Below are positions 1 to 64,000 of a stretch of DNA of 64,000 nucleotides, in pieces (the first letter of the stretch is position 1; every line of letters starts with the position of its first letter). Under the pieces are notes generated by a model. The model did no database searches, had not been told where the DNA came from, and saw only the letters and a list, made by a program, of their open reading frames with translations. Source of the DNA: an uncultured Eubacteriales bacterium (GTDB taxonomy: Bacteria > Bacillota > Clostridia > Oscillospirales > Oscillospiraceae); the NCBI GenBank assembly GCA_900317855.1, contig ONIG01000012.1:1-64000 (forward strand), given 5' to 3'. The translations under genes were made by a program, and so were the position numbers.

Positions 1-393
1 GCAATAACCAACACTTACATTTTGGGAAAAGAATTTAAAGTTAATATTGACTTTCATATCTATCGCCCCTCATCTCCGTGACCATGCTGGCCGATATTTT
101 CCGAAAGCATTCCTGCACCATGAAAAAATCGACACCTGTGGCATTCTCTGCACGCGGCCGTCGCCGCTGCTGCGGCGAAAATGGTATGCGATACCATCAG
201 AATACCCGGCGGCGCGCGGCCTGTCAAGCGTTTTGCGCTGTGCGGCGCAAAACACTGGCGGAAACATACGCTGCTTGCAGCAGCGGCTCGGTTGTGCGGA
301 AAAGGGGGGCGGCTGCCGCGGGGAGGCACGGAGCGTGCTGTGGGGAAAGAGGAAAAGCGAAAAAGGACCTGGCATATGCCAGGTCCTTTTTTC
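1..393. other. Gene-free left edge
   Basis: No convincing gene is seen. Open frames on both strands lack ribosome sites and recognisable protein features. The first 60 bases are clearly AT-richer than the rest of the window. The right end of this stretch is the 3' flank of the tRNA-Arg gene, a common integration site for mobile elements, but no attachment repeat or integrase is visible inside the window. Confidence 0.5.
361..390. terminator. Terminator of tRNA-Arg
   Basis: A perfect palindrome at 365-386 (11-bp arms) is flanked by A residues on the left and T residues on the right, so it can end transcription in either direction. It sits directly downstream of the minus-strand tRNA gene. Confidence 0.8.
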
Positions 394-470
394 TGGCACC
401 CCCGGCTGGATTCGAACCAGTGGCCTGCCGCTTAGGAGGCGGCCGCTCTATCCAACTGAGCTACGGGGGC
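394..470 (-). tRNA. tRNA-Arg (anticodon CCU)
   Basis: Read on the minus strand, a complete cloverleaf is present. The acceptor arm GCCCCCG pairs with CGGGGGT (one G-U pair at the end). The D arm is GCTC...GAGC, the anticodon stem is GCCGC/GCGGC with loop CTCCTAA, and the T arm has loop TTCGAAT. Anticodon CCU reads the Arg codon AGG. The 3' CCA is encoded (394-396). AGG is rare in this GC-rich genome, so this is a minor arginine tRNA. Confidence 0.95.
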
Positions 471-554
471 ACAACAGCGCTATTTTAGCGCAAAGGGCGG
501 CGGGTGTCAATGACCGGCGCGGAAACGGGGCGGCGCGGCGGGGCAGGGGCGCGG

Positions 555-583
555 TTGCGCGCGGCGGGGAATCATGGTATGAT
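555..583 (+). promoter_or_regulatory. Sigma-A-type promoter of the MATE gene
   Basis: TTGCGC (555-560), a 17-bp spacer and TATGAT (578-583) lie 28 bases before the start codon, followed by the ribosome site AAAGGAGG. Confidence 0.65.
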
Positions 584-611
584 AAACGGACTGCGCAAAG
601 GAGGTAGCCCC

Positions 612-2003
612 ATGCGTCTCATCCGCGAGGAAAAAGCCTTCATCCGGGAGGCCGTTTTGCTCATGCTCCCGATGATTTTGCAAAATTTCGTGACGTTTTC
701 CATGTCCATGGCCGACACGTTCATGGTCGGCGTGCTCGGCGAGACGGCGCTCGCCGCCGTGACGATGGCCAACAGTCCGTTTTACGTCATGCAGCTGATG
801 ATCTTCGGCGTGCAGAGCGGCATGAGCGTGCTCGTGGCGCAGTACCACGGCCGCGGCGACCAGGAGGCCATCAACCGCGTGATGGGCATCGCGTTCGGTG
901 TGTCCGTGACGATCACGGGTCTGCTCGCCATCACGGCGTTCTGCATCCCGGAGCAGATCATGCGCGTGCTCACCAACAATGCCGACCTCGTCGCGCCCGG
1001 CGCGGCGTACACGCGCTACGTCGGCTTTTCGTACTTCTTCTCCGCCATCAGCGGCGTGTACATCGCCGCCCAGCGCAGCACGGAAAATCCCCGCCTCGGC
1101 GCGGTGCTGCTCACCGTGTCCGGCGCACTGAACATCTTCCTCAACTGGGTGCTCATCTACGGCAAGCTCGGCGCGCCCGGGCTTGGCTGCGCGGGCGCGG
1201 CCGTCGCCACGCTCATCAGCCGCGCGTTTGAGGTCGCGGTGCTGTGCGTGTATGCCGGTGTCAGCCGCCGGCTGCCGCTCATGCCGCGCGCGCTGCTGCA
1301 CCCCGGCCGCGTGATCGCAAAGGACTTTGCCAAGTACGCCCTGCCTGTCGTGTGCAACGAGTGTTTGTGGTCACTCGCGTTTTCGCTCTACACGGTCATT
1401 ATGGGGCACATGGCGGACAACACGCCCATCCTCTCGGCCTACACCATCGCCGGGAACCTGCAGCGCATGATGACTCCGGCGTCGTTCGCCGCGGGCGGCG
1501 CGGCCGCCGTGCTCATCGGGCGGGAGATCGGCCGCGGCAACCGCGATCAGGTGCAGCGCAAGGCGTGGGTGCTCGACGCTCTGGCGCTGGCCGTCGGCCT
1601 TGTGTGCATGGGCATGATCGCGCTCGTGCGCAACGTGCTGCTGCGGCCGTACATCCTGCCGCTGATGCACATGGAGGGCGCGGCGTGCGACATTGCGATG
1701 TATATGATGGGGATCCTGATGCTCGTGCAGCCGGTGTCGAGCGTGAGCCTGACGAACATCGTCGGCGTGCTGCGCGGCGGCGGCGACGTGCGCTATGCGA
1801 TGCTGTGCGACGTCGGGCCGCTGTATGCGGTGTGCCTGCCGCTGGCGGCGCTCGCGGCGCTGGTGTGGAAGCTCGACATCCGGTATGTGTACCCGCTCAT
1901 GTCCATCGACGTGATCGTGCAGATCTTTCTGTGTCTGCCGCGGCTGCGCTCCGGCAAATGGATCCACGACGTGACCCGCAGCGCGGGAGAGCTGGAGGCG
2001 TGA
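612..2003 (+). CDS. MATE family multidrug/cation efflux transporter
   Basis: A 463-residue membrane protein of about 12 hydrophobic segments, the usual length for MATE exporters, which expel cationic drugs or metabolites using a Na+ or H+ gradient. Two homologous halves are visible. The first carries the family-typical stretch 'MADTFMVGVLGETALAAV' near the N terminus and a following 'VAQYHGRG' loop. The second half repeats this pattern with 'FAAGGAAAVLIGREIGRGN'. The frame is open further upstream, but ATG 612 is chosen because AAAGGAGG lies 7 bases before it and a promoter overlaps the upstream part. It stands alone; a 111-bp tandem repeat follows immediately. Substrate cannot be told from sequence. 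Confidence 0.9.
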   Translation: MRLIREEKAFIREAVLLMLPMILQNFVTFSMSMADTFMVGVLGETALAAVTMANSPFYVMQLMIFGVQSGMSVLVAQYHGRGDQEAINRVMGIAFGVSVTITGLLAITAFCIPEQIMRVLTNNADLVAPGAAYTRYVGFSYFFSAISGVYIAAQRSTENPRLGAVLLTVSGALNIFLNWVLIYGKLGAPGLGCAGAAVATLISRAFEVAVLCVYAGVSRRLPLMPRALLHPGRVIAKDFAKYALPVVCNECLWSLAFSLYTVIMGHMADNTPILSAYTIAGNLQRMMTPASFAAGGAAAVLIGREIGRGNRDQVQRKAWVLDALALAVGLVCMGMIALVRNVLLRPYILPLMHMEGAACDIAMYMMGILMLVQPVSSVSLTNIVGVLRGGGDVRYAMLCDVGPLYAVCLPLAALAALVWKLDIRYVYPLMSIDVIVQIFLCLPRLRSGKWIHDVTRSAGELEA

Positions 2004-2340
2004 CGGGGGCATCGCCTTGCGGCGATGCAGACATCTCATCCGAGGCGGGCCTTGCCCCCTCGGGCTCCCCTGCGGCGGAAATGGCTTTGAAATGAGACCA
2101 TTCTCTCGGCAAGGAGAAGGCGTTGCCTTGCGGCGATGCAAACATCTCATCCGAGGCGGGCCTTGCCCCCTCGGGCTCCCCTGCGGCGGAAATGGCTTTG
2201 AAATGAGACCATTCTCTTGGCAAGCAGAAGGCATTGCCTTGCGGCGATGCAAAGATCTCATCCGAGGCGGGCCTTGCCCCCTCGGGCTCCCCTGCGGCGC
2301 AAATGGCTTTGAAATGAGACCATTCTCTCGGCAAGCAGCA
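2004..2340 (+). repeat. Tandem repeat, three copies of a 111-bp unit
   Basis: Three near-identical units follow the MATE stop codon. The marker GGCGATGCA recurs at 2021, 2132 and 2243, giving a 111-bp period. Each unit begins with a hairpin (first copy 2009-2016 pairs with 2021-2028). Each also contains the GC-rich core CGGGCCTTGCCCCCTCGGGC, which recurs elsewhere in the window near 21130 (inverted) and 26430. The copies differ at only a few bases. It looks like a small non-coding interspersed element amplified in tandem. Confidence 0.85.
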
Positions 2341-2385
2341 GCGCGCATCCCTGCGCAAAGCTGTAAAATCAATGCCCGAATATGC

Positions 2386-2413
2386 GAAAAAGGCTCGCCC
2401 AATCGGGCGAGCC
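2386..2413 (-). terminator. Terminator of rpmB
   Basis: The hairpin GGCTCGCCC (2392-2400) / GGGCGAGCC (2405-2413) is followed on the minus strand by a T run (complement of 2387-2391). Confidence 0.8.
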
Positions 2414-2436
2414 TTGTTCGGTGCAATCATTGCAAT

Positions 2437-2625
2437 TCACACAGCGCGGGTGACCTTGCCGCTGCGGAGGCAGCGGGTGCATGCGTAGACGTGCTGGGGT
2501 TTGCCGTCCACGATGGCCTTGACGCGCTTCACATTGGGTTTCCAAGTGCGGTTCGAGCGGCGGTGAGAGTGGCTCACTTTGATGCCGAAGCTCAAGCCCT
2601 TGTCGCAAAACTGACATTTTGCCAT
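2437..2625 (-). CDS. rpmB: 50S ribosomal protein L28
   Basis: A 62-residue basic protein matching L28 of the large ribosomal subunit. It opens with MAKCQFCDKGLSFGIKVSHS, the typical zinc-ribbon form of L28. It has CQFC near the N terminus and CTRC near the C terminus, and the family pattern 'SHSHRRSNRTWKPNVK'. Four cysteines are kept, so this is the zinc-binding version. The start at 2625 is supported by GGAGGTG 8-9 bases upstream. It is a single gene with its own promoter and terminator, transcribed divergently from hprK. Confidence 0.97.
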   Translation of the reverse strand: MAKCQFCDKGLSFGIKVSHSHRRSNRTWKPNVKRVKAIVDGKPQHVYACTRCLRSGKVTRAV

Positions 2626-2671
2626 TGGTTGAAGCACCTCCTTCTCTATTGTCTGCGAGAACAGCTTTCTC

Positions 2672-2700
2672 ATAATAGCAGAAACACCGGCCGATTGCAA
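2672..2700 (-). promoter_or_regulatory. Promoter of rpmB
   Basis: On the minus strand TTGCAA (2700-2695), a 17-bp spacer and TATTAT (2677-2672) precede the rpmB start by about 46 bases. Confidence 0.65.
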
Positions 2701-2772
2701 GATGATTTTCACATTTTCTGCGCATTTTCCGTCCGGCGGCCGGAAAAAATGCCCGGCGCGCCGCAAAAGCCG

Positions 2773-2801
2773 TTGCCAAATGCCGCCGCTTTGGGTACAA
2801 T
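2773..2801 (+). promoter_or_regulatory. Promoter of the hprK-dnaE operon
   Basis: TTGCCA (2773-2778), 17-bp spacer, TACAAT (2796-2801), about 85 bases before hprK. No other promoter of comparable quality is seen before dnaE. Confidence 0.6.
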
Positions 2802-2885
2802 GGGATGCGGGGGAGCAGACGCTCCGCCCGGACGAAAAAACTTCGCCGCCGCACCGGCGGCTTTACCGGAAAGGAGGCGCGCACG

Positions 2886-3830
2886 ATGGGCGCACCACAT
2901 TATACCGTCGCGCTGCAGAAGATCGCCGCCGAGCAGGGGCTGACCGTCCTGCACGCGGCCAAAGACTACGCCACGCGCGAGATCCGCACCGCCGACGTCA
3001 ACCGCCCGGGGCTGCAGCTCGCCGGGTTTTACAACTACTTCGACCCCGAGCGGCTGCAGATCATCGGCCGCGTCGAGAGCACGTATCTCGAGACGCTCAC
3101 GCCCGACCAGCGGCGCGAACGCTTTGCGCAGTTCATGCGCTACAACATTATCGGTCTCGTCATCTGCCACGGGATGGACCCGTTTCCCGAGTGCCTGGAG
3201 ATGGCCGAAAAGTACGACCGCAACCTCTTTCTCGTGCGCAAGGACACGTCGGAGTTCATGGCCGACCTCATCGCCTCGCTCTCGAGCTACCTCGCCCCGC
3301 GGCTGACGCAGCACGGCGTGCTCGTCGAGGTGTTCGGCGAGGGTGTGCTCATCACGGGCGACAGCGGCGTCGGCAAGAGCGAGACGGCGCTCGAGCTCAT
3401 CAAGCGCGGCCACCGCCTCGTCGCGGACGACGCCGTGGAGATCAAGCGCATCAACCGCACGACGCTCATGGGCTCCGCGCCCGAGATGATCCGCTACTAC
3501 ATGGAGCTGCGCGGCATCGGCGTGATCGACGCGCGGCAGATCTACGGCGTCGGCGCCGTCAAGCCCGAGACGCGCGTGGATCTCGTCGTGCAGCTCGAGC
3601 CGTGGGAGGACGGCAAGGCCTACGACCGGCTGGGCCTGACGACCGAATACTGCGAGATCCTCAACGTGCGCGTGCCGTGCGTGACGATCCCGGTCGGACC
3701 GGGGCGCAACCTCGCGGTTATCCTCGAGCTGGCCGCCATGAACAACCGCCAGAAGGGCATGGGCTACAACGCGGCGCAGAAGCTCGCCGATGAGCACGAC
3801 CGCGGCATCGACCTCGGCATCGGGTTCTGA
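2886..3830 (+). CDS. hprK: HPr kinase/phosphorylase
   Basis: A 314-residue cytoplasmic enzyme that phosphorylates and dephosphorylates Ser-46 of HPr (and Crh), the switch of carbon catabolite repression in Firmicutes. The Walker A loop LITGDSGVGKS lies about residue 158. The family signature follows in 'GIGVIDARQIYGVGAVKP'. The early 'CHGMDPFPE' and 'RKDTSEFM' blocks of the N-terminal domain are also present. The length is normal. ATG 2886 is chosen because GGAGGCGCGC precedes it. It leads an operon with murB (21-bp gap), rapZ, whiA and dnaE, an arrangement common in Clostridia. Confidence 0.97.
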   Translation: MGAPHYTVALQKIAAEQGLTVLHAAKDYATREIRTADVNRPGLQLAGFYNYFDPERLQIIGRVESTYLETLTPDQRRERFAQFMRYNIIGLVICHGMDPFPECLEMAEKYDRNLFLVRKDTSEFMADLIASLSSYLAPRLTQHGVLVEVFGEGVLITGDSGVGKSETALELIKRGHRLVADDAVEIKRINRTTLMGSAPEMIRYYMELRGIGVIDARQIYGVGAVKPETRVDLVVQLEPWEDGKAYDRLGLTTEYCEILNVRVPCVTIPVGPGRNLAVILELAAMNNRQKGMGYNAAQKLADEHDRGIDLGIGF

Positions 3831-3851
3831 CCCGGAAAGGAACAGGAAGTT

Positions 3852-4769
3852 ATGACGAATCTGGACCCCATCGTCCGCGCGCTGCGCGAGCAGCTGCCGG
3901 AGCTGGAGCTTTTGGAATACGAACCGATGCGCGCGCACTGCTCGTTTCGCATCGGCGGGCCGGCGCGCGCGCTCGTGCGCCCCGCGTCCGCGGAGGAGAC
4001 GGCGGCCGTCTGCCGCATCGTGAGAGACGGCGGCGCGCAGCCGCTCATCATCGGCAACGGCACGAACCTGCTGATCACCGACGGCGATGTTGACCGCATC
4101 GTCGTGCAGATGGGCGAGCGCATGGCGGATGTGGAGCGCGCGGACGCGACGCACCTGCGCGCGGGCGCGGGCATCCCGCTCGCGCGGCTGGCGCAGGCGG
4201 CGCTGGGCTATGGGCTCGCGGGGCTGGAATTTGCCCACGGTATCCCCGGCTCGCTGGGCGGCGCGGTGTCGATGAACGCGGGCGCTTACGGCGGCGAGAT
4301 GAAGGACGTCGTGGTATCGACGCGCTATCTCGACCACGACCTGACCCTGCGCGAGGCCGTGGGCGCGGAGCACGATTTCGGCTACCGGCACAGTGTCTTT
4401 TCCGACACGGACTGCGTCGTGCTCGGCAGCACGCTCGCGCTCACGCCGGGCGACCCGGAGGAGATCCGGGCGCGCATGATGGATCTGAGCGAGCGCCGCC
4501 GCAGCCGCCAGCCGCTCGACCTGCCGAGCGCGGGCAGCACGTTCAAGCGCCCTGTTGGGGGTTATGCCGCCGCGCTCATCGACCAGGCGGGCCTCAAGGG
4601 CTATGCCGTCGGCGGCGCGCAGGTGAGCGAGAAACACGCGGGCTTCGTCGTCAACCGCGGCGGGGCCACGTTTGACGATGTGCTGCGGCTCATGGACCAC
4701 ATCCGCAGCGAGGTACTGCGCACGTCCGGCGTGGAACTGGAGCCGGAAGTGAAGATCATCCGGGGGTGA
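3852..4769 (+). CDS. murB: UDP-N-acetylenolpyruvoylglucosamine reductase
   Basis: A 305-residue FAD enzyme that reduces UDP-GlcNAc-enolpyruvate to UDP-MurNAc with NADPH, the second committed step of peptidoglycan precursor synthesis in the cytoplasm. The FAD-binding 'IIGNGTNLLITDG' and 'GIPGSLGGAVSMNAGAYG' blocks are visible. So is the C-terminal domain with 'LDLPSAGSTFKRP', which holds the catalytic serine, and 'KHAGFVVNRGGAT'. The length fits the shorter type II (Gram-positive) MurB. The gene is tightly packed: 21 bases after hprK and 4 before rapZ. Confidence 0.97.
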   Translation: MTNLDPIVRALREQLPELELLEYEPMRAHCSFRIGGPARALVRPASAEETAAVCRIVRDGGAQPLIIGNGTNLLITDGDVDRIVVQMGERMADVERADATHLRAGAGIPLARLAQAALGYGLAGLEFAHGIPGSLGGAVSMNAGAYGGEMKDVVVSTRYLDHDLTLREAVGAEHDFGYRHSVFSDTDCVVLGSTLALTPGDPEEIRARMMDLSERRRSRQPLDLPSAGSTFKRPVGGYAAALIDQAGLKGYAVGGAQVSEKHAGFVVNRGGATFDDVLRLMDHIRSEVLRTSGVELEPEVKIIRG

Positions 4770-4773
4770 CGGG

Positions 4774-5640
4774 ATGGAATTTCTGATTGTATCGGGCCTG
4801 TCCGGCGGCGGCAAGAGCCGCGCGGCCGACGTGCTGGAGGATCTGGACTTTTACTGCGTGGACAACATGCCAACGGCACTGCTGACGAAGTTTGCCGAGC
4901 TCTGCCTTGCCACGCGCGGCCGGTATGAAAAGGTCGCGCTCGTGACGGACATCCGCAGCCAGGAGAGCTTTTCCGAGCTTTTTGCCGCGCTCGGGGAGCT
5001 GGCAAACATGGGCGTGGACTACCGTATTCTGTTCGTCGAGGCGTCGGAGAGCGCCATCGTGCGCCGCTACAAGGAGTCGCGCCGGCCGCACCCGCTGCAG
5101 GCCGAGAGCGGCTGCTCCCTGCCCGAGGCCGTGCGCCGCGAGAGCGAGCTGCTCGCCCCCGTGCGCGAGCGCGCAGACTTCGTCATCAACACGACGGGCC
5201 TCACGCTCGCCATGCTGCAAAAGCGCATCTGCGAGTATTTTGCCGACGGGGGCACCCGGCGTGACATTCTCATCAACGTCGTGTCCTTCGGCTTCAAGTA
5301 CGGCATCCCGATCGACGCCGACCTCGTGTTCGACGTGCGCTTCCTGCCGAACCCGTTTTATGTGGAAAAGCTCCGCCCCCTGAGCGGCATGGACGCCGAG
5401 GTGCAGGAATACGTCCTGCGCAGCGACGTGGCGAAAAATTTCCTCACGAAGCTCACCGACATGATCGACTTTCTCCTGCCGCAGTACGCCGCCGAGGGGC
5501 GCTACGCGCTGACCATCGGCATCGGCTGCACCGGCGGGCAGCACCGCAGCGTGGCCGTGGCCAAGGCGCTGACGGATTACCTCGCCGCGCGCGACGCCAA
5601 CGTCCGCCTGCGCAACCGGGACTTTCCCAGGACGACCTGA
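4774..5640 (+). CDS. rapZ: RapZ/YvcJ family nucleotide-binding protein
   Basis: A 288-residue P-loop protein. The Walker A is at the very N terminus (IVSGLSGGGKS, residues 5-15). The C-terminal half shows the family blocks 'VVSFGFKYGIPIDADLVFDV' and 'RFLPNPFYV', then 'IGIGCTGGQHRSVAVA'. In Enterobacteria RapZ is an adapter that presents an sRNA to RNase E; in Bacillus the homologue YvcJ is a GTPase/ATPase linked to competence, with a less clear role. The start is ATG 4774, 4 bases after murB. In many Firmicutes yvcK lies between this gene and whiA; here whiA follows after 12 bases with no yvcK. Confidence 0.95.
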   Translation: MEFLIVSGLSGGGKSRAADVLEDLDFYCVDNMPTALLTKFAELCLATRGRYEKVALVTDIRSQESFSELFAALGELANMGVDYRILFVEASESAIVRRYKESRRPHPLQAESGCSLPEAVRRESELLAPVRERADFVINTTGLTLAMLQKRICEYFADGGTRRDILINVVSFGFKYGIPIDADLVFDVRFLPNPFYVEKLRPLSGMDAEVQEYVLRSDVAKNFLTKLTDMIDFLLPQYAAEGRYALTIGIGCTGGQHRSVAVAKALTDYLAARDANVRLRNRDFPRTT

Positions 5641-5652
5641 CGGAGGCGCGCC

Positions 5653-6552
5653 ATGTCCTTTGCATCCGATGTGAAAAACGAGCTGTGCCGCGTGCCGATC
5701 GGCCGGCACTGCTGCGCCGTGGCCGAGGCCTACGGTGTGCTGCTGTACTGCCACACGTTCACGACGTGGGAGATCCGCATCGTCACGGCGTGCGGCGCCT
5801 TCGCCGAGCGGCTGCCGAAGCTGTTTCGCCGCGCGTTCGGCGCGCACTTTGCCCTGCCGGCCGAGGAAAAGACCGGCGGCCGCCATGTGCTGACCATCAC
5901 CGACCACGCCGCCATCGAGACGGTGTTCGCCGCCTTCGGCGCGGACCTCTCGCGCACGGTCGCGCACCACATTAACCTCGCCGTGCTGGAAAACGACTGC
6001 TGCCGGGCGTCGTTCCTGCGGGGGGCGTTTCTCGCGGGCGGCAGCGTCACCGACCCGAGCAAGAACTACCACCTCGAGCTCATCACGGCGCACGCGAGCG
6101 TCAGCCGCGAGACGGCCGCCCTGCTCACGGAGCTGGGCTTTGCCGCGCGCAGCATCGACCGCGGCGCCAACACCGTGCTCTATTTTAAAAAGTCCGAGGC
6201 CATCGAGGACTTCCTGACCAAGATCGGCGCGCCCTGCGCCGCCATGGACATCATGTCCGCCAAGGTGGAGAAGTCCATGAACAACACCATCAACCGCAAG
6301 GTCAACTGCGACACTGCCAACGCCGACAAGGTCGTCGCCGCGGCGCAGGAGCAGATCGACGCCATCCGCCGCATCGAGCGCGACTACGGGCTCGACGTGC
6401 TGCCGGAAAAGCTGCAGAGCGCGGCGCTGCTGCGCATTGCCAATCCCGAGGCCAGCCTGGCCGACCTCGCCACGCTCTCGTATCCGCCGGTGACGAAGAG
6501 CTGCCTGAACTACCGGCTGAAAAAACTCATGGAATTTCACATGGACGACTGA
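5653..6552 (+). CDS. whiA: DNA-binding protein WhiA
   Basis: A 299-residue protein with a LAGLIDADG-type homing-endonuclease-like fold followed by a helix-turn-helix. 'FLRGAFLAGGSVTDPSKNYH' (about residues 118-137) is the degenerate LAGLIDADG core. The C-terminal 'LADLATLSYPPVTKSCLNYR' block is the HTH. WhiA is a transcription factor for sporulation septation in Streptomyces. In Bacillus it is a nucleoid-associated protein affecting cell division and chromosome segregation. The Shine-Dalgarno GACGGAGG supports the start. It lies between rapZ and dnaE in the same operon. Confidence 0.96.
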   Translation: MSFASDVKNELCRVPIGRHCCAVAEAYGVLLYCHTFTTWEIRIVTACGAFAERLPKLFRRAFGAHFALPAEEKTGGRHVLTITDHAAIETVFAAFGADLSRTVAHHINLAVLENDCCRASFLRGAFLAGGSVTDPSKNYHLELITAHASVSRETAALLTELGFAARSIDRGANTVLYFKKSEAIEDFLTKIGAPCAAMDIMSAKVEKSMNNTINRKVNCDTANADKVVAAAQEQIDAIRRIERDYGLDVLPEKLQSAALLRIANPEASLADLATLSYPPVTKSCLNYRLKKLMEFHMDD

Positions 6553-6564
6553 AAGGAACGCACG

Positions 6565-9500
6565 ATGGGGTTTGCACACCTGCACGTACATAGTGAATAC
6601 AGCCTGCTCGACGGCGCGTGCCGCATCGGGCCGCTCATCGAGCGCGCCAAGGAGCTGGGCCAGACCGCGCTGGCGATCACCGACCACGGTGTCATGTACG
6701 GCGCGGTCGCTTTTTACAAGGCGGCGGTCGCTGCCGGCATCCGGCCGATCATCGGCTGCGAGGTCTATGTCGCCCCGCGCGGCATGACCGACCGCGTCCA
6801 CGGCGTGGACGATGCCTACACGCACCTGATCCTGCTCTGCCGCGACGAGACGGGCTACCACAACCTGTGCTATCTCGTGTCGGCCGCGTTCGAGCGCGGG
6901 TTTTACGGCAAGCCGCGCATCGACTGGCCGCTGCTGCACAAACATGCAGACGGCCTCATCTGCCTGAGCGGCTGCGTGGCGGGCGACATTCCGCGCGCGG
7001 TGCTGCGGGGAGATTATGAGGCGGCCAAGGCACGCGCCGAGGAGCTGCAGGAGCTCTTCGGCGAGGGGAACTTCTACCTTGAGCTGCAGAACCACCACAT
7101 GACCGACGAGGCGCGCGTGCGCGCGGCGCTGCTGCGCATCCACCGCGAGACGGGCATCCCCCTCGCGGCGACGAACGACGTACACTATATTAAAAAGCAG
7201 GACGCTTACGATCAGGACGTGCTGCTGTGCATCCAGACCGGGCAGACGCTCGACAGCCCGGACCGCCTGCGCTTCCCGAACGACGAGTTTTACCTCAAGA
7301 GCGAGGCCGAGATGCGCGCGCTCTTTGACGAATACCCCGACGCGGTGGAAAACACGCAGCGCATCGCTGACCGCTGCCAATTTGACTTCACGTTCGGCCA
7401 CTACCACCTGCCGCGCTTTCTGCTGCCGGAGGGGGAGACGGACGCGGACGCCTATCTCACGAAGCTGTGCGCGCGCGGCTTTGCCAAACGCTACGGCGAC
7501 CGGCCGGAGGTGCGAAAGCGGCTGGACTATGAGCTGAACATGATCCGGCGCATGGGCTTTGTGGACTACTTTCTCATCGTGAGCGATTTCATCGGCTACG
7601 CCAAGGCCCAGCACATCCCCGTCGGGCCGGGGCGCGGGAGCGCGGCCGGCAGCGTCGTGTCCTACTGCCTCGGCATCACGGACGTGGACCCCGTGCAGTA
7701 TAACCTCTACTTTGAGCGCTTTCTCAACCCCGAGCGCGTGAGCATGCCGGATATCGACGTGGACTTCTGCGTGCAGCGGCGCGGGGAAGTGATCGACTAC
7801 GTCATCCGCAAATACGGCGCCGACCACGTGGCGCAGATCGTTACCTTCGGCACCATGGCCGCGCGCGCGGCCATCCGCGACGTCGGCAGGGTCATGAACA
7901 TGACCTACGCCGAGGTAGACGCCGTGGCCAAGGCCATCCCCGGCGGCATCAACACCACGCTCGACGAGGCGCTGCGCGACTCGCCGACGCTGCGCGCCAT
8001 GTACGACGGGGACGACCGGCTGCACCAGCTCATCGACACGGCCCGCGCCATCGAGGGCATGCCGCGCCACGCGTCCACGCACGCGGCGGGCGTGGTCATC
8101 ACGGAGCAGCCGGTGTACGCCTACGTGCCGCTGGCGAGCAACGACGGCGCGCTCGTGTGCCAGTTCCAGATGACGACGCTCGAAGAGCTGGGGCTGCTGA
8201 AGATGGACTTTCTCGGCCTGCGCAACCTCACCGTGCTCGAGGACGCGGCGCGGCAGGTGCGCCGCCGCGAGCCGGGGTTCCAGGTCGAGCGCATCCCGCT
8301 CGATGACAAGAAAACGTTTGATATGCTCGCCGCCGGGCGCACCGTCGGCGTGTTCCAGCTCGAGAGCGCGGGCATCACGGCCGTGTGCATGGGTCTGCGC
8401 CCGCGCAGCATCGAGGACATCACCGCCGTCATCGCGCTCTACCGCCCCGGGCCGATGGAGAGCATCCCGCGGTTTCTCGCCTGCTCGGCGCACCCGGAGC
8501 GCATTACCTACAAACACCCCCTGCTCGAGCCAATTTTGTCCGTGACCTACGGCTGCATCGTCTATCAGGAGCAGGTCATCGAGATCTTCCGGCAGCTGGC
8601 CGGGTTCTCGCTCGGCCAGGCGGACATGATCCGCCGCGCCATGTCGAAGAAAAAAGAGGCCGTCATCACGGCCGAGCGCGCTGCCTTCGTGCACGGCGAC
8701 CCCGCGCGGAGTATCCCCGGCGCGGTGGCGAGAGGTGTGCCGGAGCAGACCGCCAACGAAATTTACGACGAGATCCTCGCCTTCGCGAGCTACGCCTTCA
8801 ACAAGGCGCACGCGGTGTCCTACGCCATCGTGTCCTACCGCACGGCGTACATGAAGCGCAACTACCCGCACGAATACATGGCGGCGCTGCTGACCTCCGT
8901 GCTCGACAACACGCCGAAGGTCACGGAGTACATCGCCGAGTGCCGCGAGCTGGGCATCCGCCTGCTGCCGCCGGACATCAACGCGTCCGACGCCGACTTC
9001 ACCGTCGAGGGGGGCGACCTGCGCTTCGGCCTCGTGGCCATCAAGGGCGTGGGGCGCGGGCTCATCCAGGCGCTCATGCGCGAGCGGGAGATCGGCGGGC
9101 CGTTCACGGCGTTTGATGAGTTCTGCCGCCGCATGAACGGGCACGACCTCAACCGCCGCGCCGTCGAGAGCCTCATCCGCGCCGGGTGCTTCGACCGCAT
9201 GGGCTATAAGCGCAAGGCGCTCATGCAGTCGGTCGACCGCGTGCTCAATGGCGCCGCGAGCGAGAGCCGCATGAACCTCACCGGCCAGATGAACCTCTTC
9301 AGCGCGCCGGACGACGGGGGCGATCCCGCCGACACGACGCAGCTCGTGCTGCCGGACGTGGAGGAGTTCACGCGCGCGGAGCTCATGGCCATGGAGCGCG
9401 AGACGGCGGGACTCTACCTCACCGGCCACCCGATGGACGACTACCGCGCGCTCGCACAGCAGGCCAAGGCCGCGCCCATGGGCGACATTCTCGCGAGCTT

Positions 9501-10083
9501 CCATGCCCCGGCCGCGGCCGCGCACCGCTACCGCGACGGGCAGCGCGTCGTGCTCGCCGGTATCTGCACCGCCAGCCGCGAGCGCGCCACGCGCAAGAAC
9601 ACCCGCATGGCCTACCTCCAGCTCGAGGACGACGGCGGCAGCATGGAGGTGCTCGTGTTTTCGCCCGCGCTCGATGCCTGCCGCGACCTGCTGGCGCAGG
9701 AAAACCCCGCGCTGTTCGTTTATGGGCGCATCTCGACGCGGGACGAATCGGATCCCCAGCTCGTGGCGGACAAGGTCCTGCCGCTGACGGAGCAGGGGCT
9801 CGAGACCCTGCGCACGCCGCAGCGGCGCGACCCGCCGCCCCGGCCCGAGCCGCCGAAGCGGCACCGCCTCTGGGTGCGCCTGCCGGATAAGGACCACCCG
9901 GCCGTGAAGCGCATCGAGCTCATCCTTGAAATGTTCCCCGGCGACGAGCAGCTCGTGCTCGTGTTTGAGGACACGGGCCGCCGCGCCGCGGCCCGCTGCG
10001 TCGTGCACCCTGCGCTCGTCGAGGAGCTGCGCGAGCTGGCGGGGCCCGGCAACGTCGCCGTCACGGAGGAGAAACCCCGTTGA
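6565..10083 (+). CDS. dnaE: DNA polymerase III subunit alpha (DnaE)
   Basis: A 1172-residue replicative DNA polymerase of the C family. The N-terminal PHP domain opens with HLHVHSEYSLLDG. The polymerase core holds 'GPGRGSAAGS' (about residue 355) and the catalytic aspartates in PDIDVDF (about 395-401). The helix-hairpin-helix region follows, and an OB-fold domain ('VVLAGICTASRERATRKN') lies near residue 1000. The full length is normal for DnaE1/DnaE3. In Firmicutes DnaE usually extends primers before PolC takes over; PolC would lie elsewhere. The start ATG 6565 has GAAAGGAACG upstream. It ends the hprK operon, and a new promoter overlaps its stop codon. Confidence 0.97.
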   Translation: MGFAHLHVHSEYSLLDGACRIGPLIERAKELGQTALAITDHGVMYGAVAFYKAAVAAGIRPIIGCEVYVAPRGMTDRVHGVDDAYTHLILLCRDETGYHNLCYLVSAAFERGFYGKPRIDWPLLHKHADGLICLSGCVAGDIPRAVLRGDYEAAKARAEELQELFGEGNFYLELQNHHMTDEARVRAALLRIHRETGIPLAATNDVHYIKKQDAYDQDVLLCIQTGQTLDSPDRLRFPNDEFYLKSEAEMRALFDEYPDAVENTQRIADRCQFDFTFGHYHLPRFLLPEGETDADAYLTKLCARGFAKRYGDRPEVRKRLDYELNMIRRMGFVDYFLIVSDFIGYAKAQHIPVGPGRGSAAGSVVSYCLGITDVDPVQYNLYFERFLNPERVSMPDIDVDFCVQRRGEVIDYVIRKYGADHVAQIVTFGTMAARAAIRDVGRVMNMTYAEVDAVAKAIPGGINTTLDEALRDSPTLRAMYDGDDRLHQLIDTARAIEGMPRHASTHAAGVVITEQPVYAYVPLASNDGALVCQFQMTTLEELGLLKMDFLGLRNLTVLEDAARQVRRREPGFQVERIPLDDKKTFDMLAAGRTVGVFQLESAGITAVCMGLRPRSIEDITAVIALYRPGPMESIPRFLACSAHPERITYKHPLLEPILSVTYGCIVYQEQVIEIFRQLAGFSLGQADMIRRAMSKKKEAVITAERAAFVHGDPARSIPGAVARGVPEQTANEIYDEILAFASYAFNKAHAVSYAIVSYRTAYMKRNYPHEYMAALLTSVLDNTPKVTEYIAECRELGIRLLPPDINASDADFTVEGGDLRFGLVAIKGVGRGLIQALMREREIGGPFTAFDEFCRRMNGHDLNRRAVESLIRAGCFDRMGYKRKALMQSVDRVLNGAASESRMNLTGQMNLFSAPDDGGDPADTTQLVLPDVEEFTRAELMAMERETAGLYLTGHPMDDYRALAQQAKAAPMGDILASFHAPAAAAHRYRDGQRVVLAGICTASRERATRKNTRMAYLQLEDDGGSMEVLVFSPALDACRDLLAQENPALFVYGRISTRDESDPQLVADKVLPLTEQGLETLRTPQRRDPPPRPEPPKRHRLWVRLPDKDHPAVKRIELILEMFPGDEQLVLVFEDTGRRAAARCVVHPALVEELRELAGPGNVAVTEEKPR

Positions 10084-10108
10084 CGCGCCGGGCATTTTAT
10101 GGTATCAT
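10080..10108 (+). promoter_or_regulatory. Strong promoter overlapping the dnaE stop codon
   Basis: TTGACG (10080-10085), a 17-bp spacer and TATCAT (10103-10108). The dnaE stop TGA (10081-10083) lies within the -35 hexamer. It serves the two CNNM/CorC genes. Confidence 0.75.
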
Positions 10109-10178
10109 GAACGTTAATTTATCTCCCGTCCGGATAGGCACCGGCCGGGGGAGGTATTCAGGAGTGTGATGATCCGCA

Positions 10179-11510
10179 ATGGACGCTGGCCCTAAGCAGG
10201 ATTTATGGAATATTTTGCCTGTTATCATCGTGCTGCTCCTTGGCGCGGCCTATTTCGCCGTCATGGAGACAGCCTTTGCATCCGCGAGCCGCATCCGGCT
10301 CAAAGCCGCCGCCGATCACGGCAACCGCCGCGCCGGGCAGGCGATGTATGTGCTCGACCACTTCGATCAGGCGATCACGACGCTGCTGATCGGCACGAAC
10401 ATTCTGCACCTGACGATCGCGACGCTCGTGACCGTGGCCGTGCAGCGGCAGTGGGGCATGTGGGCCGTCACCGCCGGCACGCTCGTCACGACCGTGGTCG
10501 TGTTCTTCGCCGGCGAGATGCTGCCGAAAAGCATCGCCAAGAAATACGCCGAGCGGCTGGCCATGCGCACGGCGCGCTCGCTGCGGTTTTTCATGGTGCT
10601 CTTTAAACCCCTGTCCGCGCTGCTCACCGCCTTCGGCAACGCCGTCGCCCGCCGCATCCAGAGCGAGCCCGCCGTGACCGTGACGGAGGATGAGCTGGCC
10701 GACATTATTGAAAACATGACCGACGACGGGGAGCTGACCGCCGAGCGCGGCGAGCTTATGAGCTCGGCTCTGTCGTTTGCCGAGGTGCCGGTCGAGAGCG
10801 TCATCACGGCGCGCGTGGACGTTGCCGCCGTGGACGTCGACGACCCGCCGGAGGACATCCTCGCCTACGTGCGCGAGCAGCGCCACAGCCGCCTGCCCGT
10901 GTACGCCGACAGCATCGACAATGTCATCGGCATCCTGCAGATCCGCAAATACATCAAGGCCTGCATTGCGAACGGCGGCAGGGCCGTGGACGTCCGGCCC
11001 CTGCTCGACGAGCCCATGTTCGTGCACCAGAGCACCCTCATCGCCGAGGTGCTGCCCGAGCTCAGCCGCCGCAAGGCCAACCTCGCCATCGTCACCGACA
11101 ACTACGGCGGCACGCTCGGCATCGTGACCGTGGAGGACATCGTCGAGGAGCTCGTCGGCGAGATCTGGGACGAGGACGACGTGGTCGAGGAGTCGTTCGT
11201 GCCGCTCGGCGGCGGCCGCTACGAGGTCGATGCCGAGATGACCGTCGGCGAGGTGTTCGACCGGCTCGACTACACCGACCCCGAGGACGACGAGGAACTG
11301 CAGTATAAGCTGCTCGGCGAGTGGACGTATGAGCAGTTTTCCTACATCCCGCGCGAGCGGGAGGGCTTCCGCTATCACCGGCTCGACGTGCGCATTGCCG
11401 ACATGAAGCAAAAGCGCATCGTCAAGCTCATCGTGCGCCTGCTGCCCGAGGAGACCGACGAGGCCGCGCCCAAGGACGCCGCCCCGGAGAAAGGGGGCGA
11501 GACGGTATGA
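10179..11510 (+). CDS. CNNM/HlyC/CorC family transporter-like membrane protein (copy 1)
   Basis: A 443-residue protein of the hemolysin/CorC family. It has an N-terminal DUF21/CNNM membrane domain (residues 10-190; four hydrophobic segments, with 'MLPKSIAKKYAERLA' at the end), a pair of CBS domains (about 210-330; 'VTDNYGGTLGIVTVEDIVEE') and a C-terminal CorC_HlyC domain. Characterised relatives export or sense Mg2+ or Co2+; the old name hemolysin is not evidence of toxicity. The CBS pair normally binds adenine nucleotides. The stop overlaps the start of the next, paralogous gene by 4 bases (ATGA), so the two are translationally coupled and may form a heteromer. Confidence 0.9.
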   Translation: MDAGPKQDLWNILPVIIVLLLGAAYFAVMETAFASASRIRLKAAADHGNRRAGQAMYVLDHFDQAITTLLIGTNILHLTIATLVTVAVQRQWGMWAVTAGTLVTTVVVFFAGEMLPKSIAKKYAERLAMRTARSLRFFMVLFKPLSALLTAFGNAVARRIQSEPAVTVTEDELADIIENMTDDGELTAERGELMSSALSFAEVPVESVITARVDVAAVDVDDPPEDILAYVREQRHSRLPVYADSIDNVIGILQIRKYIKACIANGGRAVDVRPLLDEPMFVHQSTLIAEVLPELSRRKANLAIVTDNYGGTLGIVTVEDIVEELVGEIWDEDDVVEESFVPLGGGRYEVDAEMTVGEVFDRLDYTDPEDDEELQYKLLGEWTYEQFSYIPREREGFRYHRLDVRIADMKQKRIVKLIVRLLPEETDEAAPKDAAPEKGGETV

Positions 11511-12781
11511 GCATCGTGTGGTATTTTGTTGCGCTCGTCGTGCTCATCGCGCTGTCCGCGTTCTTCTCCGCGTCGGAGATGTCGTATTCGTCGGCCAACC
11601 GGCTCCGGCTCGAAAACGCCGCCGAGGACGGCAGCCGCCGCGCCAAGACCGCCGTCGGCATCCTCGACCACTTCGACCGCACCCTCAGCGCCATCCTCAT
11701 CGGCAACAACCTCGTCAACATCGCGTCGTCGTCGCTCGGCTCCGTGATCGTCATCCTGCTCGCGGGCGAGCAGTGGACGTGGGCGTCCACCGTCGTGCTG
11801 ACGCTGCTGGTCATCATCTTCGGCGAGACGATGCCGAAGATCGTCGCCAAGCAGAACGCCAACGGCATCGCTCTGCGCAACGCATACGTCATCCGCGCGC
11901 TGTCGGTCATTCTGTACCCCGTCATCTGGCTCGTCGTCGGGCTCGTGCACCTCATCACGCGCCCCCTGCACGGCGACACCGGCGACGGCGACCCCGAGGA
12001 GGCCGCCTCGCAGGAGCTGCAGTCCATCATCGAGACGGCCGAGGACGAGGACGTGCTCGACGAGGACCGCGGCGAGCTGCTGCGCTCCGCGCTCGACTTT
12101 TCCGACATCAGCGCGAGCGAGGCCATGACCGCCCGCGTCGACATGGTCGCCATCGACATCGACGACGACTGGGACGAGATCGTGCGCATCATTAACGATT
12201 CGTCGTATTCCCGTCTGCCGGTCTACTCCGGCAGCGTGGACAATATCATCGGTTTTCTGTATCTCAACCGCTTTTTCAAGGCCATGATGGACGGCCGGCC
12301 GGATGATCTGCGCGCGCAGCTCATCCCGCCGTGCTTCGTCTACAAGACCACGCGCCTGCCCGACGTGCTGGCAAAGCTCCGCCGCGAGCAGAAGCACCTC
12401 GCCGTCGTCACGGACGAGTTCGGCGGCACGCTCGGCGTCATCACGATGGAGGACGTGCTCGAGGAGCTTGTCGGCGACATCTGGGACGAGACCGACGAGG
12501 TCGAAAATGAGGTCGTCGCGCGGCCCGACGGCGGCTATGAGCTCGACGGCGCCATGACGCTCTCGGACTTTCTCGAGCTGCTCGGCTGGAACGAGGACGC
12601 CCTCGACGACGCCGACAGCACCACCGTCGGCGGCTGGACGCTCGAGCGCTTCGGCACGTTCCCGAAGCCGGGCGACAGCTTCCGGTACGAAAACCTCACC
12701 GTCACGGTCCTCGCCATGGACGGCCGCCGCGTCGAGCGCGTGCTCGTGCAGCCCGACCCGCCCGAGGACAAGGAAGCATAA
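11507..12781 (+). CDS. CNNM/HlyC/CorC family transporter-like membrane protein (copy 2)
   Basis: A 424-residue paralog of the preceding gene with the same order of parts. The DUF21/CNNM membrane domain comes first ('SSAILIGNNLVNIASSSLGS'-like region, 'ETMPKIVAKQNANGIALRN'). A CBS pair follows ('VVTDEFGGTLGVITMEDVLE'), then the C-terminal CorC_HlyC domain. It begins inside the stop codon of copy 1 and ends before a strong terminator, so the two genes form a closed operon. Divalent-cation transport or sensing is inferred from the family. Confidence 0.9.
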   Translation: MSIVWYFVALVVLIALSAFFSASEMSYSSANRLRLENAAEDGSRRAKTAVGILDHFDRTLSAILIGNNLVNIASSSLGSVIVILLAGEQWTWASTVVLTLLVIIFGETMPKIVAKQNANGIALRNAYVIRALSVILYPVIWLVVGLVHLITRPLHGDTGDGDPEEAASQELQSIIETAEDEDVLDEDRGELLRSALDFSDISASEAMTARVDMVAIDIDDDWDEIVRIINDSSYSRLPVYSGSVDNIIGFLYLNRFFKAMMDGRPDDLRAQLIPPCFVYKTTRLPDVLAKLRREQKHLAVVTDEFGGTLGVITMEDVLEELVGDIWDETDEVENEVVARPDGGYELDGAMTLSDFLELLGWNEDALDDADSTTVGGWTLERFGTFPKPGDSFRYENLTVTVLAMDGRRVERVLVQPDPPEDKEA

Positions 12782-12789
12782 CGGATGCT

Positions 12790-12824
12790 CCGGCCCGTGC
12801 AAAGATCGCACGGGCCGGATTTTT
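12790..12824 (+). terminator. Terminator of the CNNM/CorC pair
   Basis: Stem CCGGCCCGTGC (12790-12800) / GCACGGGCCGG (12808-12818), followed by five T. Confidence 0.9.
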
Positions 12825-12961
12825 GCTTCCCTGTGTGAGGGATCTTGTGCCTGAGGTGGGAAAAATTGCCCAAGCGGCGCAAGATGTGGCGGTTTGTATC
12901 AGAAATCCGTTAGTGTGTGAAAGTTTTTGCACAGAAACGAGCATAAAGTTTCATTTTTCGC

Positions 12962-12990
12962 TTGAAATTTGCATGAATTGCAGGTATAAT
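12962..12990 (+). promoter_or_regulatory. Promoter of the TRAP-TAXI genes
   Basis: TTGAAA (12962-12967), 17-bp spacer, TATAAT (12985-12990), 54 bases before the binding-protein start. The surrounding 140 bases are unusually AT-rich for this genome. Confidence 0.75.
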
Positions 12991-13044
12991 AAACGCATAT
13001 TGAATCTTTTTAAGAGGAAAATTTCAAAAAGGAGAGAACCAACT

Positions 13045-14052
13045 ATGAAGTTCAACAAAATCGTGGCTCTGGCGCTCGCCCTCGTCATGGTGTTCGCGCT
13101 GTGCGCCTGCGGCGGCAGCACCGACACCAAGACCGACGACACCGGTTCCGCTTCCAAGGTCGACACCAACACCGTCTCCGTCGGCGCGGTCGTCATCGCG
13201 CGCGACGATGTTCCGACCGACGAGATCTATGCGTTCGTGTCCACCATCTTTGAAAATCTCGACGCCATCACCGCCCAGCACGCCAAGGGCGCGGAGCTGA
13301 GCATCGAGGCTGCCGCCTCCGTCAAGGGCGTGCCGTATCACCCCGGCGCTGCCAAGTACTTTGAGGAGAAGGGCGTCAAGGTCGACGCGGTCAAGGAAGG
13401 CGCCGGCAACGGCACCGCTTCCGCCCTCAGCTTCGGCACCGGCGGCGAGTCCGGCACGTACTACGCCTTCGGCGGCGTGCTCGCTTCCTTCGTCTCCGGC
13501 AAGTCCGACTGCAAGGTCACGGCCCTCACCTCCGGCGGCTCTCAGGCCAACGTCGAGGATCTGACCAACGGCAACGTCCAGCTCGCCTTCGTGCAGAGCG
13601 ACGTTATGAACTACGCTTACAACGGCCAGCGCCTGTTTGACAGCCCGGTCACCGGCTTCTCCGTCGTCGCCCAGCTGTATCAGGAGCAGGTTCAGATCGT
13701 CACCACCAACCCCGACATCAAGACCGTTGCCGACCTCGCCGGCAAGAAGGTTTCCATCGGTGCAGCCGGCTCCGGCGTGTACTTCAATGCCATTGACGTG
13801 CTCAACGCCTACGACCTCAAGGAGTCTGACATCTCCGCCGTGTACCAGAGCTTCGGCGACAGCGCCGAGAGCCTGAAGGACGGCAAGATCGATGCCGCGT
13901 TCATCGTCGCCGGTGCGCCCACCACGGCCATCACCGACCTCGCCACCGCCGGCAGTGTCTACCTCGTCAGCCTCGACGACAGCCACGTGCAGTCCCTGCT
14001 CGCGGCCTCCCCGTACTACACCGCCGCCACCATCAAGGCAGGCACCTATTGA
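13045..14052 (+). CDS. TAXI-family TRAP transporter solute-binding lipoprotein, circularly permuted
   Basis: A 335-residue lipoprotein: signal peptide with lipobox LCAC (Cys22). It is the solute receptor of a TRAP-TAXI importer, whose permease follows. The segment order is unusual. Residues 42-112 (VGAVVIARDDV, IYAFVSTIFENLD, YHPGAAKYFEEKG) correspond to what is normally the C-terminal end of TAXI proteins. The normal N-terminal part (SFGTGGESGTYYAFGG, about residues 129-144) comes after it. The middle part follows in usual order (QSDVMNYAYNG; GAAGSGVYFNAIDVL; VAGAPTTAITDLA). The protein then stops at ATIKAGTY, just where relatives run on into the VGAVVIARDDV segment. The order is therefore a circular permutation rather than a truncation. 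The ATG at 13045 has AAAAAGGAGAG upstream. Confidence 0.88.
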   Translation: MKFNKIVALALALVMVFALCACGGSTDTKTDDTGSASKVDTNTVSVGAVVIARDDVPTDEIYAFVSTIFENLDAITAQHAKGAELSIEAAASVKGVPYHPGAAKYFEEKGVKVDAVKEGAGNGTASALSFGTGGESGTYYAFGGVLASFVSGKSDCKVTALTSGGSQANVEDLTNGNVQLAFVQSDVMNYAYNGQRLFDSPVTGFSVVAQLYQEQVQIVTTNPDIKTVADLAGKKVSIGAAGSGVYFNAIDVLNAYDLKESDISAVYQSFGDSAESLKDGKIDAAFIVAGAPTTAITDLATAGSVYLVSLDDSHVQSLLAASPYYTAATIKAGTY

Positions 14053-14091
14053 TGCCCGGCCCGGTGATGCGCCGCATCCCGTAAACGTTCG

Positions 14092-14125
14092 CTACGGCGT
14101 CAGTACCCCTGACGCCGTAGTTTTT
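14092..14125 (+). terminator. Hairpin with T run between receptor and permease genes
   Basis: Stem CTACGGCGTCAG (14092-14103) / CTGACGCCGTAG (14109-14120) followed by five T. It lies between two genes of one transporter, so it probably works as a partial terminator or 3'-end stabiliser that gives more receptor than permease. Confidence 0.8.
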
Positions 14126-14156
14126 CCATCCTAACCGGAACGGAGGTTTCCCCCTT

Positions 14157-16202
14157 ATGTCTGACACCAAGAAGGCCGCGGACGCCGCGGCAAACGCTTC
14201 GCTGCAGGAGGAAATGGATGCCGTCATGCGTAAGTATGACCGCGAATCCGCCACCCGCGTCTGGACGGGCAAGCCCAAGATCGTCATCTCCGTCGTCATG
14301 GCGCTGTTTTCGATCTACTGCATCTGGTCGACGCTGTTCAGCACCGCCGCGCTCGAGATCCGCCTGACCGCGTTCCTCGGGCTGATTGTCATCATGGGCT
14401 ACCTGACCTATCCCGCCAGCAAGAAGCATGTGCACGCCAACCGCCTGCCGTGGTACGATATCGTCATCATGGTCATCGGTGCGGCTGCATTTTTCTACTA
14501 TTGCTTTAACTACTCCGTGCTCATCAAGACGCTCACCAGCGCCGCCAAGATGACGCCGTTTCTCATCGCCGTCGGCGTGGCCGGCATCCTCGTGCTGGCA
14601 GAGCTGTGCCGCCGCTGCGTCGGTCTGCCCATCCTCGTGGTCGTCGGCGCGCTGCTCGTGTACACGTTCGTGAGCATGCTCAACGCCGGGCAGACGTTCC
14701 AGCAGGTGCTCGGCCGCGTGATCTACACGCTGTTTTTCGGCACGTCCGGCGTGCTGAGCACGCCCGTGCAGGTGTGTGCGAAGTTCATCGCCGTGTTCAT
14801 CATCTTCGGCGGCTTCCTCGAGCGCACCGGCATCGCCAGCTTCTTCATCGACGCGGCCAATGCCATCGCCGGCTGGACCTCCGGCGGCCCGGCCAAGGTC
14901 GCCGTCATCTCGTCCGCCCTGTGCGGCATGGTGTCCGGCTCCTCCGTGGGCAACACCGTCACCACCGGCTCGGTCACCATCCCGATGATGAAAAAGACCG
15001 GCTACAAGCCCGAGTTCGCCGGCGCCGTCGAGGCGGCCGCTTCCACCGGCGGCCAGATCATGCCCCCCATCATGGGCGCGGCCGCGTTCCTCATGGCCGA
15101 GTACATGGGCGTGACGTACGGCCAGGTCACCCTCTGGGCCATCCTGCCCGCCGTGCTGTATTTCGGCGGTATCTTCATCTCCGTGCATCTCGAGGCCAAG
15201 AAGCTCGGCCTCAAGGGCATCCCGCGCTCGGAGCTGCCCCGCTTCAAGTACCTCATCCGCAACGTCTATCTGCTGCTTCCGCTCGTGTTCCTGATCTGGA
15301 TGGTCACGGCGAACATCCGCTCGCTGCAGTTTTCCGCCGCGATCGCCATCCTGATCTCCATCGCCGTGAGCCTGGCCGGCACCATCCGCGACGCCTCGGC
15401 CGAGGTTAAAGAGACGAAGACCGGCAGCGTCGCCGGCATCACCGCCAAAAAGACCGGCCGCATGATCCTCGACTCGCTCGAGGCCGGCGGCAAGGGCAGC
15501 ATCACCGTCGCCGTGGCCTGCGCCATGGCCGGCATGATCGCGGGCTGCATCACCGTCACGGGCCTGGCGTCCAAGCTCATCAGCGGCGTCATCGCCATCA
15601 GCAGCGCCATCCCGAACCCGACGCTCTCGCTGCTGCTGGCGCTGTTCCTGACGATGCTGTGCTGCATCGTGCTCGGCATGGGCGTGCCCACGACCGCCAA
15701 CTACTGCATCATGGCCTCCACCTGCGCGCCGATCCTCATCACGCTCGGCATCCCGAAGGTCGCGGCCCACTTCTTCGTGTTCTACTTCGGCATCGTCGCC
15801 GATATCACGCCGCCGGTCGCGCTGGCCGCCTACGCCGGCTCGGCCATCGCCAAATCCAACCCGATGAAAACCGGCGTCAATGCCACAAAGCTCGCCATCG
15901 CGGCGTTCATCGTGCCGTATATGTTTGCGATGAACCCCTCCATGCTGCTCATGGATCAGGGGGTGCTCGCCGCCATCCAGGTCATCATCACGTCCTGCCT
16001 CGGCATCTTCGGCGTCGCCGCCGCGCTCGAGGGCTACGTCGTCACGCACGCGCCCTGGTGGCAGCGCATCCTGCTCGCCGCCGGCGGTCTGTGCCTGATT
16101 AACCCGAAACTGACCACCGACCTGATCGGCATCGTGGCCATCGCGCTCGTCATCGTGCTGCAGATCGTGCTGCGCAAGCGCAGCACACCCGCTGCCGCAT
16201 AA
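14157..16202 (+). CDS. TRAP transporter fused permease (DctQM type, TAXI family)
   Basis: A 681-residue polytopic membrane protein in which the small (4-TM) and large (about 12-TM) TRAP permease subunits are fused, the usual form in TAXI systems. The N-terminal 50 residues are hydrophilic. 'GCITVTGLASKLI' and 'CIVLGMGVPTTANYCIMAST' are typical of the large subunit, as is 'SGSSVGNTVTTGSVTIPMMK'. The transporter imports an organic solute with a Na+ or H+ gradient, using the receptor encoded just upstream. The ATG 14157 follows CGGAGG. TAXI substrates are poorly known (carboxylates or amino acids are suspected), so no substrate is assigned. Confidence 0.93.
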   Translation: MSDTKKAADAAANASLQEEMDAVMRKYDRESATRVWTGKPKIVISVVMALFSIYCIWSTLFSTAALEIRLTAFLGLIVIMGYLTYPASKKHVHANRLPWYDIVIMVIGAAAFFYYCFNYSVLIKTLTSAAKMTPFLIAVGVAGILVLAELCRRCVGLPILVVVGALLVYTFVSMLNAGQTFQQVLGRVIYTLFFGTSGVLSTPVQVCAKFIAVFIIFGGFLERTGIASFFIDAANAIAGWTSGGPAKVAVISSALCGMVSGSSVGNTVTTGSVTIPMMKKTGYKPEFAGAVEAAASTGGQIMPPIMGAAAFLMAEYMGVTYGQVTLWAILPAVLYFGGIFISVHLEAKKLGLKGIPRSELPRFKYLIRNVYLLLPLVFLIWMVTANIRSLQFSAAIAILISIAVSLAGTIRDASAEVKETKTGSVAGITAKKTGRMILDSLEAGGKGSITVAVACAMAGMIAGCITVTGLASKLISGVIAISSAIPNPTLSLLLALFLTMLCCIVLGMGVPTTANYCIMASTCAPILITLGIPKVAAHFFVFYFGIVADITPPVALAAYAGSAIAKSNPMKTGVNATKLAIAAFIVPYMFAMNPSMLLMDQGVLAAIQVIITSCLGIFGVAAALEGYVVTHAPWWQRILLAAGGLCLINPKLTTDLIGIVAIALVIVLQIVLRKRSTPAAA

Positions 16203-16223
16203 AAAACCGGAACCTTTCGCTCG

Positions 16224-16258
16224 GATGCACGTCAGATATTTCTGGCGTGCATCTTTTT
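16224..16258 (+). terminator. Terminator of the TRAP-TAXI operon
   Basis: 12-bp stem (16224-16235 with 16242-16253, one G-U) followed by five T. Confidence 0.88.
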
Positions 16259-16285
16259 GCGCGCTGCGCGCCGCCCGGCCGGGGG

Positions 16286-16314
16286 TTTACACACGCGGGC
16301 CGGCGGCGTATAAT
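16286..16314 (+). promoter_or_regulatory. Promoter of the 185-aa lipoprotein gene
   Basis: TTTACA (16286-16291), 17-bp spacer, perfect TATAAT (16309-16314), 35 bases upstream of the start. Confidence 0.78.
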
Positions 16315-16349
16315 ATTCCCATGCGAAGATTCGGAAAGGAGCGATCTGC

Positions 16350-16907
16350 ATGGAACGAAGCATCCTGGCGCTCGTGCTGGCGCTGGCGCTCGCACTGGCG
16401 CTGGCCGCCTGCGGCCGCGGGGACGAGACCGCCGCGTCTGCCCAGCCGACGGCTGCGGCCGACAAGGCGGGGGACATCACCCTCTGCCCGACGTATGACA
16501 ACGGCAAGGGCGGGTATTTTTCCGTCACGCTGCCGGCCAGCTGGGGCGATAACTACCTGACCGAGTGCGGCGCGAACGACGGCGGCTATTACGTCAGCTT
16601 TTATGAAAAGACCGACCACGACAACGGTCTGGGCGGCTTTCTGTTCATGCTCGAGGTCTTTCCGACCGATTATGACTATACCGAGCTGCCGGAGTATCAG
16701 GCCATCTGCGGCCTGACCGTAGACGGCGCGAACTACAACCTCATCGCCGAGCTGCCGACGGACGTGCAGTTCGCCAATGAGAACGCCGACCTCTACCGCA
16801 GTATGTCCAACGACTTTTCGGCCATCCTCAAGAGCCTGACCTTCTCCAAGGGCGTCACGCGCACGGAGGTCATCGCGCCCGCGCAGGCGTCCGGCAGCGA
16901 GTCGTGA
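16350..16907 (+). CDS. Putative lipoprotein of unknown function
   Basis: A 185-residue exported protein. Residues 1-21 form a signal peptide rich in Ala/Leu repeats with lipobox LAAC (Cys21). A short Thr/Ala linker follows, then a globular domain beginning 'YFSVTLPASWGDNY', which resembles the opening of small exported Clostridial proteins that start with a 'y.s..lP..W' strand. No catalytic motif is evident, and I do not recognise a characterised family. It is monocistronic, with its own strong promoter and a terminator 20 bases downstream. The start ATG 16350 has GGAAAGGAG 8 bases upstream. Confidence 0.8.
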   Translation: MERSILALVLALALALALAACGRGDETAASAQPTAAADKAGDITLCPTYDNGKGGYFSVTLPASWGDNYLTECGANDGGYYVSFYEKTDHDNGLGGFLFMLEVFPTDYDYTELPEYQAICGLTVDGANYNLIAELPTDVQFANENADLYRSMSNDFSAILKSLTFSKGVTRTEVIAPAQASGSES

Positions 16908-16925
16908 AAACGAAGTGCGTGCAAA

Positions 16926-16959
16926 AGCACCGCCTCCCATCCGGGGGCGGTGCTTTTTT
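16926..16959. terminator. Terminator between lipoprotein and radical SAM genes
   Basis: Stem AGCACCGCC (16926-16934) / GGCGGTGCT (16946-16954) with A run on the left and six T on the right, usable from both sides. Confidence 0.85.
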
Positions 16960-17021
16960 CGTTCTTTGCACGCGATTTGCTTTTACACTCTTTGCGTACA
17001 ATTTGCTTTTCGTGCGCGTTT

Positions 17022-18407
17022 TTACTTCTTCTTCGCCGCGAGCGCTGCCTGCTTGGCGAGGTACTTCGCCTCGTCCGGGCTGCCGCGCCAGAGCTTTTCC
17101 GCCACCGGCGTCCAGCAGGCGGCGTAGCCGTCGCACTTGCTGCACAGGTGCTCGGCCGTCTCGGGACTCATGGGGTCGGTCGAGTGCGCGCCGGAATCCG
17201 CCACGATCTTGCGCAGCTTCTCCGGATTTTCGAGCATCGGGCACGGGCGGAGCATATTGTCGTTGAACGGCTGCCCGTCGTGATAGGCCATGAACAGCGG
17301 CGAGCGCATGGCCTCGAGCAGCGTCTTTTCGCGGATGTTGGAATCGGAATAGTGGATGAACACGCACGGGTCCATGTCGCCGTTGGCGTTGATGTGCAGG
17401 TAGCGCCGGCCGCCCGCGATGCAGCCGCCGACGTACTGCGCGTCGTTCTGGAAGTCCATGGCGAACAGCGGCATCGTGGAGCGGTTGTGACGGATGCGCT
17501 CGAGCACCGCCTGGCGCTGCTCCGGCGAGGGCAGCAGCTCGGGCGAGGCATCGTTGCCGACCGGCATGTAGTGGAAATACCAGATGAACAGGCAGCCGAG
17601 GTCGATGAGCTGCTGGAAGTACGCCTCGGACGAGATGGCGTCCCAGTTCACGCTCGTGTAGCACGAGGAGATGCCGTAGATGAGCTTGCGCTCGTGCAGC
17701 AGGTTGATCGCGTGCATGACCTTCTGGTACGTGCCCGCGCCGCGGCGGCTGTCCGTCGTCGTCTCGTCGCCCTCGAGCGAGATGGCCGGGATGAAGTTCT
17801 TCACGCGCAGCATCTCGTCGGCAAACGCCTCGTCGATGAGCGTGCCGTTCGTGAAGCTGAGGAATTCGCACTCCGGATGCCGCTCGCAGAGCGTGATGAT
17901 GTCCTTCTTGCGCACGAGCGGTTCGCCGCCCGTGTAGATGTAAAAGTACACGCCCATGTCCGTGCCCTGACGGATGATGTCGTCAAGCTCGTCGAGCGAG
18001 AGGTTGAGCTTGTTGCCGTACTCCGCCGCCCAGCAGCCCGTGCAGTGCAGGTTGCACGCCGAGGTCGGGTCCATGAGGATGGCCCACGGGATGTTGCACT
18101 GGTACTTTTCACGCAGCACGTCCTGCTTTTCGTAGGCGATGATGTTGCCGTAGATGAAGAAGTTCACGAGCGTGGTCTTGAGCACGTCGGGGTCGATGTC
18201 ATTGAGGATGTGCTGCACCATCGGGTAGTGCGCATCCGTGGGGTCAAGGCACGCCTTGCGGATGGCGCGGCGCTGGCCCTCGAACTTGCCGGCGCAGAAC
18301 GTGTCCGCCCAGTCGAGGAGCTTTGGCAGGTTCTTGACCGGATTTTTGTTGAGGTAGTCAATGGCCTGCTCGACGCTGAATTTTTTGATCTTGTCTGACA
18401 GCTGCAT
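17022..18407 (-). CDS. Radical SAM protein with SPASM-like C-terminal cysteines
   Basis: A 461-residue enzyme. The radical SAM [4Fe-4S] motif CxxxCxxC is at 118-125 (CNLHCTGC), preceded by about 110 residues of helical N-terminal extension. 'YTGGEPLVRK' is the SAM-contacting GGE motif. The C-terminal third has further cysteines ('GGCIAGGRRYLHINANGDMD', 'CPML', 'CSKCDGYAACW') in the manner of SPASM/twitch domains that bind extra Fe-S clusters. Such proteins modify peptides, proteins or small molecules, but no precursor peptide is visible nearby, so the substrate is unknown. ATG 18407 is preferred over an upstream ATG because AAAGGAGG precedes it. The gene is monocistronic on the minus strand. 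Confidence 0.88.
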   Translation of the reverse strand: MQLSDKIKKFSVEQAIDYLNKNPVKNLPKLLDWADTFCAGKFEGQRRAIRKACLDPTDAHYPMVQHILNDIDPDVLKTTLVNFFIYGNIIAYEKQDVLREKYQCNIPWAILMDPTSACNLHCTGCWAAEYGNKLNLSLDELDDIIRQGTDMGVYFYIYTGGEPLVRKKDIITLCERHPECEFLSFTNGTLIDEAFADEMLRVKNFIPAISLEGDETTTDSRRGAGTYQKVMHAINLLHERKLIYGISSCYTSVNWDAISSEAYFQQLIDLGCLFIWYFHYMPVGNDASPELLPSPEQRQAVLERIRHNRSTMPLFAMDFQNDAQYVGGCIAGGRRYLHINANGDMDPCVFIHYSDSNIREKTLLEAMRSPLFMAYHDGQPFNDNMLRPCPMLENPEKLRKIVADSGAHSTDPMSPETAEHLCSKCDGYAACWTPVAEKLWRGSPDEAKYLAKQAALAAKKK

Positions 18408-18551
18408 GAAGATTTCCTCCTTTGTGACGTGAAAAAACACACCATTTGGCCTGTTTTGTCTCTATCTTTCCTATATCTTAGCACGCATTTTTTGCCGAAA
18501 AACGGTCAAAATGTGCCATGTGGGTAGTTTTGATGCAGTCTGTGACAAGTG

Positions 18552-19832
18552 TCACAAAACGGCGGTCATGCCGCCGAGCAGGATGCCGAGGTTATCCGAC
18601 CAGATGTCGGGAAACTGACGCAGCGGCAGGGGATTTTCGCCGCTGCCCGCCTCGATCGTGAAGCCGGGGCGGCGGTAGTCCTGGATGAACCAGTCCTTGT
18701 ACCCCGCGTGGCCGGCGGCGTAGGGCGTGGCCGCGACGTCGTACCCGCTCACGGCGGCAAACTGCTGCGCGATGGCGGCGCTTCCCGGCACGTCGCAGCC
18801 GTCATACTGCCAGTAGATGACGCGGCCCTGCGTGTGGTACGACAGGGTGAGCAGCGGGTCGAGCGCGCGGGTGAAGCCGTACATCGCCAGGCTCTCGGGC
18901 GCGGCCAGCGGCGCGGGGCCGACATAGTCGCGCGGGCCGGGGCGCGTGTAGCCCGCGGCGAATTTGATCTCGCGCGCGATGCTCCACCCCGCGGGGTACT
19001 GGAGGTTGAGGTCGATGCCGCGGATGTTCGCCTTCCAGCCCGCGGGGAAAGAAATGTCGGGGTAGTTGGCCGCGAGCGTCCGCGCCGCGGCGGTATTTTC
19101 CGCATCGAGCGCGCCGGTCACGAGGTCGATGCCGTCCGGGTCCACGGCCGGGGCGAGTACGAGCGTGACCTTTGTCAGCAGGTCGCGGATGTTTTGGCCC
19201 TCGAGGTCGCCCCCGTCGCCGAGGCGGGCGCACAGCTGCTCGCAGAACGTGAGCAGCAGCGGCGTCGTGATCCACTCGTTGGCGTGGTGCGCGGCGTTGT
19301 AAAACACGAGCTTCGGCCCGCTGCCGAGCGTCAGATACCACAGCGGCCGGCCGAGCACGCTGCGGCCGAACTCCCCGACGGCGAGCATGGGATAGCGCGC
19401 GGCCAGCCCGCGCACGATATATCCGATGAGCGCCGAGGAATAGGGAATGTCCGCCGGCGTGACGGAAAACGGCAGCGGGATCGTCAGCGCCCGGCCGAGC
19501 GGCAGCCGCTCCGGGTCGAGGTAGGGATTGGCGAGCGCGATGGCGTCCACGCTCGTGCCGTACTGCCGCGCGAGGGCGGAAAACGTGTCGCCCGCGCGGA
19601 TGGTGCGCGTGACAAAGCCGGTGTAGTACGGCAGCAGCGCGCGGTGCGTCCGCGTGCCCGCGATGCCGTCCGGCGTGAGGCCGCTGGCTGCCTGAAATGC
19701 GCGCACGGCCGCCGCCGTCTGCGCGCCGAAGATGCCGTCGAGCGCGCCCGGCGTCTGCCCCGCGCGCGTCAGTCCCAGCTGCAGCAGCGCCACGAGCGCG
19801 CCCCGGTCGCCCTGTTTTAAGATTTGCGTCAT
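18552..19832 (-). CDS. M14 zinc carboxypeptidase with peptidoglycan-binding and LysM domains
   Basis: A 426-residue protein. A PG_binding_1 domain ('LDGIFGAQTAAAVRAFQAAS', residues 10-65) is followed by a LysM domain ('IRAGDTFSALARQYGTS') and a peptidase M14 domain. The M14 zinc site is visible as HHANEW (His and Glu ligands) and a later His in LSYHTQG. The catalytic Glu is in FTIEAGSGENP. This layout is that of gamma-D-glutamyl-meso-diaminopimelate peptidase I of spore-forming Bacilli, which cuts peptidoglycan stem peptides during sporulation. No signal peptide is present, as in those enzymes. The start at 19832 follows GGAGG. It is divergent from spoIVB, which supports a sporulation role. 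Confidence 0.9.
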   Translation of the reverse strand: MTQILKQGDRGALVALLQLGLTRAGQTPGALDGIFGAQTAAAVRAFQAASGLTPDGIAGTRTHRALLPYYTGFVTRTIRAGDTFSALARQYGTSVDAIALANPYLDPERLPLGRALTIPLPFSVTPADIPYSSALIGYIVRGLAARYPMLAVGEFGRSVLGRPLWYLTLGSGPKLVFYNAAHHANEWITTPLLLTFCEQLCARLGDGGDLEGQNIRDLLTKVTLVLAPAVDPDGIDLVTGALDAENTAAARTLAANYPDISFPAGWKANIRGIDLNLQYPAGWSIAREIKFAAGYTRPGPRDYVGPAPLAAPESLAMYGFTRALDPLLTLSYHTQGRVIYWQYDGCDVPGSAAIAQQFAAVSGYDVAATPYAAGHAGYKDWFIQDYRRPGFTIEAGSGENPLPLRQFPDIWSDNLGILLGGMTAVL

Positions 19833-19994
19833 GGAAATTCCTCCGATGCATCGATTTACCAAAACTGGCTCCGTACATCGTATGCGCGCCGCCGCAGGCA
19901 TTTGCGCCCCGGCAGGCAATCGAGCAAGAATGTTCCGCCGCTATTTTGCCCGAAACCCGGCATACTGATACTGCACGCGCAAAGGGGGGATTTT

Positions 19995-21008
19995 TTGCGG
20001 AAACAACAACATTTTTTGCGCCGGTTTGCCGTCACGGCGGCGGTCGCGCTCGCGCTGTGCGTGGGCGTGTCGGCGCAGGCGGTGTCGCTCGTGCCGCTCG
20101 GCCGGGCCGTCGGCATCCAGATGACCACGGCGGGCATGCTCGTGGCGGATCTCGCCGAGGTGGATACGCCCGGCGGCAAGGCCACGCCCGCCAAGGACGC
20201 GGGATTGCGGCCCGGTGACGTGATCTGCCGCATCGACGGCCGGGACATTGCGTCCTCGGCGGACTTTCTCGCCGCCATGGACGCGGCGGGGGATACGCTG
20301 TCCGTCACGGTGCTGCGCGGCGGCGCGGAGGTCACGGCGACGGTCACGCCCGCCGTCACGGCCGACGGTACGCGGCAGCTTGGCCTCTGGCTGCGCGACG
20401 GGGTGACGGGCGTCGGCACGCTCACGTATTACGACCCGGCCACGGGGCGCTACGGCGCGCTCGGCCACGGCATCTCGGACGAGACGAGCGGCGTGCTCAT
20501 GCCGCTGCGTGACGGCAGCGTGCTCTCGGCCGTCATCGCGGACGCGCGCCACGGCGGCCACGGCACGGCCGGCGAGCTCGTCGGCAGCTTTGACCCCGGC
20601 AATCGCATCGGCGGCATCGAGCGCAACTGCATCTTCGGCATTTTCGGCACGCTGGACGCGCCGCCGGACGGTGCGGCAGTCGAAACGGCACCGGCCGATG
20701 CGGTCAAGACCGGCAGCGCGACCATCCTGTCCACGGTCGCGGGCGAGGACGTGCGGGCGTACGCGGTGGACATCAGCCGGGTGTATCATGACGGCGGGTG
20801 CACGCGCTTTCTCATCACCGTCACGGATCCGGACCTGCTGGCCGCGACCGGCGGCATCGTGCAGGGCATGAGCGGCAGCCCCATTCTGCAGAACGGCAGG
20901 CTCATCGGCGCGGTGACGCACGTGCTGCTTGCCGACCCCGCCAAGGGCTACGGCGTGAGCATTGACGACATGCTCGCAGCATCGGCGGCACAGGACAAGG
21001 CAGCGTAA
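19995..21008 (+). CDS. spoIVB: SpoIVB peptidase (stage IV sporulation protein B)
   Basis: A 337-residue serine peptidase of family S55. The order is an N-terminal membrane signal (residues 8-30), a PDZ domain (about 45-115; 'DAGLRPGDVICRIDGRDI') and the S55 catalytic domain, with the His motif ALGHGI and the serine motif GMSGSPILQNG. In Bacillus it is secreted from the forespore and cleaves SpoIVFA, releasing the pro-sigma-K processing complex. A TTG start at 19995 is chosen: it follows AAAGGGGGGA and makes the signal sequence N-terminal. In many Firmicutes spoIVB directly precedes spo0A. Here two unrelated genes separate them. Confidence 0.93.
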   Translation: MRKQQHFLRRFAVTAAVALALCVGVSAQAVSLVPLGRAVGIQMTTAGMLVADLAEVDTPGGKATPAKDAGLRPGDVICRIDGRDIASSADFLAAMDAAGDTLSVTVLRGGAEVTATVTPAVTADGTRQLGLWLRDGVTGVGTLTYYDPATGRYGALGHGISDETSGVLMPLRDGSVLSAVIADARHGGHGTAGELVGSFDPGNRIGGIERNCIFGIFGTLDAPPDGAAVETAPADAVKTGSATILSTVAGEDVRAYAVDISRVYHDGGCTRFLITVTDPDLLAATGGIVQGMSGSPILQNGRLIGAVTHVLLADPAKGYGVSIDDMLAASAAQDKAA

Positions 21009-21029
21009 GACAGCACGATCTCGGGCGGG

Positions 21030-21058
21030 CGCGCCGGGCATTTGCCCGGCGCGCTTTG
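21030..21058 (+). terminator. Terminator of spoIVB
   Basis: 11-bp perfect stem (21030-21040 with 21045-21055), then TTT. Confidence 0.75.
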
Positions 21059-21118
21059 CTGCGCGGCACATGACCGGCGGCTCTGAACGAACACACAGCT
21101 TTTCCTAAAATGATAGAG

Positions 21119-21204
21119 CAGCGGGGGAGCCCGAGGGGGCAAGGCCCGCCTCGGGTGCGTTTCGGCATCGCCTTCTGGCGATGCCTTCTCCGCAAGGAGA
21201 AGGC
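21119..21204 (-). repeat. Interspersed palindromic element, inverted copy
   Basis: Contains the inverted core GCCCGAGGGGGCAAGGCCCG shared with the 2.0-2.3 kb tandem array, then a hairpin GCATCGCC/GGCGATGC (21174-21185 region) like those at the head of each array unit. A second hairpin CCTTCTCC/GGAGAAGG follows. It lies between spoIVB and the amidohydrolase gene. Confidence 0.8.
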
Positions 21205-21227
21205 TATGGGGCGGGGCGGTGCGCGGC

Positions 21228-21255
21228 TTGACATATTCGCCAAATGTGGTATTCT
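21228..21255 (+). promoter_or_regulatory. Promoter of the amidohydrolase-sulP operon
   Basis: Consensus TTGACA (21228-21233), 16-bp spacer, TATTCT (21250-21255), about 50 bases before the start codon. Confidence 0.7.
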
Positions 21256-21307
21256 GTTTTTATTCATTTTGCCCGGCGTGACCGGGCCGCAGAAAGAGAT
21301 GAGCAGC

Positions 21308-22591
21308 ATGAAATACGCATTTGACAACGCAAATCTCCTCGACGGCACGAAGGACATGCGCGTGCAGCCCGGCCTGTGCGTGCTCACCGACGGCGAGACG
21401 ATCACGGACATCGTGCCCGCCGGCACCGCCCCGGCGGGGTACACGCGCATCGACCTGCGCGGGCGCTGTCTGCTGCCCGGCCTTATCAACATGCACGTGC
21501 ATCTGGCCGGCAGCGGCAAGATCCAGAAAAAGCAGCGCGACAACGAAAAGCTCGTGCGCCGCATCCTCTCGAATCCTGTCTCGCGCGCCGTGGCTTACCG
21601 CATGGTGTGCGCATTTGCACGCGACGAGCTGCTCGGCGGCGTGACGACGATCCGCACCGTCGGCGGGCTGAGCACGTTTGACACGCGCCTGCGCGACGAA
21701 ATTGCAGCCGGCCGCCGCGCCGGCCCGCGCATCCTCGCCGCCAACGAGGGCATCTCCGTGCCCGGCGGGCACATGGCCGGCTCCGTCGCCGTCGCTGCCG
21801 AGACGATCGACCAGGCGCTGGCGCAGGTGGACGCCGTGCACGCGCAGGGCGCCGACCTCGTGAAGCTGATGATCACCGGCGGCGTCATGGACGCGACCGA
21901 GCGCGGCGCGCCCGGCGAGCTGAAAATGCCGCCCGAGATGGTGCGCGCCGTGTGCGAGCGGGCGCACGCGCTCGGCTACACCGTGGCGGCGCACACCGAG
22001 TCGCCCGAGGGCGTGCGCGTGGCGCTGGAAAACGGCGTGGACTCCATCGAGCACGGCGCAAAGCCGGACGACGAAATTCTGCGCCTGTTTCACGAGCGGG
22101 GCGCGTTCTTGTGCGTGACGCTCTCGCCCGCGCTGCCGTACGCGCTCTTTGACCGCTCGGTCACGCACCTGACCGAGGTCGAACAGTTCAACGGCAATGT
22201 GGTGTTCGAGGGCATGGTCGCGTGCGCGAAGGCCGCGCTGGCGCACGACATTCCCATCGCGCTTGGCAACGACGTCGGCTGCCAGTGGATCGCGCAGTAC
22301 GACTTCTGGCGCGAGCTGTGCTACTTCCACAAGTACGCCGGTGCGTCCAACGCCTGCGCGCTCTACTGCGCCACCGGGCAGGCCGCGCGGCTGGCCGGGC
22401 TCGGCGATGTGACCGGTACGCTCGCCCCCGGCATGAGCGCGGACATGATCGTCGCAGCCGGAAACCCGCTCGACGATCTGCGCGTGCTGCGCACGCTCGA
22501 CATGGTCGTCGCGCGCGGCCGGGTCATCGACCGGCCGAAGGTCCGGCGCAACGCCCAGCTCGACGCCGGGCTTGACCCCCTGCTCGCCTGA
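21308..22591 (+). CDS. Metal-dependent amidohydrolase (imidazolonepropionase/prolidase-like)
   Basis: A 427-residue TIM-barrel amidohydrolase. Metal-site residues are visible: HVH in 'LINMHVHLAG', a lysine in 'GADLVKLMITGG' (candidate bridging carbamyl-Lys), His in 'GYTVAAHTES', His in 'DSIEHGAK' and the late Asp in 'PIALGNDVG'. The small beta-sandwich domain is formed by the two ends of the chain (N-terminal 'VLTDGETITDIVPAG', C-terminal 'GTLAPGMSADMIV'). Relatives hydrolyse Xaa-Pro or Xaa-Arg dipeptides or cyclic amides; the substrate is not predictable. ATG 21308 is taken (AAAGAGATGAGC upstream); an ATG at 21299 is possible. It is probably co-transcribed with sulP, 37 bases on. Confidence 0.87.
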   Translation: MKYAFDNANLLDGTKDMRVQPGLCVLTDGETITDIVPAGTAPAGYTRIDLRGRCLLPGLINMHVHLAGSGKIQKKQRDNEKLVRRILSNPVSRAVAYRMVCAFARDELLGGVTTIRTVGGLSTFDTRLRDEIAAGRRAGPRILAANEGISVPGGHMAGSVAVAAETIDQALAQVDAVHAQGADLVKLMITGGVMDATERGAPGELKMPPEMVRAVCERAHALGYTVAAHTESPEGVRVALENGVDSIEHGAKPDDEILRLFHERGAFLCVTLSPALPYALFDRSVTHLTEVEQFNGNVVFEGMVACAKAALAHDIPIALGNDVGCQWIAQYDFWRELCYFHKYAGASNACALYCATGQAARLAGLGDVTGTLAPGMSADMIVAAGNPLDDLRVLRTLDMVVARGRVIDRPKVRRNAQLDAGLDPLLA

Positions 22592-22628
22592 GCGGGACAC
22601 ACTTTATTTTGAAAAACCAGGTGATGCT

Positions 22629-25127
22629 ATGAAAGCGCTTTCTCAGCCGCTGTTCGCCTCCCTGCGTGGGTACGACCGGGCGCAGCTCGGGCCGGATCTG
22701 TTCTCCGGCGCGCTCATTGCGCTGCTGTCCATCCCGATCTCGATGGGCTATGCCCAGCTGGCCGGTCTGCCGCCGGTCTACGGGCTGTACGGGTCGCTGG
22801 TGCCGATTTTGCTGTTTGCGATGCTCAGCACGACGCGGGAGTTCATCTTCGGCGTCGATGCCGCGCCGGCCGCCATGATCGGCGCGGTGGTCACGTCGCT
22901 CGGCATCACGCCCGGCGGCGCGGAGGCCATGCGCATCGTGCCGGTGCTGACGCTCTACGTCGCGCTGTGGCTGGCCGTGTTTGCGCTCGTGCGCGCGGAC
23001 AAGGCCGTCAATTACATCTCCGAGCCCGTCATGGGCGGGTTCATCAGCGGCGTCTGCTGCGAGATTATCCTCATGCAGGTGCCAAAATTGCTCGGCTCCG
23101 CGACCGGCACGGGCGAGCTGTTCGAGCTGCTGGGGCACGTTTTTGACGCGGCGAAAGTCATCAACTGGCCCACCGCCGCGCTCGGCTTCGGGACGCTCGC
23201 AATCCTGCTCATCGCGCCGCGCAAGTGGCCGAAGGTGCCGTGGGTGCTCGTGATGATGGTGGCCGGCGGGCTGCTCGGCGCGTTCGCGCCGCTGGCCGAC
23301 TGGGGCGTGGCGCTGCTGGCCGCCGTGCCGCGCGGCCTGCCGAAGGTCGTGCTGCCGGACCTCACCGCGCTGCCGTTTACGCAGGCGCTCGTGGCGACGC
23401 TGCCGGTCGCGGCCGTCATTCTGGCCGAGACGCTGCTGGCTTCCTCCGGCACGGCGCAGAAAAACGGCTACCGTCTCAACGGCCGCCGCGAGATCGCGGC
23501 GTATGCCGTGGGCAACGTCGCCGCCGGACTCGTCGGCTGCTGCGTCGTGTCGGGCAGCGTGTCGCGCACGGCCGTCAACGAGCGCAACGGCGGCAGGACG
23601 CAGCTCGTGTCCGTCATGGCGAGCGTGACCATGCTCGTCGTGCTGCTCATCGCCACGCCGCTCATCCGCTTCCTGCCCGTGCCGGTGCTGACGGCCATCG
23701 TCGTCAACGCGCTCATCGGGGCGACGGAGTTCGGCATCGCGCGGCGGCTCTGGCGCGTCAACCGCGTGGAGCTTGGCATCTTCGCCGGGGCGTTTCTCGG
23801 CGTGCTGCTGCTCGGCGCGATCAAGGGCGTGCTCGTGGGCATGGTGCTGTCGTTCATCGACGTGCTCATGCGCGCGGCCGCGCCCCAGCGCACCTTCCTC
23901 GGCACGCTGCCGGGCAAGGCCGGGTTCTTCCCGATCGACCGCGTCAGCGGCGTGCAGGCGCTGCCGCACATCGTGCTCTACCGCTTCAGCGGCAGCCTGT
24001 TTTTCGCCAACATCCGCCGCTTCCAGGAGGATATTGAGGGCGCGGTGCAGCCCGACACACAGGCCGTCATCGTCGACGGCAGCGCCATCGTGAGCGTGGA
24101 CATCACCGCGTGCGACCGGCTCGTCGCGCTCAACCGCAAGCTGCGCGCGCAGGGCGTGCGCTTTTACCTGACCGAGCACATCGGCGAGGTCAATGACCAG
24201 CTGCGGCACTTCGAGGCCGGGGAGCTGATCGAATCCGGCGCCGTGCGCCGCACGATCCAGGGCGCGCTGCGCGATGCCGGCGCGGCCGTCGATATCGGCG
24301 GGGCGCAGCAGCGCATCCCCGACAACATGGACGATATCCGCCAGCTGCAGGAGCTCGAGTGGCTCTACGGCGCGGACGCCGAGGTGCAGATCGAGCGCAA
24401 CGTGCAGCTCATGCTCGCGCGCATGCGCGCAACGGACGACAAGGATGCCCGCCGCACCATGCTCGAGCACTTCCTTAACGAGGACTTCCACTTCGGCAGC
24501 ATCGACACCGACGAGGTGCTGCTGCATCTGGAGGGCCACACGGACGAGCTGGCCGTGCTGCTCGGCAACTCCGAGGACGATGTGTTCACCGACCTCGAGG
24601 TCGAGCGCGACAGCCTCATCGACCGCGTCGAGCAGGATTATCCCGAGCTCGTCGAGCACGTGCGCGAGCGGCGCGACCACCTCGACCACGACTTCCGCGC
24701 AAACCATCCCACGAGCGCGGCGCGCATCGAGGCCCGCCGTGCGCAGCTGCACGCACGCATCGAGCGCGAGCGCGCCGAACGCAGCGAGCGCCGCACCCAG
24801 CATCAGGCAGAGCTGCTCAAGCGGCATGCCGAGCACGCGGCCGCGCATCAGGAGCGGCACGAGCAGCACGCCACCGAGCAGCAGCTGCGCCATGAGCAGC
24901 AGCTCGAGGCGCGCCTGCGCCGCCAGGCGGAGGCGCAGGTCGCGCGCGAACAGCGTCAGGCGGCGGAGCTGGCCCGCAAGGCCCAGCACGCGGCCGAAAA
25001 GGCCCAGCGCCACGCGCAGCACGCGGCCGAGCGTGCGCAGAAGCAGGCTGATCATCTGGCCGAAAAGGCGCAGCGCCATGCCGAGCGCGCGGCTGCACAC
25101 AGCCGCCGCGACGACGACAGGGACTGA
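22629..25127 (+). CDS. SulP family anion transporter with STAS domain and His-rich coiled-coil tail
   Basis: An 832-residue protein. Residues 12-415 are the SulP membrane core (ISMGYAQLAGLPPVYGLYGS is the family signature). Residues 437-550 are a STAS domain ('DGSAIVSVDITACDRLVALN'). The remaining 280 residues are not standard. An acidic helical segment at about 560-685 contains 'HLEGHTDELAVLLGNSEDDV'. A tail at about 700-832 is made almost only of Ala, Arg, Gln, Glu and His, with a coiled-coil pattern and about 14 histidines. SulP proteins carry sulfate, bicarbonate or other anions. The tail may bind metal or form a scaffold; this is inference. Confidence 0.9.
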   Translation: MKALSQPLFASLRGYDRAQLGPDLFSGALIALLSIPISMGYAQLAGLPPVYGLYGSLVPILLFAMLSTTREFIFGVDAAPAAMIGAVVTSLGITPGGAEAMRIVPVLTLYVALWLAVFALVRADKAVNYISEPVMGGFISGVCCEIILMQVPKLLGSATGTGELFELLGHVFDAAKVINWPTAALGFGTLAILLIAPRKWPKVPWVLVMMVAGGLLGAFAPLADWGVALLAAVPRGLPKVVLPDLTALPFTQALVATLPVAAVILAETLLASSGTAQKNGYRLNGRREIAAYAVGNVAAGLVGCCVVSGSVSRTAVNERNGGRTQLVSVMASVTMLVVLLIATPLIRFLPVPVLTAIVVNALIGATEFGIARRLWRVNRVELGIFAGAFLGVLLLGAIKGVLVGMVLSFIDVLMRAAAPQRTFLGTLPGKAGFFPIDRVSGVQALPHIVLYRFSGSLFFANIRRFQEDIEGAVQPDTQAVIVDGSAIVSVDITACDRLVALNRKLRAQGVRFYLTEHIGEVNDQLRHFEAGELIESGAVRRTIQGALRDAGAAVDIGGAQQRIPDNMDDIRQLQELEWLYGADAEVQIERNVQLMLARMRATDDKDARRTMLEHFLNEDFHFGSIDTDEVLLHLEGHTDELAVLLGNSEDDVFTDLEVERDSLIDRVEQDYPELVEHVRERRDHLDHDFRANHPTSAARIEARRAQLHARIERERAERSERRTQHQAELLKRHAEHAAAHQERHEQHATEQQLRHEQQLEARLRRQAEAQVAREQRQAAELARKAQHAAEKAQRHAQHAAERAQKQADHLAEKAQRHAERAAAHSRRDDDRD

Positions 25128-25157
25128 GCGCGGGCGCAGATACAAAATACAGTATGA

Positions 25158-25188
25158 AGCGGAAGGGACGGCTGCCCCTTCCGCTTTT
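25158..25188 (+). terminator. Terminator of the amidohydrolase-sulP operon
   Basis: Stem AGCGGAAGGG (25158-25167) / CCCTTCCGCT (25176-25185) followed by T residues. Confidence 0.85.
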
Positions 25189-25302
25189 TGCTGCGTGCAG
25201 GCGGTGCCGCCGGTCGTGCGCCGGCCGAAGCGGCGGTTTTCGGGCCGCGCCGTGCGCAGCCGGTCGGCCGCTGTCGGGGTGACAGGACACGTGTCGGAAT
25301 AT

Positions 25303-25321
25303 TGGTTTACATAATGCATAT
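25303..25321. repeat. 19-bp dispersed motif, copy 1
   Basis: TGGTTTACATAATGCATAT is identical at 25303-25321 and 31430-31448. Both lie in AT-rich intergenic DNA with a TTCGACA element close by. Confidence 0.75.
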
Positions 25322-25325
25322 ACCG

Positions 25326-25396
25326 TTTCGACACATTCTGCCTGTCGAATGCAGACGGGTTTTTGCGCTTTCCTTCGAAAAATTGTACCTTTCGAC
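25326..25396. promoter_or_regulatory. Candidate Spo0A boxes upstream of spo0A
   Basis: TTTCGACA (25326-25333, minus-strand TGTCGAAA) and TGTCGAAT (25343-25350) form an inverted pair that matches the 0A-box consensus TGTCGAA. A third near match, TTTCGAC, is at 25390-25396. They lie 55-150 bases upstream of the spo0A promoter. Autoregulation by Spo0A~P is the likely meaning. Confidence 0.6.
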
Positions 25397-25450
25397 GGTT
25401 AATATCAGATTATGTCAACGGAAAACTAGAGCGATTCGCCAAAAATCACA

Positions 25451-25479
25451 TTGTTCTCGCATTCCAGATATGGTAAAAT
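25451..25479 (+). promoter_or_regulatory. Candidate spo0A promoter
   Basis: TTGTTC (25451-25456), 17-bp spacer, TAAAAT (25474-25479), 78 bases before the start codon. A sigma-H promoter was not recognised with confidence. Confidence 0.5.
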
Positions 25480-25556
25480 ATCCTCGCAAGACAGGGGAAA
25501 CGAGCGATTTGACAGAGAGCTGACCGCAAGCCTGAATTTTTGCGGAGGAGAATGTT

Positions 25557-26342
25557 ATGGAAACGAAAATCAGTGTTCTGCTGGCTGATCCCGGCGAACA
25601 GTACCGCGCGGCCTATTCCAAGGCCATCGGCCAGGAGACGGACATGGAACTGGTCGCCCAGACGGACAATGGGCTGCGCGCGGAAGAACTCATCACCAAA
25701 TTCCAGCCCGACGTCGTGGTGCTCGACCTCGTGCTGCCGAATCTGGACGGCCTGTCCCTGCTGACGCATCTGCGGGCGAAAAACGCATCGTCCCGCGTGA
25801 TCGTCACCTCCGCGATCTGCAACGAACAGGTGCTGATGGAGTGTGCGGAGCTCGGCGCGACGTACTTCATGCAAAAGCCGTTTGACCCGCCGCTGCTCGT
25901 GCAGCGCATCCGCCAGACGGCCCGGCCGCGCCAGCGCACCGGCGGCGCGGGTACGCAGCTCACTGCGGCGGAGCCGGAGCCCTCGCTCGAGAGCGTCGTC
26001 ACCGACGTCATCCACGAGATCGGCGTGCCCGCGCACATCAAGGGCTACCAGTACCTGCGCGAGGCGATTTTGCTGACCATCGACGACATGGACATCATCA
26101 ACTCCGTGACCAAGGTGCTCTATCCCGAGGTCGCGCGCAAGTTCAACACCACGCCCTCGCGCGTCGAGCGCGCCATCCGGCACGCGATCGAGGTCGCATG
26201 GGACCGCGGCGATATTGAGACGCTGCAGAAGTTTTTCGGCTACACGGTCTCGAACATCAAGGGCAAGCCGACGAATTCGGAGTTCATCGCCATGATCGCC
26301 GACTGCCTGAGCCTGCGGCAGAAGCAGGCGAGCGTGCGCTGA
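25557..26342 (+). CDS. spo0A: Sporulation transcription factor Spo0A
   Basis: A 261-residue response regulator, the master switch for sporulation entry. The receiver domain (1-120) has phospho-acceptor Asp57 ([13 protein letters not shown]), Thr84 (IVTSA) and Lys107 (MQKPF). The C-terminal Spo0A-specific DNA-binding domain is unmistakable: '[18 protein letters not shown]', the recognition helix '[20 protein letters not shown]', and '[17 protein letters not shown]'. At the acidic pocket the usual Asp-Asp pair (ADDN in Bacillus) reads Ala-Asp-Pro (residues 10-12), so one Mg2+-ligand Asp is missing. The start ATG 25557 follows GGAGGAG. It is monocistronic with a strong terminator. Confidence 0.97.
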
Positions 26343-26371
26343 ATGCACAAGAGGAGCATAAGAGAAGATGC

Positions 26372-26407
26372 AGAAAGCCCCCGGACACAATGTCCGGGGG
26401 CTTTCTG
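26372..26407 (+). terminator. Terminator of spo0A
   Basis: A 16-bp perfect stem (26372-26387 with 26391-26406) with a 3-base loop. The left arm ends in A residues on the other strand. The T run is short, but the stem is very strong. Confidence 0.85.
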
Positions 26408-26410
26408 TAT

Positions 26411-26545
26411 GGATCTGACCCGAGGCGGGCCTTGCCCCCTCGGGCTCCCCCGCGGCTCAGAGGCTTCGGAATGGCGCTGCCGCTCATGCACTGTGTGTGC
26501 CCGTCCTGCCCCCAAAGCCCGCTCCCAAAAGGGGAAGGCTTGAAA
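26411..26545 (+). repeat. Interspersed element copy between spo0A and the 899-aa protein gene
   Basis: Contains the core CGGGCCTTGCCCCCTCGGGC shared with the 2.0 kb array and the 21.1 kb element. It is followed by a CTCCCAAAAGGGGAAGGC tail resembling the 'ctccttggagaaggc' ends of other copies. Confidence 0.7.
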
Positions 26546-26568
26546 AGTGCGCAGCGAACGCTACGTCA

Positions 26569-26597
26569 AAGCCCCCGGACGGAAGGTCCGGGGGCTT
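26569..26597 (-). terminator. Terminator of the 899-aa protein gene
   Basis: 12-bp stem AAGCCCCCGGAC (26569-26580) / GTCCGGGGGCTT (26586-26597). The same CCCCCGGAC arm sequence is used in the spo0A terminator 200 bases away. Confidence 0.65.
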
Positions 26598-26636
26598 GCT
26601 GTGCGATTGGGGGGTCACTTTGCGGGATGCGCCCGC

Positions 26637-29336
26637 TCACCAGCTCGGGAACAGGGCGAGGAAATCATCCAGATTGCGGTAGCTGCCGCCCTGCGGGGTC
26701 AGGTCCGGCGCGGCGGCGTAGGCGCTGCCCGGCGTGGCCGTGACGGCGAGGCTGGCCGAATCGACCTGCGTGCGCAGCGTGATCTGGCTCGGCGTGAGCG
26801 AGATATAGAGCGGCGACGCCGCGATGTTCGCCGTGATGTTCAGCACCCCGTCGGCATAGCCGAACTCGGAGATCGCGCCGACGACGCTCGCAAACGACAG
26901 GTGCTCGAAGAAGTAGGTGTAGGCTTCGATGGTGTTCTGCACGGTCTGGCGGTCAATGCCCGGCGTGACGGTGAGCACGGCGTAGAGCGCCTGCTCGAGC
27001 GAATCCATGGACGCCTCGACGTGGTGCCAGCCGAAGTCGATATAGACGCGGTCGTTCCAGAACGTGACGGTCAGGTCGCGGCCGAGCAGCTGCGACACGG
27101 CGCGCGCCGCGACGGGCTTGCCGAGCGAGAGCACAACGTCGGTATCGAGACTGTAGCCGTTGACGGTCACGGTCGCGTCCATGCCCATGGCCTGCGCGCC
27201 GACATAGCGCTCGAGCACCGGGGCGAAGGGCTGCAGCTGCGAGAGGGTGACATAATCGCCGCTCGTGGGGGTGAGCGTGGTGGCGGAGCCGGACGTGCCG
27301 GTGATGGTCACGCGCACCGTCCAGCCCGCGGCCGTGACGGTCACGCTGTCGGCCGAGAGGGCGGCGGAGACGCCGGTGCCCGCAATGTTCAGCTGCGCGT
27401 GCAGCGCGTTATTCGACCACGCAAGGTCCTGGATGCTGTCCACAGCGGACTGCGGCGTGAGCTCGCGGAAAAACTGCGCGTAGGCATTGCCGGCGGCCGC
27501 AGCATCGTTTGCCCCGGCGAGCTTGCCCGCCCAGGCGACGAGGTCTTTGATCTCACTGCCCGTGCCGCTGACGTGGATGTTCCCGGCCGAGACGTACACG
27601 GTACTGCCGATGTACTCGGCCGTGACGGTCACGCCGTCGACCGTGGTGGTGAGCGCGGCGTCATAACCGCCGGAGGTCTTGGTCACGGTGGCCGTGCCCG
27701 TGAGGCTCAGCGGGCCGCTGAGCGCGACGTGGAACGTCGCGGTCTTGGCCGTGGCCGCGTCCATGAGCGGGCTGACAAGGCTCAGCGCGCCGGTCAGGTC
27801 CGTGTAGCCCTCGAGGGACTGCACCCGGAAGCCGCCGTAGTACGGCGTGGCGGTGACGTGCATGCGCGCGCCGCCGAAGTTGAGCGCCACGTCCGCGCGC
27901 GTCAGGCGCAGGGCGTCCGGGTCCGTGAGCAGGACGGTGCCGGAGATCATCGGGTCGTTGAGCCGGATGGTCATGCCGGTGTCGGTCTCCTGCATGGCGA
28001 CGTTTTTCGTCAGCGCGGTCATGCCGGCCGCGTCGAGTGAGATGTTCGGGATCTGCACGCCGAGGTAGCCTGCGACCGTGCGCGCCGCGTCGATCGTGTC
28101 GGATGCGCGCAGGACGATCTTCTGGCTGCCGAAGGCGACGTACACGCGCTCGTTGCTGTAGGCCGCGAAGAGGTCCACGCCCGCGACATTGCCGCGCACC
28201 TGGAAGGCCGTCTGGTCAATGTCCACGTGCGCCGTCAGGCCGTAGGACTGGCCGTTGGCGGTGACGGTGACGCTGTAGTTCGGCGTGCGGCGGAAGAAGT
28301 CGCGCACGATGGCCTGCGTGTCCTGCCCGCCGTCGGAGAGCTTGCCGAGGTTATTGGGGTCATACTCCGTGGCGAGATAGTGCTGGAACTCGGTCTGGTC
28401 GTCGGTCACGGCGCCGAAGTCCGAGAACACCTCGGTGAGCGTGCTCGTGCAGTTGAGGCTGCCGAGGCCGGACATGGACACGGTGTAGCTCTCCACGGTG
28501 TCCATCTGCAGGAGGTCCCAGTTCGAATCGATCGTCCAGACCATGTGCACGGCCGTGAACTCGGGGTTTTTCGACGCGCCGCTGTATGTGCGCACCTGGT
28601 GGCGGTAGTATGCGCTCGCGCCGGTCGGCTCGAGGTCGAAGGTAAGGGTGTAGGTGCCGTCGTCATTGGCGGTCATGGACGGATTCTGCACCGTGTCGCG
28701 GCTGATGACGTAGTTGCTGAGGTTGCGCGGGTCCTGCCCGTAGGCGTCCTGATAGTCCTGCTGCGAGATGGCCACGATCTGGTCGCTCCAGGTGGCGGTG
28801 TCGCCGCTGATGGAGCTGGCCTTGCGCACGAGGATGGCCCCGTCCTTGAAGTACTTCTGCTCGCCGAGCTTGACGAACATGCTCGTGCTGATGGCCTCGG
28901 TAAAGACGCTGTCGCTCGTCACGACGCGCACGTTGTGCACGGCCTGATTGTAGTCGATGAAGCCGACCTTTGCCTTCGTCTCGCCGGTCGTCTCGGAGCG
29001 GTAGGTCTCCTGATCCATGACGCCGGTCGTGATGTAGATATTGTCCTCCGCGCTCTGGCCGGAGGGGTCGCCGTCCGGGCGGGAGAGCGTCGTGCTCGCG
29101 CCGCCGGCGCCGTCATCGTCGCCGCCGCCGACAGCGCCGGGAATGATGATCGCCGCCGCGATCGCCAGCGCCAGCAGCGCGCCGCCGATGACATAGGTCC
29201 GCTTGCCGTGCTTGTGACGCGTCGGGCGCGCGGCGCTCTCGGCGGGCACCAGCTCGCTGTCGGCGATGTCCGGCGCGGTCTCGTCTGCGGTCGGCTTGCG
29301 CCGCCATGTCGGCAGGCGGAAGGTCTGTTTGCTCAT
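26637..29336 (-). CDS. Large membrane-anchored protein with three internal repeats, unknown function
   Basis: An 899-residue protein. A basic cytoplasmic head (1-46) is followed by one membrane segment (about 47-68) and an acidic Gly/Asp linker; the rest is outside the cell. Residues 100-330 form a first domain. Residues about 355-525, 535-706 and 716-899 are three diverged repeats. Each has a beta-rich part containing a '(N/G)(E/D/S)xVYVxxG' strand (NERVYVAFG, GSTVYVSAG, NDRVYIDFG). Each ends in a G-x-Y-x-x-L motif followed by a proline (GYTDLTG, GDYVTLSQ, GSYRNLDD). Length and beta content suggest lipid- or polymer-binding half barrels, but no family is recognised. The start 29336 follows AAGGGAG. 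Confidence 0.82.
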   Translation of the reverse strand: MSKQTFRLPTWRRKPTADETAPDIADSELVPAESAARPTRHKHGKRTYVIGGALLALAIAAAIIIPGAVGGGDDDGAGGASTTLSRPDGDPSGQSAEDNIYITTGVMDQETYRSETTGETKAKVGFIDYNQAVHNVRVVTSDSVFTEAISTSMFVKLGEQKYFKDGAILVRKASSISGDTATWSDQIVAISQQDYQDAYGQDPRNLSNYVISRDTVQNPSMTANDDGTYTLTFDLEPTGASAYYRHQVRTYSGASKNPEFTAVHMVWTIDSNWDLLQMDTVESYTVSMSGLGSLNCTSTLTEVFSDFGAVTDDQTEFQHYLATEYDPNNLGKLSDGGQDTQAIVRDFFRRTPNYSVTVTANGQSYGLTAHVDIDQTAFQVRGNVAGVDLFAAYSNERVYVAFGSQKIVLRASDTIDAARTVAGYLGVQIPNISLDAAGMTALTKNVAMQETDTGMTIRLNDPMISGTVLLTDPDALRLTRADVALNFGGARMHVTATPYYGGFRVQSLEGYTDLTGALSLVSPLMDAATAKTATFHVALSGPLSLTGTATVTKTSGGYDAALTTTVDGVTVTAEYIGSTVYVSAGNIHVSGTGSEIKDLVAWAGKLAGANDAAAAGNAYAQFFRELTPQSAVDSIQDLAWSNNALHAQLNIAGTGVSAALSADSVTVTAAGWTVRVTITGTSGSATTLTPTSGDYVTLSQLQPFAPVLERYVGAQAMGMDATVTVNGYSLDTDVVLSLGKPVAARAVSQLLGRDLTVTFWNDRVYIDFGWHHVEASMDSLEQALYAVLTVTPGIDRQTVQNTIEAYTYFFEHLSFASVVGAISEFGYADGVLNITANIAASPLYISLTPSQITLRTQVDSASLAVTATPGSAYAAAPDLTPQGGSYRNLDDFLALFPSW

Positions 29337-29523
29337 GAATATCGATCTCCCTTGCAGGTGATGCCTGACGTGCATATCGTCAGGAAAATCACATTTCTTC
29401 ATGGCTTCATTATACGGCAAGGACTTTTTAAATGCATCCTCCGTGCGCGCGAGCGGTAGAAACGTTGGGAGAAGGCCATTCTACCAACGGGAGAATGCCA
29501 GAATTCAGGGAAAAACGCCCCTC

Positions 29524-29552
29524 TTGCGGCCGCACGCCCGGCGTGGTATACT
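29524..29552 (+). promoter_or_regulatory. Promoter reading into an apparently leaderless gene
   Basis: TTGCGG (29524-29529), 17-bp spacer, TATACT (29547-29552). The start codon of the next gene begins 6 bases after the -10 box, where transcription itself should start. Confidence 0.7.
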
Positions 29553-29558
29553 CATAGC

Positions 29559-30185
29559 ATGGATGATGTGAGAGGCGCGCTCGCCGCCAACCTTGCCGAG
29601 CTGAGAAAAGAAGAAAACCTGACCCAGGCCGAGTTTGCCGCGCAGTTCAATTACTCCGACAAGGCCGTGTCCAAGTGGGAGCGGGGCGATTCGCTGCCCG
29701 ACGTCGTGATGCTCAAGACCATCGCCGACCTCTACGGCCTGCGCGTGGACGATCTGCTGACGGACGGCGGCGTGGCCGCCGCGCGCGCCGAGGCCGCCGA
29801 GACCGGCGGCGGGAAGCAGCACGATGCCTACCTCATGTCCAAGGTGCTCATCGCCGCCATGTGGGTGACGATGGTGTGGGTCGTCGCGGTCGTGGTGTTT
29901 TTGTATTCGCAGTTCAGCATCGGCAAGATGTACTGGATGGCGTTCGTGTGGGCGGTGCCGGTGTCGTTCGCCGTGGCGTTTCTCTTTTCCCGCCACTGGG
30001 AGGGGGAGACGACGCTGCAGTGCGTGTTCGCGTCGCTGTTCGTGTGGAGCACGATCACCGCGTTTTACTTTCAATACCTCGAATACAACATCTGGGCAGC
30101 GTTCTTCGTCGGCGTTCCGGTGCAGATCGCGCTCATCCTCGGCGCCAAGCTCCGCCGCGCCGGTGTGCACTGGCTGCACCGGTGA
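29559..30185 (+). CDS. XRE-family regulator with four-helix membrane domain (copy 1)
   Basis: A 208-residue protein. The N-terminal helix-turn-helix of the Xre/Cro type (residues 5-68) includes 'LTQAEFAAQFNYSDKAVSKW'. A linker and four hydrophobic segments (about 95-200) follow. A paralog with the same plan is at 58210. Such proteins combine DNA binding with membrane anchoring; some act as envelope-stress or antimicrobial-responsive regulators, but no signal is known here. There is no Shine-Dalgarno, and the start codon coincides with the predicted transcription start, so translation is probably leaderless. Confidence 0.87.
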   Translation: MDDVRGALAANLAELRKEENLTQAEFAAQFNYSDKAVSKWERGDSLPDVVMLKTIADLYGLRVDDLLTDGGVAAARAEAAETGGGKQHDAYLMSKVLIAAMWVTMVWVVAVVVFLYSQFSIGKMYWMAFVWAVPVSFAVAFLFSRHWEGETTLQCVFASLFVWSTITAFYFQYLEYNIWAAFFVGVPVQIALILGAKLRRAGVHWLHR

Positions 30186-30204
30186 AAAAAACCGCATACA
30201 CCGC

Positions 30205-30233
30205 TTGACGGCCGGCCGCGCACGTGCTATACT
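30205..30233 (+). promoter_or_regulatory. Promoter of the CDF exporter leader
   Basis: TTGACG (30205-30210), 17-bp spacer, TATACT (30228-30233). Confidence 0.8.
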
Positions 30234-30237
30234 CGCT

Positions 30238-30334
30238 CCTAATGACAGGCCGAAACGGCCGGGCGGCGTCCGCGCCGCAGCAGACAGGATATCACCGCGT
30301 CTGTGGGACTCATATGCCCCACAGGCGCTTTTTT
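30238..30334 (+). ncRNA. Candidate NiCo riboswitch with terminator
   Basis: The leader of a CDF metal exporter contains the pieces that mark NiCo (czcD) RNAs. ACAGGC is followed by a hairpin GGCCG/CGGCC (30248-30260), then GGGC-GC (30261-30266) with a second hairpin, then GACAGGA (30283-30289) and GGGACT (30305-30310). The 3' part overlaps a terminator: GCGTCTGTGGG (30297-30307) pairs with CCCACAGGCGC (30318-30328), followed by six T. In known cases Co2+ or Ni2+ binding prevents terminator formation and switches the exporter on. The assignment comes from recalled consensus, not from a covariance search. Confidence 0.72.
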
Positions 30335-30356
30335 GTGCGAAAGGAGTCTTATTTTT

Positions 30357-31247
30357 ATGCGCGCACGCACTTCTTCTACGCCCGACGACGCCAAGCGCGT
30401 GACCATGCAGGTGTCCACCGCCGGCATCGTGTGCAACGCGGCCCTGACGGTGTTCAAGCTCGTCGCCGGCATCGTGGCGCACTCGTCGGCCATAGTGGCC
30501 GATGCCGTGCACTCGGCGTCCGACATTCTCGGCTCGCTGATCGTGATGATCGGCGCGGTCTTTTCCCACAAGGCGGCCGACGCCAGCCACCCCTACGGGC
30601 ACGAAAAGCTCGAGTGCATCGCGTCCATCCTGCTGGGCAACATCCTCGTGGTCGTGGGTGCGGCCATCGGCTATGCCGGCGTGATGAAGATCGTCCGCGG
30701 CGAGACGCTGGCCGCCCCCGGCGTGCTCGCGCTCATCGCGGCGGTCGTGTCCATCGCTGTCAAGGAGGGGCTGTACTGGTACACGATCGCGGCGGCCAAA
30801 CGCATCCGCTCCGTGTCGCTCAAGGCCGAGGCGTGGCACCACCGGTCCGACGCGCTGTCGTCCATCGGCAGCTTTGCGGGCGTGCTCGGCGCGCGGCTTG
30901 GCGTGCCCATCCTTGACCCCATCGCGTCGATCGTCATCTGCCTGTTCATCTTCAAGGTGGCCTACGGCATCTTCCGCGAGAGCATCGACCGGCTCGTCGA
31001 CCGGGCGTGCGACCCGGACACCGTCGCTGCCATGCGCGGGACGATGCTGCGCACCCCCGGCGTTGTGCGCGTGGACGATCTCAAGACGCGGCTGTTCGGC
31101 AGCCGGACGTATGTCGATGCCGAGATCGCGGTCGACGGCGCGCTGCCGCTGCGGGACGCGCACGTCATCGCCGAGGCCGTGCACCACGAGCTCGAGCGCG
31201 ACTACCCGGACGTCAAGCACTGCACCGTGCACGTCAACCCGGCGTGA
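30357..31247 (+). CDS. Cation diffusion facilitator (CDF) metal exporter, probably Co/Ni
   Basis: A 296-residue protein with six membrane segments and a cytoplasmic C-terminal domain. The metal-binding motifs of the CDF family are present: 'SSAIVADAVHSASDIL' (HxxxD on helix 2) and 'HHRSDALSSIGSFAGV' (HxxxD on helix 5). 'SHPYGHEKLECIAS' is the intervening signature. The C-terminal dimerisation domain ends in 'HCTVHVNPA'. It exports divalent metal in exchange for protons. The NiCo-type leader suggests cobalt/nickel rather than zinc. ATG 30357 follows AAAGGAG and lies downstream of the leader terminator, which excludes an earlier in-frame start. Confidence 0.92.
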   Translation: MRARTSSTPDDAKRVTMQVSTAGIVCNAALTVFKLVAGIVAHSSAIVADAVHSASDILGSLIVMIGAVFSHKAADASHPYGHEKLECIASILLGNILVVVGAAIGYAGVMKIVRGETLAAPGVLALIAAVVSIAVKEGLYWYTIAAAKRIRSVSLKAEAWHHRSDALSSIGSFAGVLGARLGVPILDPIASIVICLFIFKVAYGIFRESIDRLVDRACDPDTVAAMRGTMLRTPGVVRVDDLKTRLFGSRTYVDAEIAVDGALPLRDAHVIAEAVHHELERDYPDVKHCTVHVNPA

Positions 31248-31282
31248 CGCGGGCGGAAAAACGGACGCAAACATGGCGAAGG

Positions 31283-31305
31283 GCCGCCCGAAAGGGCGGC
31301 TCTTT
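31283..31305 (+). terminator. Terminator of the CDF exporter gene
   Basis: Stem GCCGCCC / GGGCGGC with a GAAA tetraloop (31290-31293), followed by TCTTTTT. Confidence 0.85.
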
Positions 31306-31429
31306 TTGCGCGGAAATTTGCAGAGAAAACCACAAAATTTGCGCAAAGAAAACGCTAAGAAAATTTTTTGTCCCGTTTTGTAGAACAGAAATCGCCCATT
31401 TGACCGGATTCGACACGGAGGGCAAAAAC

Positions 31430-31448
31430 TGGTTTACATAATGCATAT
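31430..31448. repeat. 19-bp dispersed motif, copy 2
   Basis: Identical to 25303-25321. A TTCGACA element (31410-31416) lies just upstream. Confidence 0.75.
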
Positions 31449-31573
31449 CGGGAAGCGCAAAACCGAGACGCCGCAGCGGTTTGCGGTGTCGGCCGCCGGC
31501 GGTGCGGCCAGGGGTGGACGGCGGCCGTTCGGGCAGATTTGTCACGCGTGACGCGGAGGCTACATCACGCGGC

Positions 31574-31613
31574 ACCGTACCTAACCGTACCGTACAGTAC
31601 CGTACCATACCGT
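31574..31613. repeat. Phased ACCGTAC repeats
   Basis: ACCGTAC occurs at 31574, 31584, 31589 and 31599, with a partial copy at 31609. Most copies are about one helical turn (10 bp) apart. Confidence 0.8.
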
Positions 31614-31695
31614 GTCTTACGCTGCAGGAAGAACCCACGGCTCAGAAGATCTGACGCTGTCTCTCTCCAAGAAAGCCAAGGGGAAAGAAAGCCGC

Positions 31696-31736
31696 TGTGG
31701 AAAACCGGCAAAAATGTGGAAAACTCTGTGGAAAAC
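31696..31736. repeat. Three TGTGGAAAAC repeats
   Basis: Direct copies start at 31696, 31715 and 31727. On the minus strand each reads GTTTTCCACA, one base from the DnaA box TTATCCACA. Confidence 0.8.
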
Positions 31737-31888
31737 CTGCCGTTGCGGGGAATGGGGCCGGTGCGGGGCGGCTGCCGGGTGTGGCTTGGTGTGGGCTTGT
31801 GGCCGGGCGCGCCGTGGCGGCCGTTGGTGCGGGACGCGGGAGCCGCGCCGGGCGCGCTGACTGGCTTTTCTGCCGAGAGAAAAAACGC

Positions 31889-31915
31889 TTGACAAGTTAT
31901 GCAAAAGCATACTAG
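31889..31915 (+). promoter_or_regulatory. Promoter-like element with internal palindrome
   Basis: TTGACA (31889-31894), 15-bp spacer, TACTAG (31910-31915). Between them lies the palindrome TATGC-AAAA-GCATA (31898-31911), as expected for a repressor site. The spacer is short and no gene follows on this strand. Confidence 0.4.
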
Positions 31916-31965
31916 ACTGGAAGTGAGGCAAGCGCCGGAAGGCACTGGAGGGAGACGGGACGCTT

Positions 31966-32140
31966 CCACCGCATCCGGCGAACAAAGTTCGGCACCTTCT
32001 CCTCGGGGAGAAGGCTTGGGGGCGGCACCGGTCGAGCGATGCAGAAACGAAATTGCCATGGCGCGTGACGTCAGGCAACACGGCATCCGGCAAGCAAGGC
32101 TTGCTACCGCTCCTCGGGGAGAAGGCATTGCGCGATGCAA
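31966..32140 (+). repeat. Two copies of a 'CATCCGGC' hairpin repeat
   Basis: Copies near 31974-32017 and 32090-32130 share the order CATCCGGC, then a small inverted repeat (GAACAAAGTTC in copy 1, AAGCAAGGCTT in copy 2), then CTCCTCGGGGAGAAGGC. A third relative is at about 39191. This appears to be a second interspersed hairpin family. Confidence 0.7.
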
Positions 32141-32183
32141 CCATTTCGCAAGGAAAAGAGGGGCTGGCACAAGCTCCACCCGA

Positions 32184-32223
32184 CGGAAAAAACGTGCATG
32201 GAAGAACACTTCCATGCACGTTT
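32184..32223 (-). terminator. Terminator of the hydCBA operon
   Basis: 15-bp perfect stem (32190-32204 with 32209-32223). On the minus strand it is followed by a run of six T (complement of 32187-32192, overlapping the end of the stem). Confidence 0.88.
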
Positions 32224-32334
32224 CGGGTCAGATGGGGTTTCCGGCAGGGCGGGGCCGGACGCAGCCGGAGCTTGCGCGGGCCGGGGGCCATGCCAAACCG
32301 GCTTGGTCTCGCGCCGGATGGGCGCTGCGGCGGG

Positions 32335-34029
32335 TCAGCTGTGCTGGCCGTGGGCCGGGTAGTGGATGTGCAGCAGCTCGTGGGCGCGGCCCTGGAGCAG
32401 GGTGTCGTAGACATAGCCCAGGTCGGGGTTCTGCTGCGGGATGCGCAGGGCGCAGGCTTCGTCTGCCTTGAAGATGGCCTCGGCGCGCTCGGCCTTGCGC
32501 TTGTTGCAGGCGGGGGGCTGGCCGCCGCCGCCGATGCAGCCGTTCGGGCAGGCCATGACCTCGATGAAGTCGAACTGCTCCTCGCCGGACTCGACCTTGG
32601 CGATGAGCTTGTCGGCATTCGCCAGGCCGTTGGCCACCGCGATGCGGATGGTCAGGTCGCCGGCCGTGACGGTGAACGCCTTGATGCCCTCAAGCCCGCG
32701 CACGCCGCACTCGGCAATGGTCTGCAGGGTGTTGGGGCTGGCGTCGTCGAGCACGCGGCGGATAACGGCCTCGGTCACGCCGCCGGTCACGCCGAAGATG
32801 ACGCCGGCGCCGGTATAGTCGCCGAGCGGAGCGTCCGGCTCCTCGTCCGGGAGGTGGGCAAAGTCGATGCCGGCCTCCTCGATCATGTCGCACAGCTCGC
32901 TCGTCGTGATGACGAGGTCGATGAGCCGCTCGCCGTCCTTCTCAAGCTCGGGGCGCGCAGCCTCGAACTTCTTGCCGGTGCAGGGCATGATGGCCACGGA
33001 GTAGACGTTCTCGCCCGCGAACTGCTTGCGGATGAGCGAGCCGAACATCGCCATCGGGCTGCCGCAGGTGCTCACCTGGGGCATGAGGTGCGGGTGGCGG
33101 TGCTCCACGTGCTGGATCCAGCCGGGGCAGCAGGAGGTGAACATCGGCAGCTTCGCGCCGGTCTTGACCTTCTCGAGGAACTCCGCCGACTCCTCCATGA
33201 TCGTCAGGTCGGCCGTGAGGTTCGTGTCGTACACCACATCGGCGCCGAGGCGGCGCAGCGCGGCGACGAGCTTGCCGGTGCAGGGCTCATTGGCGGGCAT
33301 GCCGAAGCGCTCGGCCATGCCGGCGCGCACGCTCGGCGCGTACTGCACGACGACCCTGCGGTTCTTATCCTGCAGCATGGACCAGAATTTCTCCGTCTCG
33401 TTGCGGATGGTGATTGCACCGGTCGGGCACACGGACGCGCACTGGCCGCAGCCGACGCAGTCGGTGTCCTTGAGGGTCTTGCCGAAGTCGGCGGAGATGT
33501 GCGCCTTCTTGCCGCGGCCGCTGAAATCGACCGCGCCGATGTTCTGGATCTCGGCGCAGGTGCGCACGCACAATCCGCAGAGGATGCACTTGCTCGGGTC
33601 GCGCACGATGCTCGGCGAGGAGAGATCCATCGGCTCGGTGCAGTAGGTATTGGGCTCGAAGCGGTGCGCGTCCACGTGGTAGCGGCGGGCGTACTCCTGC
33701 AGCTTGCAGCGGCCGCTCTGGTCGCAGGTCAGGCAGTCGGCCCGGTGGCTGCTCATGAGCAGCTGCAGCGTGGTGCGGCGGCTGTCGAGCACCTGTTTCG
33801 TGTGGGTGTTGACGACCATGCCGTCGCGCGGCTGCATGGAGCAGGCCGCGTCCATCTTGCCGCGGTCGTTCTCGACGAGGCACAGGCGGCAGCCGCCGTA
33901 GATGGACAGGTTTTCACAGTAACAAAGCGAGGGGATGTCGATGCCGTTGTTGCGGGCGACCTCCAGCACGTTGCGCTCGGTCGTGAACGGGCAGGACACG
34001 CCGTCGATGATCATTTTCTTTTCAGCCAT
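32335..34029 (-). CDS. hydA: [FeFe]-hydrogenase catalytic subunit HydA
   Basis: A 564-residue enzyme that forms or oxidises H2. The N-terminal [2Fe-2S] domain (1-78) is followed by a His-ligated [4Fe-4S] site in SHRADCLTCDQSGRC and two ferredoxin-type [4Fe-4S] clusters (CILCGLCVRTCAE, CVGCGQCASVCPTG). The H-cluster domain has motif L1 as FTSCCPGW, L2 as IMPCTGKKFEA and L3 as MACPNGCIGGGGQP. In L3 the usual MACPGGC is MACPNGC. With HydB and HydC encoded upstream it fits the trimeric electron-bifurcating type, which couples NADH and reduced ferredoxin oxidation to H2 release. It starts 3 bases after hydB. Confidence 0.95.
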   Translation of the reverse strand: MAEKKMIIDGVSCPFTTERNVLEVARNNGIDIPSLCYCENLSIYGGCRLCLVENDRGKMDAACSMQPRDGMVVNTHTKQVLDSRRTTLQLLMSSHRADCLTCDQSGRCKLQEYARRYHVDAHRFEPNTYCTEPMDLSSPSIVRDPSKCILCGLCVRTCAEIQNIGAVDFSGRGKKAHISADFGKTLKDTDCVGCGQCASVCPTGAITIRNETEKFWSMLQDKNRRVVVQYAPSVRAGMAERFGMPANEPCTGKLVAALRRLGADVVYDTNLTADLTIMEESAEFLEKVKTGAKLPMFTSCCPGWIQHVEHRHPHLMPQVSTCGSPMAMFGSLIRKQFAGENVYSVAIMPCTGKKFEAARPELEKDGERLIDLVITTSELCDMIEEAGIDFAHLPDEEPDAPLGDYTGAGVIFGVTGGVTEAVIRRVLDDASPNTLQTIAECGVRGLEGIKAFTVTAGDLTIRIAVANGLANADKLIAKVESGEEQFDFIEVMACPNGCIGGGGQPPACNKRKAERAEAIFKADEACALRIPQQNPDLGYVYDTLLQGRAHELLHIHYPAHGQHS

Positions 34030-34032
34030 TGC

Positions 34033-35916
34033 TCACGCCTCCTTGATCGCACCGAACGGGCAGCCGGTCTTGCAGGTGCCGCACTTGATGCATTTGTCTG
34101 TGTCGATGTGGTGCGGCTTTTTCAGCTCGCCGGTGATGGCACCGACCGGGCAGTTGCGCGCGCACTTCGTGCAGCCCTTGCACACTGCCGGGTCGATGAC
34201 ATACGTCGTCAGGCTGCGGCAGCTGCCGGTGCGGCACTTCTTGTCAAAGATATGCTCGCGGTATTCGTCCTCGAAGTTTGCGAGCGTGGACAGCACGGGG
34301 TTCGGCGCCGTCTTGCCGAGACCGCACAGGGAGGAGTTCTGGATCATCTTGGCGAGGGAGCGCAGCTCCTCAATGTCGCCGGGTTTGCCGTTGCCCTTGG
34401 TGATCCGGGTGAGAATGTCGAGCATGCGGGTCGTGCCCTCGCGGCACGGGGTGCACTTGCCGCACGACTCGTTGCAGATGAAGTTCATGAAAAACTGCGC
34501 GATGGACACCATGCACGTGTCCTCGTCCATGACGACGAGGCCGCCGGAGCCGATGATCGCGCCGGCCTTTTTCAGCGAGTCAAAGTCCATGGGCAGGTCC
34601 ATGTGCGCCTCGGTCAGGCAGCCGCCGGACGGGCCGCCGATCTGCACGGCCTTGAACGCTTTGCCGTTTTTGATGCCGCCGCCGATGTCGTACACGACCT
34701 CGCGCATCGTCGTGCCCATGGGCACCTCAATCAGGCCGGTGTTGACGACGTTGCCGGTGAGGGCGAAGGCCTTCGTGCCGGAACTGCCCTCGGTGCCGAC
34801 GGATTTGAACCAGTCGGCGCCCTTTTTGATGATGTCGGGGACGTTGGCAAACGTCTCGACGTTGTTCAGGCAGGTGGGCTTGCCGTACAGGCCCTTGTCG
34901 ACGGAGCGCGGGGGCTTCGTGCGCGGCATGCCGCGGTTGCCCTCGATGGACGCGGTCATGGCCGAGCCCTCGCCGCAGACGAACGCGCCTGCGCCGCGGT
35001 TGATGTGCATGTGGAAGCTGAAGCCGCTGCCGAGGATGTTGTCTCCCAGCAGACCAAGCTCCTTGGCCTGCTCGATGGCGACGGTGAGCCGGTGCACGGC
35101 CATGGGGTACTCGGCGCGGACATAGATGTAGCCCTCGGTGGAGCCGGTGGCCACGCCCGCGACGATCATGCCCTCGATGACCTTGTGCGGATCGCCCTCC
35201 ATGCAGGAGCGGTCCATGAAGGCGCCGGGGTCGCCCTCGTCGCCGTTGCAGACGATGTACTTGACGGGTTCTTCCGTATGTGCTGCGACCTGGGCCCACT
35301 TCTTCCCGGTCGGGAAGCCGGCGCCGCCGCGGCCGCGCAGACCGGAATCGCTCACGGCCTGGACGATCTCGTCCGGCTGCATCTCGAACAGGGCCTTGGC
35401 CAGCGCGCCGTAGCCGCCGATGGACAGATACTCCTCGATGGATTCCGCGTCGATATGGCCGCAGTGCTCGAGCACGCGGCGGGTCTGCTTTTTGTAAAAC
35501 GGGATGTCTTCCTGGCGCTCATACAGTTCGCCGTTCTGCTTGTAGCCCAGGCGCTCGATGAACTCGCCGCCGAGGATGGTCTTCTGGATGATCTCCTCCA
35601 CGTCGCTGACCTGGCACTTCGTGTACAGCCAGCCCTCCGGCTCGATGCGGACCAGCGGGCCCATCTCGCAAAAGCCGTGGCAGCCGGACTTCTTCAGGCC
35701 GATGGCATCGGCATGGTGCTCGGTCAGGGACACCTCGCACGGGATGCCCAGCTCGTCCATGCGCTTTTTGAGCTCATGATACACGTTCAGGTTGCCGCCG
35801 GCGACACAGCCCGTGCCGCAGCAGACGAGGATCTTGCGCTTTTCCGCGTCGCGCGCGGCCATGTAGTCGGCCTGCAGGGCGCGGAACTGCTCCAAGGATT
35901 CGATTCTCTGACGCAT
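34033..35916 (-). CDS. hydB: Electron-bifurcating hydrogenase subunit B (NuoF-like)
   Basis: A 627-residue flavin and iron-sulfur protein. The N-terminal thioredoxin-like [2Fe-2S] domain has 'CCGTGCVAGGN' and 'SGCHGFCEMGP'. The NuoF core binds FMN and NAD(H): 'GLRGRGGAGFPTGKKW', 'CNGDEGDPGAFMDR', 'YGKPTCLNNVETFANVP'. A [4Fe-4S] site follows in 'CGKCTPCREGT...CGLG'. The C-terminal ferredoxin domain carries two more clusters (CKGCTKCARNCPVG, CIKCGTCKTGCPFG). It is the NADH-oxidising, bifurcating subunit. Its start codon shares one base with the hydC stop (TAATG). Confidence 0.95.
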   Translation of the reverse strand: MRQRIESLEQFRALQADYMAARDAEKRKILVCCGTGCVAGGNLNVYHELKKRMDELGIPCEVSLTEHHADAIGLKKSGCHGFCEMGPLVRIEPEGWLYTKCQVSDVEEIIQKTILGGEFIERLGYKQNGELYERQEDIPFYKKQTRRVLEHCGHIDAESIEEYLSIGGYGALAKALFEMQPDEIVQAVSDSGLRGRGGAGFPTGKKWAQVAAHTEEPVKYIVCNGDEGDPGAFMDRSCMEGDPHKVIEGMIVAGVATGSTEGYIYVRAEYPMAVHRLTVAIEQAKELGLLGDNILGSGFSFHMHINRGAGAFVCGEGSAMTASIEGNRGMPRTKPPRSVDKGLYGKPTCLNNVETFANVPDIIKKGADWFKSVGTEGSSGTKAFALTGNVVNTGLIEVPMGTTMREVVYDIGGGIKNGKAFKAVQIGGPSGGCLTEAHMDLPMDFDSLKKAGAIIGSGGLVVMDEDTCMVSIAQFFMNFICNESCGKCTPCREGTTRMLDILTRITKGNGKPGDIEELRSLAKMIQNSSLCGLGKTAPNPVLSTLANFEDEYREHIFDKKCRTGSCRSLTTYVIDPAVCKGCTKCARNCPVGAITGELKKPHHIDTDKCIKCGTCKTGCPFGAIKEA

Positions 35917-36395
35917 TACGCACCCTCCTTTTCACGCAGCTCCTCGATGAGATCCACGGCCTTGTCGGGGGTCATGGCCGGGTGCACCGTGTCGTTGACC
36001 ATGACGACCGGGCTCAGACCGCACGCGCCGAGGCACGACACGATCTCGATGGTGAACAGGCCGTCGTCCGAGGTCGGCTTGCTCTCGCTCAGGCCGGTGG
36101 CGTCATAGATGGCCTGCAGGACGTTGCCGGACTTGCGCACGTGGCACGCCGTGCCGCGGCAGACCTTGAGCACGTACTTGCCCTTCACATCGAGCGAGAA
36201 GTTCTCATAGAACGTCGCCACGCCGTAGATCTTCGACTCGCTGATGCCCACCTTGTCCGCAATGTAGCGCAGCGCGTCTTTCGGCAGATAACGGTATTTC
36301 CCCTGCACGTCCTGCATGATCGCAATGATCTGCGAGGCGTCGCAGGCGTGATCTGCGAGGACCTGGTCGATGAACTTGTAATCGATTTGTTCCAT
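35916..36395 (-). CDS. hydC: Electron-bifurcating hydrogenase subunit C (NuoE-like)
   Basis: A 159-residue [2Fe-2S] protein of the NuoE family. The four ligand cysteines are in 'VCRGTACHVRKSGNV' and 'CLGACGLSPVVMVND'. The helical N-terminal part includes 'KYRYLPKDALRYIADKVGIS' and 'IYGVATFYENFSLD', the family signature. It passes electrons within the HydABC complex. ATG 36395 is chosen because GGAAAGGGAA lies upstream. It is the first gene of the hydCBA operon. Confidence 0.94.
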   Translation of the reverse strand: MEQIDYKFIDQVLADHACDASQIIAIMQDVQGKYRYLPKDALRYIADKVGISESKIYGVATFYENFSLDVKGKYVLKVCRGTACHVRKSGNVLQAIYDATGLSESKPTSDDGLFTIEIVSCLGACGLSPVVMVNDTVHPAMTPDKAVDLIEELREKEGA

Positions 36396-36470
36396 AATTT
36401 CGATTCCCTTTCCAACAAATTTGCACCGCCCGGCTCCTATTCCGGCCGGATGCAGGATTCCCTGCTCCCT

Positions 36471-36499
36471 ATCATACAATATCTATGAAAATTTTTCAA
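36471..36499 (-). promoter_or_regulatory. Promoter of hydCBA
   Basis: Minus strand TTGAAA (36499-36494), 17-bp spacer, TATGAT (36476-36471), 76 bases before hydC. Confidence 0.75.
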
Positions 36500-36510
36500 T
36501 GCCCAGACCC

Positions 36511-36527
36511 GTCGTTTTGATAACGAC
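36511..36527. promoter_or_regulatory. Inverted repeat upstream of the hyd promoter, candidate operator
   Basis: GTCGTT (36511-36516) and AACGAC (36522-36527) separated by 5 bases. It resembles a redox-type operator in position but does not match the Rex consensus well. Confidence 0.4.
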
Positions 36528-36602
36528 AAACTGCGAGAATTTTTCACAATATGTTTCACTTTTCAACCACTGTGCATCTTTGGGAAAAACCGCCGCAAAT
36601 GC

Positions 36603-36631
36603 TTGACACGGCGGCCTTCGCATGGCATAAT
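36603..36631 (+). promoter_or_regulatory. Promoter of the ABC transporter operon
   Basis: Consensus TTGACA (36603-36608), 17-bp spacer, CATAAT (36626-36631). Confidence 0.78.
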
Positions 36632-36639
36632 TGCAGCAA

Positions 36640-36781
36640 ACTATGCGCCCGCGCCGCAAGCTGTGCTTCCGGCCCGGCCGCCGCCGATCCCGCACCGAAT
36701 CTGACACCGAATCGCCCATGAGGTGGAAGGCTGCGTGCGTGCACTGCTGCACCGCCATGCCTTCCGGGCATGGCATTTTTT
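36640..36781 (+). promoter_or_regulatory. Structured leader with terminator/antiterminator (unassigned riboswitch or attenuator)
   Basis: A terminator GCCATGCC (36754-36761) / GGCATGGC (36767-36774) followed by A and a run of T lies 45 bases before the start codon of the first ABC gene. Upstream, GGAAGGC (36725-36731) is exactly complementary to GCCTTCC (36759-36765) inside that terminator and would block it. This is the layout of a transcription attenuator. I do not recognise the ligand-binding part; TPP, cobalamin and guanidine-I consensus elements are not apparent. Confidence 0.6.
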
Positions 36782-36824
36782 GTCTCTTCCTGCGGGCGGC
36801 AATCATGAAAAGGAGAGATCTGCT

Positions 36825-37823
36825 ATGAAACATCTGCGCAAGCTCACGGCCCTGCTGCTGGCCGTCCTGATGGTGCTCGCCCTCGCCGCCTGCGGTCAGA
36901 AGGACGACACCGCCGCCGTCGACAAGGACCTGACCGTCAACGTCGTCTCGCTCAACGGCACGACCGGCTTCGGCATGGCCAAGCTCATGGCCGACAGCAA
37001 GGCCGGCACCGCCGCGCTCAACTACAGCTTTACCGTCGAGACCGACCCGAGCAACGCCACCGCCGCGCTCGTCAACGGCACGGCCGACATTGCCGCCCTG
37101 CCGACGAACGCCGCCGCCGCGCTCTACAACAAGACCGCCGGCGCCGTGCAGGTGCTCGCGCTCAACACGCGCGGCGTGCTCTACGTCGTGACCGACGGCA
37201 CGGAGACCATCACGTCCTTTGCCGACCTGCGCGGCAAGAACGTCTATGTCCCCGTGCAGAACCCGACGTTCATCTTCCAGTACCTGTGCGAGAAAAATGG
37301 TCTGACCGTCGGCACGGACATCACCATCGACAACACCTACGCCCAGCCGGCGGAGCTGAACACGGCGCTCGCCTCCGGCGAGGTACACATCGCCGTGCTG
37401 CCGGAGCCGATGGTCACCATCGCCCGCGCGGCCAACCCGGACCTCACCGTTGCGCTCGACCTGACTGCCGAGTGGGACAAGGTCGCCCCGGCCGGCAGCC
37501 TCGTGCAGGGCTGCGTCGTCGTGCGCAAGGCGTTTGCAGACGCTCACCCGAACGAGGTCAAGGCCTTCCTCGACGAATACAAGGCGTCCATCGAGTACCT
37601 GACGGCCGAGCCCGACCAGGCCGGCCAGATGATCGAAGAGGCCGGCATCTTCGCCAAGGCCGCCGTGGCCGCCAAGGCCATCCCGAACTGCAACGTCTGC
37701 TTCGTGTCCGGCGCGGACATGCAGGCGCCGCTGACGGAGTTTCTCACGGCGCTGAGCACCGTCGCCCCGCAGAGCATCGGCGGCAGCGTGCCGGCGGATG
37801 ACTTCTACTGCGTGCTGAAATGA
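36825..37823 (+). CDS. NitT/TauT-type ABC transporter substrate-binding lipoprotein
   Basis: A 332-residue exported lipoprotein with signal peptide and lipobox LAAC (Cys23 region), AAAAGGAGAG before the ATG. The mature part has the two-lobed binding-protein layout: 'VNVVSLNGTTGFGMAKLM' (first strand/helix), 'DIAALPTNAAAALYNK' and 'FADLRGKNVYVP'. It belongs to the SsuA/ThiY/TauA group, which bind sulfonates, nitrate, pyrimidine precursors or similar small anions and aromatics. The substrate cannot be fixed from sequence. It is followed, with 4-base overlaps, by its permease and ATPase. Confidence 0.9.
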   Translation: MKHLRKLTALLLAVLMVLALAACGQKDDTAAVDKDLTVNVVSLNGTTGFGMAKLMADSKAGTAALNYSFTVETDPSNATAALVNGTADIAALPTNAAAALYNKTAGAVQVLALNTRGVLYVVTDGTETITSFADLRGKNVYVPVQNPTFIFQYLCEKNGLTVGTDITIDNTYAQPAELNTALASGEVHIAVLPEPMVTIARAANPDLTVALDLTAEWDKVAPAGSLVQGCVVVRKAFADAHPNEVKAFLDEYKASIEYLTAEPDQAGQMIEEAGIFAKAAVAAKAIPNCNVCFVSGADMQAPLTEFLTALSTVAPQSIGGSVPADDFYCVLK

Positions 37824-38566
37824 AGCGCTTTGCCCGCGGCGCGCTGACGCTCGCGATCTGGCTTACTGTGTGGGCGGCGCTGGCGCTGCTCGTGCACCGG
37901 GAGCTGCTGCTGCCCGCGCCGTGGGTCGTCGTGCGCCGGCTGTGCGAGCTGGCCGCGACCGGAGCATTCTGGCGCATCACGGCCGTGTCCATCGGGCGGG
38001 TGCTGCTCGGCGTGCTGGGGGCGGTCGTGCTCGGCGTGGCGACGGCCGTTGCCTGCACGGCGTCGAAAACCGCCGACGCGCTGCTGCGCCCGCTCATGAC
38101 GGTCGTCAAGTCCACGCCGGTGGCGTCGTTCGTCGTGCTCGCGCTCATCTGGATCGCGCGCGACTGGCTGCCAGTATTCATCGCGCTGCTCATGGTGCTG
38201 CCCGTCGTGTGGAGCAATGTCTGCACCGGCATCCGCTCGGCCGACCCTGCGCTGCTCGAGCTTGCGCGGGTGTACGGCTGGCCGCGCGGGCGCGTCCTGC
38301 GGCGGATCTATGTGCCGGGCGTGCGGCCGCACTTTCTGGCCGCGCTGCGCTCCGGCCTCGGCTTCGGCTGGAAGGCCGGCATCGCCGCCGAGGTGCTCAC
38401 CGTGCCGCACAGCGCCATCGGCCGCATGATCTATGAATCGAAACTCTATCTGCAGACCACCGACCTCTTCGCCTGGACGCTGGCGGTCATCCTGCTCAGC
38501 GTCGGGCTCGAGCGGCTGGTGCTGCGCGCGCTCACCCCGCGCGGGAAAGGAGGCGGCGGCGCATGA
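37820..38566 (+). CDS. NitT/TauT-type ABC transporter permease
   Basis: A 248-residue inner-membrane protein with about six hydrophobic segments. The EAA loop that contacts the ATPase is visible as 'LLELARVYGWPRGRVLRRIY'-like sequence near residue 150. 'PHFLAALRSGLGFGWKAGIAAE' follows, typical of SsuC/TauC permeases. It overlaps the binding-protein gene and the ATPase gene by 4 bases each (ATGA), so all three are translationally coupled. Confidence 0.93.
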   Translation: MKRFARGALTLAIWLTVWAALALLVHRELLLPAPWVVVRRLCELAATGAFWRITAVSIGRVLLGVLGAVVLGVATAVACTASKTADALLRPLMTVVKSTPVASFVVLALIWIARDWLPVFIALLMVLPVVWSNVCTGIRSADPALLELARVYGWPRGRVLRRIYVPGVRPHFLAALRSGLGFGWKAGIAAEVLTVPHSAIGRMIYESKLYLQTTDLFAWTLAVILLSVGLERLVLRALTPRGKGGGGA

Positions 38567-39159
38567 TCGAGGCGCGTGACCTCACCGTGACGTATGACGG
38601 CCGCGCCGTCCTGCGGGAGGTGGACCTCACCGTGCCCGACGGCGCGCACATCGCGCTCATGGGCCCGTCCGGCTGCGGCAAGACGACGCTGCTGCGCGTG
38701 CTCGCCGGGCTGCAGGCTCCGGACTCCGGCACCGTGCGCGTGGAGCCCGGGCGCATGGCCTGCGTCTTTCAGGAGCCGCGGCTGCTGCCGTGGCGCACGG
38801 CGGCGGAAAACGTCAACGCCGTGCTCTCCGACCGGGCGCAGACCATGCCGCAGGCACTGGCGTGGCTGGAGCGGCTGGAGCTGGGTGCGGCGTGCGATCA
38901 GTACCCCGCGGCGCTCTCCGGCGGCATGCAGCAGCGCGTGGCCATCGCGCGCGCGCTGGCGTATGACGCGCCGGTGCTGCTGCTCGACGAGCCGTTTCGC
39001 GGCCTGGACGCGGCGCTGCGAGATCGTGTGACCGCGCTGATCGCGGACGCGGCGAAAGACAAGACCCTCGTTCTTGCCACGCACGACGCGGCCGACGCCG
39101 CCGCGCTCGGCTGCGCGGTGTATGCGTATGCCGACGGTGCGTTCCGGCGCGACCCCTGA
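38563..39159 (+). CDS. NitT/TauT-type ABC transporter ATPase
   Basis: A 198-residue ABC ATPase. Walker A is GPSGCGKTT, the Q-loop CVFQEPRLLPW, the signature LSGGMQQRVAIARAL, Walker B VLLLDEPF, the D-loop GLDAAL, and the switch His is in LATHDA. All catalytic elements are present, but the chain is 40-60 residues shorter than most SsuB/TauB proteins because it ends soon after the H-loop. It drives uptake through the preceding permease. Last gene of the operon. Confidence 0.94.
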   Translation: MIEARDLTVTYDGRAVLREVDLTVPDGAHIALMGPSGCGKTTLLRVLAGLQAPDSGTVRVEPGRMACVFQEPRLLPWRTAAENVNAVLSDRAQTMPQALAWLERLELGAACDQYPAALSGGMQQRVAIARALAYDAPVLLLDEPFRGLDAALRDRVTALIADAAKDKTLVLATHDAADAAALGCAVYAYADGAFRRDP

Positions 39160-39183
39160 GCCGCTGGAGAAAACCTCGACCGT

Positions 39184-39262
39184 TCCACCTCATCCGGCGA
39201 GCGAAGCTCGCCACCTTCTGGCTTGGGTGCGTAACGGCCGCCGGCACGCCTTTCAGGCGCTG
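39184..39262 (+). repeat. Interspersed hairpin repeat, third 'CATCCGGC' copy
   Basis: CATCCGGCGAGCGAAGCTCG (39191-39210) followed by CCACCTTCTGGCTTGGG matches the order of the two copies at 31.97 and 32.09 kb. It lies between the ABC operon and its terminator. Confidence 0.65.
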
Positions 39263-39282
39263 CTCTCCGCAAAACAGACACG

Positions 39283-39326
39283 AAAAACTCCGCCCCGCGT
39301 CGTTTCGACGCGGGGCGGAGTTTCTT
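39283..39326. terminator. Bidirectional terminator between ABC operon and P-type ATPase
   Basis: 18-bp perfect stem (39285-39302 with 39306-39323) with a 3-base loop, A run to the left and T-rich tract to the right. Confidence 0.92.
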
Positions 39327-39346
39327 TTACTTGTGCTATGCGGCCC

Positions 39347-41794
39347 TTACGCGGCCTTCGCGGTCTTGCCCGCGCGCCACGCCTCGAACTTGGCGCGCAT
39401 GCGGTCGTTCAGGCGGCAGAACGCCTTCATCACCGGCCACGACAGCAGGCCGAACACGATGAGGATGAGCGCGCTCTGCAGATTCAGCTTCTGCAGGCTG
39501 AAGAGCGTCGGGAAGCCGAAATACGCGATCACGAACAGCACGGAGAGCACGACGATCATCACCTTGCGGATGGTGTTGTACGGCTGGCACGTGCGGTGCA
39601 CCATCATGAGGCCCACGATGCCCATGACGCCGGTGCAGATCGTGATCATGGCCGTGTCGTCGAGATGGAAGGCAATATAAAACAGCAGAATGCCCACGAC
39701 CATCGCCAGATCCGTCATCGCGGCCGGCAGCGCGCGGAAGAGCACATTGCGCAAAAACTTCCCCTTGACGAGGCTCTCGTTCGGCTCCATGGCGAGGATG
39801 AACGACGGGATGCCGATGGTCACGGCGCTCACGAGCGTGAGCTGCGCGGGGCTGAACGGATACGGCAGCGTGGCAAAGAGCGTGAAAAACGCGAGGCAGA
39901 ACGAGAAAATGTTCTTGACCAGATACAGCGACGCGCTGCGCTCGATGTTGTTGATGACGCGGCGGCCCTCCGCCACGACCGACGGCATGGAGGCAAAGTT
40001 GGAATCGAGCAGCACGATGTGCGACACCTGGCACGCCACGTCGCTGCCCGAGGCCATGGCGATGGAGCAGTCGGCCTCCTTGAGCGCGAGCACGTCGTTG
40101 ACGCCGTCGCCCGTCATGGCCACGGTGTGGCCGTCGGCCTTGAGCGCCTGCACGAGGCTGCGCTTCTGCGCGGGGGTCACGCGGCCGAAGACCGTGTATT
40201 TGCCCGCTGCGTCGCGGATGGCCTCCTCGGTCGTGAGCGTGCGCGCGTCGACGAAGCGGTCGGCGTTTTCGATGCCGGCGCGCTTGGCCACCTCGGACAC
40301 CGTGCGCGCATTGTCGCCGGAGATGACCTTCACGGCCACGCCCTGGCTGGCAAAGTAGCCGAACGTCTCCGGCGCCTCGGCGCGGATCTTGTTCGAGAGC
40401 AGGATCAGCGCGATGGGCAGCAGGTCGGCGCTCAGCGTCTCGTCCGAGAGCGCGCCGTCATACATGCCCAGCAGCAGCACGCGGCAGCCCTTGGCGGAGT
40501 AGCCCTCGATCTGCTCCTGATACGGGTTTTCCCGCCCGGCGAGCAGCACGTCCGGCGCGCCGAGCAGATACGTCTCCTCGGCGTGGAACGACACGCCGCC
40601 GTATTTCTTCGCCGACGAGAACGGCAGCGTCGCCGTCGCGTCCTGCGTCTTTTCGCCCGTGAAGTAGCGCCGCAGCGCCGCCATCGTGTCGTTGTCCGCC
40701 TGCATGGCATAGACGTAGTCGGACATGATCATGCGGATGTCCTCGAGCGTGAAGCGGTCGTCGCACAGGGGGCAGACATCCTCGACGATCATCTTATTTT
40801 CCGTCACGGTGCCGGTCTTATCCACGCACAGCGTGTCCACGCGCGCGAGCGTCTCGATGCAGCCGAGCTCGTGCACGAGGGTCTTGCGCTGGGCCAGACG
40901 CACGACGCCGGCCACGAGTGCAAGGCTTGTCAGCAGATACAGCCCCTCGGGGATCATGCCGATGATGGAGCCGACCGTGCTCGTCACGGCGATGGGCACC
41001 ACGCGGCCGAGCCACACATATTCCTTGACGAACATCACCACGCCGAGCGGGATGACGAGGATGCCGATCCACTTGACGAGGTTCTGCAGCGAGCGCATCA
41101 TCTCCGACTGCTGCGGCTTCTTGGCGCGCTTGGCCTCCTGCGTCAGGCGCGAGACGTAGGAGTCCGCGCCGACGTCCGTCAGCTGCGCGCGGCACATACC
41201 GCTGACGACGAAGCTGCCCGACAGGAGCTTGTCGCCGGGGTTTTTCTTAATTTCATCCGATTCGCCCGTGATGAGCGCCTCGTTGACGTAGCAGCTGTCG
41301 GCCGCGACGACGGCGTCGGCATAGATCTGGTTGCCGGCGGCGAAGATGACGATGTCGTCGCGCACGAGCTGCGCGGTGTCGATGGTCACGCGCCTGCCGT
41401 CGCGCACGGCGACGGCCTTGGGTGAGGCAAGGATGTTGAGCTTGTCGAGCGTTTTCTTCGAGCGGATCTCCTGAATGATGCCGATGGCGGTGTTGACGAT
41501 GATGACGCCCATGAACGTCAGGTTCAGCCACTGCTGCACCGCGATCACGCACAGCGCCAGCAGGAAAAACAGCATATTAAAATAGGTAAAGATGTTGCTC
41601 AGGACGATCTGCTTGACGGTCTTGCCCGGCGGGTCGACGGGCGCGTTCGTCCAGCCGGCGTCGGCACGCTCACGCACCTGCGCGCCCGTCAGGCCCTGCT
41701 GCGGGTCCGGATGCGCGACCGGCACGTCCCGCCGCTCCGGCGTCTCGGGCGCGGGCGCGCGCTTGTCTTTGATTTTTTCGATCAGATTGGCCAA
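39347..41794 (-). CDS. P-type cation-transporting ATPase (CtpE-like)
   Basis: An 815-residue pump. In order: cytoplasmic N terminus, two membrane helices (about 65-110), the actuator domain with ITGESDEIKKNPGD, the fourth helix with PEGL (SIIGMIPEGLYLL), the phosphorylation motif CVDKTGT, the nucleotide domain, the hinge MTGDGVNDVLALKEADCSIA, and a C-terminal helix bundle. The PEGL motif and short length place it with CtpE-like, probably Ca2+-handling, P-type ATPases rather than heavy-metal (CPx) pumps. A TTG start at 41794 is chosen: GGAGG lies 8 bases upstream, and further upstream the frame only shadows other DNA. Single gene with a shared terminator. Confidence 0.9.
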   Translation of the reverse strand: MANLIEKIKDKRAPAPETPERRDVPVAHPDPQQGLTGAQVRERADAGWTNAPVDPPGKTVKQIVLSNIFTYFNMLFFLLALCVIAVQQWLNLTFMGVIIVNTAIGIIQEIRSKKTLDKLNILASPKAVAVRDGRRVTIDTAQLVRDDIVIFAAGNQIYADAVVAADSCYVNEALITGESDEIKKNPGDKLLSGSFVVSGMCRAQLTDVGADSYVSRLTQEAKRAKKPQQSEMMRSLQNLVKWIGILVIPLGVVMFVKEYVWLGRVVPIAVTSTVGSIIGMIPEGLYLLTSLALVAGVVRLAQRKTLVHELGCIETLARVDTLCVDKTGTVTENKMIVEDVCPLCDDRFTLEDIRMIMSDYVYAMQADNDTMAALRRYFTGEKTQDATATLPFSSAKKYGGVSFHAEETYLLGAPDVLLAGRENPYQEQIEGYSAKGCRVLLLGMYDGALSDETLSADLLPIALILLSNKIRAEAPETFGYFASQGVAVKVISGDNARTVSEVAKRAGIENADRFVDARTLTTEEAIRDAAGKYTVFGRVTPAQKRSLVQALKADGHTVAMTGDGVNDVLALKEADCSIAMASGSDVACQVSHIVLLDSNFASMPSVVAEGRRVINNIERSASLYLVKNIFSFCLAFFTLFATLPYPFSPAQLTLVSAVTIGIPSFILAMEPNESLVKGKFLRNVLFRALPAAMTDLAMVVGILLFYIAFHLDDTAMITICTGVMGIVGLMMVHRTCQPYNTIRKVMIVVLSVLFVIAYFGFPTLFSLQKLNLQSALILIVFGLLSWPVMKAFCRLNDRMRAKFEAWRAGKTAKAA

Positions 41795-41874
41795 AGGTCT
41801 GCCTCCAAAATGAGAATACCCAATATTATAGCGTCTCGCGCGGCGGAAAGGAACAACAGTTTGTGAATATTTGC

Positions 41875-42711
41875 TTAAAAATGGCGCAAATTTTCGGCAG
41901 CCTGCACGGTGTGGCGCAGCAGCAGCGCGGTCGTCACGCTGCCGATGCCGCCGGGCACGGGCGTGCAGACGGCGATGGCCGCGGCCGCGGGCGCCACGTC
42001 GCCGCGCAGCGTGCCGTCTGGCAGTACGGTCGCGCCCGCGTCGAGCACGATCTGCCCCGGGCGCACAAAGTCCCGCGTGATGAGCCCCGGCGCGCCCGCC
42101 GCGGCGAGGAGAATGTCCGCGTCCCGGCAGCGGGCGGCGAGATCGGGCGTTTTCCGGTGGCAGAGCGTCACGGTCGCGTCCGCGCGCGTGAGCAGCAGCG
42201 CGGCCGGCCGGCCGATCACCAGGCTCCGGCCCACGACGGTCACGCGCCTGCCTGCGGGGTCGATGCCGTGCGCGCGCAGCAGCTCCATACACGCCTCGGC
42301 CGTGCAGGGGGCGAAGCCCGCCGCCCCGGTCACGAGCGCGCCGAGCGATGCCGTTGTCATGCCGTCCACGTCCTTGCGCGCATCGAGCGTGTCGAGCATC
42401 TCCTGCGCGCGCAGTGCCTCCGGCAGCGGCCGCAGCAGCAGCACGCCGTGCACGCCGCCGTCCGTGCTCAGGGCGCGCAGGGTGTCGGTCAGGGTATCGG
42501 GCGCGCAGTCCGCCGGCAGCGGGACGGGGCGCACGGCGATGCCGCAGCCGGCCGCCGCCTGAGCGATGCTGCGCAGATAGGCCCGGTCGTCCGGCTGCGC
42601 GCCGACGGACACGGCCGCGAGGCAGGGGGGTGCATCGAGTGCGGCGGCATGCTCACGCACCTGCGCATAGATCGCCGCGGCGGCGGGCGCGCCGGTCAGG
42701 GTGTTCGGCAT
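41875..42711 (-). CDS. folD: FolD-like methylenetetrahydrofolate dehydrogenase, cyclohydrolase residues lost
   Basis: A 278-residue FolD homologue. FolD normally oxidises methylene-THF and hydrolyses methenyl-THF. The NAD(P)-binding part is intact (VVGRSLVIGRPAALLL; TPVPGGIGSVT), as are KDVDG and the 'Y' of the active site (Tyr45). The catalytic Lys of the E. coli enzyme (Lys54 in YVASKRK) aligns with Ile49 (YLRSIAQ). Gln98 (LVQLPLP) aligns with Leu93 (LLLRPLP). Both are needed for cyclohydrolysis. The gene lies 3 bases after fchA, which encodes a separate cyclohydrolase, so this FolD probably works as a dehydrogenase only. Confidence 0.88.
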   Translation of the reverse strand: MPNTLTGAPAAAAIYAQVREHAAALDAPPCLAAVSVGAQPDDRAYLRSIAQAAAGCGIAVRPVPLPADCAPDTLTDTLRALSTDGGVHGVLLLRPLPEALRAQEMLDTLDARKDVDGMTTASLGALVTGAAGFAPCTAEACMELLRAHGIDPAGRRVTVVGRSLVIGRPAALLLTRADATVTLCHRKTPDLAARCRDADILLAAAGAPGLITRDFVRPGQIVLDAGATVLPDGTLRGDVAPAAAAIAVCTPVPGGIGSVTTALLLRHTVQAAENLRHF

Positions 42712-42714
42712 GGG

Positions 42715-43350
42715 TCAGCCCTCCCCGCGCAGCGCGGCGAACACCGCGTCCACGGTCTGCGTGCAGCTTTGCGCAACGGTCGCGCGCAGGTGCTCGGCGC
42801 GCGCCTCGGTCTCGGCGCGGTCATCCGGCGCGAGCAGGCCGGTGTTGACAAAAACGTTCATGGCCGCGGCCTCCGCCGCCGCGCGGCACAGCGCCGCTGC
42901 GCACCCGACGTCCGAGCGCAGGAGGGGGCTGGCCGTCTCGAGCGCGGCGTCGAGCAGCATGACGATCTGCGCGCAGTGCGCCAGCATGGCCAGCGGGGCC
43001 TGACACGCCGTGCGCGCCGCGGCCGCGAGCCGGGCGGCGCGGTCGGGGTCGGTTTTCGGGATGGCATAGGCCCGCTGCAGCGGCAGGAAGCCCGCCGCGT
43101 CCGCGTCGATGAGCGCGAGCAGCGCGCGGCGCTGTGTCTCACAGGCTGCGGCCAGCGTCGTGAGCGCGTCGTGGCGGCCGGCATAGCGGGGATTCGCTGC
43201 CGTCACGTTCGCGGCCATCGCGGCTAAGCTTGCTGCGAGCGCGCCCGTGAGCGCGGCCGCGCCCCCGCCGCCCGGTGCGGGCGACGCGGAGGCGAGCTGC
43301 GCGGTGAATTCGGAAAGGGTTTGATCGGGCATGCGCGTCTGGTCGGTCAT
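42715..43350 (-). CDS. fchA: Methenyltetrahydrofolate cyclohydrolase / cyclodeaminase family (FchA)
   Basis: A 211-residue, mainly helical protein of the formiminotransferase-cyclodeaminase C-terminal family. The signature 'ASPAPGGGGAAALTGALAAS' (about residues 22-41) forms the folate-binding loop. 'DADAAGFLPLQRAYAIPK' and 'DVGCAAALCRAAAEAAAMNV' are conserved blocks. Members either deaminate formimino-THF or hydrolyse methenyl-THF (FchA). With folD directly downstream and no histidine-degradation genes nearby, FchA is the better call. The start 43350 follows AAGGAGG. Confidence 0.86.
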   Translation of the reverse strand: MTDQTRMPDQTLSEFTAQLASASPAPGGGGAAALTGALAASLAAMAANVTAANPRYAGRHDALTTLAAACETQRRALLALIDADAAGFLPLQRAYAIPKTDPDRAARLAAAARTACQAPLAMLAHCAQIVMLLDAALETASPLLRSDVGCAAALCRAAAEAAAMNVFVNTGLLAPDDRAETEARAEHLRATVAQSCTQTVDAVFAALRGEG

Positions 43351-43611
43351 ATGGAAAACCTCCTTGCGGGATGATGATCGTGTGGTGTCGTGTCCGTCCC
43401 GCACCCATGGGCTCCCTTGTGGAAAGGAAGCTGGCAGCCGATAGGCTGACTGAGGGATTGATACGTTGATTTCTGCGCCGGCTTCGTATCTGCAACCCCT
43501 CCGTCACGGCGCAGAGCGCCGTGCCACCTCCCCTTACACAGGGGAGGCACTGCCTGCCTCGGATGAGATCTGGCATCGTCGGGTGCGTCACCGGCACACA
43601 TATTATATTGT
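43351..43611. repeat. Composite hairpin-repeat region in the fchA leader
   Basis: It contains a CCCATGGGCTCCCTTGTGGA element like the one near 63050, a large inverted pair (GTCACGGCGCAGAGCGCCGTG and CCTCCCCTTACACAGGGGAGG), and TGCCTCGGATGAGATCT, the inverse of the AGATCTCATCCGAGGC part of the 2.0 kb array. It is therefore built of the same interspersed pieces. No gene is present. Confidence 0.7.
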
Positions 43612-43640
43612 ATTATACCGCGCGGCGGGGCGGTTGAAAA
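43612..43640 (-). promoter_or_regulatory. Candidate promoter of fchA-folD
   Basis: Minus strand TTTTCA (43640-43635), 17-bp spacer, TATAAT (43617-43612). It would give a leader of about 250 bases made largely of the repeat region. Confidence 0.5.
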
Positions 43641-43701
43641 GTGGGCACTGGGGCTTTTTGCGCGCTTTTTGGGCATACTGACCCAAAAGGGAGGAATGAC
43701 C

Positions 43702-45444
43702 ATGCAAGACGGTTTTCTGCGCGCGGCGGCGGCGTCCATCCCCGTGGCCGTGGCCGACCCCCGGCGCAACGCGGCAGCTTGCTGCGCGCGCATTGACCAG
43801 GCGCACCGCGCGAGCGCGGCCCTGCTCGTGCTGCCGGAGCTGTGCGTGACGGGCTACACGTGCGGCGACCTGTTTTTGTCCGCGCTGCTGCTCGACGCGG
43901 CCGAAGAAGCGCTGCTGAACATCTGCGCGCACACGCAGAACTGTGACCCCGTCGTCGTGCTCGGCGTGCCGCTGCGCGCCGGGGGCAAGCTCTATAACTG
44001 CGCGGCCGTGCTGCACCGCGGGCGCATCCTCGGCATTGTGCCGAAAACGTGGCTGCCGAACTACGACGTGTTCGCGGAAAAGCGCTGCTTCACCTCCGCT
44101 GCGGCGTACAGCGGGCCGGGCTGCGTGCCCGTCGGCGGGCAGGACGTGCCGTTCGGCACGGGGCTGGTGTTTGCCTGCGCGCAGATGCCGGTGTTTCGCC
44201 TCGGCGTGGAGCTGTGCGAGGACGTGTGGGCCCCGGTGCCGCCGTCGGTGCGGCTGTGTCTCGCCGGGGCGACCGTGATCGCCAACTGCTCGGCCTCGCC
44301 CGAGGCAGCCGGCAAGCCCGCCCACCGCCGCACGCTGCTGCGCGCAGCCAGCGCGCGCGGCCTCTGCGGCTATGTCTACGCCAACGCCGGGCCGGACGAG
44401 TCGACCGCGCGCGCCGTCTTTTCCGCGCACCACCTCATCGCGGAAAACGGCGCGATCCTCGCCGAGCACGCGCCCTTCGCGCCCGAGCCCGGCCTGCTCG
44501 TGACGGAGCTGGACCTGCTGACGCTCTCGGCCGAGCGCCGCCGCAACACGACCTTTGTGCCGGAGGGGGAGGGTGTGCGCGCCGTGACGTTTTCCATGCC
44601 GCTGCGGCCCACCCCGCTCGGCCGCGCGGTGTCGCCGCACCCGTTTGTGCCGGACGATGCAGCCCTGCGCACAAAGCGCGCGGAGCTGCTGCTGACCATG
44701 CAGGCGCACGGCCTGCGCAAGCGCCTGCTGCACACCGGCAGCCGGGCGGCCATGCTGCCCGTGACGGACGATGCCGACAGCGTGCTCGCCCTGCTCGTGT
44801 GCGCGCGCACGATGGACCTGCTCGGCCGCGCGCGGCACGATGTCCTCGCCGTCACGCAGCCGGGGGGCGACCGGGCGCGCGTGCTGCGCCTGTGCAAGGC
44901 GCTGGGCGTGTCCGTGCGGCCGAACGCCGACCTCGCGGGCCTTGCGCGCACGCACGCGGCGCTCCCGCTCGCCGCGCCCGACTTCACGGCGCTGCTGCTG
45001 GGCGAGGCCGTCTGCGCGCCGGATGCCTACGGCGTCAACGCCGCCGTGCCGCGCACACTCGTGCGCTGGCTCATCGCGGCCGAGGCCGAGCGCGCCGAGG
45101 AACCCCTGCGCACCGAACTGCGCGCCGCGCTCTCCGCGCCGGACGCCGACTGCGCCGGCATCTCGTGCGCGCTGACGGACTTCTGCTTTTACCATCTTGT
45201 CCGCTGCGGCGCGCACCCGCGGCGCATCCTGCGGCTGGCCCGCGCGGCCTTCGGCGGCGCGGCCGCGGACGCCGACATCCTGCGCGCCATGGCGGCGCTC
45301 ACGCGCTGCCTGTTCCGGCGGCCGGCAGCCTTACCTGACCACGTCATGCTCGGCAGCAGCGCACAGGCGCTGCGCTGGCCGCCGGACGCGGCGGGGGCGC
45401 TCTGGCTCGATGAGATCGACGCGCTGCGCCGGGAGCTTTCCTGA
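43702..45444 (+). CDS. NadE-like protein: intact glutaminase domain, degraded NAD+ synthetase domain
   Basis: A 580-residue homologue of glutamine-dependent NAD+ synthetase, which is usually 630-690 residues long. The N-terminal nitrilase-type amidase keeps its Glu-Lys-Cys triad: Glu46 (LPELCVTGYTCGD), Lys115 (PKTWLPNYD) and Cys172 (VELCEDVW). The synthetase half is eroded. The ATP-binding loop SGGLDS is replaced by TDDADS (residues 355-360). The 'GTGDLSELALGW' region is absent, with only VNAAVPRTLVRWL left of its surroundings. The usual C-terminal 'GPYELHDFF' block is only faintly kept. The reading frame is intact, with a good ribosome site (GGGAGG). It may be an amidase with a new role or a decaying gene. 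Confidence 0.87.
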   Translation: MQDGFLRAAAASIPVAVADPRRNAAACCARIDQAHRASAALLVLPELCVTGYTCGDLFLSALLLDAAEEALLNICAHTQNCDPVVVLGVPLRAGGKLYNCAAVLHRGRILGIVPKTWLPNYDVFAEKRCFTSAAAYSGPGCVPVGGQDVPFGTGLVFACAQMPVFRLGVELCEDVWAPVPPSVRLCLAGATVIANCSASPEAAGKPAHRRTLLRAASARGLCGYVYANAGPDESTARAVFSAHHLIAENGAILAEHAPFAPEPGLLVTELDLLTLSAERRRNTTFVPEGEGVRAVTFSMPLRPTPLGRAVSPHPFVPDDAALRTKRAELLLTMQAHGLRKRLLHTGSRAAMLPVTDDADSVLALLVCARTMDLLGRARHDVLAVTQPGGDRARVLRLCKALGVSVRPNADLAGLARTHAALPLAAPDFTALLLGEAVCAPDAYGVNAAVPRTLVRWLIAAEAERAEEPLRTELRAALSAPDADCAGISCALTDFCFYHLVRCGAHPRRILRLARAAFGGAAADADILRAMAALTRCLFRRPAALPDHVMLGSSAQALRWPPDAAGALWLDEIDALRRELS

Positions 45445-45570
45445 CGCAGATATTCAAAAATGCGTGCATAACTGCATATTCTGCCGCCGCTCCAAGCACC
45501 GGGGCGGCGGCGTTTTGCGCATAGATTCCGCCTTTTTGTGCATATCACCGAAAGAAACGCGTTTCCGGCG

Positions 45571-45647
45571 TGAATTTTATTCAAAAAAGGGGTTGACATT
45601 TGCGCGAAAAAGGTGAATAATATGCACATCTTATGAATGAATAATCA
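45571..45647 (+). promoter_or_regulatory. Candidate ArgR boxes and promoter of argG
   Basis: Three ARG-box-like sites: TGAATTTTATTCA (45571-45583), TGAATAATATGCA (45614-45626) and TGAATGAATAATCA (45634-45647). The consensus is TGAATNNNNATTCA; the first two have a 1-base shorter centre. They flank and overlap a TTGACA (45593-45598) with TAATAT (45618-45623), a long 19-bp spacer. Confidence 0.5.
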
Positions 45648-45659
45648 ATGGAGGCAACC

Positions 45660-46883
<1,224 letters not shown>

Positions 46884-46964
46884 GCGGTACAATATAAGAA
46901 ATGACTTTTCTCCCCGCGCCGGGTCCCCCGGCGCGGGGACAACTGACGAAGGGAGACCATCACC

Positions 46965-48341
46965 ATGGCAAAAATGTGGGCGGGCCGCACGGCCGGCGTG
47001 ACCGATCCGGTCGCGGACGATTTCAACTCCTCCATCCACTTCGACAGCCGCATGTACCGCGAGGACATCACGGGCAGCATGGCGCACGCGGCGATGCTCG
47101 GCGCGCAGCACATCCTCCCGCAGGCGGACGCCGATGCCATCATCGACGCGCTGCAGGGCATTCTCGACGACATCGACCACGGCGCGCTGACGTTCGACCC
47201 CGCGTGCGAGGACATCCACATGTTTGTCGAGCAGGTGCTCACCGCGCGCATCGGCGACCTCGGCAAGAAGCTGCACACCGCCCGCTCGCGCAACGATCAG
47301 GTCGCGCTCGACCTGCGCATGTACCTGCGCAGCGAAACGAACGACATCATTGCGCTGACAAAGGACGTGCTCGCGGCATTGGTGGAGCAGGCCAAGGCGC
47401 ACAAGGGCGACATTCTGCCCGGCTACACGCACCTGCAGCGCGCGCAGCCCATCACCTTCGGCCACCACCTGATGGCCTATGCCATGATGCTCCTGCGCGA
47501 CATTGACCGCATGCGCGACGCCGTCAGGCGCATGAACGTCTCGCCCATCGGCTGCTGCGCCCTCGCCGGCACGACGTATGACACCGACCGGTTCTTTGAA
47601 GCGAAGCAGCTCGGCTTTGACGATGTGGCGCGCAACAGTCTCGACGGCGTGTCCGACCGGGACTTCTGCGTCGAGCTGCTCGATGCCTACGCCATCGAGA
47701 TGATGCACCTCTCGCGCCTGAGCGAGGAGCTGGTGCTCTGGTCGAGCTGGGAGTTTCAGTTCGTGCAGCTCTCGGACAGCTACACGACCGGCTCGTCGAT
47801 CATGCCGCAGAAGAAAAACCCCGACATGGCCGAGCTCGTGCGCGGCAAGACCGGCCGCGTCTACGGCGACCTCATCGCCATGCTCACGGCGCTCAAGGGC
47901 CTGCCGCTGGCGTATAACAAGGACATGCAGGAGGACAAGGAGGCCGTGTTCGACGCGGTGGACACCGTGAAGATGTGCCTGCGCGTCATGGCGCCGATGC
48001 TTGCGACCATGACCGTGCGCGCCGACAAGATGCTCCACGCGGCGCAGACGGGCTTCCTCAACGCGACCGACCTCGCGGACTACCTCGTCACGAAGGGTCT
48101 GCCTTTCCGCAGCGCGTACAAGGTCTCCGGCCAGCTCGTGGCCTACTGCATCGCGCACAGCACCGTGCTCGAAAAGCTCCCGCTCGAGACCTTCCGGACC
48201 TTCAGCGACCTCTTTGACGACGGCGTGTATGATGCCATCGACCTCACCAACTGCGTCACGCGGCGCGTGTCCTACGGCGGCACGTCCGTGCCGAGCGTCG
48301 AGGCGCAGATCGCCTGGGTCGAGCAGCAGCTCGGCGCATGA
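46965..48341 (+). CDS. argH: Argininosuccinate lyase
   Basis: A 458-residue member of the aspartase/fumarase superfamily that splits argininosuccinate into arginine and fumarate. The superfamily signature is TGSSIMPQKKNPDMAE, containing the catalytic serine. 'TARSRNDQVALDLRMYLR' and 'PGYTHLQRAQPITFGHHLM' are the other conserved blocks. The length is normal. A GGGAGA ribosome site is upstream. It ends the arg operon at a strong terminator. Confidence 0.97.
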   Translation: MAKMWAGRTAGVTDPVADDFNSSIHFDSRMYREDITGSMAHAAMLGAQHILPQADADAIIDALQGILDDIDHGALTFDPACEDIHMFVEQVLTARIGDLGKKLHTARSRNDQVALDLRMYLRSETNDIIALTKDVLAALVEQAKAHKGDILPGYTHLQRAQPITFGHHLMAYAMMLLRDIDRMRDAVRRMNVSPIGCCALAGTTYDTDRFFEAKQLGFDDVARNSLDGVSDRDFCVELLDAYAIEMMHLSRLSEELVLWSSWEFQFVQLSDSYTTGSSIMPQKKNPDMAELVRGKTGRVYGDLIAMLTALKGLPLAYNKDMQEDKEAVFDAVDTVKMCLRVMAPMLATMTVRADKMLHAAQTGFLNATDLADYLVTKGLPFRSAYKVSGQLVAYCIAHSTVLEKLPLETFRTFSDLFDDGVYDAIDLTNCVTRRVSYGGTSVPSVEAQIAWVEQQLGA

Positions 48342-48358
48342 AATCAGAGATTCCAAAA

Positions 48359-48388
48359 CCGGCACCCCTGAACGGGGTGCCGGTTTTT
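48359..48388 (+). terminator. Terminator of argGH
   Basis: Stem CCGGCACCCC (48359-48368) / GGGGTGCCGG (48374-48383) followed by five T. Confidence 0.92.
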
Positions 48389-48410
48389 GCATGCGGTCCG
48401 GTGCGGGCGC

Positions 48411-48439
48411 TTGTTTTCCGCGCGCGCATCCTGTATAGT
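48411..48439 (+). promoter_or_regulatory. Promoter of surface-protein gene 1
   Basis: TTGTTT (48411-48416), 17-bp spacer, TATAGT (48434-48439). Confidence 0.65.
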
Positions 48440-48483
48440 GGAGGCAGCATCGGGCGGCTGCGGCCGCCCGGGGAGGGAAGTCT

Positions 48484-50046
48484 ATGAAGAAACGATTCTG
48501 CGCGCTGCTGCTCGTGCTCTGTCTGGCGCTGGGGCTGCTGCCCGCCGCGGCGCTGGCCGCGGAGGACGGCGGCGCGTTCGGCACCGTCCGCTGGACGCTC
48601 GATGCCGCCGGCGGGCTGACCGTCAGCGGCGCGGGCGACCTGCCCGACCACGCGTTCGCCGGCCGCACCGACATCGTTGCCGTGACGTTCACGGGTCAGG
48701 TCGCGCGCATCGGCCGCAGTGCGTTCGCCGGGTGCACGCAGCTGCGGCGCGTGGACGGGTTCGGCGCGGTCACGAGCGTGATGAGTCAGGCGTTTGCCGG
48801 CTGCGCGGCGCTCACGGAGCTGACCGTGCCCGGCACGGTCGCGGAGATCGGCACCGGCGCGTTTTCCGGCTGCACCGGCCTGACGGCCGCCGTGTTCGCG
48901 CCCGGCGTGCGCAGCCTCGGCGCGTATGCTCTCGCCGGCTGCACGGCGCTGCGGCGCGTGGACCTGCCCGACGGCATGACGCTGCTCGGCAGCGGCCTGT
49001 TTTCCGGCTGCACGGCGCTCGCGGAGCTGCCGCTGCCGGACGATGTGGCCTGGGTGGAGCCGCGCCTGTGCGAAAACTGCACCGCGCTGCAAACCGTCGT
49101 GCTCCCGGCCGCGATGACCGAGGTGCCGCGCGGCCTGCTGCGCGGCTGCACGGAGCTGCGGCGCGTGACGGTCCAGGGCGCGGTCACGGCGGTGGGGGAC
49201 GGCGCGTTTTCCGGCTGTGATGCGCTCACGGACGTGTACTTCACCGGCACGCGCCCGCAGTGGGACGCCGTCGCCATCGGCGCGGACAACGCGCGCCTGA
49301 CGGCCGCCGCCCTGCACACGGACGCGGCCGCGCACACGTACCCGGACGCGTGGACGCTCGTCACGGAGCCGACCTGTACGCGCGACGGCCTGCGCACGCG
49401 CACCTGCACCGACCCCGGCTGTGGCAAGACGCTCTCCGAGCGCGTTCCGGCGCTCGGCCACGACTGGGACGACGGCGTGATCGTCCGCGCCCCCAGCGGC
49501 GTGCGCATGGGCGAGCGGCGCATTACCTGCCGCCGCTGCGGCCTGACGCAGGCGGAGGCGATCCCGCCGGAGATCGCGGCGTATGAGCAGTTTCAAGATA
49601 TCGATCGCAATGCGTGGTCGTATGACGGCATCGCCTACTGCGTCGCACGCGGGCTCATGTCCGGCACCGATACGCACACGTTCGCGCCCCATGCCGTAGC
49701 GACGCGCGCGCAGATCGTGCAGATCCTCTATAATCTCGCGGGCGAGCCGGCCGTCACCGGCGAGACCCCGTTCACTGACCTCACGTCCGACTGGTATCAG
49801 AACGCGGTGCTCTGGGCGTACCAGACCGGCGTCGTGGCCGGCACGTCAGCCACGACCTTTGCGCCGGAAAAGCCCGTGACGCGCGAGCAGATCGCCGTCA
49901 TCCTCATGGGCTATGCGGACATGGTGCAGCACCTCAAGCACACGTGGACGCCGGCCGACCTCTCTGCCTTCCCGGACCGGCCTCATCTCCGGCGCGCAGA
50001 CGAAAGACGGCACGCTTCTGCTCCCGCAAAACAGCGCGACGCGTGA
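48484..50046 (+). CDS. BspA-like leucine-rich-repeat surface protein with SLH domains (paralog 1), frameshifted in the last SLH
   Basis: A 520-residue exported protein. Residues 1-25 are a signal peptide (ending AALAAE). BspA-type leucine-rich repeats (about 55-260) follow, with the recurring 'F(A/S)GCTxL' pattern. A Cys-rich 'TRTCTDPGCGKT...PALGHDW' domain (about 290-360) is next. SLH repeats bind the protein to secondary wall polymer: SLH1 (about 370-425) and SLH2 (about 425-490). After 'DLSAFPD' (near 49977) the frame is lost and an unrelated tail ends at 50046. The missing SLH3 lies in another frame to 50125. The frameshift arises from an internal deletion relative to paralog 3. Confidence 0.85.
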   Translation: MKKRFCALLLVLCLALGLLPAAALAAEDGGAFGTVRWTLDAAGGLTVSGAGDLPDHAFAGRTDIVAVTFTGQVARIGRSAFAGCTQLRRVDGFGAVTSVMSQAFAGCAALTELTVPGTVAEIGTGAFSGCTGLTAAVFAPGVRSLGAYALAGCTALRRVDLPDGMTLLGSGLFSGCTALAELPLPDDVAWVEPRLCENCTALQTVVLPAAMTEVPRGLLRGCTELRRVTVQGAVTAVGDGAFSGCDALTDVYFTGTRPQWDAVAIGADNARLTAAALHTDAAAHTYPDAWTLVTEPTCTRDGLRTRTCTDPGCGKTLSERVPALGHDWDDGVIVRAPSGVRMGERRITCRRCGLTQAEAIPPEIAAYEQFQDIDRNAWSYDGIAYCVARGLMSGTDTHTFAPHAVATRAQIVQILYNLAGEPAVTGETPFTDLTSDWYQNAVLWAYQTGVVAGTSATTFAPEKPVTREQIAVILMGYADMVQHLKHTWTPADLSAFPDRPHLRRADERRHASAPAKQRDA

Positions 50047-50125
50047 GCAGGTCGCCACGATCCTCATGGAGTTCTACTCCGGCATCGACACGGCGCTGCG
50101 CGTGGAGGAATACCTCAAAAAGTGA
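49979..50125 (+). pseudogene. Out-of-frame SLH3 remnant of surface-protein paralog 1
   Basis: In the +1 frame relative to gene 1 the sequence reads GLISGAQTKDGTLLLPQNSA, then TREQVATILMEF and a natural end at EYLKK. This is the second half of an SLH domain. The first half (the 'GASVSDWAQAAMADAVAL' part seen in paralog 3) is deleted, and the deletion is out of frame. Confidence 0.85.
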
Positions 50126-50160
50126 CCCCGCGGCATGCCCCGCAAACAGATCAGACCCGA

Positions 50161-50186
50161 ACCGGCGTCCCAGACGGGACGCCGGT
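50161..50186 (+). terminator. Weak terminator after paralog 1
   Basis: 11-bp stem ACCGGCGTCCC / GGGACGCCGGT. Only CTTG follows, without a T run. The same stem occurs after paralog 2 with a proper T run. Confidence 0.5.
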
Positions 50187-50187
50187 C

Positions 50188-50217
50188 TTGCATTTGCACA
50201 AAAAAATCCTGTACAAT
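50188..50217 (+). promoter_or_regulatory. Upstream candidate promoter of surface-protein gene 2
   Basis: TTGCAT (50188-50193), 18-bp spacer, TACAAT (50212-50217). Confidence 0.5.
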
Positions 50218-50241
50218 AAACAAAAAGTTGCGCAAAAAGGC

Positions 50242-50270
50242 TTGCCATTTCCGGGGGGGGGTGGTATCCT
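50242..50270 (+). promoter_or_regulatory. Promoter with a G9 tract in the spacer, surface-protein gene 2
   Basis: TTGCCA (50242-50247), a spacer of exactly 17 bp containing nine consecutive G (50253-50261), and TATCCT (50265-50270). The start codon is 37 bases further. Loss or gain of a G by slippage would change the -35/-10 distance, the classical means of promoter phase variation. Confidence 0.6.
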
Positions 50271-50307
50271 TTTTAATACCCACTTTGTTGAATAAAGGAG
50301 AAATGGC

Positions 50308-51885
50308 ATGAAAAAGAAACTTCTGAGCATCCTGCTTGTGCTGAGCCTGATGCTCGCGCTCGTGCCGGCGGCGTTTGCGGCCGGTGATGTGAGCGCCGAG
50401 CTGGAAAGCGACGGCACAACGCTCACCTTCTCCGGCAGCGGCGTTGCCACGGCCGACTGCTGGAACGGCGACTGGACCGCCGTCACGCACATTGCCCTCG
50501 GGTTTGAGATCCGCGGCGTCGCCGAGGATGTGCTGGCCCGCTGCGTCAACCTCGTGTCCTTTGAGACCATCAAGGGCAGCTGGTATCTCCGGACCTACAA
50601 CGGCGGCCTCATCTCCGAGGACAGCAAACAGATGCTGGCCGCGCCGAACAGGTGCACGGCTTATGAAATTCCCGACTTGGTGCAGACCGTCAAGACGGGC
50701 GCGTTCCGCTACTGTCAGGGACTGACGGCGGTCACGTTCCCGGCGAGCCTTGTTACCATTGAGGCGCAGGCCTTCACCAGCTGCCTGAGCCTGACGGCGG
50801 CCGCGCTGCCGGACGGCCTGAAGACGATCGGCGAGCATGCCTTTGCCGGCTGCGCCGCGCTGACGAGCGTGCTCATCCCGAAGAGCGTCACGAGCATCGG
50901 CGAGGGCGCCTTCGCCGGCTGCACCGCGCTCACGGCCATCGACTACAGCGGCACCGAGGCCGAGTGGGCCCAGCTGACCAAGGGCGAGAATGCGCTGCCG
51001 GAGGGCGTGACCGTGAACTTCAACGCGCCCATCCACCACTACGGTTTCTGGAAGGGCACATACCCGAGCTGCACGACCGAGGGTCAGCGCACCCGCACCT
51101 GCAAGGACGACGGTTGCGGTTACACGGAGAAAATGACGCTCCCCGCCCGCGGCCACTACTTCGACGGCGGCCGTGTGACGACGCCGCCGACGGAGACCAC
51201 GACCGGCGTGCGCACCTATACCTGCAAGACCTACGGCTGCAATGCCACGTACACCGAGGAGATCCCCAAGCTCGCCCCGCAGGTGCCCGTGAGCGAGCGC
51301 TTTGACGACGTCGACCCCGACGGCTGGGCGTATGAGGACATTCAGTACTGCGTGGATCACGAGCTCATGAACGGCGTCGGCGGGCGGAGCTTCGCGCCCG
51401 GCCGCGTGATGACCCGTGCCCAGATGGTGCAGGTGCTCTATAACATCGAGGGCGAGCCGGCCGTCACCGGCGAGACCCCGTTCACTGACCTCACGTCCGA
51501 CTGGTATCAGAACGCGGTGCTCTGGGCGTACCAGACCGGTGTCGTGGCCGGCACGGGCGACGGCTCGACATTCTCTCCCGACGACCCTGTCACGCGCGAG
51601 CAGACGGCCGTCATCCTCATGGAGTACGCTGACCGGGTGCTTGGCAAGTATCACCCGAGCGAATACGACCGGCTCTTCCCGTATCAGGACCGCGCGGACA
51701 TCTCCGACTACGCGCGCACGGCCATGAACTGGGCGGTCAATCACAATCTGTTCAGCGGCGTGCCGGGCCCGGGCGGACTCTATCTCAAGCCGCAGAGCGA
51801 TGCCACCCGCGAGCAGATGGCCGTCATCCTGGCGCAGTTCTGCCGCGAGCTGAACGTCTGGAACGAGCCCATCCCGCTCGTCTGA
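50308..51885 (+). CDS. BspA-like/SLH surface protein (paralog 2), intact
   Basis: A 525-residue exported protein with a signal peptide (1-24, ending AAFAAG). A few BspA-type repeats follow ('AFTSCLSLTAAALPDGLKTI', 'AFAGCTALTAIDYSGTEAEW'). Next is the 'TRTCKDDGCGYTEKM...TYTCKTYGCNATY' Cys-rich domain. Three complete SLH repeats make up the last 190 residues: 'RFDDVDPDGWAYEDIQYCVD', 'PFTDLTSDWYQNAVLWAYQT', and 'ADISDYARTAMNWAVNHNLF' with 'TREQMAVILAQF'. It is the only one of the three paralogs with an undamaged third SLH. An AAAGGAGA ribosome site precedes the ATG. Expression is probably set by the G9-spacer promoter. Confidence 0.9.
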   Translation: MKKKLLSILLVLSLMLALVPAAFAAGDVSAELESDGTTLTFSGSGVATADCWNGDWTAVTHIALGFEIRGVAEDVLARCVNLVSFETIKGSWYLRTYNGGLISEDSKQMLAAPNRCTAYEIPDLVQTVKTGAFRYCQGLTAVTFPASLVTIEAQAFTSCLSLTAAALPDGLKTIGEHAFAGCAALTSVLIPKSVTSIGEGAFAGCTALTAIDYSGTEAEWAQLTKGENALPEGVTVNFNAPIHHYGFWKGTYPSCTTEGQRTRTCKDDGCGYTEKMTLPARGHYFDGGRVTTPPTETTTGVRTYTCKTYGCNATYTEEIPKLAPQVPVSERFDDVDPDGWAYEDIQYCVDHELMNGVGGRSFAPGRVMTRAQMVQVLYNIEGEPAVTGETPFTDLTSDWYQNAVLWAYQTGVVAGTGDGSTFSPDDPVTREQTAVILMEYADRVLGKYHPSEYDRLFPYQDRADISDYARTAMNWAVNHNLFSGVPGPGGLYLKPQSDATREQMAVILAQFCRELNVWNEPIPLV

Positions 51886-51902
51886 TCCGTATCTGTTTTT
51901 TG

Positions 51903-51935
51903 ACCGGCGTCCCGTTTTCGGGGCGCCGGTTTTTT
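51903..51935 (+). terminator. Terminator of surface-protein gene 2
   Basis: 11-bp stem (51903-51913 with 51920-51930, one G-U) followed by T residues. Confidence 0.88.
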
Positions 51936-52052
51936 GCCGCGCTCCGGGCGGAGGGCGGGAAAATTTCCTGTGATCTGCCTTGAAAAAGCACCCCGGCCAC
52001 GGCATAAGGGCGCTTCCGCGGCACGGAAGCACCCTTTTTCTGCAAAAACCGG

Positions 52053-52081
52053 TTGTTTCTGCGGGAAAAATCCGGTATAAT
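52053..52081 (+). promoter_or_regulatory. Promoter of surface-protein gene 3
   Basis: TTGTTT (52053-52058), 17-bp spacer, perfect TATAAT (52076-52081), 56 bases before the start. Confidence 0.75.
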
Positions 52082-52136
52082 AGGGACAATTTGCGGCGTT
52101 TGTCGCAAAAACCGGTACGAAAAAAGGAGAGCAAGC

Positions 52137-53801
52137 ATGAAAAAACGACTTCTGAGCGCAGCGCTCGTGCTGTGCCTGCTGCTGGCGCTGCTGCCGATGG
52201 CGGCTTTCGCCGATGACGATGTGCAGACCGGCACCTGCGGCGACGGCCTGACCTGGACGCTTGACGCCGCCGGCACGTTGACCGTCACCGGCAGCGGCGT
52301 GATCAGCGCCAACGCCTTTGCCGTCAACAGCAAGATCGTGCGCGCCGAGATCGGCGCTGGTGTGACGGGCATCGGCATGGGCGCGTTCCTCAAGTGCGCG
52401 AATCTGGAGGCGGTCACCCTGCCCGCAGGTCTGACCACCCTCGGCACAGCGGCCTTCGCCTATTGTGAAAAGCTCGCATCCGTCACGCTGCCCGGTAGCC
52501 TCGAGAGCACCGGCGGCGGCGCGTTTCAGGGCTGCACGGCGCTCACCGCGGTGACGATCCTGCCCGGCGTGACGCGCATCGACACGCGCGCGTTCAGCGA
52601 CTGCGCGGCGCTCAAGGAGATCACCATTCCCGCCACGGTCACGGCCGTGGGCGACAGTGCGTTCTCCGGCTGCCTCGCGCTGCGCACGGTGCACTTCGGC
52701 GGCTCGGAGGACGCGTGGAAGGCCGTCGAGGTCGGCGAACACAACACGCTCCTGCGCCTTGCGAAAGTGGATTATAACGCCGTGACCGAGCACCACTTCG
52801 GCGACTGGGCCGTCACGACCGAGGCCACCTGCACGGATCCCGGCGTGCGCACCCGTACCTGCACGGACGCCGGCTGCGCCGAGACTGAGACCGAGTCCAT
52901 CCCCGCCCTCGGCCACGACTGGGGCGAGAGCGTGACCGTGGCCGAGCCCAACGGCGCGCAGGGCGGCCGTGTGCGCACGGCCTGCAAGCGCTGCGGCGCG
53001 GAGACTCTGCGCTTTACCGACCCCGAGATCCCGGCGTACCAGCAGTTTGACGACGTCGATCTGGCGCTCTGGTCCTACCCCGGCATCGCCTTCTGCGTCA
53101 AGACGGGGCTCATGTCCGGCACCGATACGCACACGTTCGCGCCCCATGCCGTGACGACGCGCGCGCAGATCGTGCAGATCCTCTATAATCTCGCGGGCGA
53201 GCCGGCCGTCACCGGCGAGACCCCGTTCACCGACCTGACGAACGACTGGTATCAGGACGCGGTGCTCTGGGCGTACCAGACCGGCGTCGTGGCCGGCACG
53301 TCGGCCACGACGTTCGACCCCGAGTCGCCCGTCACGCGCGAGCAGATCGCCGTCATCCTCATGGGCTATGCGGACATGGTGCAGCACCTCAAGCACACGT
53401 GGACGCCGGCCGACCTCTCTGCCTTCCCGGACGTGGACGCCGGCCGACCTCTCTGCCTTCCCGGACGGGGCAAGCGTGTCCGACTGGGCGCAGGCCGCCA
53501 TGGCCGACGCCGTGGCGCTGGAGCTGATCTCCGGCGCGGAGACGGACGACGGCATCTTCCTGCAGCCGCAGGGCGATGCTGCGCGCGAGCAGGTTGCCAC
53601 GATCCTGCAGAGCTTCTGCATGCGGACGCTCGGCTGGAGCTGAGGCGGCCGCGCTGCGCGCAACCGCCCGCAGCACGCGCCATCCGCGACACCCATCCCC
53701 GGGGCTGCGTCCGTTCGCAGCCCCGGTTTTTTGCACCCATCCGCTTAATTTTTCTTAAAGCGGGCCAAAGCCCCTGTGCGGGGGCGGCCCGGATATGTTA
53801 G
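52137..53801 (+). CDS. BspA-like/SLH surface protein (paralog 3), frameshifted by a 34-bp tandem duplication
   Basis: The present frame gives 554 residues. It has a signal peptide (1-25, ending AAFADD), BspA-type leucine-rich repeats ('AFSDCAALKEITIPATVTAV', 'AFSGCLALRTVHFGGS'), the 'TRTCTDAGCAETE...PALGHDW' domain, then SLH1 and SLH2. At 53397-53464 a 34-bp sequence is present twice in tandem. Since 34 is not a multiple of 3, the frame shifts after 'DLSAFPD'. The last 110 residues are unrelated and read through the terminator into 53801. Removing one copy would restore a full SLH3 ending at 53643. Confidence 0.85.
   Translation: MKKRLLSAALVLCLLLALLPMAAFADDDVQTGTCGDGLTWTLDAAGTLTVTGSGVISANAFAVNSKIVRAEIGAGVTGIGMGAFLKCANLEAVTLPAGLTTLGTAAFAYCEKLASVTLPGSLESTGGGAFQGCTALTAVTILPGVTRIDTRAFSDCAALKEITIPATVTAVGDSAFSGCLALRTVHFGGSEDAWKAVEVGEHNTLLRLAKVDYNAVTEHHFGDWAVTTEATCTDPGVRTRTCTDAGCAETETESIPALGHDWGESVTVAEPNGAQGGRVRTACKRCGAETLRFTDPEIPAYQQFDDVDLALWSYPGIAFCVKTGLMSGTDTHTFAPHAVTTRAQIVQILYNLAGEPAVTGETPFTDLTNDWYQDAVLWAYQTGVVAGTSATTFDPESPVTREQIAVILMGYADMVQHLKHTWTPADLSAFPDVDAGRPLCLPGRGKRVRLGAGRHGRRRGAGADLRRGDGRRHLPAAAGRCCARAGCHDPAELLHADARLELRRPRCAQPPAARAIRDTHPRGCVRSQPRFFAPIRLIFLKAGQSPCAGAARIC
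53397..53464 (+). repeat. 34-bp perfect tandem duplication within paralog 3
   Basis: Units 53397-53430 and 53431-53464 are identical. Each encodes the linker 'TWTPADLSAFPD' between SLH2 and SLH3. Confidence 0.95.
53465..53643 (+). pseudogene. Out-of-frame SLH3 of surface-protein paralog 3
   Basis: In the shifted frame the sequence reads GASVSDWAQAAMADAVALEL, then 'DAAREQVATILQSF' and ends LGWS at 53643. This is a complete third SLH, disconnected from the gene only by the 34-bp duplication. Confidence 0.88.
53699..53732 (+). terminator. Terminator of surface-protein gene 3
   Basis: 11-bp perfect stem (53699-53709 with 53716-53726) followed by six T. Confidence 0.9.
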
Positions 53802-53823
53802 GATAGACCCCAGAGGTGATACC

Positions 53824-54525
53824 ATGGAAAACCCCGAGACCCCCGTCCGCATCCTCGTCGTGGATGACGAGCCGGACATCCGCAACATTTTACACATTCT
53901 CCTCTCGTCGCGTGGCTACGAGGTCGATGAGGCCGAAAACGGTCTGCGCGCCGTGGAGTGCGTGCGCGCGCAGCCGGACTATGACCTCATCATTCTGGAC
54001 ATCATGATGCCCGGCATGGACGGCGTGGCCGCCTGCACGGAGATCCGGCAGCACAGCGTCGCGCCGATCCTGTTTCTGACGGCGAAGGCCCAGCCCGCCG
54101 ACATGAGCGACGCCTACGGCAGCGGCGGCGACGATTATCTCATCAAGCCCTTTTCCAACCACGAGTTGTTCCTGCGGGTCGATTCGCTCATCCGGCGCTA
54201 CCGCGTCTACCACGGCAAGGGCGACGCGCCGACGGTCATCGACGCGCTCGAGATCAACCGCGACAAGGGCACCGTGTGCAAAAACGGCCGCTCGGTCGAG
54301 ATGACCAAGACGGAGTTTGAGCTGCTGCAGTACCTCATCGCCAATCGCGGCACGGCCGTGTCCGCGCGCAAGCTGTATGAGGACGTCTGGCACGAGAAGT
54401 TCCTGCCCAGCTCTGCCAACACCGTCATGGTGCACATCCTCAAGCTGCGCAAGAAGCTCGAGGATGACCCGGCGAACCCGACGCTCATCCGCACGGTCTG
54501 GGGAAAGGGGTATCAGATTGATTAG
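53824..54525 (+). CDS. OmpR/VanR-family response regulator
   Basis: A 233-residue regulator. The receiver domain holds the acidic pair in ILVVDDEPD, phospho-acceptor in LIILDIMMPGMDG, Thr in LFLTAKA and Lys in LIKPF. A linker leads to a winged-helix DNA-binding domain ending in RTVWGKGYQID. The partner kinase starts inside its stop region (8-base overlap). The pair sits between the surface-protein cluster and cardiolipin synthase, which suggests an envelope signal. ATG 53824 follows GAGGTG. Confidence 0.93.
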   Translation: MENPETPVRILVVDDEPDIRNILHILLSSRGYEVDEAENGLRAVECVRAQPDYDLIILDIMMPGMDGVAACTEIRQHSVAPILFLTAKAQPADMSDAYGSGGDDYLIKPFSNHELFLRVDSLIRRYRVYHGKGDAPTVIDALEINRDKGTVCKNGRSVEMTKTEFELLQYLIANRGTAVSARKLYEDVWHEKFLPSSANTVMVHILKLRKKLEDDPANPTLIRTVWGKGYQID

Positions 54526-55843
54526 AAAGTGGCGCTCGTCGATCAATGCGCGCATGATCTTCGCGCTCATCGCGGCGCTGGCCGTGGGCGTGGCGTGCTA
54601 TTTCGGCATGGACGCGCTCGGCACCGCGGCGATCGACCGCTGGTACCTGAGCGACGACGCCGTCGCGGCGCGCAACCTCGCGCACGAGCGCAGCCTGCAG
54701 GAGTACATCAGCGTGCGCGGCATCTCCTCGCGTGACACGCTGGCCATCGAGCAGTGGTCGCGCGACGAGAAAAACGCCAACGTCATCGTCTATCAGGCGG
54801 AGGGCGACCCGTACGAGGCCGGCACCTGGGGCACGAGCAAGCTGCTCGACGACACGACCCAGAGCGACATCGCCGACATGGGCTACAGCTTCTTCACTGT
54901 CCAGTTTGCCGACGGGGAGTACCGCGTCGCCGTGTGCGACTATTCCGAGGCGTGGCTCTACAGCTATGCGCACCTCGGCGCGCTCGTGCTGGCGTTTGTG
55001 GTCTATTCGTGCATCGCCATCGGCTTCACGCGGCGGCTCACGCGGCGCGTCACGCGCCTGTCGGAGGCCGTCGGCGCGGCCGGCGCGCTCAACCAGACGA
55101 TCCCCGTCGTCGGCACGGACGAGCTCGCGCGCCTGGCAGCCAGCGTTAACACCATGCGCGACATGATTTTAGAGCGCACGCGCAACGAGCAGACCGCCTG
55201 GCAGGCCAACAGCGACCTCATCACCGCCATGTCGCACGATATCCGCAACCCCCTCACGTCACTCATCGGCTACCTCGACCTGCTCGAGATGAGTCAGGAC
55301 CGGCTGCCGGAGGATCTGCGCAGCTACGTGCTCGCCAGCCGGGACAAGGCCTATCAGCTCAAGGACCTGACGGGGGAGATGTTCCGGTATTTTCTCGTGT
55401 TCAGCCGCGGCGAACAGGAGACGCACCCCGAGCCCTACGATGCGCAGATCCTCTGTGCGCAGCTGCTCGGCGAGTGCGCGGCCGAGCTGCGCAGCCGGGG
55501 CTTTGAGGTCAACCTCCTGCCGCTGACGACGCCCTGCACCGTCACGACCGACGTGCAGATGCTCAAGCGCGTGACGGATAATCTGCTCTCGAACATGGAA
55601 AAATACGCCGACCCCGCCGCGCGGCTGACCATTCTGGCCGAGTGCGAAAACGGACGGCTGCACGTCTGCTTTGCCAACCGCGCGCGCCATGAGCTTGCGC
55701 GCGTCGAGAGCAACCACATCGGCCTGCGCACGTGCGAGGCAATCCTGCAACTGCTCGGCGGCCAGTTTTTCACCCACCGCGTGGGTGATGATTTCTCGGC
55801 CGAGTTCATTCTGCCGGTCACGCCGCCGGATGCGGAGACCTGA
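54518..55843 (+). CDS. Membrane sensor histidine kinase
   Basis: A 441-residue kinase: two membrane helices (about 10-30 and 150-172) bracket an outside sensor domain, then a HAMP segment. The H box follows as AMSHDIRNPLTSLIGYLDLL and the N box as VTDNLLSNMEKYAD. The rest of the ATPase domain is diverged: the DxGxG box is not recognisable and only 'NHIGLRTCEAI' resembles the G2 region. A TTG start at 54518 is chosen (GGGGAAAGGGG upstream); it overlaps the response-regulator stop, so the two are translationally coupled. Confidence 0.9.
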   Translation: MIRKWRSSINARMIFALIAALAVGVACYFGMDALGTAAIDRWYLSDDAVAARNLAHERSLQEYISVRGISSRDTLAIEQWSRDEKNANVIVYQAEGDPYEAGTWGTSKLLDDTTQSDIADMGYSFFTVQFADGEYRVAVCDYSEAWLYSYAHLGALVLAFVVYSCIAIGFTRRLTRRVTRLSEAVGAAGALNQTIPVVGTDELARLAASVNTMRDMILERTRNEQTAWQANSDLITAMSHDIRNPLTSLIGYLDLLEMSQDRLPEDLRSYVLASRDKAYQLKDLTGEMFRYFLVFSRGEQETHPEPYDAQILCAQLLGECAAELRSRGFEVNLLPLTTPCTVTTDVQMLKRVTDNLLSNMEKYADPAARLTILAECENGRLHVCFANRARHELARVESNHIGLRTCEAILQLLGGQFFTHRVGDDFSAEFILPVTPPDAET

Positions 55844-55854
55844 ACGGTATACCT

Positions 55855-55883
55855 GCCCCCCGGCTGCGGCCGGGGGCTTTTTT
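55855..55883 (+). terminator. Terminator of the two-component operon
   Basis: GC-rich stem GCCCCCCGGC (55855-55864) / GCCGGGGGC (55869-55877), one bulge, followed by six T. Confidence 0.85.
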
Positions 55884-55911
55884 GCCGCAGGAAAATCGAC
55901 CGGAATGTCCC

Positions 55912-55940
55912 TTGACCGTTTCCGGAATTTCGGATATGAT
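55912..55940 (+). promoter_or_regulatory. Promoter of cls
   Basis: TTGACC (55912-55917), 17-bp spacer, TATGAT (55935-55940). Confidence 0.78.
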
Positions 55941-55972
55941 AGAAAGATAACAGCACGGAAGGAGGTGCGCGC

Positions 55973-57565
55973 GTGCGCAACGACTGGTTCGAGGACGACA
56001 ACGAGATTCGCCTGCTGCGCCGCGGCAAGCGCCGGCTGCTGGACATCGTGTTCGGCCGCACGATGGTCATCACGCTGCTGCTCGTGCTGCAGATCGCCAT
56101 CATGGTGCTCGGCGCGCACTATCTCGGCCGCTACTACCCCGCGCTGACGATTGTCCTGCGCGTGCTGAGCGTTGCGGTCATCATCTACCTCGTCAACAAG
56201 TCCGGCAGTGCGACGACGAAGATCACCTGGATCATCCTCGTCATGGCGCTGCCCGCGTTCGGCGTGCTGCTGTACCTGTTCGTGCAGCTCGATATCGGCC
56301 ACCGCTATGCCAACCGCCGCGTGCAGGAGAGCATCCTCAGCACCGTGCAGTACGTCCCGCGCCAGACCGAGCTCATGGCCCGCCTGCGCACCGAGCTGCC
56401 CGAGGTGCACAACCTCGCCGAGTACACGCTGCGCTCCGGCGACTACCCCGTGTATGAAAACACCGCCGTGACCTACTACCCCATGGGGCAGGACAAGATC
56501 GGCGCGCTCATCGAGGCGCTGCAGTCGGCCGAGCACTTCATTTTCCTTGAGTATTTCATCATCGAGGAGGGCGACGTCTGGGGCCGCATCCTCAAAATCC
56601 TGGAGGAAAAGGTGCGCGCCGGCGTCGAGGTGCGCGTGCTCTATGACGGCACGTGCACGTTCTACCGCCTGCCGTACGGCTATCCCAAGCGCATGGAGGT
56701 GCTCGGCATCCGCTGCAAGATGTTCGCGCCGCTGCGCCCGCTCGTGAGCACGTATTATAACAACCGCGACCACCGCAAGATCGCCGTCATCGACGGGCGC
56801 GTCGGCTTCACCGGCGGCGTGAACCTCGCTGATGAATATGCCAATCTCGTGAGCGTCTACGGCGTGTGGAAGGACACGGCCGTGCGTCTCGAGGGCGAGG
56901 CCGTGCGCTCACTCACGCTCATGTTCCTGCAGATGTGGGGCATGGACGAGCGCGAGCCGGACACCGATTCCTACGGCCGCTATCTCAATGTGCCCCTGCG
57001 CCCGCTGCCGGGCGCGGGCGGCTACGTCCTGCCGTATGCCGACAGCCCGCTCGACGACGAGCGTGTGGGCGAGTGCGTGTATCTCGACATCCTCAACCAC
57101 GCCGAGCGCTATGTGCGCATCATGACGCCGTACCTCATCCTCGACGAGACGATGGTCATGGCGCTCACGTTCGCGGCCAAGCGCGGCGTGGACGTGGAGC
57201 TCATTTTGCCGCACGTGCCGGATAAGAAGTTCGCTTTCGCCCTCGCCAAGGGCCACTACCGCGAGCTGCTCGACGCCGGGGTGAAGATCTACGAATACAC
57301 GCCCGGCTTTGTGCACGCGAAGGTGTTCGTCAGCGACGACCGCAAGGCCGTCGTCGGCACGATCAACCTCGATTACCGCAGCCTGTACCTGCACTTTGAG
57401 GACGCGGTGTATCTCTATGACTGTCCGTGCATCAAGGACATTGTGGCGGATTACGACGTCACGCGCGCCCAGTCGCAGATCGTCACGCACGGCGATCTTG
57501 CGCGCATCCCGCTGCACACGCGCATCGCGGCCGCGCTGCTCAAGCTCGTCGCGCCGCTGATGTAA
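55973..57565 (+). CDS. cls: Cardiolipin synthase
   Basis: A 530-residue membrane enzyme of the phospholipase D superfamily that condenses two phosphatidylglycerols to cardiolipin and glycerol. Two N-terminal membrane helices (about 30-100) are followed by two catalytic HKD motifs: DHRKIAVIDGRVGFTGG and FVHAKVFVSDDRKAVVGT. The length is typical of Gram-positive Cls. The start codon is GTG (55973), preceded by AAGGAGG. The pfpI-like gene follows after 28 bases and may be co-transcribed. Confidence 0.95.
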   Translation: MRNDWFEDDNEIRLLRRGKRRLLDIVFGRTMVITLLLVLQIAIMVLGAHYLGRYYPALTIVLRVLSVAVIIYLVNKSGSATTKITWIILVMALPAFGVLLYLFVQLDIGHRYANRRVQESILSTVQYVPRQTELMARLRTELPEVHNLAEYTLRSGDYPVYENTAVTYYPMGQDKIGALIEALQSAEHFIFLEYFIIEEGDVWGRILKILEEKVRAGVEVRVLYDGTCTFYRLPYGYPKRMEVLGIRCKMFAPLRPLVSTYYNNRDHRKIAVIDGRVGFTGGVNLADEYANLVSVYGVWKDTAVRLEGEAVRSLTLMFLQMWGMDEREPDTDSYGRYLNVPLRPLPGAGGYVLPYADSPLDDERVGECVYLDILNHAERYVRIMTPYLILDETMVMALTFAAKRGVDVELILPHVPDKKFAFALAKGHYRELLDAGVKIYEYTPGFVHAKVFVSDDRKAVVGTINLDYRSLYLHFEDAVYLYDCPCIKDIVADYDVTRAQSQIVTHGDLARIPLHTRIAAALLKLVAPLM

Positions 57566-57593
57566 GCGCTTTTTTGAGAAAGGGGAACCCATT

Positions 57594-58145
57594 ATGTCGA
57601 AATGCTATCTGCTGTTTGCCGAGGGGCTCGAGGAGTGCGAGGGCCTCATCACGCTGGATATTCTCCGCCGCGCCGGGCTGGAGACGTACACGGTGTCCGT
57701 TCAGGACGCACACACCGTCGTCGGCGCGCACGGCGTGCCCATCACGTGCGACCGCACGCTGCCGGAGCTGCTGGCCGCACCGCCGGAGCTTGTCGTGCTC
57801 CCGGGCGGCATGCCCGGCACGACGAATCTGGCCAAGAGCCCGGCCGTGGAGGCGCTCGTGCGCCGCACGCTCGAGCATGGCGGCCGCGTGGCGGCCATCT
57901 GCGCCGCGCCGAGCGTGCTCGCGCAGTACGGCCTGCTCGCTGGCCGCCGCGCCACGTGCTACCCCGGCTTTGAGAAAAAATGCACCGGCGCGCACATGGT
58001 GGATGCCGACGTCGTCACCGACGGGCCGGTCACGACCGGCCGCGCCCTCGGCGCGGCGATCCCGTTCGCACTTGAGCTTGTGCGCCTGCTCACCGACGAG
58101 CAGACCGCCGCGCGCACGGCCGAGGAGATCGTCTGGCACGCGTGA
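57594..58145 (+). CDS. DJ-1/PfpI/YajL family protein
   Basis: A 183-residue protein with the DJ-1 fold. The nucleophile-elbow cysteine is in AAICAAPSVLA, the glutamate partner in the early 'FAEGLEECEGL' block, and 'VVLPGGMPGTTNL' is the conserved oxyanion region. The family includes YajL-like chaperones, glyoxalase III and deglycase candidates, and redox sensors; the biochemical role is disputed. Its position behind cls does not define a function. Confidence 0.9.
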   Translation: MSKCYLLFAEGLEECEGLITLDILRRAGLETYTVSVQDAHTVVGAHGVPITCDRTLPELLAAPPELVVLPGGMPGTTNLAKSPAVEALVRRTLEHGGRVAAICAAPSVLAQYGLLAGRRATCYPGFEKKCTGAHMVDADVVTDGPVTTGRALGAAIPFALELVRLLTDEQTAARTAEEIVWHA

Positions 58146-58148
58146 CGG

Positions 58149-58177
58149 TTGACAACGCGCGCGCTCGTGCGTAAAAT
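58149..58177 (+). promoter_or_regulatory. Promoter of XRE/membrane protein copy 2
   Basis: Perfect TTGACA (58149-58154), 17-bp spacer, TAAAAT (58172-58177). Confidence 0.78.
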
Positions 58178-58209
58178 AGACGGGATAAAACCATTGTGAG
58201 GTCGCAGCC

Positions 58210-58794
58210 ATGGACGAACTGAAGCTCATCTTCGCCAGCAACCTGATCCGCCTGCGCACGGCCACGGGCATGACGCAGGCCGAGCTCGGCGAACAACTGA
58301 ATTATTCGGACAAGTCGATCTCCAAGTGGGAGCGCGGCGAGGCCATTCCCGACGCGGCGGTGCTCAAGCACATGAGCGAGATCTTCGGCGTTACGGTCGA
58401 TTACCTGCTCAACGAGCACGATGCGTGGCAGCCCGGACCCGAGCCCAGTGCGTGCGACCGCAGCCATCATGCCATCATCCTGGTCGCCCTCATGGGCATC
58501 GTCACGCTGGCGGTGCTGGTGTTTGTGGTGCTGTGGCTGTGGCTCGGGCAGGTGGAGTGGGTCGTGTTTCCCTGCTTCGTGCCGGCGGCGGTCATCACCT
58601 ACCTCGTGCTCAACAGCGTGTTTTTTCACGGCCGGGGCAATCTGTACGTTGTGCTCGGGCTTGTGGCGAGCGCTTTTCTCGCCGGCTACCTTGTGCTGCT
58701 GCGCTTCGGGATGCATTTCTGGCAGCTTTTCCTCATCCTCATCCCGGCCGAGGCCGTCGTGTATTTCAGCTTCAGCATCCGCGCAAAGCATTGA
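58210..58794 (+). CDS. XRE-family regulator with four-helix membrane domain (copy 2)
   Basis: A 194-residue paralog of the protein at 29559. The helix-turn-helix (residues 5-65) contains 'MTQAELGEQLNYSDKSISKW', which differs from copy 1 at few positions. Four hydrophobic segments (about 90-190) follow. Unlike copy 1 it has a normal leader with a GTGAGG ribosome site. The membrane halves are less alike than the DNA-binding halves, suggesting similar targets but different signals. A 10-bp hairpin (58833-58869) lies downstream. Confidence 0.87.
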   Translation: MDELKLIFASNLIRLRTATGMTQAELGEQLNYSDKSISKWERGEAIPDAAVLKHMSEIFGVTVDYLLNEHDAWQPGPEPSACDRSHHAIILVALMGIVTLAVLVFVVLWLWLGQVEWVVFPCFVPAAVITYLVLNSVFFHGRGNLYVVLGLVASAFLAGYLVLLRFGMHFWQLFLILIPAEAVVYFSFSIRAKH

Positions 58795-58885
58795 TATTGC
58801 AGACATTCTATGATTTGTAGAGTGCGTCTTTCGGGGCGTAGAGCAGGGCAGGGCCGTGTTCTACGCCCCGGTTCCGTTTTGTAGG

Positions 58886-58914
58886 TTGCGCAATGCCCCC
58901 GCTGCGGGTATGAT
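58886..58914 (+). promoter_or_regulatory. Promoter of the degV gene
   Basis: TTGCGC (58886-58891), 17-bp spacer, TATGAT (58909-58914). Confidence 0.68.
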
Positions 58915-58987
58915 ACCTGCGTATTGTGAAGGAACAAAAACTGCCCGCCCGGCGGGCAAATCGAAGGATGCAAAGGAGACCGACACA

Positions 58988-59875
58988 ATGGCCGATTTCG
59001 TACTGAGCTGCTGCTCCACCGCCGACCTGACCAAGGAGCATTTCCAGCAGCGTGACATTTCGTATATCTGCTTCCACTACGCGCTCGACGGCGTGGACTA
59101 CCCGGACGATCTGGGCGAGACGATGCCGTTCGACAAGTTTTACGCCGCCATGGCAAACGGCGCCGAGACGCGCACCTCGCAGGTGAACATCTCGGAGTTT
59201 GTGGACTATTTCACCCCGTTTCTCGAGCAGGGCAAGGATATTCTGCACGTCTGCCTGTCCTCGGGCCTGTCGGGCGTGTCGAACTCGGCGGAGAACGCCG
59301 CGCGCATCGTCCGCGAGCGCTATCCCGACCGGAAGATCTACATCGTCGACTCGCTCGGCGCGTCCTCGGGCTACGGCCTGCTGATGGATAAGCTCGCCGA
59401 CCTGCGCGACGAGGGCATGTCCGTCGACGCCGTGCGCGACTGGGCCGAGGCGCACAAGCTCGAGCTGCACCACTGGTTCTTCTCCACGGACCTGACGTTC
59501 TATGTCAAGGGCGGCCGCATCTCGAAGGTGGCCGGCGTGTTCGGCGGCCTGCTGGACATCTGCCCGCTGCTGAACATGGATAACCTCGGCCGACTCATCC
59601 CGCGCTACAAGATCCGCGGCAAAAAGCGCGTCATGAAAGAGATCGTCGCCCGCATGGAAGAGCATGCGCAGGGCGGGCTGGACTACTCCGGCAAGTGCTA
59701 CATCTCCAATTCGGCGTGCTATGACGATGCGCGCGCCGTGGCCGACGCCATCGAGCAGAAGTTCCCGAAGCTCAACGGCAAGGTCGAGATCTACAGCGTC
59801 GGCACCACCATTGGCAGCCATACCGGTCCGGGCACCGTGGCCCTGTTCTTCTGGGGCGACAAGCGCAAGGACTGA
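58988..59875 (+). CDS. DegV family fatty-acid-binding protein
   Basis: A 295-residue cytoplasmic protein. The N-terminal EDD domain has 'SCCSTADLTKEHFQQ' and the fatty-acid carboxylate-binding block 'SQVNISEFVDYF'. 'LSSGLSGVSNSAENAA' is the strongest family signature. Proteins of this family (FakB) present fatty acids to the kinase FakA for phosphorylation and entry into phospholipid synthesis. No fakA is in the window. The start ATG 58988 follows AAAGGAGACC. Single gene. Confidence 0.92.
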   Translation: MADFVLSCCSTADLTKEHFQQRDISYICFHYALDGVDYPDDLGETMPFDKFYAAMANGAETRTSQVNISEFVDYFTPFLEQGKDILHVCLSSGLSGVSNSAENAARIVRERYPDRKIYIVDSLGASSGYGLLMDKLADLRDEGMSVDAVRDWAEAHKLELHHWFFSTDLTFYVKGGRISKVAGVFGGLLDICPLLNMDNLGRLIPRYKIRGKKRVMKEIVARMEEHAQGGLDYSGKCYISNSACYDDARAVADAIEQKFPKLNGKVEIYSVGTTIGSHTGPGTVALFFWGDKRKD

Positions 59876-59917
59876 TTGGTCGATAATTTCCCCCTTATCT
59901 TATTTTCCTATCCCAAG

Positions 59918-59951
59918 CAAGATCCCCTGACCGTTCGGTCAGGGGATCTTG
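59918..59951. terminator. Hairpin between degV and the deacetylase gene
   Basis: 15-bp perfect stem (59918-59932 with 59937-59951), 4-base loop. No clear T run on either strand, so termination efficiency is uncertain. Confidence 0.6.
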
Positions 59952-59985
59952 TCGTATAGGGAACGGAGTTTGCGGCGCCGCCCGG

Positions 59986-61434
59986 TCAGATCTTCGGCAC
60001 GGGTGTCGGGCGGGCGTCGTCCCAGACGGTCTTGGTGTCGAACAGGTCGTCGAGCAGGTTCGGCTGGTAGTACATCCGGTAGCCGTCGATGTTGCGCCGG
60101 CCCTGACGGACATACCCGTCGTGGATCTGTACCCAGTGTTTGGCCGAGTCCACGTTGCAGAAATAGCGGAAGCCCAGACCGTAGAGCGTGTCAAACTTCG
60201 CGCCCTTGTAGGCCTCGACGCCGGCAATGTCGCTGCCGAAGGGGTAGAGCAGCACGTCGGTCTCGCCGATGACGGCCGCGATCTGATCGTTCCACTTCTG
60301 CGCGTCGCCGGCCAGACGCTCGGGCGAAATGTCGCCGTAGGTCAGGTGGCCGTAGCTGTGGCTCGCGATCGTGTAGCCCTCGGCGCGCAGCGCGTCGGCC
60401 ACTTCGCGCGCGTCCCTGCACGCCTGCGCGAAGGCCTCGTCGCCGAGCTTTGCCTTGTAGTCGCTGCTGATGCGGTAGCCGAACGCGCCCTGATACCCGG
60501 TCACGGCGATGATCGCGCGCGCACCGCGGTAGGAAAAGTCCGGGTGCTGCTCCAGAAAGTCGTCCAGCAGCGGCACGAGGTCGTAGCTGCCGTAGCGCGT
60601 CTGGCCGTCGGCGTCCACGTATTCGCATGTGAGCTTGCCGTCCCGCACCAGCAGGCGGGAGGCAAAGCCGTCGCCGCCCTTGTCGGGCTTGCCGTCGCCG
60701 TCGCTGTCGGTCATATATTCGTAGTAGCACACGTCGTCCTGCGACATAACGATGGGCTTTTTCCCGGCGGGAAGGTAGATGTCGCCCGCGACGTACTTCG
60801 TCGAGCCGTCGGCCTGCTGCTGCGGCCTGGCGACGTCGTGAATGTCCACAAGCACGAAGCCTCGCTCGTACAGGCTCTGCAGCACGGCGTTGAACTCTTT
60901 GATCGTGGTCATGAACTGGTTGTAGCCGCCCTGCTCGGGGTCGCCGTCAAAGGCGCGGGCAGTGTCCGCGATGAGCGTGTGGAAAAAGACGTGCGGAATG
61001 GTCGTCGGGTCGGCCCAGCGGACGGCCTGCGCCTTCTGCGCCTCGAAATCGGCCTTGGCCTGCTGCAGCTCCGGCGCGCTCTCCCACCCGGCAAAGCCCG
61101 TCACGGCGGCGATGGCCTTGTCGTAATCGTACTGCGCGGCGAGGCGCTTTGCCTCCGCGAGCACGGTGTCCTGCTCCGTGACCTGCGCGGTGGGCGTGAC
61201 CTGCGCGGCGGGATCGTCCTTGGGCGCACGGTTATGCCGGCTCACGAGCACGAGCACCAGCACGGCCGCCAGCACGATCACGACCAGAACGGCCGCGAAC
61301 ACCAGCATCGACTGGTTCGGGCCGCGGCGCTGCGGCGCGCGGCGGTTGACCGGGCGCTGCGCTGCGGTGTCCGGCTTCGGTGTGCGCTCCTCGCTGTCGG
61401 GCCGCGGGGTGCGGCGGGGATCGGTTGTCTGCAT
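59986..61434 (-). CDS. Membrane-anchored polysaccharide deacetylase-like protein
   Basis: A 482-residue type II membrane protein. A Pro/Arg-rich cytoplasmic head (1-40) precedes one membrane helix (about 43-65), a linker with a helical region (about 85-135), and a carbohydrate esterase 4-like (NodB) domain. The metal-site motif H-S-x-x-H is visible in ASHSYGHLTYG. The usual TFDDG catalytic stretch is replaced by 'VMSQDDVCYYEYM', where DD may still serve. Such enzymes deacetylate peptidoglycan or exopolysaccharide. The ATG 61434 has GAGGTGACTTC upstream. Confidence 0.85.
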   Translation of the reverse strand: MQTTDPRRTPRPDSEERTPKPDTAAQRPVNRRAPQRRGPNQSMLVFAAVLVVIVLAAVLVLVLVSRHNRAPKDDPAAQVTPTAQVTEQDTVLAEAKRLAAQYDYDKAIAAVTGFAGWESAPELQQAKADFEAQKAQAVRWADPTTIPHVFFHTLIADTARAFDGDPEQGGYNQFMTTIKEFNAVLQSLYERGFVLVDIHDVARPQQQADGSTKYVAGDIYLPAGKKPIVMSQDDVCYYEYMTDSDGDGKPDKGGDGFASRLLVRDGKLTCEYVDADGQTRYGSYDLVPLLDDFLEQHPDFSYRGARAIIAVTGYQGAFGYRISSDYKAKLGDEAFAQACRDAREVADALRAEGYTIASHSYGHLTYGDISPERLAGDAQKWNDQIAAVIGETDVLLYPFGSDIAGVEAYKGAKFDTLYGLGFRYFCNVDSAKHWVQIHDGYVRQGRRNIDGYRMYYQPNLLDDLFDTKTVWDDARPTPVPKI

Positions 61435-61568
61435 ACGAAGTCACCTCTGGGAGAATGTTTGGTTTCCGAAAATCTGTTAATTACTGCCCCTACTATACGC
61501 GCACCGGCGCGGATTGTGCAAGCGCGCGCGAAAAATTCAGAATTGTTAAGAAACGCGCCCGGCCGGTT

Positions 61569-61634
61569 GTCAGCCGGCGGGCGTGTTCAGACGGGCAGTC
61601 AGCCGCGCGGCACAGTGGTCAGCCGGCGGGCGTG
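61569..61634. repeat. 17-bp direct repeat around a stop codon
   Basis: GTCAGCCGGCGGGCGTG occurs at 61569-61585 and 61618-61634. The right copy contains the stop codon of the small membrane protein. Confidence 0.85.
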
Positions 61635-61936
61635 ATGTCCTTGAGCGTGCCGCTGTTCGTGATCTGGCTGTAGGAGAACGACAGGTGGAACGTGCCGTCC
61701 GGCTGCGCGGCCACGGCGGCGAGCTGATCGGCCGAGCACTTGACGTGCACGGTCGTGCCGGCCCTCGTCACGGTCAGCAGACCGCCGTCGTCGGTCGCGG
61801 CGTACTGGTCGATGGTGTAGTCCCCGGTGCCGGACACGCGGTTCATCCCCACGAAGCCGCCGTAGGTCAGCAGACCCAGAATGGCGACGATGACGATGAT
61901 GCGGATAACGGTGATGACGGTTTTCTTCATGCGCAC
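61619..61936 (-). CDS. Small single-pass membrane protein, unknown
   Basis: A 105-residue protein: basic start (MRMKKTVITVIR), one hydrophobic segment (about 8-29), then a 75-residue outside part that begins 'GTGDYTIDQYAATDDGG' and ends ITPAG. I do not recognise a family. The start at 61936 follows GGAAAGGGGG. It lies in the same direction as the deacetylase gene, 184 bases upstream of it, and may share its transcript. Confidence 0.7.
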   Translation of the reverse strand: MRMKKTVITVIRIIVIVAILGLLTYGGFVGMNRVSGTGDYTIDQYAATDDGGLLTVTRAGTTVHVKCSADQLAAVAAQPDGTFHLSFSYSQITNSGTLKDITPAG

Positions 61937-62101
61937 ACCCCCTTTCCTGCCAGTGTAACAGGCCGGGCGGCGTTTGGCAAGTACCCGTTGAGAATTCCGC
62001 TTTACAAGACACGATGTCTGGCATATACTATTCTATACTGGGCAGGCAGCACCATGCGCCGCCCGACGAGAGAATCCGAGAAAAGAGAGAAAAAGAGAAA
62101 A

Positions 62102-63013
62102 ATGAATCTGTCCGTTGTTTTTGCCAAGATGGCCATGCTGGTTCTCATCATGCTCCTTGGTTACCTTTGTGCGCGCATCGGCATCACGGGGCCGGAGTTT
62201 AATCAGCGCGTCACGCCGCTGGTGATGAACGTCCTGCTCACGGCGACGATCCTCAACTCCGTGCTGAGCGTACCGGATTTCACCGGCCGCGACATTGTGG
62301 ATTATGTCCTCGTGCTCACGGCGGCGACCGTTTTGCAGATCGCCGTGGCGTGGTTTCTGCCGCGGCTGCTGCGCACGCGCAGCGAGGACGTGGGCGCGGC
62401 CCGTCTCGTGACGGCGTTTGGCAACGTGGGCTTTGTGGGCCTGCCCGTCGTCGCGGCGATCTTTGGCGACGAGATGGTCTTTTTCGCCTCCCTGGCGAAC
62501 ATCCCGTTCAACCTCGCGCTCTATTCCATCGGCGCGGCGCAGCTCTCGGGCACGGCCGGCGCGCGCTTTGACTGGCGCAAGGTGCTCAATATGCCCGTCA
62601 TCGCGACGCTGCTGTCGGTCGTGCTGCTGCTCTCGCGCATCCATGTGCCCACCGTCATCGCCGATACGATCTCCACGCTTGCGGGCGCGACGATCCCGCT
62701 GTCGATGCTCATCATCGGCACGTCGCTCGGCACCATCTCCGTGCGCGCTGCCCTGGCCGACTGGCGGGTCTATGCCGTGTCGGCGGCGCGGCTGCTCGTG
62801 TGCCCGCTGCTGACGTGGCTGGTGCTGCGGCCGTTTGTCGGCGGCGCGCTGCTCGGCATCCCGGTGCTGCTCGCGGCGTGTCCGTCGGCCATGGTCGTCA
62901 CGGCGCTGTGCCTGCAGTACGGCCGGTCGGATGCGTTCGCGTCCAAGTGCATTTTTCTCAACACGGTTCTGTCCGCCGTGACGATCCCGCTGCTGATCTG
63001 GCTGCTGTTCTGA
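62102..63013 (+). CDS. AEC (auxin efflux carrier) family transporter
   Basis: A 303-residue membrane protein with about ten hydrophobic segments, the normal size for bacterial AEC/MdcF-like carriers of malate, malonate or other organic anions. Family features include 'LLGYLCARIGI' in the first helix, 'TAFGNVGFVGLPVVAAIFG' (about residue 105) and 'ACPSAMVVTALCLQYG' near the end. ATG 62102 is chosen for size; the upstream region is purine-rich (AAAAAGAGAAAA) without a classical Shine-Dalgarno. Confidence 0.9.
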   Translation: MNLSVVFAKMAMLVLIMLLGYLCARIGITGPEFNQRVTPLVMNVLLTATILNSVLSVPDFTGRDIVDYVLVLTAATVLQIAVAWFLPRLLRTRSEDVGAARLVTAFGNVGFVGLPVVAAIFGDEMVFFASLANIPFNLALYSIGAAQLSGTAGARFDWRKVLNMPVIATLLSVVLLLSRIHVPTVIADTISTLAGATIPLSMLIIGTSLGTISVRAALADWRVYAVSAARLLVCPLLTWLVLRPFVGGALLGIPVLLAACPSAMVVTALCLQYGRSDAFASKCIFLNTVLSAVTIPLLIWLLF

Positions 63014-63039
63014 CCGGCAGCCTGCGGCCTTTCCGCCGG

Positions 63040-63110
63040 TATCGTGCCCCTTGGCTCCCTTGTGGAAAGGGAGGCATCGCCGAACGGCGATGTAGGATCC
63101 CACTCCCGCA
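63040..63110 (+). repeat. Interspersed hairpin element before prsW
   Basis: GGCTCCCTTGTGGAAAGGGAGGC followed by GGCATCGCCGAACGGCGATG: the same two parts as in the 43.4 kb and 2.0 kb elements, with the GCATCGCC/GGCGAT hairpin. Confidence 0.7.
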
Positions 63111-63134
63111 CATCCCAGATTGGAGGTTTCCCCC

Positions 63135-63917
63135 ATGATCGACCCTTTGATGTTCATCGCGCTGCTGCCGGCCGTCGTGCTGGTGGTGTATATCTGCCGC
63201 AAGGACCGCACGGACAAAGAGCCGCCGGCCCTGATTGCCAAGCTCCTTGGTTACGGCGTGCTCTCGTGCCTGCCGGCCATTGTGGTCGAGCTCATTCTCA
63301 GCGCCATCATCGAGAGGCTGAACGTGCGCAATGCCTACCTCGGCTACTTCCTTGAGGCGTTCGTCGTCGCGGGCCTGACGGAGGAGACGTGCAAGTTCCT
63401 CTTCCTGCGCACGACGTGGCGCAATCCGGCGTTCGACTATCAGTTTGACGCCATCGTCTACGCCGTCATGGTCGCGCTCGGCTTCGCCGCGTTCGAGAAC
63501 GTGAAGTATGTCTACAGCTACGGCTTTGCCACCGGCCTCGTGCGCGCGGTCACGGCCGTGCCCGGCCACGCGATCTTCGGCGTGTTCATGGGCTATTTTT
63601 ACGGCTACGCCAAGCTCTCCGACTACTGGGGGCGCGGCGAGGACCGGAAGGCCTACCTCGCGCTGAGCGTCGTCGTGCCGGTGCTGCTGCACGGGTGCTA
63701 CGACTTTCTGGCCTTCGCGCAGGAGAGCGACAGCCGCTTCACGCTGCTGTTTTATGCGTATCTCATCGCGCTGTACGTGTTCGGCATCCGGCGCGTGAAC
63801 CGCTCGTCGTGCGATGACCGCCGTGTCACACGCGAGACGGTGTTTGACTATTTCCGCCGCATGCAGTACCCCATGCCGCCGCAGTACCGCGACCGGAACG
63901 ACGACTTCTGGCGCTGA
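63135..63917 (+). CDS. PrsW-family intramembrane metalloprotease
   Basis: A 260-residue polytopic membrane protein. The glutamate motif EExxK is in 'GLTEETCKFLF' (about residues 82-92). The histidine motifs are in 'AVPGHAIFGVFMGYFYGY' and 'LLHGCYDFLAF', as in PrsW and related CAAX-like proteases. In B. subtilis PrsW starts degradation of anti-sigma factor RsiW under envelope stress. No sigma/anti-sigma pair is in the window, so the target here is unknown. The start at 63135 follows TTGGAGG. Confidence 0.9.
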   Translation: MIDPLMFIALLPAVVLVVYICRKDRTDKEPPALIAKLLGYGVLSCLPAIVVELILSAIIERLNVRNAYLGYFLEAFVVAGLTEETCKFLFLRTTWRNPAFDYQFDAIVYAVMVALGFAAFENVKYVYSYGFATGLVRAVTAVPGHAIFGVFMGYFYGYAKLSDYWGRGEDRKAYLALSVVVPVLLHGCYDFLAFAQESDSRFTLLFYAYLIALYVFGIRRVNRSSCDDRRVTRETVFDYFRRMQYPMPPQYRDRNDDFWR

Positions 63918-63952
63918 GCGCGAGCGTTCGATTCGCACACATTTAAAATTCC

Positions 63953-63987
63953 GCCGCCCCTGTCTGACCTGACAGGGGCGGCTTTTT
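63953..63987 (+). terminator. Terminator of prsW
   Basis: 12-bp perfect stem (63953-63964 with 63971-63982) followed by five T. Confidence 0.92.
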
Positions 63988-64000
63988 GCTATGATTCAAC

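Follow-up and report, generated by a model that had tools for sequence, protein, structure and literature searches.

Layout of the locus

The window, a stretch of 64,000 nucleotides from the draft genome of an uncultured gut bacterium of the Oscillospiraceae (contig ONIG01000012.1), carries a gene for a TAXI solute-binding protein with exchanged parts (13045..14052; 335 amino acids plus stop). Its translation gives an open frame with a clean start and a single stop, bearing out an earlier note on this DNA, which had also called the signal peptide clean; the latter (residues 1-21; 13045..13107) was read from the sequence as a motif, with a lipobox-like LCAC and Cys22 at its end, and by our reading would be of the lipoprotein type. 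It is followed by Cys22 and a low-complexity spacer (residues 22-38; 13108..13158; model pLDDT below 50 at residues 17-34), a moved segment homologous to the C-terminal end of ordinary TAXI receptors (residues 39-112; 13159..13380), a linker of the V-x-x-V-K-E-G-A-G type running from the old C-terminus to the old N-terminus (residues 113-127; 13381..13425), and the TAXI core with the mapped ligand-site positions (residues 128-335; 13426..14049), all on the forward strand.

The cognate permease that the same note had placed next door is present: a gene for a TRAP fused (QM-type) permease of 681 amino acids (14157..16202, forward strand) starts 104 bases downstream of the permuted gene, assigned by this spacing and by its TIGR02123 score (632.4 bits against a cut-off of 320.65, at 14157-16199). 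Of the 37 permuted rows, 34 have a TRAP fused permease on the downstream side; two of the exceptions, L031 and L043, were scored 'none' and are both near a contig end, and the third, L055, was scored 'up' because its frame overlaps that of its permease. The permuted L055 gene (5453-6538) may be an assembly slip or a decaying copy. The window's receptor would likely feed the TRAP permease encoded alongside it. Behind the permease stands a small lipoprotein-like gene (16350-16904), for which a profile search found no family above cut-off; among the searched loci, many of which end short of this position, only L022 has a relative of it (90% identity).

Both parts match ordinary TAXI receptors, in exchanged order

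In phmmer comparisons with PDB chains, residues 127-335 aligned to residues 24-238 of 8u79 (i-Evalue 1.2e-27) and residues 39-111 to residues 243-316 of the same chain (i-Evalue 3.5e-6). The core part corresponds to about the N-terminal three quarters of solved TAXI receptors, and residues 39-111 to their extreme C-terminus. The exchange recurs in all five alignments (8u79, 1us4, 9oz4, 8s4j and 9ibo), and two stretches scored above threshold in 6 of the 7 matched chains, 4ddd giving the core stretch only. These alignments uphold the central claim of the earlier note, that the ordinary C-terminal segment sits directly behind the signal peptide, and exclude the case that residues 42-112 lack a match to the TAXI C-terminal region; the boundaries that it gave (42-112, 125-335, end at ATIKAGTY) are off by a few residues at most. 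Its view that both ends are present and the order alone is changed also holds, separate alignment having matched both ends of ordinary TAXI proteins. The window's protein ends in AGTY, and DTNTVSVGAVV stands behind its signal peptide (alignment A1); ordinary relatives pass from a conserved TY through a short loop into TVAVGAVV (alignment A2).

Two stretches were likewise found with each of two family profiles, TIGR02122 (260.6 bits, cut-off 84.35; best stretch, residues 124-335 on profile positions 28-244 of 320) and PF16868 (235.5 bits, cut-off 27; best stretch, residues 130-335 on positions 1-214 of 289). The order of the parts lies outside the cut-off rule of a profile. The core-then-tail order of solved members is absent from the window's protein, where the parts are exchanged, which makes it a permuted variant of the TAXI TRAP solute-binding proteins and not an ordinary member; as in a circular permutant, both parts are homologous to one ordinary protein and their order is swapped. 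Chance is excluded by the E-values together with the recurrence of this order in 35 of 80 related loci.

The permuted order recurs across genomes

The 80 genome loci were the best of 495 confirmed for the permuted query and were picked by similarity; the tail precedes the core in 35 of them (L022-L056) and follows it in 45 (L057-L101). Since they were chosen by similarity to a permuted query, this fraction is no measure of prevalence, for which a survey of 300 genomes of the window's family gives a better estimate. A match at 1e-20 was obtained in 119 of these genomes, and in 17 of the 300 (9 of 106 genera, the window's included) one match ran through the permuted order, one of the 17 being the genome of the window and one having a match that stops at residue 300, with at most seven candidates scored per genome. 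For the other 102 genomes with a match, the range of the match served as the criterion, order being checked only where a locus is given. Permuted loci occur in records named Oscillospiraceae, Oscillibacter, Dysosmobacter, Lawsonibacter, Lachnospiraceae and Parasporobacterium, among others, and in Oscillibacter sp. 1-3 the gene lies on a 1.3 Mb supercontig. The order is thus shared by related genomes, a point that the earlier note had proposed to check.

Permuted and ordinary forms are both present within one bacterial genus. Of ten genomes of the window's genus, eight had a match: the window's genome and G001 carry the permuted form, L010-L014 the ordinary one, and G009 has distant relatives only. 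Against the ordinary loci L057-L101, the window's protein is 64-71% identical in the core and 46-73% in the moved tail. The window's genome (1.96 Mb in 49 contigs, 97.4% complete) gives no TAXI match other than the permuted gene. Seven weaker matches there resemble other lipoprotein-type binding proteins and share mainly the signal peptide with P0001, three of them also a short core stretch (blastp), and blastp found no tail segment in any of the seven better than E 3.9. Five more genomes with a permuted gene were searched whole; in four it was the sole TAXI match at 1e-10, and the fifth held one additional, distant match (26% identity).

Eight spirochaete bins carry a permuted gene as well (L026, L028, L036, L037, L042, L045, L050 and L051), and in all eight the permease start touches the stop of the permuted gene (spacing -1). 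These genes nest among Bacillota genes, which suggests phylum-to-phylum transfer or misbinning.

A conserved linker marks the junction

Between moved tail and core, the permuted proteins share the pattern V-x-(A/S)-V-K-(E/D)-G-A-G-x-G, found in 195 of 198 permuted proteins (162 of these being database proteins found with P0001 or P0020, P0001 included) and in 0 of 80 ordinary ones. Across the genome loci the linker measures 16-18 residues; database proteins include a few that are shorter or longer. Alignment A1, which holds 30 of the 37 permuted rows, shows no variation at V113, A120, G121 and G123; among further permuted loci, L103 and L111 are each one residue off the pattern. Most ordinary proteins finish in a short tail, DVATK or VPTK for instance, and have a spacer rich in glycine and alanine ahead of the core. 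The linker looks like such a tail fused to such a spacer, the product expected of a tandem duplication.

One junction or two

The trees place the permutation in two operon lineages. In a core tree of 86 rows, 35 permuted rows form one group (98/90) with L056 outside it, and forcing all 36 permuted rows together is rejected (AU p 0.004); when two distant rows were added, L056 fell inside an ordinary group (100/98; 97/88). The permease tree groups 34 permuted rows (SH-aLRT 99) and puts L056 elsewhere, a single permuted clade being rejected at AU p 2e-5 in a quick search with an incomplete L056 permease. The C-segment tree, with too few columns to decide, does not reject one permuted clade at 0.05 (p 0.064). 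Repeats and fragments (L001, L016, L017-L020) and L055, which appears frame-shifted, were omitted from the trees, L055 being kept in the permease tree; L015 and L021 were omitted from the core and C-segment trees. L009 and L022 have the same coordinates and were taken as one record, and several ordinary pairs are identical. Searches with P0188, which is listed with 45 contigs, for a further gene of the L056 lineage found none at 1e-70 in 394 genomes of the order and none at 1e-60 in 391 genomes of the class, with at most five candidates scored per genome in each.

On these placements, there could have been two separate permutations, one in the main clade and another in the lineage of L056 and P0188; the linkers would then have converged on one sequence that the joined ends require. 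The position of the L056 core and permease inside ordinary-order groups speaks for this reading, as does the rejection of a single permuted clade; the linkers speak against it. The best of 15,275 tail-plus-spacer joins made from ordinary proteins reached 17.6 bits on a profile of the main-clade linkers, which themselves have a median of 35.7 bits on their own profile. Linkers of the other lineage, scored on the profile built from the main clade only, reached 37.4 (L056, one residue shorter and scored with a padding residue at the best place), 41.8 (P0188), 31.1 (P0221) and 41.8 bits (P0175). These 31-42 bits lie far above the best artificial join, a null that contains no selection for fit, and the short C-segment tree leaves room for one clade. 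We regard two origins as rather unlikely. The shared linker argues for one junction spread by recombination, which explains both the split trees and the likeness of the linkers.

We tentatively propose, at somewhat below an even chance, that the junction is a transferable module, made by one tandem duplication and truncation and then recombined into a second operon lineage, with the tail-core-tail and core-tail-core proteins of metagenomes as living steps. In the route of origin that we favour, an in-frame tandem duplication would give core-tail-core-tail; loss of the first core and the last tail would leave tail-linker-core behind the old signal peptide; and recombination would carry this junction into the second TAXI operon lineage. 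One locus of ordinary order, L085 (5791-6900), has a tail that falls among permuted tails in the C-segment tree, with weak support, and a core that does not, and is possibly a recombinant.

Mixed orders do occur among database proteins. A set of 232, made up of the window's protein and the 120 best of 8000 scored in each of two partly overlapping searches, comprises 162 tail-core, 27 core-tail, 33 tail-core-tail, 7 core-tail-core, 2 tail-core-core and 1 core-tail-core-tail protein. The 43 mixed forms come from a single contig each, except P0149, and the longest contig has 17,411 bases. The tail-core-tail proteins (406-423 amino acids, listed with one or two contigs each) include P0002, P0003, P0004, P0006, P0008, P0009, P0012, P0100 and P0125-P0127; they may be true recombinants, or else chimeras in which a permuted and an ordinary gene were joined. 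In the core-tail-core proteins (P0020, P0078, P0085, P0092, P0118, P0123 and P0124; six of the seven have 553-601 amino acids) a single tail segment would have to serve both cores. P0122 (645 amino acids, 53 member sequences, one contig of 11,217 bases) is a complete core-tail-core-tail in one frame with near-identical copies. Duplications of this type can precede permutation, and P0122, in which the order is unchanged, documents no more than their existence; it too could be a product of assembly. In the mixed forms that were read by eye, the switch seems to fall at words that two genes have in common. Many may therefore be assembly chimeras, and we do not rest the case on them as living intermediates of duplication.

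Predicted fold and ligand site

AlphaFold2 models of one permuted and one ordinary protein have helices and strands that match after rotation, the moved segment consisting of one long strand and five helices. VIA-align placed only residues 122-335 or so on TAXI chains, since it and Foldseek follow sequence order. TAXI receptors head the 50 matches listed in the structure comparison, where the absence of other families, such as receptors with the Cluster B sugar-receptor fold, excludes nothing. Of the structural check suggested in the earlier note, the expected likeness to an ordinary receptor was found in the predicted secondary-structure elements, and the alignment by VIA-align covered the core only. 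The permuted protein is predicted from these models to fold as an ordinary two-lobed TAXI receptor.

Alternatively, the receptor might work as a segment-swapped dimer, each N-terminal segment filling in the core of the partner molecule. A linker of 16-18 residues might permit either arrangement, a single-chain prediction cannot discriminate between them, and the TAXI protein BP0403 is dimeric, though via an added helical domain (PMC12344293, in the part available). The single-chain model is nevertheless of high confidence through residues 41-130, and VcGluP is described as monomeric in the accessible part of PMC11574862, and we consider the swapped dimer improbable. In the permuted monomer that we prefer, the moved segment would take its usual place and the ligand cleft would stay intact. 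The lipid anchor would here lead through a 16-residue spacer into the long strand, read as a hinge strand, and in ordinary lipoprotein relatives would sit next to the first strand of the core.

The ligand residues Y45, S75, Q93, E125 and G156 of VcGluP, mapped by hand through the 8s4j alignment and the structure numbering, correspond to Y139, S166, Q184, E214 and G244 of the window's protein, none of which varies across the aligned set of 30 permuted proteins. Since every mapped position belongs to the core, the rearrangement does not separate them. According to the available text of PMC11574862, no other losses cost VcGluP as much affinity as those of Y45 and Q93. The invariance of these two makes glutamate or a similar small acid a likely ligand. 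The positions of Y200 and M201 hold I/V and V in the permuted proteins aligned, by which the ligand may differ; Y200 occurs in only 20% of the TAXI sequences in PMC11574862, as given in the portion accessible to us.

Selection, anchoring and integrity of the gene

Compared with L022, the gene has a dN/dS of about 0.09, silent changes outnumbering amino-acid changes, with 0.30 in the moved segment (on few changes) and 0.04 in the core. Against L023, L025 and L027 the whole-gene values are 0.32-0.41 at large dS, higher in signal peptide and spacer, and the moved segment, at 0.18-0.21, is the more constrained part. That the gene is a decayed or non-functional paralogue keeping its order by chance, as might be suggested by L055, which diverges from the family towards its end in the manner of a frameshift, is very improbable in view of this selection, the invariant ligand-site residues, its standing as the sole TAXI match in its genome and the adjoining permease. 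An assembly or binning artefact, conceivable for a draft genome of 49 contigs when mixed-order proteins exist among metagenome proteins, has practically no probability left given the conserved linker and the same order in 35 of 80 loci, including the 1.3 Mb Oscillibacter supercontig; for the permuted class, this recurrence excludes the assembly rearrangement that the earlier note had asked about.

The lipobox pattern is present in 25 of 34 permuted proteins (26 when the LFAC of L056, outside the pattern, is counted) and in 41 of 49 ordinary ones; the eight permuted proteins without a lipobox cysteine include six of the eight spirochaete ones. Its lack in 8 of 34 argues against anchoring as the sole reason for the permutation and weakens it as a driver.

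We hold it highly probable that the window's gene belongs to a clade-wide circular permutation of a TAXI receptor, tail before core, with a predicted ordinary fold and a likely role in feeding the adjacent TRAP permease.

Relation to known receptors

Natural permutation is known among other binding proteins: segments are re-ordered between the glycine-betaine receptors OpuAC and ProX, and in the 'domain dislocation' of periplasmic binding proteins. OpuAC and ProX are ABC receptors, distant in sequence from TAXI. The closest precedent that could be read is TpMglB-2 (Tp0684) of Treponema pallidum, a permuted glucose receptor of 'Type Ic / Cluster Bc', which, in the available part of PMC4990184, retains ligand binding and conformational change and has relatives in treponemes and Gram-positives; its authors put forward a sub-class and consider that anchoring may be the reason. 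It is likewise a naturally permuted, anchored solute-binding protein, and differs in being an ABC sugar receptor of another structural cluster. In TpMglB-2 the first strands of one lobe have moved to the C-terminus, with poor sequence similarity (PMC4990184, same part), whereas in the window's protein the tail has moved to the N-terminus and keeps 46-73% identity to that of the ordinary loci.

Within the TAXI class, the protein is homologous along both parts to VcGluP (8S4J/9IBO) and TtGluBP (1US4/8U79), with the same secondary-structure elements predicted. As in the ordinary receptors described in the accessible part of PMC11574862, the equivalents of Y45, S75, Q93 and E125 are conserved and the partner is a TRAP permease; unlike them, it has rotated parts, termini and lipid anchor elsewhere, a new conserved linker and changed Y200 and M201 positions. 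TAXI-GltS (BP0403) departs from the standard architecture in another way, with domains added before a TAXI domain described as standard and with GltS, not a TRAP permease, as partner (PMC12344293, available part).

The earlier note knew of no permutation in TRAP-TAXI receptors, and this stands as far as the open-licence literature goes, in which we found no description of one. The stem 'permut' is absent from the accessible text of the TAXI papers PMC11574862 and PMC12344293, and in PMC3454389 and PMC7683729, which combine permutation and TRAP terms, the accessible text concerns engineered sensors or cites such work and TAXI is absent. A natural circular permutation would be new to the TAXI transporter class.

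It would also add another case, besides TpMglB-2, in which a binding protein that is often anchored has been permuted. Profile annotation can miss such a change, TIGR02122 and PF16868 both scoring well above their cut-offs here. Permuted and ordinary forms are still close, occur in the same genus and go with the same kind of permease, so how the position of the termini affects binding, closure and delivery to the permease is directly testable.
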